Of a DNA stretch of 27,880 bases, positions 1 to 27,880 are shown in pieces. The position numbers and the translations under genes are program-made. Position 1 is the first letter of the stretch; each line of letters starts with the position of its first letter. The stretch lies in the IMG/VR virus record IMGVR_UViG_3300043444_000323, positions 1-27,880 of that record; one strand, given 5' to 3'. This DNA is from a virus. Below the pieces are notes generated by a model. It was not told the DNA's origin. It saw only the letters and a program-made list of their open reading frames with translations, and searched no databases.

Positions 1-287
1 ACCCCCGCACCGAGCCTTATGACCGCTACCAGCCGAAGCTGCCTAACCGCTGCAACGCGCTGCTGCAGGAGTGGGCTGACGTGCTTGCGTTTGCCGCGTT
101 CAAGGTGATCATTCGCAAGTCTGACTCCGGTTTCAATAACCAGAAGACCCGTGGCGTAACGACAGGTGAGCGCTTGCTTCACTTTGTTGAGAACCCCGCG
201 TTTGCTGCAAAGAACCGCTACACCTGTCCCGAAGAGGTCGAGATGACAATCGAAAACCTCGAGAAACTTATCCCCATCGCTAAATAA
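1..287 (+). CDS. C-terminal part of RecA-like (Sak4/AAA_24-type) phage ATPase, 5' truncated
   Basis: The gene runs off the left edge; the open frame begins at base 3 and ends at TAA 285-287, leaving about 94 C-terminal residues. The visible part reads RTEPYDRYQPKLP near the edge, then ALLQEWADVLAFA, and near the end GERLLHFVENPAFAAKNRY. Phage nucleotide-binding proteins of the AAA_24/Sak4 group end in this way: a helix followed by the strand 'W.D.v.Fa', then an 'ER....e..Paf.AKNRy' segment. Those proteins are RecA-like ATPases that promote single-strand annealing or exchange. The Walker A and B motifs lie outside the window, so activity cannot be judged. The next gene, a DUF669-type protein, is the usual partner of Sak4-like ATPases, which supports the call. 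It could otherwise be a generic phage AAA ATPase. Confidence 0.72.
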   Translation, partial: PRTEPYDRYQPKLPNRCNALLQEWADVLAFAAFKVIIRKSDSGFNNQKTRGVTTGERLLHFVENPAFAAKNRYTCPEEVEMTIENLEKLIPIAK

Positions 288-303
288 CTGAAGGAGCATT
301 AAC

Positions 304-804
304 ATGGCTAAATTTGGATTCGACGTCTCTGACGTCTCCCCTGACACCGGCGCTGCCGGTGGTTCTTACGACCCTATTCCTGAGGGTGAGTACATTTTGA
401 AAGCACTGGACGCTGAAGAAAAAGCAACCAGCGCCGGTACGGGTTCTTACATCAAGGTGAAGTTTGAAGTCGTCAAGGGTGAGTATGCCGGTCGCCTGAT
501 CTGGCAGAACTTCAACGTCAACAACCCCAGCGAGAAGGCTCAACGCATCGGTCGTCAGCAAATGGTAGCATGGGCAACCGCCTGCGGTAAGCCTGACGCA
601 GACGACACCGACAAGCTGCTTGAGAAGCAGTTCAGCGCGGCGGTTTCTATTGAGAAGGGCACGGGTGGTTACTCTGACAGTAACCGTATTAAGGCGTTCT
701 TGTTTGATCAGGAAGCCGCGCCAGCTAAGGCAGCGCCTAAGCCAGCGGCTAAGCCCGCCCCTGCCGCCGCTCCCGCTAGCAAGTCCGCTAACCCTTGGGA
801 CTGA
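304..804 (+). CDS. DUF669-type single-stranded DNA-binding protein
   Basis: This 166-residue protein has a good ribosome site (AAGGAG at 291-296) before ATG 304. Residues 1-130 match the DUF669 pattern: an N-terminal FGFDVSDV stretch, then YDPIPEGEYILKALDAEEK, then GSYIKVKFEVVKGEYAGR followed by WQNFNV. This is the beta-barrel core of a family found beside phage recombinases and thought to bind ssDNA. From about residue 135 the chain becomes an Ala/Pro/Lys linker and ends in SANPWD. That layout, an OB-like core plus a flexible linker plus a short aromatic/acidic tip, resembles bacterial SSB. Its role is inferred to be coating ssDNA and loading the upstream ATPase or the downstream nuclease. 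The family call is fairly secure; ssDNA binding is known only by family. Confidence 0.8.
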   Translation: MAKFGFDVSDVSPDTGAAGGSYDPIPEGEYILKALDAEEKATSAGTGSYIKVKFEVVKGEYAGRLIWQNFNVNNPSEKAQRIGRQQMVAWATACGKPDADDTDKLLEKQFSAAVSIEKGTGGYSDSNRIKAFLFDQEAAPAKAAPKPAAKPAPAAAPASKSANPWD

Positions 805-808
805 GACA

Positions 809-1645
809 ATGGTAGCCATTCCGCCGAGACCAGAGCAGCAGATCATTAACAGGGTCTACGCTGCTATTGAGAAAGAGAAGTCGTCAACCGACCTCTACCT
901 CGGTCGGCTTGGCTCGTCTTTCATAGGCGAGGAATGCATACGACAAATCTGGCTTGACTGGCGCGGGTTCGCCCGTGAAGGTTTTGACGGACGTATGCTT
1001 CGCCTGTTTGAGACGGGACACTTGCAGGAGGAGCGGATCGTAGCTGATCTGCGCCGCGCAGGGTTTGCCGTCTGGGATAAGCAAGAAGACGGTCGCCAGT
1101 TTGAGTTCATAGATGAAACCGGTCACTTTATAACCAAGGTGGACGGAGTCATCAAAGATGTTCCCGAAAGCGACACACCACATGTGCTCGAGGTCAAGAC
1201 ACACAACAAGAACAGTTTCAGCGGTGTCGTAAAGAAAGGCATTCAAGAGTCAAAGCCGTTGCACTATGCTCAGGTTCAAATCAGCATGGCGCTCGGCGGC
1301 TTTACTCGTGCCCTTTACGTCGCGGTCTGCAAGGACGATGAACAGTTCTACGTTGAGCGTGTCAAGGAAGACAAAGAGACACAGAAGAAACTGAAGCAGA
1401 AAATCATCAAACTGACCGAGGCGCGTCTGCGCCCTGCCGGAATCAGCGATGACGGTAGCAGCTTCGGGTGTAAGTTTTGTAGCATGAAGGCGGTGTGTAC
1501 CCGTGAGGCTGAACCCTTACGTCACTGCCGCACATGCACCATGGCCACGCCGACCCCAGCAGGGACTTGGACGTGTGAACTCAACAAGCAAACTCTCAGC
1601 ATGGACGCCCAACGAGCTGGCTGTGAGAATTATGAAGCGTTATAA
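809..1645 (+). CDS. Cas4/RecB-like PD-(D/E)XK exonuclease with Fe-S and zinc-type cysteines
   Basis: The start ATG 809 lies 4 bases after the preceding stop, giving 278 residues; the open frame continues upstream to 620 but that part only shadows DUF669. Nuclease landmarks are FETGHLQEERIV (residues 67-78), the acidic VDGVI (111-115), LEVKTH (127-132, the E-x-K of PD-(D/E)XK) and YAQVQISM (153-160, motif QxxxY type). One cysteine at 43 plus C221-x2-C224-x5-C230 reproduces the split four-cysteine 4Fe-4S arrangement of AddB and Cas4 nucleases. A second set, C240-x2-C243, C256 and C272, may bind zinc. It is likely a 5'-3' or resecting exonuclease producing ssDNA for the upstream annealing proteins. 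Nothing suggests a CRISPR locus; this is a phage recombination nuclease. Confidence 0.8.
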   Translation: MVAIPPRPEQQIINRVYAAIEKEKSSTDLYLGRLGSSFIGEECIRQIWLDWRGFAREGFDGRMLRLFETGHLQEERIVADLRRAGFAVWDKQEDGRQFEFIDETGHFITKVDGVIKDVPESDTPHVLEVKTHNKNSFSGVVKKGIQESKPLHYAQVQISMALGGFTRALYVAVCKDDEQFYVERVKEDKETQKKLKQKIIKLTEARLRPAGISDDGSSFGCKFCSMKAVCTREAEPLRHCRTCTMATPTPAGTWTCELNKQTLSMDAQRAGCENYEAL

Positions 1646-1658
1646 CTGGAGAAATATC

Positions 1659-1949
1659 ATGGCATTTAAAGTGAAACCTTTCGTCGAAGTCTTGGCGATG
1701 ACAAAAGAAAAGCTGGACGCGGCTCTTGCGCCGATCCGCGCTCGCTCAGCTAAGGCTAAAGCCGACATGGCTTCGGCTAAACTTGAAGAGCAGATGGTCA
1801 ATCTGGAGCGTGAGATCCATGAGGCTTGCGCGGCTAAAGAGCTTGACTTTGACAAAATTGTTGACAAGATTGACAAATACGAACTGGCTGAGCGTAAGCT
1901 CAAACAGATCAACGGCTTGATCGCAGAGCTGTTTCCGGAGAAAAAATAA
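1659..1949 (+). CDS. Small coiled-coil protein of the recombination block, function unknown
   Basis: The start ATG 1659 was chosen because GGAG lies at 1648-1651, 7 bases upstream; earlier starts in this frame, including ATG 1632, fall inside the nuclease gene. The 96-residue product is almost wholly helical and charged. It opens with MAFKVKPFVEVLAM, continues through heptad-like Ala/Glu/Lys stretches (about 15-55), and ends in KYELAERKLKQINGLIAELF. No catalytic motif is visible. It ends in TAA that shares an A with the next start (TAATG), so the two are probably translationally coupled. Its place between the nuclease and the RuvC-like gene hints at a DNA-metabolism accessory role, but that is only context. 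Confidence 0.72.
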   Translation: MAFKVKPFVEVLAMTKEKLDAALAPIRARSAKAKADMASAKLEEQMVNLEREIHEACAAKELDFDKIVDKIDKYELAERKLKQINGLIAELFPEKK

Positions 1950-2185
1950 TGGCTATCACTAGCGGATTAGGTTTCGGTAATGGTATTTATGACCCATATA
2001 TGGACCAATACAGAAGCCAATACGGGCAGAACATGAGTCGTGAAGAATACGAGCGTGCTCGTTTTCATGAAGAGATGCGTTACCGTCAGATGCAAGCTAT
2101 GCAGCAGACGCCTCGACTTGTCGATAAGCCCGTGTCAAACGAGACGCAACCCAACCCTGTCATTTTACTGTTAGGAAACACCTGA
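1949..2185 (+). CDS. Hypothetical protein, 78 aa
   Basis: The gene starts in a TAATG overlap with the upstream gene and stops in a TGATG overlap with the RuvC-like gene. The product opens with a Gly/Tyr-rich segment (SGLGFGNGIYDPYMDQYRSQ), then a charged helix with repeated RY/RE/Met/Gln residues, and a Pro/Asn-rich tail. No known domain is recognised. Tight overlaps on both sides and consistent strand support a real gene rather than a chance frame. Confidence 0.6.
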   Translation: MAITSGLGFGNGIYDPYMDQYRSQYGQNMSREEYERARFHEEMRYRQMQAMQQTPRLVDKPVSNETQPNPVILLLGNT

Positions 2186-2661
2186 TGATTACAATCGGTA
2201 TTGATCCAGGGCTCAGTGGCGCTATTGGCGTTCTCCGTGATGGCGTGTACGTAGCCGTGGAGGATATGCCGATCGTAGCTAAAGGCTCGGGAGCTGTGAA
2301 GAACGAAGTCGACCCCGCTGGGTTAATCACCCTGCTCAGGAAGCACGTCCCCGCTGAGGAGGCGGTATGCGTTGCGCTTGAGCGGGTGAACGCCATGCCT
2401 GGACAGGGGTCGTCTTCTATCTTCAGTCTAGGGGACAGCTTCGGCTCTGCCCGAGCTTCTATTGCGGGGTGTCGGTATGAGACAGTTTACATGACCCCCG
2501 TGCAATGGAAGAAACACTTCAAGCTAACCAGTGACAAAGAGATGAGCAGGGCGCTCGCGATCCGTATGTTCCCTGAAGCGCCGCTCAATTTGAAAAAGCA
2601 CTCCGACCGCGCCGAGTCATTGCTTATGGCTCGCTGGTTGTACGAGACGAGGTACAAATGA
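2185..2661 (+). CDS. RuvC-like Holliday junction resolvase (RNase H fold)
   Basis: This 158-residue protein has the RuvC active-site series. MITIGIDPGLSGAIGV carries Asp7 on the first strand, CVALERV carries Glu66, and KKHSDRAESLLMA carries Asp141 followed by Glu144. The spacing matches bacterial RuvC (Asp7, Glu66 and a C-terminal pair at 138/141), except that the last acid appears to be Glu. Such phage enzymes cleave four-way or branched DNA, either finishing recombination or debranching DNA before packaging. It starts in a TGATG overlap and ends in an ATGA overlap, so it is co-translated with its neighbours. Length is slightly shorter than cellular RuvC (about 170), as is common in phages. 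Confidence 0.9.
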   Translation: MITIGIDPGLSGAIGVLRDGVYVAVEDMPIVAKGSGAVKNEVDPAGLITLLRKHVPAEEAVCVALERVNAMPGQGSSSIFSLGDSFGSARASIAGCRYETVYMTPVQWKKHFKLTSDKEMSRALAIRMFPEAPLNLKKHSDRAESLLMARWLYETRYK

Positions 2662-2897
2662 TTGAGACGCACGTCAGGGGAATCCCGTGTCAAGCCGAGA
2701 TGACGGCTGGATATTACCAGAAGCCCGACCACGGCACGTGGGCTAGCGACTGGGATTACTACGGCGGTTGGTTTGATGTGGAGTTTGAGATCTACGACCG
2801 CAAAGGCTATCGAGCCGCATGGCTTGAGAAGAAGATGACCGCTGAGGACGAGAAGCGAATCATCAAAGAATTAACTGAAAACGCAGGAGAACATTAA
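2658..2897 (+). CDS. Hypothetical protein, 79 aa, aromatic-rich
   Basis: It starts in an ATGA overlap with the resolvase and stops in a TAATG overlap with the next gene. The N-terminal half is rich in Trp, Tyr and Asp (YYQKPDHGTWASDWDYYGGW), followed by a strand-like FDVEFEIYDRKG and a charged helix. This looks like a small alpha/beta fold. No family is recognised. The AGGAG at 2885-2889 inside its 3' end is the ribosome site for the next gene. Confidence 0.6.
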   Translation: MIETHVRGIPCQAEMTAGYYQKPDHGTWASDWDYYGGWFDVEFEIYDRKGYRAAWLEKKMTAEDEKRIIKELTENAGEH

Positions 2898-3079
2898 TGG
2901 AAACTTTTGAACCCGCATGCCCATGGCATATTCAAGTCGGTGACTTGTTCATCGCTCCTGGTCGTGTACCCAACTCGGGCACGGTCTGGATTGGTGAAGT
3001 GAACGGCGGCGAGGGTGGTGAATTCAAAACCGAAGAACTCGCTCAAGTGCTCCGTAAATTTTATAACGAGAACTTCTGA
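2897..3079 (+). CDS. Hypothetical protein, 60 aa
   Basis: A short beta-rich protein with PWHIQVGDLFIAPGRVP and SGTVWIGEVNGGEGGEF, then a C-terminal helix (TEELAQVLRKFYNENF). It has a good ribosome site (AGGAG at 2885-2889) and overlapping junctions on both sides (TAATG, TGATG). The strand-turn-helix layout suggests a small folded domain. No family or function is recognised. Confidence 0.6.
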   Translation: METFEPACPWHIQVGDLFIAPGRVPNSGTVWIGEVNGGEGGEFKTEELAQVLRKFYNENF

Positions 3080-3486
3080 TGGCAAAAATAACCCCTACTC
3101 GGGTTAGAAAGCAAGTGGGTATGAACCCGATTGCTCAACTTGTGGCACGTGAAAACATGCGCAAGGCTATTATTGACCAGAAAATCCAACTCTACATGCG
3201 TGACGAAGGCGCTGAATGCGTCGACTTCTGCGTGCCGATGTGGATGACCTTCCGCGCCTTAGTGGGTGCGGCTGGCGCTGACCCGAAGGTAGGAGTAGAC
3301 ACCTACGAGGTCAAAATCATTCGCGGGGCAATCTCCGCGCTTGAGCAGATGATAACTAATAACACCTACCGCCGCGTAAACATTATTTCACTTGAGACGG
3401 CGCTTGACTGCGCCTACGCATTAGTTAACAAGGTTAACTCAGTGCTGTTCAATCAAGAGTGGAATAGGCTCGCGAGCGGTGCGTGA
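3079..3486 (+). CDS. Hypothetical helical protein, 135 aa
   Basis: The protein is mostly helical, with a basic start (MAKITPTRVRKQVGM) and a long middle that includes ENMRKAIIDQKIQLYM and MWMTFRALVGAA. It ends in SLETALDCAYALVNKVNSVL. It has three cysteines but no CxxC pair. It begins in a TGATG overlap and its TGA overlaps the next ATG. No conserved domain is recognised; a regulatory or replication-accessory role is possible but unsupported. Confidence 0.62.
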   Translation: MAKITPTRVRKQVGMNPIAQLVARENMRKAIIDQKIQLYMRDEGAECVDFCVPMWMTFRALVGAAGADPKVGVDTYEVKIIRGAISALEQMITNNTYRRVNIISLETALDCAYALVNKVNSVLFNQEWNRLASGA

Positions 3487-3686
3487 TGCCGTGGGCGTAT
3501 ATTCGCTCACTGCTTGGACCAGGACTTCACTGGGATAGGACGCAACAAGAATTGTTAGCGGCTATAGCTCGGGCAGACAAGGAAGGTCAGCACGACGCCG
3601 CTGATCACATTCGCATCATACTCCGCCTGCGTAACCGCGTGCTCATGGACGTTGAGCAAAAAGAAACCCCGCCGGAGCGGGGTTAA
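3486..3686 (+). CDS. Hypothetical protein, 66 aa, last plus-strand gene
   Basis: The start ATG 3486 was chosen because it overlaps the upstream stop as TGATG, the same junction used at 2185 and 3079; a GTG three bases earlier is the alternative. The product is one amphipathic helical stretch (WDRTQQELLAAIARADKEGQ, then HIRIILRLRNRVLMDVEQ). Its last codons (ETPPERG) are written by the stem-loop that serves as terminator for the opposing operon. No domain is recognised. Confidence 0.58.
   Translation: MPWAYIRSLLGPGLHWDRTQQELLAAIARADKEGQHDAADHIRIILRLRNRVLMDVEQKETPPERG
3658..3684 (-). terminator. Intrinsic terminator of the minus-strand structural operon
   Basis: The minus strand reads AACCCCGC, loop TCCG, GCGGGGTT, giving a perfect 8-bp GC-rich stem (plus coordinates 3665-3684). 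TCTTTTT follows directly (3658-3664). It lies about 40 bases past the last minus-strand stop codon at 3726. On the plus strand the same hairpin is followed by AAGGTT with no T tract, so it should act mainly on leftward transcription. It overlaps the 3' end of the last plus-strand gene. Confidence 0.88.
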
Positions 3687-3725
3687 GGTTGGCAACTGCT
3701 CTTTGAGGAGACAGTGAGCAGAAGT

Positions 3726-5768
3726 TTACTTTGTTTTCTTCAAGTCGGCTTCGATGTCCGCATCAATGTCGGGACCGATCATCTTAGTTCCAGGGATATT
3801 AGAATCTATTCCCGAGTCAATCTCAATGTTTTCAGACGGAGCGTTAGGGTCAACCGGTGAAGGCGAGATTGCCGACGTCGTGCCCATGATTGCGCCGGTC
3901 TCGCCTTTGCTCAGGCGCTTAGCCCCTGCTGTTGCTTTGACGTTGTACTGCTCGATGAGTTTGACCGCCGCAGCAACTTCATGCGGGTCGCTTGACATGA
4001 GGAGCTTGCCGACCTTCTCAGCAATGTCATCGGTCATGGTAGCGCTGCGTGCCACACGTGCCGCCATGTTACTCAGAGACCCCCAGAATCCTCCCGAGAC
4101 GGCATCCGCAACCGCCGCACCCACACCTGAGCCTTCCTCAAAGCGTTCACGCGCCTGAGTACGTCTTCCGGTAGCCGCACCACCCAGTATGCGGTTGGAT
4201 TGTTGGAACAACTGAGCCTCGCGCTCAAGCGCAGACTTGAACATCTCAAACTTGGCAGGGCTGTCAAACAGCGGCTGCAACTTGGCTTGCATCTCAGGAG
4301 CACCGATGATGCGCTGGGCGGCGTTGATGTTGCTTGACGGATCCATGATCTTGCTGTACAAGTCACGCACCACGCCTGTGCGGAACGCGTCTTTCTCAGC
4401 CGCACCCATTTTGCTGATCATGTCAATGACCTGCTCGTGGTCGAGCTTGTTGAAGTCGTTCATACCTGCGCGCATAGCATCAAGCACCTCCATATCACCG
4501 GAGTAGGCTTGACGAGCCTTGAGGTAAGGCGAGTTTGCGCCGCCGGTGGCTTCGTCAATCGCGTTCACGTAGACGTTGCGCAACTGTTTGAGGGCGTTAG
4601 CCTCGGCGCTGCTCATACCCTTAGCGCTCTTGTAGCCTGCATCAATCGTAGCGTCAATGCCGCGCTTGATGTAATCAAGAGTACGAACATCGGGTAGCTT
4701 AGTCAACTCAAGAATCTCATTCCCATTAGCGTCAAACTTGCCGGTGGGTTTGTAGATTTCGGGCAGGGCGAACTTGCTGGGGTCTTCCCCGCGCAACTTA
4801 GCCGCTTGAGCCTCGGTGTCAGCGATGCTACGCGCCTTACCCCAGAACTCTTGAAAGCGGGGGTTCTTCAAAGCGTCAATAATGCGGGGGTCATCTACGT
4901 CACCGTAAGCGTACGCATCTTTGTACATAGTGTCAGCTTGCTTACGCAAATCCGCCACCATCTTCTGTTCATCAGCGTAGAAGTTACCAGACTTGATACC
5001 TTTACGGGTTTGTGCGTAGGTGCGCTCACGAGCACCGGCGGTCTGCTCACCGAGTTTCTTCTCAACTAAGCGACCGCTGGGACCGCTACGCTGGGCAACA
5101 GTCTCGGCGAGGTCAACTAACGCGGGGTCTGCGTTGGCGATAGTTGAGGGGATATTACGAGCACGATCCTGAAGGACTTTCTGCTCAATCTGCTGCGGAG
5201 TCATACCTGATTCGTTGATAGCGCGGGAGACTTTACCCACTGCCGTCTTAGTCGTGCTAGCTTCGGTCGGTGCGAGGCGATCGCGCAGCCACTTAGCCGC
5301 CGCGCCGCTACCGCGAATTACCGCTGGGGCGGCAGTGCCGACTGTCGTACCGACGACCGTACCAGTAACCGCGCCGGAGCCTCGCTCTCCTGGTTGGGCA
5401 GAACCCGCGCCGGAGATACCACCGGTGACGCCGCCAGTCACTGCGCCGCGCACGTAAGGATTTGCTGCTAGGCGAGCTAACGCGCTAGTCGCGACCGGTG
5501 CGGTAGCACCTCCTGTAGCGGGAGCGGTCAGCATAGCCGCCAGAGCGGGAGCAGCCCCGCCGCCGAACTCAAGAGCCGGAGCTACGAAAGGATTCTCTTT
5601 AGAATACTGAGCGTACTCTTGATTGATCTTAGCGAGTTCGGACTCGTAACCCTTGCTACCTGCGAGTTTTGAACGGAGCCACGCTTCAGCCTCGTCGCCC
5701 CAGCCCATGCCGAGACCTTGACCTACAGCGGCTCGCGCAGCGCCTACGTACGGATTAGCTGTTGCCAT
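3726..5768 (-). CDS. Putative internal virion / DNA-ejection protein, 680 aa
   Basis: This is the last gene of the minus-strand operon, starting in a TAATG overlap with the 900-aa gene. The N terminus has an amphipathic start (ANPYVGAARAAVGQGLGMGW, then DEAEAWLRSKL). Residues about 65-155 are Gly/Ala/Thr/Pro-rich and weakly hydrophobic, like a membrane-interacting segment. About 165-600 is long and helical (for example KNPRFQEFWGKARSIADTEA and YLKARQAYSGDMEVLDAMRA). The tail is acidic and ends in Asp/Glu/Lys-rich sequence. No enzyme motif, including the lytic transglycosylase pattern, is visible. Position at the end of a podovirus-type structural operon and composition resemble internal proteins ejected with DNA; this is inference from context rather than a recognised family. 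Confidence 0.6.
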   Translation of the reverse strand: MATANPYVGAARAAVGQGLGMGWGDEAEAWLRSKLAGSKGYESELAKINQEYAQYSKENPFVAPALEFGGGAAPALAAMLTAPATGGATAPVATSALARLAANPYVRGAVTGGVTGGISGAGSAQPGERGSGAVTGTVVGTTVGTAAPAVIRGSGAAAKWLRDRLAPTEASTTKTAVGKVSRAINESGMTPQQIEQKVLQDRARNIPSTIANADPALVDLAETVAQRSGPSGRLVEKKLGEQTAGARERTYAQTRKGIKSGNFYADEQKMVADLRKQADTMYKDAYAYGDVDDPRIIDALKNPRFQEFWGKARSIADTEAQAAKLRGEDPSKFALPEIYKPTGKFDANGNEILELTKLPDVRTLDYIKRGIDATIDAGYKSAKGMSSAEANALKQLRNVYVNAIDEATGGANSPYLKARQAYSGDMEVLDAMRAGMNDFNKLDHEQVIDMISKMGAAEKDAFRTGVVRDLYSKIMDPSSNINAAQRIIGAPEMQAKLQPLFDSPAKFEMFKSALEREAQLFQQSNRILGGAATGRRTQARERFEEGSGVGAAVADAVSGGFWGSLSNMAARVARSATMTDDIAEKVGKLLMSSDPHEVAAAVKLIEQYNVKATAGAKRLSKGETGAIMGTTSAISPSPVDPNAPSENIEIDSGIDSNIPGTKMIGPDIDADIEADLKKTK

Positions 5769-8470
5769 TACTCGTTTCCTCCCTCAATCGTCGATGCCGT
5801 ATCACGGTAAACGCCTTGGTTGATTTCGATCAAGCGCTTACGGTGACGTTCGCTGACAGCCTTGAGCGCGGCGTAACCATTCTTCATGATCTTTGCGCGT
5901 TCCTCTTTGCTCTTAGCGCTCAAGCCTTGAACGTCTTGCAGGGCTTTACGCTCATCATTAGAGATCGCTCCTGGGAAGGTCGCTTTCAGCTGAGACAGAG
6001 CGGCTTTTTCAAGCAGGTTCTCCATCTCACGAGTCGCCTGAACCTTAGGATCTTTAGAACCACCAGCCTCCAGCAGTTTACGCTGAGCAACATCAACCAA
6101 CGACGCGTCAAACGTGTTGGGGTTCAGAGCGTACGCCTTCTTCAAATTGGTGAGGGCTTGATCGGTCTGAGCCAGAGTTTCTTCAGTCTCGGTCTTCAAC
6201 TTCAACTCAGGACCGCTCAATTTAGCCTGCTGGGTTTGTTGATTCTTGAACTTCTCTTGAGCCAGAGCCAAATTAGCCTGAGCTAAAGAAACCCCAGACA
6301 ATGACGCGTTAATTTGCGCCAGTTTAGCCTCAACATTCATATTGCCGAGAGCTTCCACACGCTTCTGGTACTCGGGTGTTCCTGGCTTGAGACCTTCGTC
6401 AACGGCTTGCTTACCCGCCGTAGACTGGGGTTCACCGGACTTGATGAAGTCCTTGATGAGTTCGGTCGCGATAGCACGTTTGTCTTTCATTTCCTCGCCG
6501 GCAAGCGCTTGCAGGCTGCGGAGGTCTTCCTTAGCCGCGCCCATCTTCATCTCCTGACCCTTCAAAGCTAGAGCCAGTTTCTGCTGGGCAGCCTGCTGAG
6601 CAGAAGCGCGTTTTTCCTTAGAGTACTCAGCCAGCTCCTTACCGACCATGCCGAGGTTTTCAGCAAAGCGACCGGTCTTAGTAGGAGCGCCGAACGCAGC
6701 CGCGAGGCGGAAATACATCTCCGCCTTAGAACTCTGCTCGTCCTTGGGCGTCTTCATTGAGTCAGCCAGCATCTTAGCGAACACGTCGCTCTCAGCCTTA
6801 GAAGCAGCGCGAGCGGCTTTGAGGTCTTCACCGTAAGCGGTGTCCTTCGGACCATACGCGGCGAGCAGCGCTTGAATACCACCCATGCGCTCATCACCGA
6901 AAGGCGCTTTAGGCGCGGCAGCCGAAGGTTTAACTTGAGCTGGCACAGCTACGACCGCTGGGGCAGCGGGCATATCAGTGTTGGCAATCTTAGCCAGCAC
7001 AGATTGTGGTTGAGGTTTAGGCTCAGTAATGACCGCGTTTGAAGGGGTCAGCTCCGTGACTGGGTAAGTCTCTACCTGAGCGTCATAACCCTCGGGTAAC
7101 TGAACGCTACCGGCGGTTTGGTAATGCGTCTTGACGCGACCTCCGCTGGCGTATCGCTGATAATAATCACCGACGTAGCCGTGATCTTTCATCCAATCAA
7201 TATCAGATTGCGTACCGCCACCCGCCATAATCATGTCAGGTGTAAACTGATTTTCGTTATACCAGCTTATTTTGTCGTACGGGTTGTAAGTGTCCCAACC
7301 TTCAGGTAATCTGAACCTGTCATAATTGTTCACAAGGTCTGATGTACCCGTTCCTCCGGTAGTTACGGTGGTTCCTCCGGTAGTTCCCGTAGTTCCGGTA
7401 GTTCCGGTAGTTCCTGTGGTGTTCGTGGTGTTCGTGGTTCCGCCAGTACCTGTAGTTCCTGTGGTTCCAGTCGTGGTTCCAGTCGTGGTTCCGGTAGTGG
7501 TGGTCACCGGCGCGGGCACAGATCCTGGGTAAGCCAAGTTACGCAGGTAGTTCCAATCCGTATCGGTTTGCGTGCCGAAAGTGCTGTCCGCCGCTCTACG
7601 CAAGTCAGCGTCAGTGTAGCCTAAGCCGATCTGGCTACGATAGTAATCGGCTTTCTGCTGAGGGGTGCGGTTACCCAGAGACAACGGAGTTGAGCCGTAG
7701 GTTGGGTTTGAAGCCTGATTACCCCAGTAGCTGCCCGTAGCGTTGTAGAGGTCTTTATTGCTCACACCCCAGCGGTTTGCTTCATCTTGAATCTGTGAAG
7801 TAGACGCGTAAGGGTTGTCAGTGATGTACTTGTTGATGTTCTCGTTGTACTTGTCCATACCGATACCACCAGGACCAGTAGCGTAACGCACACCTGCCGA
7901 GCCGTAACCGCTAGGACCAGAGCCGCCGTACGTAAAACCAGAGCCCATGGCGTTACGGATGTCAGCGTCGCTAACTTTCCACTCGTCCTTAGCCGCCGCG
8001 ATGTCAGCAGCAGACGCGTTAGGGTTTCTAGCAAACCAGTCTCTGATGTTGCGATTGGCTTGATCAACACCGATGCCTCCTGGTCTGTCCGCAAAGGCTC
8101 TCATGTCAGAACCCGTGGGCGTGGTGGAAGACGTCGTACCGTAACCGGTGTCAAACTGCTTCTGCAGATACATCGGCGTGTTTTGCAAGCGGTTTTGATA
8201 GTCAGATTTGTAAGCGTTATAAGCGCCTTGATCTAGCTGATACTTACGCATAGTTTCGTTAAACGCCGAGGGGTCTGTTTTGTAGGCGTTAAAGTCAGCT
8301 AACTGTTTGTCGTAAGCAGCCTGACCCGCTAGCGCGGCGGCATCATCACCCGTGGGGCGACTACCGGTAGGCGCAGTCGGAACCGTAGGAGCGCTCGCAC
8401 CTGAGTAAGTCACCACACCAGGAGTACTAACTCCGTACTGCCGCATAATGCGGTTGAGTTCAAATCCCAT
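5768..8470 (-). CDS. Large mosaic virion protein with tandem ~50-aa repeats and Thr/Gly linker, 900 aa
   Basis: Four regions can be seen. Residues 1-125 are Pro/Ala/Thr-rich, then Tyr/Gln-rich. Two clear tandem modules follow at about 130-177 and 199-246, each running PGGIG(V/M)D, an N-rich helix, NP(N/Y)AS, then W(K/G)VS(D/N)xD(I/L)xNA(M/T)G; a looser third copy lies near 266-315. Residues about 323-376 are an almost pure Thr/Gly linker. After GGTQSDIDWMKDHGYVGDYY and the YASGGRVKTHYQTA motif (440-453), a Pro-rich hinge leads into a helical, charged coiled-coil region (about 525-900). It has no catalytic motif. The ribosome site AAGGAG overlaps the upstream stop codon. It is likely an internal or ejected virion protein; a tape-measure role is less likely given the podovirus-type context. 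Confidence 0.62.
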   Translation of the reverse strand: MGFELNRIMRQYGVSTPGVVTYSGASAPTVPTAPTGSRPTGDDAAALAGQAAYDKQLADFNAYKTDPSAFNETMRKYQLDQGAYNAYKSDYQNRLQNTPMYLQKQFDTGYGTTSSTTPTGSDMRAFADRPGGIGVDQANRNIRDWFARNPNASAADIAAAKDEWKVSDADIRNAMGSGFTYGGSGPSGYGSAGVRYATGPGGIGMDKYNENINKYITDNPYASTSQIQDEANRWGVSNKDLYNATGSYWGNQASNPTYGSTPLSLGNRTPQQKADYYRSQIGLGYTDADLRRAADSTFGTQTDTDWNYLRNLAYPGSVPAPVTTTTGTTTGTTTGTTGTTGTGGTTNTTNTTGTTGTTGTTGTTGGTTVTTGGTGTSDLVNNYDRFRLPEGWDTYNPYDKISWYNENQFTPDMIMAGGGTQSDIDWMKDHGYVGDYYQRYASGGRVKTHYQTAGSVQLPEGYDAQVETYPVTELTPSNAVITEPKPQPQSVLAKIANTDMPAAPAVVAVPAQVKPSAAAPKAPFGDERMGGIQALLAAYGPKDTAYGEDLKAARAASKAESDVFAKMLADSMKTPKDEQSSKAEMYFRLAAAFGAPTKTGRFAENLGMVGKELAEYSKEKRASAQQAAQQKLALALKGQEMKMGAAKEDLRSLQALAGEEMKDKRAIATELIKDFIKSGEPQSTAGKQAVDEGLKPGTPEYQKRVEALGNMNVEAKLAQINASLSGVSLAQANLALAQEKFKNQQTQQAKLSGPELKLKTETEETLAQTDQALTNLKKAYALNPNTFDASLVDVAQRKLLEAGGSKDPKVQATREMENLLEKAALSQLKATFPGAISNDERKALQDVQGLSAKSKEERAKIMKNGYAALKAVSERHRKRLIEINQGVYRDTASTIEGGNE
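7343..7504 (-). repeat. Degenerate 9-bp tandem repeat encoding the Thr/Gly linker
   Basis: Within the 900-aa gene the plus strand repeats units such as GTTCCGGTA, GTTCCTGTG and GTTCGTGGT many times. Read on the minus strand these give ACxGGxACx codons, i.e. Thr-Thr-Gly and Thr-Gly-Thr units. All units keep frame. Such tracts can gain or lose units by slippage, changing linker length without breaking the protein. Confidence 0.8.
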
Positions 8471-8479
8471 ACCTGCTCC

Positions 8480-9919
8480 TTAGATGTTCTGCAGACCTTT
8501 GTACGTATAGAGACCGGTCGCCACTTGAGACAGCGGTGAAGGTGAATACGTAGCGCCGGTGGTAGTGCCTTGATTAGTCGTAGTTTGCGGTGTGATTGGA
8601 GCCATGCCGCGAATCTGCGTGCTGAGCCAATCCATCTGCTGCTTAGGATACAGCTGTTGCGCGTCAAACTGAGCCTTAGCTGCGTTGAGCTGTTGCTGCA
8701 TTTGATTCTGCTGAGCAGAACCTGCGCCCTCAAGTGAGGCAACGTCGGCTGCGCGCATAGCTTGCTCTTGTTGTTGCATACCTGCGAAATTCTGCAACGC
8801 AGACATTTGACGCTGATAGTCTTGAGCCTGAGCCGCTTGCGTCGCCTGAGCAGCGGTAAGACCGAACTGCTGTTGAGCTTGACCGGCGGCAGTCTGCATT
8901 TGACCAAGGTTAGCCAGCTGAGACATCTGCTGAGCCGTGAGTTGACCTTGCGTCTGACCGAGGTTAGTCAGGTTTTGTTGCTGTTGGCTTGTCAGCTGAC
9001 CAGCGGTCTGACCGAGGTTACCATACTGAGCACCGCCCTGAAGCACGCGAGAGAGGTCTGCGCCGGAAATGCTACCGACCGTACCAGCCAACTGCGCTTG
9101 ACGTGCGAGGTCTGCCTGAGAAGCAGTGAGAGCCTGTCCGTAGCCTTGGTTGGCGAGTTGGGCTTGCTGATTCAACACGGCTTCCTGAGTGTCGCGCAGG
9201 GCACGGCTACCGAACTCACCCATGCGGCTAGAACCGAACTGACCCGCCTTGATGAACGCGTCAGAAACTCCTGGCAGAAGGTTCTCGCTGAGATTACGAG
9301 CACCCTGCTTAGCGATGACATCCATGACGCCGGTCTGATACGGCGACATATACTGACCGACATTCTGAGCGGAAGACTGTGAGGCTGCTTGCAGGTACGG
9401 GTTAGCCGCGTTCAGGGCGCGATCAGACAACGCCTGAGCGGTGGTCTGACCGGCTTGCGTCAGGTAAGGCTGCGCCGCACCCATGATGTCCTGCTGTCCG
9501 GCTTTAGTCAGCGCAGGTTGACCCGCAGCGACGATGTCCATCTGACCAGCTCGGTTGAAGTAGTTCTGCCCCGCGTTCAGGTTTTGATCGACTAAACCTT
9601 GACGCAAGTATTGATTTTGGGCTTGCTGCAGGGCGTCCGCCGTACCTTTATTGCTGAAGCCGTACATACCGGACTGAGCTTTGTCTAGGTCACCTTGATA
9701 GAAACCTTGATTAGCTTGAACTTGCTGGTACGCTTGCTGCTGGAGCGGCGACAATTCAGCCACAGTGGGCATGTCGTACGCTTGATAAGGCGCGTTGGCA
9801 ATGTTCTGGGCGACTTGAATTTGATTGTAAATCGCATCCTGCATCCACTTAGGAGTCTCAGTGGATGACGTGGTGTACGACGTAGCGGTCTGAGGCGACC
9901 CTTGGAATAAGCTGCCCAT
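8480..9919 (-). CDS. Gln/Ala-rich virion protein, likely internal/ejection protein, 479 aa
   Basis: It begins MGSLFQGSPQTATSYTTSST followed by ETPKWMQDAIYNQIQ, an N terminus that I associate with virion-associated proteins of aquatic phages. Low-complexity Gln/Ala repeats follow: KAGQQDIMGAAQPYLTQAGQ units at about 105-140, and LGQT.GQLT..Q units at about 298-345. Between them is a better conserved stretch (SDAFIKAGQFGSSRMGEFGS, about 217-236). The sequence predicts an extended helical rod. It has TAATG overlap with the upstream gene and is followed closely by the 900-aa gene. There is no catalytic motif. Role as an internal or injected protein is inferred from operon position. Confidence 0.62.
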   Translation of the reverse strand: MGSLFQGSPQTATSYTTSSTETPKWMQDAIYNQIQVAQNIANAPYQAYDMPTVAELSPLQQQAYQQVQANQGFYQGDLDKAQSGMYGFSNKGTADALQQAQNQYLRQGLVDQNLNAGQNYFNRAGQMDIVAAGQPALTKAGQQDIMGAAQPYLTQAGQTTAQALSDRALNAANPYLQAASQSSAQNVGQYMSPYQTGVMDVIAKQGARNLSENLLPGVSDAFIKAGQFGSSRMGEFGSRALRDTQEAVLNQQAQLANQGYGQALTASQADLARQAQLAGTVGSISGADLSRVLQGGAQYGNLGQTAGQLTSQQQQNLTNLGQTQGQLTAQQMSQLANLGQMQTAAGQAQQQFGLTAAQATQAAQAQDYQRQMSALQNFAGMQQQEQAMRAADVASLEGAGSAQQNQMQQQLNAAKAQFDAQQLYPKQQMDWLSTQIRGMAPITPQTTTNQGTTTGATYSPSPLSQVATGLYTYKGLQNI

Positions 9920-11724
9920 TATGCAACCCCTTTCAAATAGCTGAGTGGTGACTTAGCGTTGGGGCTGAATTTACCCTTAGCCAGTGCTTTACCTTTGTGT
10001 GAACGGATGTTACTACGCATAGCGTCAAGGCGCTTAGCGCCCTCTTTGTTGGAGCCGTCGCCGAGCATTGCAACTGTTTCTGCGTCAATCACGTATTCAC
10101 CATCTGAGAGTTTAGCATCAATGGTGTCTGCTCGACCAGAACCTGCTCCTTGAGCGAATCGGGCAACAGCTGACAGAGCGCCACCTTGTGCCATTCTGGG
10201 CGGAGGGGTGGTCGCTGGTTGCATATTATAAGCGCCAGAAGTGATTTTTGGCCAACTCCGCGCCATGTATTCAGTCAGGCTCAAGTTGTTTGAATTGGCA
10301 TCACTTTGTAACTTGTTCCAGTCCCATGCGATTGACGGACGGTTAAAGTATTCCTGCTGCTCAGGGGACATCTGTTTGATCGCCTGCTGTACCTGCGGAG
10401 GGGCGCTACCGAGGCTACCCAAAAGCGTAGCACCAACCAAGGCGTTTTTAACTGAGAAAGGACTCTCAGAACCCGTAGGAGCGCCTGCGGTTTTGAATTG
10501 ACCCAGCGGTGATTGGGCAGTCGCAGTCATACCGCTACCCATATCTTGACCACCGTAACCTTGAGGGGCGACAGGCGCTCTGGGGTTCGTCAGAGAGTAA
10601 TCAACGTCTAAGCTCTCAGGACCTTTGTAGCCCATCTGTCCGGTCATGAAGTTGGTTGTGCCGTAACCCGCCTCAGGCACGCCGCTGTAAGAGTAATCAC
10701 CACCCTTAGGCAGCTTCAAACCTTCAACAACAGCGTCAGAAGGTTTTAAACCGAGGTTGCTGGATTGAGCAGGACGAGCCATACCCGCTGCCAGACCCGC
10801 CAAGCCCCCGCCGATAATAGCGGACTTAGGGTCATAACCGGCAGCAATCATGTTACCGAACTGCTTACCACCCGCGCCGAACGCGGAACTACCGGTGAGG
10901 TCGCCGAGTTGCTGTCCTGCGTAAGTACCTAGAGCACCCGTAGCTGCGCCTTTCAAGAAGCCTTGACCGCTAGCCACGCCGCCTACACCACCGACTAGGG
11001 CGTTACCTAGGACTTTCTGTCCCGCCGCGCCTAAGTCCAAACCTAAACCGCTGTTAGCCGCGCCGCCCACGTATTCACCTAGACCACCGCCTAGACCGCC
11101 CAACACCGCGCCTTTGAGCGGATCGCCGCCGGTCAAAGCAGCCGTCGTGCCACCGATAACGGCGCTACCCGCCATAGTCGCGGCTGTACCGCTCAGACCC
11201 ATAGAAGCGCCGATCGATGTACCCAGACCAGGAGCAATAAAGTCCAGAGCGATAGGTAGCGCTACGGCGAGAAACTTCTTCAAACTGAAATATTCAGGGT
11301 AGCCCGTGCGGGGGTTAATCGTTCCTGAACCACCCATGCGCTTGAGCATCTCGGCTTCACGCGGGTTAATGTGCGCCAGCATCGTATCACCATGCCGACC
11401 CATAGAAGCCAGACCGCCCTTAGCAAAGCCCTTCTGCTTAGTGCGCTCTTGCATCCCGTACAACAATACGAGCAGGGAGATGATGGCGACAGGGTCAAAC
11501 TGCTCAGGCAAGTCGCCTTGTTCAACCATGTCATCTTGGATCGCCGAAGCTAAGATTTCTGAGTACTTGTCAGGATTATTGAGCGCAAACTCAAGCATCT
11601 GTACGAGTTCATCTAAGCCCTCGCTCGTAATCGGCATGTCACCGATCTGATTCTCAAGGACTAAAACGGCTTTAGAAAACCGAGGGTCGCTTTTCGCAAT
11701 TTCTAAAATTTCTTGTTTATTCAT
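9919..11724 (-). CDS. Gly/Ala-rich membrane-active virion protein, 601 aa
   Basis: The N-terminal ~95 residues are an acidic helical domain (MNKQEILEIAKSDPRFSKAV at the start) ending in the hydrophobic IISLLVLLYG. GFAKGGLASMGRHGDTMLAH (99-118) and a PREAEMLKRMGGSGTINP element follow. Residues about 150-315 are a long Gly/Ala-rich hydrophobic region with GG repeats, resembling glycine-zipper membrane segments. The C-terminal ~90 residues are a distinct domain: MAQGGALSAVARFAQGAGSG, then DGEYVIDAETVAMLGDGS, then a Lys-rich end (HKGKALAKGKFSPNAK). This C-terminal domain is widespread in phage virion proteins. The layout suits a protein that enters or spans a membrane during DNA delivery. The membrane role is inferred from composition only. 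Confidence 0.65.
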   Translation of the reverse strand: MNKQEILEIAKSDPRFSKAVLVLENQIGDMPITSEGLDELVQMLEFALNNPDKYSEILASAIQDDMVEQGDLPEQFDPVAIISLLVLLYGMQERTKQKGFAKGGLASMGRHGDTMLAHINPREAEMLKRMGGSGTINPRTGYPEYFSLKKFLAVALPIALDFIAPGLGTSIGASMGLSGTAATMAGSAVIGGTTAALTGGDPLKGAVLGGLGGGLGEYVGGAANSGLGLDLGAAGQKVLGNALVGGVGGVASGQGFLKGAATGALGTYAGQQLGDLTGSSAFGAGGKQFGNMIAAGYDPKSAIIGGGLAGLAAGMARPAQSSNLGLKPSDAVVEGLKLPKGGDYSYSGVPEAGYGTTNFMTGQMGYKGPESLDVDYSLTNPRAPVAPQGYGGQDMGSGMTATAQSPLGQFKTAGAPTGSESPFSVKNALVGATLLGSLGSAPPQVQQAIKQMSPEQQEYFNRPSIAWDWNKLQSDANSNNLSLTEYMARSWPKITSGAYNMQPATTPPPRMAQGGALSAVARFAQGAGSGRADTIDAKLSDGEYVIDAETVAMLGDGSNKEGAKRLDAMRSNIRSHKGKALAKGKFSPNAKSPLSYLKGVA

Positions 11725-11742
11725 TCGTAACTCCAGATCTCA

Positions 11743-11976
11743 TTACTCAGCCGCCTGACAGAACCGCTCCGCCCATTCTCGCCAGTCAGTAAAACCGTAT
11801 GGGATGGGGAAGTTTTCTTTCAACGTCAAGTTGTTCAAAAACTGCATTGCCCAATTTTGCCAATTCTCTTCATCATCCAACCGACCAAACGCGCCGTAAG
11901 GGTCAAGGTCGAGCGTGATCTGGTCAGCCCAGTCACGCAGCTCCATACCTTTTGGGAGGGTGATACGTACGCTCAT
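11743..11976 (-). CDS. Hypothetical acidic, Trp-rich protein, 77 aa
   Basis: A small protein rich in Trp and acidic residues (MELRDWADQITLDLDPYGAF, ENWQNWAMQFLNNL, FTDWREWAERFCQAAE). It starts in an ATGA overlap with the tail nozzle gene and stops 18 bases before the 601-aa gene, which has its own GGAG ribosome site. No family is recognised. It is probably a minor virion or assembly protein, judging by location. Confidence 0.6.
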   Translation of the reverse strand: MSVRITLPKGMELRDWADQITLDLDPYGAFGRLDDEENWQNWAMQFLNNLTLKENFPIPYGFTDWREWAERFCQAAE

Positions 11977-13820
11977 CCCAGCACCGTCTTATCGCCGCTA
12001 CTAATGTGACCGAGGATCTGACCCATTTGGTAATCACCATAAACCTGATTAGATTCAAAGCGCACGCGGAGTTCGCGGCGCTGCTCTTTGAGCATGACGA
12101 TCTCTTGAAACGGCTCGGTAATGTTGTCAGGGTCGACGAATGTGAAGTTAGAGCTATAGACCTCAGGGGCACGAGCGTTAGCACGACCCGTAACCTGTAC
12201 CGTCATGTCGCCGTTCTGAACGAAGTCAGGTTCAATGCGAGTAATACGTAAGTACTCATTTTTACCCTGCACAGCTGAAGACAAGTCGGCGGTTTCAAAG
12301 TAAGAACGGATGGGGTTAATGGTAGCGCCGTCAATCTCGTCAACGCCTTGCTCTTGAACCCAGACGCGGAAGTCGCTACCTTCGCCCACTGCACCCGCCA
12401 GAATGGGCGCAGCAAACGAGTTGTTGAACGAACCGGCAGAGCGCCCGTTAGCGGGTAGCTCGGTATCATACCATGTGTTCTCACGCACGTTATAGATGAC
12501 CGCGTGTGTGCATTCAGTAGCGTCGCCGCGAGGGTAGCACCACCAGATCTCACCATAGCGAGGTACTTTGAACGCAAACACCTTGTTGCGCTCGCGCTTG
12601 TTGAGACCGTCAAAGAAGTAGTTCAGGTTCAATGAGTTTGGCACTTCGCGCACCACGCCGTTGAACATCAGAAACCGGTCAACACCTGCCCAGAAAAACA
12701 CGCCGTCATAATCAATAACGGCGTTCTCTGAGATGATGGATGTGTCAGTGGCAACTACGTCAAACTGAAACACAGTTGAGCCGCCTGTAAAGGTGGCGCG
12801 AATCACCGCGTCGTACGCCCAAAAGATTCCGGCAGGGGCAGTGCCCGAACCGGCGCGTAAGGGTAAACCCTTGATTATCTTCTGACCCCAAACTCGAGCC
12901 ACACCCGCGCCCGAACCGGTATCGGTCAGGTTTGTCGGCTCTCCTGGCACAGACCAACCGATGATTCCGTCCGTTCCGTAGTAGAACAAATACGGGTGTA
13001 GAGAGACGATACCGCCGGTGCAGTTTGTGTTAGCGGGCAGGTTTATAGATTGCAGGATACCGGTGCCGAGCACTTCTCCAAAGAAGATCTGTCCACCGTC
13101 GCTGTTTGAAATACTACGCAGGTTAGGTGAAACATGCGCAAGTAAATAATTTTGATTACTTGAAGAATCATACTGGTAATCAAACATCCAAGCGTTCTCA
13201 TCACTAGCGATCAACGCATCAGAGCCGCCGGTCATATCGGTGGTTGAGGTCGTGATCGTGGTAGCCGTAGCCACCACCGCAAAGCCGTTAGGCGCTGAAC
13301 CCGCCGTAGACGCGCTGATGGTGATTGTAGTTCCCACCGCAATGGCAGAATAGTTAGGGCTTGACGTGTAAGCGTTGATGTTAGAAGCGATCGCCGTAGC
13401 CGTACCCGCTAAGCTCGTCGTGTACGACACTGAGCCGGACATGATGTTGACGCCGTCAACGGTAATGCTGTTAACCGAGCCGGAAGCGCCGCCCGTCAGG
13501 ATGACCGTACCGGTAGAAGCGACTGCCGCCGGTGTGCGGTCAGTAACGACCGAGCTGTTACCTGTCGAATCTAAGGTGAAACGCTCGAGCAAGTTTGCGC
13601 TACCTGAATGACAGTAGATGTAATCTTGCTGTGTGAAGTTTGAAAACCCGCGACTGATCTCAGTCAAATACTTCTGTGTTGACCTATAGCCGCCGATTTT
13701 GCGGGGCAAACCGCGTTGCCAACGAACCCATTGTCCGTCGGTGTAGAAATTACCGTCGAATTTAGTACCGTCCCGCTTGATGCCAGGTTCGGACTTCAGG
13801 ATGACAGTAGTTTCAGGCAT
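11973..13820 (-). CDS. Podovirus-type tail nozzle / DNA-stabilisation (P22 gp10-like) protein
   Basis: The 615-residue protein begins with SEPGIKRDGTKFDGNFYTDG, then QWVRWQRGLPRKIGGYR (30-46), the hallmark opening of phage tail nozzle/stabilisation proteins. Beta-propeller-like strands follow, e.g. FFWAGVDRFLMFNGVVREVP and FKVPRYGEIWWCYPRGDATE. The conserved late element NVRENTWYDTELPANGRSAG is also present. Residues about 102-203 look like an inserted immunoglobulin-like or flagellin-hook-type beta domain (VNSITVDGVNIMSGSVSY, then NINAYTSSPNYSA, then ASTAGSAPNGFAVVA). The protein would extend the tail tube beneath the adaptor and support the fibres. It overlaps both neighbours. Assignment is by recognisable motif and order; the exact homologue (P22 gp10 or T7 gp12) cannot be fixed by eye. 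Confidence 0.75.
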   Translation of the reverse strand: MPETTVILKSEPGIKRDGTKFDGNFYTDGQWVRWQRGLPRKIGGYRSTQKYLTEISRGFSNFTQQDYIYCHSGSANLLERFTLDSTGNSSVVTDRTPAAVASTGTVILTGGASGSVNSITVDGVNIMSGSVSYTTSLAGTATAIASNINAYTSSPNYSAIAVGTTITISASTAGSAPNGFAVVATATTITTSTTDMTGGSDALIASDENAWMFDYQYDSSSNQNYLLAHVSPNLRSISNSDGGQIFFGEVLGTGILQSINLPANTNCTGGIVSLHPYLFYYGTDGIIGWSVPGEPTNLTDTGSGAGVARVWGQKIIKGLPLRAGSGTAPAGIFWAYDAVIRATFTGGSTVFQFDVVATDTSIISENAVIDYDGVFFWAGVDRFLMFNGVVREVPNSLNLNYFFDGLNKRERNKVFAFKVPRYGEIWWCYPRGDATECTHAVIYNVRENTWYDTELPANGRSAGSFNNSFAAPILAGAVGEGSDFRVWVQEQGVDEIDGATINPIRSYFETADLSSAVQGKNEYLRITRIEPDFVQNGDMTVQVTGRANARAPEVYSSNFTFVDPDNITEPFQEIVMLKEQRRELRVRFESNQVYGDYQMGQILGHISSGDKTVLG

Positions 13821-15019
13821 CAGAACGTCCCGCCGTTAATGTTACCAGCTTGAGCAACGCCCAGCGTACCCCACGCGGCGGCTTCGTCAACCGCCGTAAA
13901 CAAGCTCGTACCCACAGAAGTGCCGCCCAAGTTGATCAGCGCAGATCCGGCGCTCGTAGCGCCTGTACCACCCTGATTCACCGCGATAGGGTAAGAAACA
14001 CCAGCCGTGTCAGCGCGTAGAACGTCAGTTCCGTCGCTGTACAAAATAGCACGTTCGCCGCTAGCGAGGATAACTCCTAAGCCCGCCGGTGTTTTTACAG
14101 TGAAGGTGTAAGCGCCGCTGGTCTGGTTGTCAACCCAGTACTGCTGTACTGTGGCGGGCACAATGATGTTACGATTACCTGTCAGCGTACCTGTAAAGCG
14201 ATATGCCACGCGATTGAGTTCGGTACCGGTCAGCGTGTAGTTACCCGTACCGCCGACGGCAATCACGGTATAGTCAAATGCGAACGTCGCAGACTGACCG
14301 AAACCGATCGTGTAAAAGTTGGTACCATCGCAGGCGATGATTGAGGACTCTCCTGGTTGAAAGCTCAAGAAAGATGTGCCGTCAATCAACGTAGATCCAG
14401 GAGCATCCGCTGAAATCGCACCGCTGCCCGAGTTACGCAGGTAGAGGAACCAGTTATTGCCGATGACTGTGGGATCGGGCAGCGTTAACGTGCCGCCCGC
14501 GCCGGTCCAGTTGAACATCTTAGCGCGGTCCGACTGAGTACTTGTGTAGTTACTGTTGAACGATGTAATTGGCACTGACTGGGAGAGCAACGCGCCCACA
14601 GCTACGATACCCGTACCGGCTAACGCTGAGGCGTTGGCTTCAGAGACCGTAGCGCCGAATTGCAACGATTCCCAAGTGCCCGCCACGGTCGAGTTGTTAG
14701 TCAGGTAGACCTGCCAGACCGTTCCTGAGGCAATCGAGACGATCTGAACTCCGGCAGCGTTCTTGACTACAAATGTATGAGCGCCTTGGTTATTGAACAG
14801 AACCGTATTACCTGTGCCGGTCTTAGACGCATCAGGCATCGTAATTGACAAACCAGCAGAGGACGGCGTGACGTCCATGATGCGGGTGGCGAGGTTGTTG
14901 CTAGCGGAGGTTTCTTCTGGCCAGCTCAGAACAATGTCGGTTGAGAGCGCAACTGAACTGTAGCTGATCTCGCTGGGGTAGATGTTAGCGCCACCAAAGA
15001 CGTCGGTATAAATAGGCAT
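13820..15019 (-). CDS. Fibre/spike-like virion protein with three related beta domains, 399 aa
   Basis: Three consecutive beta-rich units of about 75-100 residues share a plan: a strand ending in '(I/L)(T/I)(M/L/V)P(D/A)', a Gly/Asn turn, 'W.(L/V)', and a closing strand such as GTVWQVYLTNNS, GESSIIACDGTNFYTIGF or SGERAILYSDGTDVLRAD. The C-terminal part carries VNQGGTGATSAGSALINLGG, the classic phage tail-fibre repeat. The chain ends in AGNINGGTF, echoed by the 827-aa fibre. Located between the adaptor and the nozzle gene, it may be a fibre base, tail collar or adsorption protein. No enzymatic residue pattern is seen. Overlaps of one base at both ends show tight coupling. Confidence 0.65.
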   Translation of the reverse strand: MPIYTDVFGGANIYPSEISYSSVALSTDIVLSWPEETSASNNLATRIMDVTPSSAGLSITMPDASKTGTGNTVLFNNQGAHTFVVKNAAGVQIVSIASGTVWQVYLTNNSTVAGTWESLQFGATVSEANASALAGTGIVAVGALLSQSVPITSFNSNYTSTQSDRAKMFNWTGAGGTLTLPDPTVIGNNWFLYLRNSGSGAISADAPGSTLIDGTSFLSFQPGESSIIACDGTNFYTIGFGQSATFAFDYTVIAVGGTGNYTLTGTELNRVAYRFTGTLTGNRNIIVPATVQQYWVDNQTSGAYTFTVKTPAGLGVILASGERAILYSDGTDVLRADTAGVSYPIAVNQGGTGATSAGSALINLGGTSVGTSLFTAVDEAAAWGTLGVAQAGNINGGTF

Positions 15020-15651
15020 TACGCTTCACTCCTGTTTGCGGTACGATCCATGATACGCTTCAGGTCTTCCCCGTTGAGCGCCTGAGCAGCGCGGTCGTAC
15101 ATCATTTGCCACGTCTGAATACGCTCATCACTCTTGAGGAACGGGGTGGCTTCGAGCAGCGTTGCGTAAAGCAGCACATCCGGTGCGTATTCAGTGAGCC
15201 AGTTGGTTTGAAAGTCTTCACCCAGAAAGCGCGGCTGCTCGTAGTAAAGTACTTCAAGCGTCTGTGCGGTGGCTGGGGTCGGGGTGATAATCCAGTGCTG
15301 ATAGTCGTAGTCAGCATAGTAAGCAGGGCTGCCGGTTTCAGCTTCGTCTGGCCAGTAGTTGCGAATATACTCATAAGAACGGGCAAAGATCGGCGTCCCG
15401 TTGACGGTCATACTGACGGTATCGCGCCAGCGGTCAGGCTTCAGGTAGACGGCAACTCCCACCGAGAGCGGCGTGGTGACGGCACGAATAAAGCCCTCAA
15501 CCTTGAGTTCACGGGCGATACGGCGCTCACCTAATGTGATTAGGCGAGGTAGCTGGTCGTAAACGATCTGGTCGCTCTCTTGCGTGAAACCACGTTCAAG
15601 GTAGCGACGCACGTCCACCAGCAAACTGTCGTACGTCATGCTATAGCTCAT
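15019..15651 (-). CDS. Phage adaptor / head-tail connector (SU10-adaptor / T7 gp11-like)
   Basis: This 210-residue protein reads TYDSLLVDVRRYLERGF at the start, then LPRLITLGERRIARELKVEG (35-54), strands around WRDTVSMTVNGTPIFARSYE and the late core YQHWIITPTPATAQTLEVLY (118-137). It finishes with a helix (TEYAPDVLLYATLLEATPFL). This is the pattern of adaptor proteins that dock under the portal and join it to the nozzle. Ribosome site GGAG lies 5 bases before ATG. It is the first gene after the intergenic promoter region at 15702-15739 and is followed by a fibre-like and a nozzle gene, which fits a connector-first order. Confidence 0.8.
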   Translation of the reverse strand: MSYSMTYDSLLVDVRRYLERGFTQESDQIVYDQLPRLITLGERRIARELKVEGFIRAVTTPLSVGVAVYLKPDRWRDTVSMTVNGTPIFARSYEYIRNYWPDEAETGSPAYYADYDYQHWIITPTPATAQTLEVLYYEQPRFLGEDFQTNWLTEYAPDVLLYATLLEATPFLKSDERIQTWQMMYDRAAQALNGEDLKRIMDRTANRSEA

Positions 15652-15701
15652 AAATACTCCATGGGTATTAGCAGCTGATTCAGCATGCGCCGTTTTGATG
15701 A

Positions 15702-15731
15702 ATTATAGCCTTGAAACAGAGTTCAAGGCAA
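15702..15731 (-). promoter_or_regulatory. Leftward sigma70-type promoter before the adaptor gene
   Basis: On the minus strand, TTGCCT (plus 15726-15731) is followed after 18 bases by a perfect TATAAT (plus 15702-15707). It sits in an 81-bp gap, one of only two sizeable gaps in the late block, and points at the adaptor, fibre, nozzle and internal protein genes. The -35 matches consensus at 4 of 6 positions. The start would be near 15695, giving a leader of about 45 bases. Confidence 0.5.
15708..15729. repeat. Perfect 8-bp inverted repeat between divergent promoter elements
   Basis: GCCTTGAA, 6-base loop ACAGAG, TTCAAGGC: both arms match perfectly. It lies exactly between the two opposing TATAAT boxes (15702-15707 and 15734-15739), and each arm overlaps or contains part of a -35 element. 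It could be an operator for a repressor dimer. It could alternatively be an RNA hairpin at the 3' end of lysozyme mRNA. Neither side carries a T tract, so a terminator is unlikely. Confidence 0.65.
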
Positions 15732-15739
15732 CTTATAAT
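15711..15739 (+). promoter_or_regulatory. Rightward sigma70-type promoter, antisense to lysis genes
   Basis: TTGAAA (15711-15716), a 17-base spacer, then perfect TATAAT (15734-15739). This is 11 of 12 consensus positions with ideal spacing. Transcription would start near 15746 and run antisense through the lysozyme and perhaps holin genes. The -10 overlaps the last codons of lysozyme. No sense gene lies downstream on this strand for many kilobases, so the product would be an antisense RNA. A chance match in AT-richer sequence cannot be excluded. Confidence 0.42.
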
Positions 15740-16191
15740 AGGGTGCACTCGGCTTGCCGGCGCTTAAGGAGTCCTGGCAGGACGCGCCCACCACCCCGCG
15801 TCCACAGCATGAGTTGCTCTTTTGCCCCCGCCCAATCCTGTTCATTGATCTTTCGACGCAGCGTGCTGGTCTGCAAACGCCCCACCCCGAGGTTATACGC
15901 AAAGTCAACAATCGCATTCAGTTTCCGCCAGTCGTTTTCTTTCATGGCTAGAGTCAACAGAATTGGGCACTGGCGAATTGTTCCTGGTGCGTATTTGTGC
16001 AACAGTTCGGTCATCAAAAGCGCCCTTGCCGCCGGTTCGTCCATCGGCGCGTCTTGCAGGGTGACCTTAGTGCCGTCTGAATAGAAAGTGCTACCGTAAC
16101 CGATTGTCGGAACACCGGCGGGACACAGGTAAGGCTTTGACTTGAAGCCCTCAAACCTGCGGCACAGCTCGGCAGCAATTTCTAAATTCAT
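15733..16191 (-). CDS. GH24 (T4-type) lysozyme, endolysin
   Basis: The 152-residue enzyme cleaves the peptidoglycan glycan chain at lysis. The catalytic region is RRFEGFKSKPYLCPAGVPTI then GYGS: Glu14, Cys23 and Thr29 are in the E-x8-(D/C)-x5-T register of phage GH24 endolysins, with Cys in place of the Asp20 of T4 lysozyme. DFAYNLGVGRLQTSTLRRKI and the late GGGRVLPGLLKRRQAE are also standard GH24 features. There is no N-terminal signal or anchor segment, so release should depend on the holin encoded just upstream, with which it shares an ATGA-type overlap. It is terminal in the lysis cassette. Confidence 0.92.
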   Translation of the reverse strand: MNLEIAAELCRRFEGFKSKPYLCPAGVPTIGYGSTFYSDGTKVTLQDAPMDEPAARALLMTELLHKYAPGTIRQCPILLTLAMKENDWRKLNAIVDFAYNLGVGRLQTSTLRRKINEQDWAGAKEQLMLWTRGGGRVLPGLLKRRQAECTLL

Positions 16192-16682
16192 AGTCCGCGT
16201 TGTTTGAGGGTACGGTCAAGGAACCAGTAGTTGATAGTCCCGCCCAGCAAAGCTGAGAAATCCGGAGACATAAAAAGTTTAAATACTTCAGTTGGGTCAA
16301 GACCACTGTTAAGGCTACACCAAGCATACCAAGCGTGGATGAATGACCAAATAAAGAGAATCCAATATGTGACCACTGGACGCACAGAAGCAGACAGACT
16401 AGCCGCCCAACCACCTGCCGCCTTGACCATCTCAGCTTGTTGGTTGATAGCGGCATTGAAGGCATCCATGACCCCCACATCAATAGCCGCATCGCGCTGT
16501 GCACCAATCTCCGCCAACTTTTGCTGACCACGAATTTGTTCCAACTCACACTGACGGCTAAACATAGCCATCTCATGCTCACGCTCGTTCTTCTTGTCAA
16601 AAAACTTCAAGACTTCGGGTGCAAGACGGAATAAGCCACCAAAGATGGAGCCAAGTAGACCACCAGATAGGATTTCAAACAT
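16188..16682 (-). CDS. Three-TM holin (GTA_holin_3TM-like)
   Basis: The 164-residue protein has a hydrophobic N-terminal Gly-rich helix (LSGGLLGSIFGGLFRLAP), a long charged coiled coil (about 30-80), and a strongly hydrophobic stretch VRPVVTYWILFIWSFIHAWY (about 99-118). A C-terminal segment follows (FSALLGGTINYWFLDRTL). The 'RP.vtY..' element and the final W(F/Y).DR are typical of the three-TM holin family first noted in gene transfer agents. It would permeabilise the inner membrane to release the lysozyme. It overlaps the 158-aa gene upstream and the lysozyme downstream. Confidence 0.83.
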   Translation of the reverse strand: MFEILSGGLLGSIFGGLFRLAPEVLKFFDKKNEREHEMAMFSRQCELEQIRGQQKLAEIGAQRDAAIDVGVMDAFNAAINQQAEMVKAAGGWAASLSASVRPVVTYWILFIWSFIHAWYAWCSLNSGLDPTEVFKLFMSPDFSALLGGTINYWFLDRTLKQRGL

Positions 16683-17151
16683 TTGATTCCTTAATCATAA
16701 ACATCAAATTTTTGTGCGCCGGATAGTTGACCACCACTTCACCCTCTGGGCACTTGTACTTAATATGCGCCATTAAAGTCGCTATACCGGCGGAAACCGG
16801 TTGAGTTGTGTCTAGTTTGAATTTATAACCGAATTTGTCTACCGTATCGCTTGCTGGACCTGAAAACGTGGCGATGCTAGGTTTTGCAGGATGCACAACT
16901 AGCTCCGAGTCCCGCACCTCTAACTTAAACGACGTGACCTCGCAGTCATCCCTGATCTTCTGACGAGCCACCACAGCTTTAAATTCACCGTTTGCAGGCG
17001 CATCGGATATTTGGAAGTGCTCAGGCGACCATACGAGTATGTCTTTGTGAAATACACCGAACTTGTCAGCAAGCGTATACCCACCACCGATCATGGCAGT
17101 TGAAGCAGTCACTGCGCCGATAATTTTGGTGTAATTCTCAAGCTCTATCAT
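16675..17151 (-). CDS. Membrane-anchored protein of the lysis cassette, 158 aa
   Basis: Residues 7-28 form one N-terminal hydrophobic segment (YTKIIGAVTASTAMIGGGYT), followed by an exported-looking beta-rich domain. Motifs include FHKDILVWSPEHFQISDAPA, FKAVVARQKIRDDC and FKLEVRDSELVVHPAKPSIA. Two cysteines, C70 and C134, could form a disulphide if the domain is outside the cytoplasm. No enzyme motif is visible. It lies between a coiled-coil/TM protein and the holin, so a spanin-like or antiholin-like function is possible. There is no lipobox, and it does not resemble Rz/Rz1. Function is unknown. Confidence 0.65.
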   Translation of the reverse strand: MIELENYTKIIGAVTASTAMIGGGYTLADKFGVFHKDILVWSPEHFQISDAPANGEFKAVVARQKIRDDCEVTSFKLEVRDSELVVHPAKPSIATFSGPASDTVDKFGYKFKLDTTQPVSAGIATLMAHIKYKCPEGEVVVNYPAHKNLMFMIKESNV

Positions 17152-17381
17152 TTCGACCCGTGGAAGAAGTTAAGGAAGTACCCGACGACAGAGGAAATAG
17201 CAGACACGAGCACCATCCCTGCCCAGAAACCGCCGCGCCCCTGATTGGCGAGCGCGACGAGCTTCTCAAGCTGGAGTTCCATCTTGTCTATCTTCTTCTC
17301 CATGTCGTCAAACCGGCGCTCGTAGTCCTGAACTTTCTGCCACAATACGCCGTACTTTACTGGGTCAATATCTACTGCCAT
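17148..17381 (-). CDS. Small coiled-coil plus C-terminal TM protein (XhlA-like), lysis cassette
   Basis: The 77-residue product has a charged heptad helix (VQDYERRFDDMEKKIDKMEL, about 17-45), then one C-terminal hydrophobic segment (GGFWAGMVLVSAISSVVGYF, about 50-69) and a short basic tail. This matches the general plan of hemolysin XhlA-like and other phage lysis accessory proteins. It starts the lysis cassette and overlaps the next gene (ATGA). It may assist or modulate the holin. The family assignment is tentative. Confidence 0.65.
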   Translation of the reverse strand: MAVDIDPVKYGVLWQKVQDYERRFDDMEKKIDKMELQLEKLVALANQGRGGFWAGMVLVSAISSVVGYFLNFFHGSK

Positions 17382-17384
17382 GAT

Positions 17385-20300
17385 TTATCCGTTCAGGAAT
17401 GCCGCAGTTGGCGGTGTGAAATTTGACGTGTAACGGGCGTAACCTTTGGTGATCCGCAGGTCATCCAAGTAACCATTCATAGCCTGTCCTGAATTACTCT
17501 GCCCAATGTAAACACTACCGGTGTTGGTGAAATTCACCGTGTTAGCAACGCTACCTGTTTGAGTTCCATTTTGGAAAATTCGAAGCGTTCCCGATGCTCT
17601 AGTAACAGCTACATGAATCCATGTGCCGGTCGTCAAAGCCGTACTTGACGTAAGGTAGACCGTGCTTGTCAGATTAGTTACGGTTAAAACATTGGTTGTC
17701 GATTGAGTTTCAATAGTAAAACAGTCACCACTTGTACCCATTTCTACAATTTTGACAAAACTTCCGAGGTTTGCCGCCAAGTTGATCCAAAACTCAACCG
17801 TAAAATCACCAGCGCCGAACGCATTGTCCACCGTACTCCTTGCAAAAAGACCGTCACCTGTACCGTCAAAGTACATTGACGCCGCGCCGTATTTCACGAC
17901 ACTTGTTGAAATTTGGGCGTTTCCTTGCGTCTCCAAGTCGTTCATCATGGCTTGATCAAAGATACCGGCGTTGGTGAAGTTCAGAAGTAACTGTGTGTTT
18001 GCGGTTACTGTTAATGGAGTCGTGTTTGGCGTAAATGCGGCTGTGTAAATAGCTGTATTGGAGACACGCACACCAGCGCAATAGCCGTAAAAATACCCTC
18101 CTGCGCCATCGGATTCGCTACCGATATAAAAGGGGCTTGTTGATTGAGTCGTCAGGTTGGATGAGTTTGACGCAGATGCAACAGATGTGCCGTTTAGATA
18201 AATTGTTACCGTGCTACCTGAACGAACTAAAGCAACATGATTCCATGAGTTCAATCTCATTGCACCAGAAGATTGAGATGCGATAATAGAATCATTAATC
18301 CTGAAAATTAAATTGCCGCTATTATCAACATTCAATGTTACGTCATTAGCCAACCCCGTCCCAAAACTCCACAGCCTTTGAAAGTATGTTGTTCTGGTGG
18401 TAAAATCACCAAAATTCCACCATCCTTCAATAGTAAAGCTGCCCGTTCCAATACTTGGCAGATAACCAGTAGGTGCGCGCAAATAATCCCCGCTACCGTC
18501 AAAATACGCAGACCCACCCAACGTGGCTGGGTTGTACGCTATCGCGTTCGCGAACGGGCTAAAGCGTTGAATACTTGGTGCACCGCTTAGTGTAATAGCT
18601 AACGCATTTGTGCTATTGTCAATAAAACGATTGCTCTGGCAAGTTAAAAGGGAAGTGCCAGAAATAGCCGTGAGTGGTGAAATAGGTACAGTGTATGTTG
18701 AACCTGTGTAAACAGCAGAACCTATGACGTATCGCAAATTTGAAATGTACCCGTTTACGTACAATCCGTTATATGCGCCAAGCCTCGCAATTGTTGGGTA
18801 AATTGTCGCAGGAGACTGCATCGTTGACGGAATACTTGTGAATGTTTCAAGCGTCCCGTTATAACCGATGTACATTGTTGTGCCGGTTTTACTGACACAA
18901 ATATGATTCCAAACATTTGCCTGAATAGAACCGGTAGTGGTTTTTGTAACTACAGCGGTGCTACTTGTAAAATAATCAACCTGGACTCTCAATGTTGATG
19001 AAACAGCGAGCAAGCAAATTCCGTTGTTTGTTCCTGAATCACAGTCGCCATACACTTGCTGTTGGACGCCGGTGTTTGCAACAAAAACCCACGCTTCAAT
19101 AGTAAAATCAGAACTTGCTGGCTTAAACAAAGAAGAACTTGGAACAGTCAAATAGCTAGTACTACCGTTAAAGTAATTACTCCAATTCTGACCGTAAGGC
19201 GTGAGTGTACCTTGCGTAGTATTGCCGTTACGGGTGATTGGGAAGTTATTCAGGCTGCTGTCTTTGAAGCCGCTATTATTGCCACCGCCGTTGTATTGCG
19301 TGGTGAGCAGGGATGTATTCGTAACCGCAGTTAAAGGCGCGGTCGGCGGGGTAAAGATCTGCGTCCCTGTGGTCGTGCTTGATGTAACATACTCTGAAGG
19401 TACGGAACCATTAACCACCCTTAAATCGGCAATATACCCCGACGCAGTCGTTGAACCATTAAGGCTGTTGATTAACTGGGCGGCACCAGTCTGCAAAAGG
19501 TTTTGAGAGCCGGTTGCGTTGTACGCTTGCAAAACGCCATTTAAAAATATACGCCAAGCACCAGATGAAGACGCCCGTGTAAACACAACATGATTCCACG
19601 CATTTTGCGGGACAGTCACATTGGCTTGAATAATCACATTGCCAAAATAGTCAAGTTGAAGTTGGTCGTATCTAGCGTAAAAATTTGGTCGCGTTTGACC
19701 ATTTACGTTGCTAGACGTCGCAAACATATAAATTGCGCTAGTGCTTGTCAAATAAACCCAAGACTCAATGCAACATGCGTTTGTACCCAAATCAAAAGCA
19801 GAATTGACAGGTAGTGTCAAATAATCACCAGTACCATCAAAATACCCAGAGCCGTATGTCGCCACACTGCTTGGCAGGGTGAATGGTTGGGTGGCAGACA
19901 CTTGCGGTGAGCTTGTCAATGTGATTGTAAAAGCGTTAGCGCTATTGTCAACAAAACGATTTGATTGGCAAGTCAGCAACGATGTGTTCGTGATTGAGGT
20001 CAACGGCGCGGTGCTAGGGGTAAACGCTGCCGTGTAAAGAGCAGTACCTTTCAATACGCGCAGGTTTGAAATGAACCCGCTCATAATGTTTGCGCTCGCG
20101 GTGGGGATAGCTGCGATAGCAGGAGAACCCGTTGCGTAGTTGGTCGAGTTGCCGCCCGAGTAAACCAAGCTACCGTCAATGAAAGCGTAAATCGTTGTAC
20201 CTGAACGAGACACGGCTAAGTGATGCCATGTGTTCTGCGTCGGGGGTGTTCCGAAATTATTATTGACCGTCACCGCACGACCGCCGATGCCCCAGTTGCT

Positions 20301-20804
20301 TGATGAATTTAGGAAAATGTTCGCCCCGCCGGTTGCGTCAACGCAAAACAGCGTATTTTCACCACCACCGCCGGTCCAATACGCCCAGCATTCAACTGTG
20401 AAGTCACCGGTTCCGAAGCCAAACACAGCGTTGCTCGGCGCGGTCAAATAACTACTGCCATCAAAATAGTTGCTGTAGTAGCCGTTACCCTGATAAGGCG
20501 TGAAGTTGTTTGAACGCGCATCTCCGTTAATCGTGACGTTGAAGTTATTTGTTGATGCGTCAGCGTTGAAGTTAGTGACCGTAGGCGTAGCACCAGCACC
20601 TGCGCCGTTATTTGCACCAGCAGAACCGTCTGCGTGCAGGAGCATGGTGACGTAGTTGAATTGGGGGTCACGGATAAATGGCCAAGAGCTAGCCGCCTGT
20701 GCCGCCAGCTGTTGATCCAACGTCCAAATACCAGACGCGCTCAGGCTCGTCGGGACTGCCGCCGTTTTTGAGACAACTCCACCAGGATACTGTTTAGACA
20801 TCAA
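17385..20804 (-). CDS. Giant adhesin-like tail protein with five LamG (concanavalin-like) modules
   Basis: The 1139-residue protein opens with a 37-residue anchor (YPGGVVSK..., GIWTLDQQLAAQAASSWP) shared with the 324-aa glycine-rich protein. Five tandem modules of about 215 residues follow. Each has F(D/N)G(S/T).dYL..P near residues 116, 324, 547, 768 and 979, then DFT(V/I)E.W or a variant, then W.H(V/I/L).(V/F).(R/K), and a closing 'G.I..LR(V/Y)..G.A.YT..(F/Y)TP.t.PLT'. This is the LamG/laminin-G-3 fold, a calcium-dependent sugar-binding jelly roll. No hydrolase residues are seen, so it probably binds host surface glycan. It ends by the lysis genes and overlaps the 176-aa gene. It is large for a phage fibre. 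Confidence 0.82.
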   Translation of the reverse strand: MMSKQYPGGVVSKTAAVPTSLSASGIWTLDQQLAAQAASSWPFIRDPQFNYVTMLLHADGSAGANNGAGAGATPTVTNFNADASTNNFNVTINGDARSNNFTPYQGNGYYSNYFDGSSYLTAPSNAVFGFGTGDFTVECWAYWTGGGGENTLFCVDATGGANIFLNSSSNWGIGGRAVTVNNNFGTPPTQNTWHHLAVSRSGTTIYAFIDGSLVYSGGNSTNYATGSPAIAAIPTASANIMSGFISNLRVLKGTALYTAAFTPSTAPLTSITNTSLLTCQSNRFVDNSANAFTITLTSSPQVSATQPFTLPSSVATYGSGYFDGTGDYLTLPVNSAFDLGTNACCIESWVYLTSTSAIYMFATSSNVNGQTRPNFYARYDQLQLDYFGNVIIQANVTVPQNAWNHVVFTRASSSGAWRIFLNGVLQAYNATGSQNLLQTGAAQLINSLNGSTTASGYIADLRVVNGSVPSEYVTSSTTTGTQIFTPPTAPLTAVTNTSLLTTQYNGGGNNSGFKDSSLNNFPITRNGNTTQGTLTPYGQNWSNYFNGSTSYLTVPSSSLFKPASSDFTIEAWVFVANTGVQQQVYGDCDSGTNNGICLLAVSSTLRVQVDYFTSSTAVVTKTTTGSIQANVWNHICVSKTGTTMYIGYNGTLETFTSIPSTMQSPATIYPTIARLGAYNGLYVNGYISNLRYVIGSAVYTGSTYTVPISPLTAISGTSLLTCQSNRFIDNSTNALAITLSGAPSIQRFSPFANAIAYNPATLGGSAYFDGSGDYLRAPTGYLPSIGTGSFTIEGWWNFGDFTTRTTYFQRLWSFGTGLANDVTLNVDNSGNLIFRINDSIIASQSSGAMRLNSWNHVALVRSGSTVTIYLNGTSVASASNSSNLTTQSTSPFYIGSESDGAGGYFYGYCAGVRVSNTAIYTAAFTPNTTPLTVTANTQLLLNFTNAGIFDQAMMNDLETQGNAQISTSVVKYGAASMYFDGTGDGLFARSTVDNAFGAGDFTVEFWINLAANLGSFVKIVEMGTSGDCFTIETQSTTNVLTVTNLTSTVYLTSSTALTTGTWIHVAVTRASGTLRIFQNGTQTGSVANTVNFTNTGSVYIGQSNSGQAMNGYLDDLRITKGYARYTSNFTPPTAAFLNG

Positions 20805-21331
20805 ATTCCTCCGATCAAAGAGTCCGCGCCGTTAGAACTCAGATCAATAATTACATCACTAGCGGTTGCTGAAACGCTGTCCGCGTAATTCATAACGCTA
20901 TCCGCGCTATTTGAACCTAAATCAATGACGACATCGGTTATAACAGTTTGCTCTTGAGCGGTTTGAAAAACTTGCGCAGTCACGGGTGTTAAATTTTCAG
21001 GTAACACCCAATTCAAAACAGCTTCATCCCAAACATAAAGCTCTCCGTCAGTCGGGTAAGGCTGAGGGCTGTTCCAGAGACACGTATCTTCATCCAACAC
21101 CCAAGAAGCGTAAGGTTTCGGAGGAATAAACGCGTCGCGTTCTGAGTCGTATGAAAAACCCACACTTGCGTAGTTTTTACGTAGAGGGAAGCCCTCGGGG
21201 TGTCGTCCACCATGAGTGTTGTAAGACGTCTGAATCCATCCGCCGCCAAAAATACCGGAATCAATTACGTCTTGTTCGGCAACGATGACCCTGACAACGA
21301 TCCCTTCTTGTACTTTTGCAAAATGCGCCAT
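20801..21331 (-). CDS. Conserved aquatic-phage virion protein, 176 aa, with C-terminal duplicated motif
   Basis: The first 110 residues match a small conserved family common in cyanophages and other aquatic phages: MAHFAKVQEGIVVRVIVAEQ at the start, GGGWIQTSYNTHGG, FSYDSERDAFIPPKPYASWV, LDEDTCLWNSPQPYP and LYVWDEAVLNW. Function in that family is unknown; it usually lies in tail or fibre regions. Residues about 130-176 carry a duplicated DV(V/I)IDLxSN(S/G)ADS(V/L) motif, at 133-146 and 159-172. It overlaps the LamG gene by four bases. The gene lies between two fibres with a common anchor, which suggests an accessory or chaperone role; this is inference. Confidence 0.72.
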   Translation of the reverse strand: MAHFAKVQEGIVVRVIVAEQDVIDSGIFGGGWIQTSYNTHGGRHPEGFPLRKNYASVGFSYDSERDAFIPPKPYASWVLDEDTCLWNSPQPYPTDGELYVWDEAVLNWVLPENLTPVTAQVFQTAQEQTVITDVVIDLGSNSADSVMNYADSVSATASDVIIDLSSNGADSLIGGI

Positions 21332-21338
21332 GTTATCC

Positions 21339-22313
21339 TCAGAATGTGATAGAGCCGGAGGAAGTGAAAGAATAAATCGTTCTACCGCCGCTGCTTGTAA
21401 CTGTAGGTGACCCTGTCGTAGATGAAGCGGCGTACGGAGCGCTGATGATTACAACACCAGAACCGCCGGAACCAGCGACTTTTGCGGTCCAAGCGCCACC
21501 GCCGCCACCGCCAGTATTTGCAGTCCCGTTAATACCGTCGGTTGAAGTTCCAGAACCATTACCGCCGCCACCTAATCCTCCAGTACCGCCGAGACTTCCG
21601 CCGTTGTAGGCTCTAGCGCCGCCACCACCGCCAGCGTAGTATGTGGCTGTGCCGGTAATTGAATTAGAAACACCGATACCGCCGTTTGCGCCGTTCGCGC
21701 TAGATGGCGCGCTACCAGTAGCACCAGCACCACCACCGCCACCTGATCCAGAACCTAAAGCACTAGACCCGTCGCCACCAGCAAAACCATAATTTGTACC
21801 GCCAGCAGAAACACCTTGTGAGGCTTGTGTTGTTGCGCCGCCGACCCAAGGGCTTCCGTAAACACCACCACCGCCGCCACTACCGCCTGCGCCGCCGTCT
21901 GTGTAAGATCCACCGCCACCGCCGCCTTTAGCGACGATGATATTTGATCCGAACACGCTGTCGTTGCCCGAATTACCAGTTAAAGGTTGATTACCCGCGC
22001 TATTTGCAATTTTCGTACCGCCCGCACCTACGGTAACAGTGTACGCGGTCCCAGTCGACGCTACGTAAGATGTTTTATAAACAACACCTCCGCCTCCGCC
22101 ACCACCAGCAGGCGTCCAGTTTCCTGGGTTTTCACCGATTGAACCGCCGCCACCCGCAACAACCAACAAGTCGAGTGTGATGTTAGGGGAAGGCCAATTT
22201 GAAGCCGACTGCGCTTGCATCTGCTGTTCAAGAGTCCATATCCCCCGAGCAGAAGTGGCGCTTGCGGTAGGAGCTGTAGCGGAAATTACCCCGCCTTTGT
22301 AACGCATTGACAT
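21339..22313 (-). CDS. Glycine-rich fibre/adhesin, 324 aa
   Basis: The first ~41 residues match the anchor of the LamG protein (YKGGVISATA, GIWTLEQQMQAQSASNWP). Then LDLLVVAGGGGSIG starts a glycine-rich body with many GGGGGG runs separated by strands such as GTAYTVTVGAGGT, SVFGSNIIVAKGGG and GSGVVIISAPY. The C terminus is TSSGGRTIYSFTSSGSITF. This is the Gly-rich phage adhesin type, in which polyglycine-II sheets form the receptor-binding tip, as known for T4-like gp38 adhesins. It probably contacts the host surface. It has no enzyme motif. The spacing to neighbours is 7-11 bases, each with its own ribosome site. Confidence 0.78.
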   Translation of the reverse strand: MSMRYKGGVISATAPTASATSARGIWTLEQQMQAQSASNWPSPNITLDLLVVAGGGGSIGENPGNWTPAGGGGGGGVVYKTSYVASTGTAYTVTVGAGGTKIANSAGNQPLTGNSGNDSVFGSNIIVAKGGGGGGSYTDGGAGGSGGGGGVYGSPWVGGATTQASQGVSAGGTNYGFAGGDGSSALGSGSGGGGGAGATGSAPSSANGANGGIGVSNSITGTATYYAGGGGGARAYNGGSLGGTGGLGGGGNGSGTSTDGINGTANTGGGGGGAWTAKVAGSGGSGVVIISAPYAASSTTGSPTVTSSGGRTIYSFTSSGSITF

Positions 22314-22324
22314 AGCGTTACTCC

Positions 22325-22723
22325 TCAGCTGCTAATGTCTTCGTAGCTGATGCTGTAAGTGATACCGCTAGCTGTACCTGAAGTCACACTAATCGATGTA
22401 CCTTCTTGCAGGTAGATGGCGGTCGTTTTATCGACAGCGATCAATGATGCGTTAGCGGGTACAGAAACAGCGGAAATGATCGGATAAGCTGTGCCGCCCG
22501 AGGGAGCCGAGCCTTGAGCCACTGCGCCGTTAGTGTAAATAGAAACAGTAGCGTTCACCGCAGCAGAGCCGTTAACATTCGCGCAAACGATCTGGTTGAT
22601 CTTGTAAACTTTACCAGAAGACGCCGCGTTAGGCAGCAAGACAACCGCTGTTGTGCCGGAGGGTGTTAAATACGTCGTCGTGCCATAAATGGTCGTTACG
22701 TTGACGATATTTGGATTTGCCAT
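22325..22723 (-). CDS. Small beta-rich structural/decoration protein, 132 aa
   Basis: Almost wholly predicted beta strands: NPNIVNVTTIYGTTTYLTP, YKINQIVCANVNGSAAVNAT, SLIAVDKTTAIYLQEGTSIS, ending in GITYSISYEDISS. The pattern matches a small family seen in fibre clusters of aquatic phages, with a jelly-roll-like domain. The ribosome site AAGGAG precedes the neighbouring gene's start region at 22734. It is probably a minor tail or decoration protein. No enzymatic or metal site is visible. Confidence 0.65.
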   Translation of the reverse strand: MANPNIVNVTTIYGTTTYLTPSGTTAVVLLPNAASSGKVYKINQIVCANVNGSAAVNATVSIYTNGAVAQGSAPSGGTAYPIISAVSVPANASLIAVDKTTAIYLQEGTSISVTSGTASGITYSISYEDISS

Positions 22724-22733
22724 TTATAGCTCC

Positions 22734-23051
22734 TTAGAAACCGAAGATCATCGCCATAGCGATGGATTTACCTGTTGTGATGCCCGCTGTGGGGGTAGAG
22801 AAAGTTAAATTACCCGCCCCGTCAGTGCTTACCACTTGACCGGCAGAGCCGTCAGCGGTGGGGTACTTGAGACCTGCTGGGTTGTTGATGATACGCTTCA
22901 CCGTACCGGTGTTGTTCTTAGCGTACAACGCCATGTCAGCGTCAGCAATGTTGAAACCCAGTTCACCGGCGCTCAAGTTACCGGACGAGGGGGCTGCGCC
23001 CGCAGTGGTCGTGCGGTAAAGTTGAATTGGGGTATAGCCTGTTTGTGCCAT
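22734..23051 (-). CDS. Small fibre-like tail protein, 105 aa
   Basis: YTPIQLYRTTTAGAAPSSG, then LSAGELGFNIADADMALYAK, is the standard N-terminal motif of phage fibres and tropism proteins. Here it is followed by only a short segment, TADGSAGQVVSTDGAGNLTF, which resembles one repeat unit of the 827-aa fibre, and a hydrophobic end (SIAMAMIFGF). It therefore looks like a minimal fibre or an anchor-only protein. It may join a longer fibre to the virion. No reverse transcriptase or template repeat is present, so it is not evidence for a diversity-generating element. Confidence 0.65.
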   Translation of the reverse strand: MAQTGYTPIQLYRTTTAGAAPSSGNLSAGELGFNIADADMALYAKNNTGTVKRIINNPAGLKYPTADGSAGQVVSTDGAGNLTFSTPTAGITTGKSIAMAMIFGF

Positions 23052-23056
23052 GTTTG

Positions 23057-23401
23057 TTACCTCAGGTTTTCAAGTTTGTAAAGGGTCTTCATATGCATAC
23101 CTGTGAGATCATCAACAATGTTCTCAAGAGCTGGAACACCCTTAGCAACCTTGCTACGGTTTTCATTCAGCCAAATTATATCATCATGAATCATTTTCGC
23201 AACGCTTTTTTCCTGCTCGCCGACTTCACCAATGATTCCGAATGTGCCTTGATACGCCTCGATCAAGTCATCAAGCTGCTCAATCACGTCCTCGTAGTAA
23301 TGCCCGAGGGCTTTGTGCTCAGCGTAAGACTTCGTTTTCCAGTGCGCGATGTGAGCCGCGTTTCTAGCGTGGAATAGCCGCTCGATTAGTGTTTCAATCA
23401 T
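23057..23401 (-). CDS. Ferritin/Dps-like phage protein (DUF5856-type)
   Basis: A 114-residue all-helical protein. Residues 17-52 read HIAHWKTKSYAEHKALGHYY, then EDVIEQLDDLIEAYQG: His20-Trp21, His29, His34-x3-Asp38, Asp44-x3-Glu48. This resembles the His-Trp, HxxxD and DxxxE signatures of the Dps ferroxidase site, and the DUF5856 family of phage proteins has been linked to the ferritin-like superfamily. A second charged helix pair follows (EKSVAKMIHDDIIWLNENRS, and 91-114). It lies between fibre genes with one-base overlap to the 827-aa fibre. It could be a structural helical bundle that has lost metal binding, or a DNA/iron-binding protein. Family call is moderate; activity is unproved. Confidence 0.68.
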   Translation of the reverse strand: MIETLIERLFHARNAAHIAHWKTKSYAEHKALGHYYEDVIEQLDDLIEAYQGTFGIIGEVGEQEKSVAKMIHDDIIWLNENRSKVAKGVPALENIVDDLTGMHMKTLYKLENLR

Positions 23402-25884
23402 CAGAATGTGCCCCCGTCAACACCGCCCCAGTTCGGAGCACTTGAACCCGCAGACCTCAAAACCTGTCCGGCAGTGCCGTTAGCGAGGAAAGCCGTAGCA
23501 CCTGAACCGGTCTGGTAAGGGATCTGGCTCGCTGCGCCACCTGCGAGGTTAGTTGCGGTGGTCGCGCTAGTGGCGGTTGTAGCCGTGGTGGCTGAACCGA
23601 CCGAGAGCGTGCTCTGAGCCACGTACTGCGGTGCGCTAGCCCCTGCGGTCAAGACATAATTAGTCGTGCCGAGAGCGAGCGTTGTCGTCGTAGCTGAGCC
23701 GCTCTGATAAACGATGGATCCAGCAGCGCCGCCGGTTACGTTGGTAGCTGTGACAGCGGTAGTGGCGTTACCGACAGTAACCGAAGCGGGATCTGTCCAA
23801 ACAGGAGCAGACCCGTTTGAGGTCAACATATAGGTATTAGAGCCGATGCCCAACTTGCTCAGCGCCGTGCCCGATGTGTAGTAAGGTAAGTCACCCGCCG
23901 TAAAGCTGGTCAAACCTGTACCGCCGTTAGCTACAACCACAGGCGCTGTCAGACTGAACTGAGTACCGGTCAGCGTCAAGCCTGTGCCGGCAGAGTACAC
24001 CTGAGAAGAGCTAATCTGCGCAAATGTGATAGCCGTCGTGCCGAAGGTTATGACCCCTGAAGTCGTACAGACGTATGTCTCACCAGCGCCCGTGTTACCG
24101 TTAGTAACAAAGAACGCGTCGTTGTAGCCCAAGGCGTCTGGATCACGCAAGCCGTAAGTGTCTGCGTCCGTAGCGCGGGTCAGCACCCAGTTAGTAGAGC
24201 CGTTACCGACTGTGGTCAGCGTGTAAACGCCGTTTTCAAACTGATTTGTTTGATTGTATATCAGGACGCGACTGTTGAGCGGTACGGCGATACCGTCAGC
24301 GGTAAACGCCGCTTGAGTTCCAGCGTTGGTCAGCGTAGCGCCGACACCCGCTGTTCCGTTGTTGTAAGTCGCGTTCAAGTTACCCGTCGTGCTGGGGACT
24401 TCAACGTAAACGGGTGAATGGTATGAAATACCTTGCGTGACCAACCCGTCCACATACTGTTTTGTAGCGACTTGGAAGTTGCTAACGGGGTCTTGCGTCA
24501 CTGCGACCGAAGTCAATCCGCCCAGCGTCAAAGACGTAGCGCCCAAAGACACAGAAGTGGTTCCCAGCGTCACCGCGCTGTTTGTCAGAGCGCCGTTAGG
24601 AATACCGCTGAAGTTTGTACCTGTCAGGGTCGGGGTTGTACTGTAACTAGGGGTTGAGCCACCGACCAGAACACCCGTACCAGCAGCTAAGAATGTCGTA
24701 ACCCCTGAACTGGTCTGGTACGGAACCGAACCAGTCGCGCCACCGGCGAGGCTACCCGCCGTTCCTGTGGTGTTCTGGTTCAACGTGGGAACGTCCGCCG
24801 CGACCATGGCGCGGAAACTCGGAGTTCCGGTTGAGCCGTCAGGAGAAGCTAAAAATTTATTCGCTGTCTGCGATGCCCAGCTACCCGCCAGCACTCCGGC
24901 TGAAGTCACGGGAGAGCCGGTAACTGTGAAGTCAGAAGGTAGGGTTAACCCTACGGAGGTAACAGTTCCCGCACCAGCGATCGTACCCCATTCAAACCCC
25001 GTGCCGTTCCATTTGAGCAGGGTGTTTGCGAACGAAGGCGCGTCAATGAACGCGGTTACGTCGGTAGCCGACTGATAAGCGATCTTGTTAGCAGCGCCGC
25101 CGTTCAAATTGTCGGCTTGACCCACGTCAAGGGCGCTCTGGCTCACCCAGATATACTCGCCCGTGCCGTTTGATTGCAACACCTGACCGACCGCACCCAC
25201 AGGACCGACGTACAAGCCGTCAGCGCCTGACCAGATGATTGCTCCCGCGTCGGGAACGATGCTACGCGAAGTGCCGCCGTTAGCTACGGACAGAACGCCG
25301 TCCACCTCGTTAGAATCTTGTAGGTTCACGGAGGGGTGTTGGTGATCAGCGCGGGCGATATCCGTTGAAGAACCAGCAGCACCTAAGCCGTCAGTGGCTA
25401 GCGGCGTAGAATTAGAGAGGTTAGCGTTCAGCGTGACGTTAGCATTCAACGCGCCGCCGCCGTTCAGACCCGTGCCAGCAATGACTTGACGAGTAACGGG
25501 AACGTAATCACCCGCGCCTGAAGCGGGCACAGAGGTAGCCGCTTGAATGCGACCCTTAGCGTCTACCGTAAAAACGGGAATGTTAGTCGCATCACCGTAA
25601 GTGCCAGCAGTAACGCCCGTAGCCGCAAGTTGCGTGTTACCGATGCCACCTACGGCGACGCTCAATGTGACATTACCGGTCAACTGCCCGCCGCCGGTCA
25701 TACCTGTTCCGGCAATCACCTGAGTGGTCGTGGGAACACCGGCAACGCTCAGCAGGTCACCGACGCGAATCTGATAGTTATTGCCCTGATAGACGATCAT
25801 CATCAGGCTGTTTTCATCAGCCACAGGGGCGAGCGGTAACTGCGTAATTCGCGTTGGTATTAGATTACTTGGTACGTCAGACAT
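23401..25884 (-). CDS. Long tail fibre with repeated Gly/Thr-rich shaft units, 827 aa
   Basis: The N terminus (LIPTRITQLPLAPVADENSL, then MMIVYQGNNYQIRVGDLLS) is a fibre anchor. Shaft units follow: (V/T)(I/Q).AGTG(M/L)(T/N)GGG.L..NVTL twice (about 57-75 and 133-152), VDAKGRIQAAT, and VLSVANGGTSRSI. Four repeats of 'N(L/V).GGA...I.YQ(S/T)....T.F(I/L)' are scattered from the middle to the end, each leading to 'L..G....(Y/W)'. The segment near 490-640 (SYHSPVYVEVPSTTGNLNAT, SRVLIYNQTNQFENGVYTLT) is a distinct beta domain common in phage fibres. It ends GVDGGTF. No chaperone or hydrolase domain is visible. Confidence 0.8.
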   Translation of the reverse strand: MSDVPSNLIPTRITQLPLAPVADENSLMMIVYQGNNYQIRVGDLLSVAGVPTTTQVIAGTGMTGGGQLTGNVTLSVAVGGIGNTQLAATGVTAGTYGDATNIPVFTVDAKGRIQAATSVPASGAGDYVPVTRQVIAGTGLNGGGALNANVTLNANLSNSTPLATDGLGAAGSSTDIARADHQHPSVNLQDSNEVDGVLSVANGGTSRSIVPDAGAIIWSGADGLYVGPVGAVGQVLQSNGTGEYIWVSQSALDVGQADNLNGGAANKIAYQSATDVTAFIDAPSFANTLLKWNGTGFEWGTIAGAGTVTSVGLTLPSDFTVTGSPVTSAGVLAGSWASQTANKFLASPDGSTGTPSFRAMVAADVPTLNQNTTGTAGSLAGGATGSVPYQTSSGVTTFLAAGTGVLVGGSTPSYSTTPTLTGTNFSGIPNGALTNSAVTLGTTSVSLGATSLTLGGLTSVAVTQDPVSNFQVATKQYVDGLVTQGISYHSPVYVEVPSTTGNLNATYNNGTAGVGATLTNAGTQAAFTADGIAVPLNSRVLIYNQTNQFENGVYTLTTVGNGSTNWVLTRATDADTYGLRDPDALGYNDAFFVTNGNTGAGETYVCTTSGVITFGTTAITFAQISSSQVYSAGTGLTLTGTQFSLTAPVVVANGGTGLTSFTAGDLPYYTSGTALSKLGIGSNTYMLTSNGSAPVWTDPASVTVGNATTAVTATNVTGGAAGSIVYQSGSATTTTLALGTTNYVLTAGASAPQYVAQSTLSVGSATTATTATSATTATNLAGGAASQIPYQTGSGATAFLANGTAGQVLRSAGSSAPNWGGVDGGTF

Positions 25885-26187
25885 TTAAAACTCCAAATAG
25901 CCATCACCATCTTCGGTAATGAAAAACTCATTACCGGCTTCTTGAATAACGCCAGCAGGATGAGTGTTGATCGGGGTGTCCGGACGATTGAACGGAAGTA
26001 CGATTTGATCAGGTCGACGCGGCGCAAGGCGGTACGGGTCGTACTGATCGCGGTCTTCCTCGCAGACCATCAGACCAGGATAGTTCGGGTCAGGAGACAA
26101 CTCAGAAAGCAACATCTTACGCGAGCAACGACCGCATATGGCGATACCATACGTCGGTTGTCCGCTCGGGTCAAGAAAGACGCTCAT
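25885..26187 (-). CDS. Small zinc-ribbon-like virion-region protein, 100 aa
   Basis: The N-terminal half reads YGIAICGRCSRKMLLSEL, then PDPNYPGLMVCEEDRD. C18-x2-C21 and C42-x2-D45 could form a three-Cys/one-Asp metal site. The C-terminal half is Pro-rich and basic (YDPYRLAPRRPDQIVLPFNR) and acidic at the end. Similar small proteins occur between connector and fibre genes in related podoviruses. It overlaps the adaptor gene by ATGA and abuts the fibre gene. Function is unknown; a structural zinc site is inferred. Confidence 0.68.
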   Translation of the reverse strand: MSVFLDPSGQPTYGIAICGRCSRKMLLSELSPDPNYPGLMVCEEDRDQYDPYRLAPRRPDQIVLPFNRPDTPINTHPAGVIQEAGNEFFITEDGDGYLEF

Positions 26188-27164
26188 TTAGTGTAGACCC
26201 CGATGCCAGGATTGATCTGAATAGGCGAACCGTCATTGTCCCCGTCCCAAGCACGCTGCAAGCTCATAGCCGCTTTCTGCTCAAGTAGGGGTACAAGTTG
26301 CGGATCGACCTGCGGAGTCTCGGCAGCCACCTCAGCTGACAAGCCGTCAATAATCGCGTTCAACCATCGCTGCGGCACTTCCACGTCTTGCTGAAGGTTC
26401 GCAGTGTCCATGATCTGACGATGCCGCCAGAGGATCAACTGAGCCTGCTCAGCGGCGGAGAAGGGCGCTGGCCAGAGGTAAACCACCGGCTCAGGCAGGT
26501 CACGCTGGAAATAGTAGTTGCTAGGGCGACCAGGAAACACTTTGTTGCTCTGGTTGACGTAGCTGTCGCGGTTCAGCTGTCCGAGGGGGATCTCTTGAGG
26601 CAGATTGCCTAAGCTGATTACCGCATAGTTGAACGTGCTCGTAGAGGTGATTCTGAAGTACTGGTACGCCAACGCCCCAGAAATATCCGTCCACGTAATC
26701 TCGCCCGCGCTCGCGGTGTCTGAGAATGTTCCTACGGTAACCCAAACTGTTCCGTTCGTGCTCACCTGAAAGGTCAGGGGCGTTGACGCGCCGGACCACT
26801 CAATACCTACCGTATCAACGACAGTTTGCGTGGTGAAGTTTACGGTATAAGACGTAGAAGTTGCTACGTATGCGCCGGTGACCGGTTGAATCGTGCGATA
26901 GTTCAGATTCAGAACTTCAACAGTGCCGCTGGGCAGCGTGACAATCGGTTGATTCTCGTACATCGGCAGAATCAGCTTCTCAATACACCAGCTCGGTGTT
27001 TTGATGCTCGCCAACTCAGAGAGGAACAAATACAGAGACTCTAAGGCATAGGTCTGCATTTCGGCTGTGATAGCCTGTGCGGGCAGACGACAACGCCTGA
27101 AGGCGTGATCTACCACCTTCAGTGCGTTAAATGTCGTTGCGCTCACTGTGCCGGAATATGCCAT
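26184..27164 (-). CDS. Adaptor/tail-tube-A-like connector with inserted beta domain, 326 aa
   Basis: The start FNALKVVDHAFRRCRLPAQA, ITAEMQTYALESLYLFLSEL and a late VVYLWPAPFSAAEQAQLILW element (227-246) match phage connector/adaptor proteins. The C terminus is helical (VPQRWLNAIIDGLSAEVAAE). Between about 91 and 190 sits an extra beta domain (SYTVNFTTQTVVDTVGIEWS, LTFQVSTNGTVWVTVGTFSD, YQYFRITSTSTF) that resembles a discoidin/F5-8C-type fold and would sit on the connector surface. It is the first gene after the promoter region at 27211-27250. A second adaptor-like gene occurs at 15019-15651. Confidence 0.74.
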   Translation of the reverse strand: MAYSGTVSATTFNALKVVDHAFRRCRLPAQAITAEMQTYALESLYLFLSELASIKTPSWCIEKLILPMYENQPIVTLPSGTVEVLNLNYRTIQPVTGAYVATSTSYTVNFTTQTVVDTVGIEWSGASTPLTFQVSTNGTVWVTVGTFSDTASAGEITWTDISGALAYQYFRITSTSTFNYAVISLGNLPQEIPLGQLNRDSYVNQSNKVFPGRPSNYYFQRDLPEPVVYLWPAPFSAAEQAQLILWRHRQIMDTANLQQDVEVPQRWLNAIIDGLSAEVAAETPQVDPQLVPLLEQKAAMSLQRAWDGDNDGSPIQINPGIGVYTK

Positions 27165-27210
27165 ACTAACCCCATTTTGTAGTCAGATGGCTGCTGTCCT
27201 AGCACGCCCG

Positions 27211-27236
27211 ATATTGACAAAATTATAATTCAATAT
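27211..27236. repeat. Inverted repeat ATATTGA/TCAATAT around a -10 box
   Basis: ATATTGA (27211-27217) and TCAATAT (27230-27236) are perfect 7-base arms on either side of 12 AT-rich bases that contain the minus-strand TATAAT. The layout would suit a dimeric repressor or activator site on the late promoter. In such AT-rich DNA a 7-base palindrome by chance is possible. Confidence 0.45.
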
Positions 27237-27250
27237 TGCTGAAAGAACAA
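27222..27250 (-). promoter_or_regulatory. Leftward sigma70-type promoter for the connector/fibre operon
   Basis: On the minus strand TTGTTC (plus 27245-27250), 17 bases, then perfect TATAAT (plus 27222-27227). The -35 is weak (3 of 6) but spacing is ideal. It lies in the 87-bp gap after the DUF6496-like gene and would give a leader of about 50 bases before the connector gene. The surrounding DNA is markedly AT-rich compared with flanking genes. Confidence 0.5.
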
Positions 27251-27251
27251 A

Positions 27252-27878
27252 TTATTTGGCTTTCTTGTCAGCGCGGCGAGCTTCGGACAGGGCGATTGCG
27301 ACGGCTTGTTTGGTGCCGGTGACCTTGGGACCCATCTTGCTGCCGGAGTGCAACTCACCAGCTTTGAACTCACCCATGACCTTGTCGATCTTCTTGTAAC
27401 CCGCTTTAGGGATTACTGGACCGCCCTTTTTCAGCATCATTTTTCCAGGCAAGTTGGGCGCTGTGTGCATCGCAGTTTCGCCAGGATTCTTATTAGCCAA
27501 AACGCCCAAAGCGCCTCGGCTTTTAATCATACCTTGCGGAGCAGAAGGTGCTCTCACAGGCTCACGCTGGATTACCTCTTTGCGCTCCATGCGAGGACTC
27601 TCCATGGATTCGCGCTTCATCATGGCTTTACCGCCTTTAGCCATACCTTTAAGTTCGTTCTTGTCGTAGCGCATTTCAGAACGAACGCGAGACACCTCAT
27701 GACCTGCGTCACGCTGCTTAGCAGAAACGCGGTTCAGTTCTTCTCGCTCGTTACGGATCGTGTCTCTGATGCGAGCCTCACCACCCTTGGCGTAACCCTT
27801 AGCCATACCTCCACCGCAGTAACCTACGGCTTTACCGCCTGATGAGAAATTGAAATCGTTAACTTTTCCGACTGTCAT
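27252..27878 (-). CDS. Lys/Gly/Met-rich protein with DUF6496-like C terminus, 208 aa
   Basis: The ATG at 27876-27878 is two bases from the window edge, so an upstream start cannot be excluded. The N-terminal half has GG and A-K-G-G motifs (CGGGMAKGYAKGGEA, GMAKGGKAMMKRE) flanking an Arg/Glu-rich helix (residues 36-75). The C-terminal ~40 residues read IDKVMGEFKAGELHSGSKMG, then TKQAVAIALSEARRA, the signature of DUF6496, which occurs in many phages and some bacteria. The protein is very basic, suggesting DNA or nucleic acid contact inside the virion. Function in the family is unknown. It precedes the connector operon. Confidence 0.72.
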   Translation of the reverse strand: MTVGKVNDFNFSSGGKAVGYCGGGMAKGYAKGGEARIRDTIRNEREELNRVSAKQRDAGHEVSRVRSEMRYDKNELKGMAKGGKAMMKRESMESPRMERKEVIQREPVRAPSAPQGMIKSRGALGVLANKNPGETAMHTAPNLPGKMMLKKGGPVIPKAGYKKIDKVMGEFKAGELHSGSKMGPKVTGTKQAVAIALSEARRADKKAK

Positions 27879-27880
27879 AT

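Follow-up and report, generated by a model that had tools for sequence, protein, structure and literature searches.

A basic DNA-binding tail is present in some proteins of the Dps family. In Helicobacter pylori NapA, which belongs to this family, the ferroxidase site is built from two histidine residues of one subunit and an aspartate and a glutamate of the other, placed on helices 1 and 2, and in the apo protein His22 bridges to Asp52 (PMC4192664). Among phage proteins, gp217 of Salmonella phage Sajous1 has been designated a 'ferritin' by Phyre2 (96.7) and tied by its authors to the Ferrojan horse idea, in which iron loaded into the tail serves to exploit siderophore receptors (PMC10892097). 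In phage T4, over-expression of rI.-1 makes lysis inhibition slightly longer (Golec et al. 2010, as given in the review PMC6832632), and an accessory role in regulating lysis or its inhibition has been proposed for the gene.

A ferritin prediction for one lineage and detections of relatives in virions are already in print. Iron is not mentioned in the available text of the rI.-1 literature (PMC6832632, PMC3622015); the name DUF5856, borne by the family to which these two phage proteins and the one described here belong, turned up in no paper in a literature search, and searches with phrases on phage Dps or ferritin returned nothing on this family. What we report as new, from sequence comparison, is a full set of putative ferroxidase ligands that is invariant across the family, together with a link of this predicted site and of the virion data to T4 rI.-1.

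Gene and family

The stretch of viral DNA analysed here, of 27,880 nucleotides and referred to as the window, carries on its minus strand a single open frame of 114 codons plus stop (Table 1), and the plus strand of the same interval is broken by stops. A preliminary description of this DNA had called a 114-residue protein at this place without giving its strand, a call borne out by the minus-strand frame as well as by Pfam, PHROG and tblastn; that the protein belongs to a large known family had gone unrecognised. Indeed, Pfam DUF5856 (PF19174) is matched over profile positions 1-94 of 94 with 65.9 bits (E 7.3e-18), against a gathering cut-off of 34.6, which makes the window protein a member by the curated score, and PHROG 858 is matched with E 1.8e-21; a search of NCBIfam returned nothing relevant for the protein. 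The family includes T4-type RI.-1. PF19174 has no function in Pfam, and the label of PHROG 858, 'starvation-inducible transcriptional regulator', is unsupported by the present evidence. All 44 family sequences that we have aligned also match DUF5856 at E up to 1.

A tblastn search of 50,697 phage records with the window protein hits 1,275 of them; identity stays under 60% throughout, and coverage reaches at least 80% in 1,259. These relatives belong to T4-like phages, in which the gene is rI.-1, to Ackermannviridae (Kuttervirus, Limestonevirus), to phiR1-37, to phages of Caulobacter and Methylophilaceae and to uncultured phages of more than 600 kb; close relatives are also carried by uncultured IMG/VR contigs, one of which (L002) encodes an identical protein. 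The median dN/dS against relatives is 0.05 (49 of 62 pairs, those with finite dS), which on these alignments indicates that the 114 codons are under strong purifying selection. Clearly, the Pfam and PHROG matches, the breadth of the phage records and the dN/dS value establish that the gene is real and not a chance ORF.

Table 1. Positions of the features discussed, given in the window unless another locus is named
Feature	Position	Strand	Basis
Dps-like gene, DUF5856 / PHROG 858, four-helix protein of 114 aa	23057-23401	-	ORF, Pfam, PHROG, profile, AlphaFold
Codons of predicted helices A and B (residues 2-54)	23240-23398	-	AlphaFold
His17 codon, aligned with NapA His22	23351-23353	-	19/19 members, 42/45 rows
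His20 codon, aligned with NapA His25, a ferroxidase ligand	23342-23344	-	19/19 members, 45/45 rows
His29 codon, aligned with NapA His37, a ferroxidase ligand	23315-23317	-	19/19 members, 45/45 rows
Asp44 codon, aligned with NapA Asp52, a ferroxidase ligand	23270-23272	-	19/19 members, 45/45 rows
Glu48 codon, aligned with NapA Glu56, a ferroxidase ligand	23258-23260	-	19/19 members, 45/45 rows
Upstream fibre-like ORF, 827 aa; its TGA shares one base with the ATG of the Dps-like gene	23401-25884	-	junction, PHROG
Candidate Shine-Dalgarno, a G-rich stretch lying 9 bases ahead of the ATG, where the upstream ORF ends	23411-23415	-	sequence; function inferred
Downstream ORF, 105 aa, N-terminal tail-fibre match	22734-23051	-	phrog_10316, E 4.6e-7
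rI followed by the DUF5856 gene, T4-like records	L091 2648-3324; L235, L236, L237, L238
Endolysin, holin, lysozyme or M15 peptidase adjoining the family gene	L089 8001-8818; L093 4929-5770; L088 8001-8903; L229 5487-6327

Dps kinship, candidate ligands and predicted fold

The kinship to Dps is reached only with a family profile, since the window protein alone gives no match up to E 10 among PDB sequences; searched alone against Pfam Ferritin, it likewise gives none up to E 10. With the profile of 44 members NapA is the top PDB sequence (1ji4, E 2.7e-5) and MrgA is found with E 0.0018 (2chp). Nine of the ten best matches belong to the Dps family, among them three NapA chains, Helicobacter cinaedi CAIP and Bacillus subtilis MrgA; a designed protein (6kos, E 0.0057) takes the remaining place. 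Up to E 10 the profile retrieves 55 distinct sequences; Dps proteins account for many of these, and the weakest hits are unrelated.

The alignment with NapA sets four residues of the window protein at the ferroxidase ligands and a fifth at His22, and their conservation (Table 1) was counted in two sets. The first has 19 members, the window protein and 18 tblastn hits hand-picked for diversity from 120 listed of the 1,275 records, with a median pairwise identity of 30% and a minimum of 18%; the second has 45 rows, largely loci from motif-pattern searches and hence biased, of which 6 are duplicates and 39 distinct. The four residues are found at the spacing of the window protein in 222 of 225 family ORFs, the other three being L145 and L116, which have a longer turn, and L180, which is cut at the contig end. 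In 13,858 non-family ORFs of the same loci the pattern of five residues does not occur and that of four occurs three times. A scan of genomes for cellular homologues gave 95 stretches that fit the pattern, with relatives encoded by two of them; both are on short contigs of metagenome-assembled genomes, and these contigs are probably viral.

The interval between the two histidines is 9 in the window protein and 12 in NapA; on helix B both proteins have intervals of 15 and 4. Four relatives (L145, L116, L239 and L240) have 12-13 residues between the putative histidine ligands, which is Dps-like in comparison with the usual 9, and may be intermediates. Spacings of 10 (L144) and 12 (L227) are artefacts of the pattern, in which an earlier histidine was picked. 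Of the signatures put forward in the preliminary description, His-Trp (20-21) and DxxxE (44-48) are present, with His20, Asp44 and Glu48 conserved; HxxxD (34-38), though present, is not conserved, and His34 and Asp38, kept in only 2 and 5 of the 19 divergent members, were rejected as ligands.

The same sequences bear on whether the protein might be a Dps that compacts DNA or regulates genes, as the label of PHROG 858 implies and as the remote kinship to Dps would allow. The net charge of the window protein is -6 and is negative in 18 of 19 members, and helix A is predicted to start at residue 2, so that a single residue precedes it and there is no basic tail; moreover, the Pfam and NCBIfam searches returned no DNA-binding domain. 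Compaction of DNA, which the preliminary description had entertained, is disfavoured by this charge and this short N-terminus, and we regard such a role as highly improbable.

The AlphaFold model of the window protein (mean pLDDT 96, pTM 0.80) has four helices, comprising residues 2-22, 26-54, 67-86 and 90-112, and none that links the second to the third: the short fifth (B-C) helix of Dps is absent from it. Comparison of a predicted structure with Dps, proposed beforehand as a check, has given the four helices and no clean superposition of the whole model. In Foldseek Dps comes first with a probability of 0.97 but with E 0.1, a TM of 0.45 and an rmsd of about 18 A, and in VIA the rows for Dps and ferritins extend only from residue 1 to about 63, at about 2-2.7 A. 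Over the whole chain VIA ranks sulerythrin best, with Z 7.5 and 6.1 A over 107 residues, a score under the helical-bundle line of the tool. Sulerythrin is rubrerythrin-like and domain-swapped, its ligands differ from those of the window protein and, with 9% identity and the high rmsd, the likeness probably reflects just a shared open hairpin arrangement. The model of the window protein looks like an opened bundle with a Dps-like A-B hairpin and the C-D hairpin elsewhere, either by domain swap or as an artefact of prediction. In BFVD this model has weak matches to a 'Putative DpsA' of the uncultured phage cr106_1 (A0A7M1RWN9, E 0.055) and to a Pithovirus protein (A0A481ZC29, E 0.018).

As no clean whole-chain match to Dps was obtained from the window model, we have also modelled a T4-type relative (L094; pLDDT 91, pTM 0.84). 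Its model superposes on Mycobacterium smegmatis Dps2 with Z 14.3 and 2.1 A over 115 residues, and most of the structural rows listed for it are Dps, bacterioferritin, YciE/YciF or other ferritin-like chains; its Foldseek E-values are weak too, the best being 0.064. The T4-type relative is thus predicted to close into a ferritin-like bundle, with a three-residue turn only at the place of the Dps B-C helix. The link between helices B and C has 17 residues in this relative against 12 in the window protein, and the shorter link could favour a domain swap in the window lineage. Taken together, the Dps-likeness first noted for this protein finds support in the family profile, in four of the six residues then named, which are strictly conserved, and in the closed T4-type model, and it extends over residues 1-63 only in the window model. 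The window gene is filed, from its sequence, as DUF5856, a ferritin-like relative, and not as Dps, since the B-C helix, the basic tail and a Pfam Ferritin match are all missing.

Neighbouring genes and relatives in virions

The gene had been described as lying between fibre genes, which is borne out in part: the downstream ORF has the tail-fibre match; upstream, the long ORF matches a PHROG of unknown family and 'head decoration'. Its junction with the Dps-like gene is conserved: among 79 relatives having at least 600 bases upstream (7 further loci, with too short a flank, stand outside this count), 70 show the one-base overlap of start and stop with a long upstream ORF. All these 70 ORFs resemble the one in the window, and the other 9 relatives have no long ORF there. 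The position of the G-rich stretch is also kept in the relatives listed. In the relatives listed the length of the fibre-like ORF varies from 567 to 940 codons while its end and the junction are constant, which suggests a variable inner region. Neighbours were picked for 32 loci and, once missing or short-fragment ones had been dropped, 29 downstream and 29 upstream neighbours plus the window's own were left; 7 of the 29 downstream neighbours scanned match tail-fibre N-termini. Elsewhere in the window, a gene for a single-strand DNA-binding protein-like product (304-804, plus strand; PHROG 6015, E 2.7e-20) runs opposite to the structural block.

A distinct scenario is observed in other phages, where the family gene overlaps the end of the portal gene, or lies near the large terminase and the head-tail connector, or follows tail genes; in T4-like phages it stands beside rI and outside any structural cluster. 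In the five T4-like records opened, rI, annotated as antiholin or lysis inhibition, is directly upstream of the DUF5856 gene in every case and overlaps it in four, and a lysis gene adjoins the family gene in four other lineages (Table 1). These neighbours, with the prolonged lysis inhibition seen on over-expression in T4, are what favours an accessory role in the regulation of lysis or its inhibition, in which iron or redox chemistry may tune the timing of the holin. A general association with lysis cassettes, suggested by the first records, was rejected after a wider scan of neighbours found few lysis genes: within the 29 downstream neighbours an endolysin PHROG is matched once (among the 25 families listed), and Pfam Phage_lysozyme and M15 once each. 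Of the 12 annotated lineages opened, 5 have an adjacent lysis gene and 7 have none, and jumbo phage RaK2 has a homologue of the family but is described as lacking T holin and RI in the available text of PMC3622015. The lysozyme gene of the window itself (15733-16191, Phage_lysozyme, Pfam E 1.3e-31) shares the strand of the Dps-like gene and lies downstream of it by about 7 kb. A lysis role for the window protein is therefore, in our judgement, quite unlikely.

Relatives have been detected in virions of several phages. ORF78 of LIMEstone1, 89% identical to a Kuttervirus member of the family, is noted in its record as 'confirmed structural protein', and 3 unique peptides covering 28% of it were found in the virion proteome (PMC3296691). 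Sajous1 gp217, which belongs to DUF5856, gave 10 spectra in virion mass spectrometry (PMC10892097); it is 94% identical to the same Kuttervirus member, which aligns with the window protein, Kuttervirus members being about 32% identical to the latter. The record of phiR1-37 g280 bears the note 'phage structural protein', and g280 goes unmentioned in the available text of PMC4848604. In a CsCl-purified pair of Klebsiella T4-like phages, 26 and 27 spectra were obtained for a protein assigned to the family by its PHROG 858 label alone, the two preparations containing 153 and 135 detected proteins (PMC13119998). Given the sensitivity of mass spectrometry, the relatives may be contaminants in these virion proteomes.

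The virion detections, the strict coupling to the fibre-like ORF in the window lineage and a shortened fold without B-C helix could all be accounted for by a structural or assembly protein of the virion, in which the conserved His/Asp/Glu site binds Fe or Zn purely as a structural metal, keeping the helical bundle locked, for instance at the fibre-like protein, without turnover. However, the residues kept are exactly the active ferroxidase set, spaced on helix B as in Dps (15 and 4), and the family gene is found in quite different places across phages, which indicates that it is not bound to one structural partner. We thus consider a purely structural metal improbable. Loading of iron into the tail, raised in the preliminary description and proposed by the authors on Vi01-like phages, would be in line with the prediction and the virion finding for gp217 and with the fibre-like gene that adjoins in the window; gp217, by difference, adjoins other virion genes and a primase and not a fibre gene. 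Against it, TonB- and FeoB-deficient Salmonella were infected about as well as wild type by a related phage whose 'ferritin' had been detected in virions (PMC10892097). An iron-storing cage is, moreover, hypothetical for a protein of 114 residues, and we hold that a Ferrojan horse is very unlikely here.

Proposed role and comparison with known systems

The reading that we favour, and judge fairly likely from the sequences and models, is that the window protein is a minimal, late-expressed and probably particle-associated ferroxidase of the Dps type, which would handle Fe(II) at a subunit interface. The helix A-B hairpins of two subunits would pair across a two-fold axis, so that the ferroxidase site would take His20 and His29 from one subunit and Asp44 and Glu48 from its partner. 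This site would bind Fe(II) and oxidise it with peroxide or oxygen, resulting in less Fenton damage and hence in protection against Fe(II) and peroxide. Translational coupling to the fibre-like gene would have the protein expressed along with virion proteins, and in the window phage it would probably associate with the particle or with particle assembly. Points against this reading are the window model, which as a whole does not superpose on Dps, the lack of PDB and Pfam Ferritin matches for the protein taken alone, the chance of contaminants in the virion proteomes and, in T4-like phages, the place of the gene beside rI.

A wider proposal, which we put forward tentatively and hold to be somewhat doubtful, is that T4-like phages, Ackermannviridae, jumbo and uncultured phages have in common a miniature ferroxidase, carried in the virion or expressed late, which in the window lineage may be a domain-swapped dimer on account of the short B-C link. 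It would remove Fe(II) and peroxide as infection draws to its end or in free particles; T4 RI.-1 would accordingly be an iron enzyme. If true, this would give a testable chemistry, in the laboratory phage T4 with its rI.-1, to a small protein that ranks among the commonest unexplained ones of T4-like and Vi01-like phages, and would replace the misleading database label 'transcriptional regulator'. It would also join three literatures that we have not seen connected, namely those on an accessory gene of lysis inhibition, on a virion protein and on a predicted phage ferritin. Marine and freshwater ecology, in addition, has an interest in the question of iron in phage particles.

In comparison with Dps, the window protein is smaller (114 residues against 144 in NapA) and its A-B turn is three residues shorter; as predicted from sequence and model, it is also without B-C helix and without basic tail, and the dodecameric cage of Dps would be hypothetical for it. 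In spite of these differences, the family has in common with H. pylori NapA, B. subtilis MrgA and M. smegmatis Dps2 the four putative ligands, the histidine placed three residues ahead of the first of them and the predicted order of the helices, and the window protein further shares with Dps the tryptophan that follows His20.
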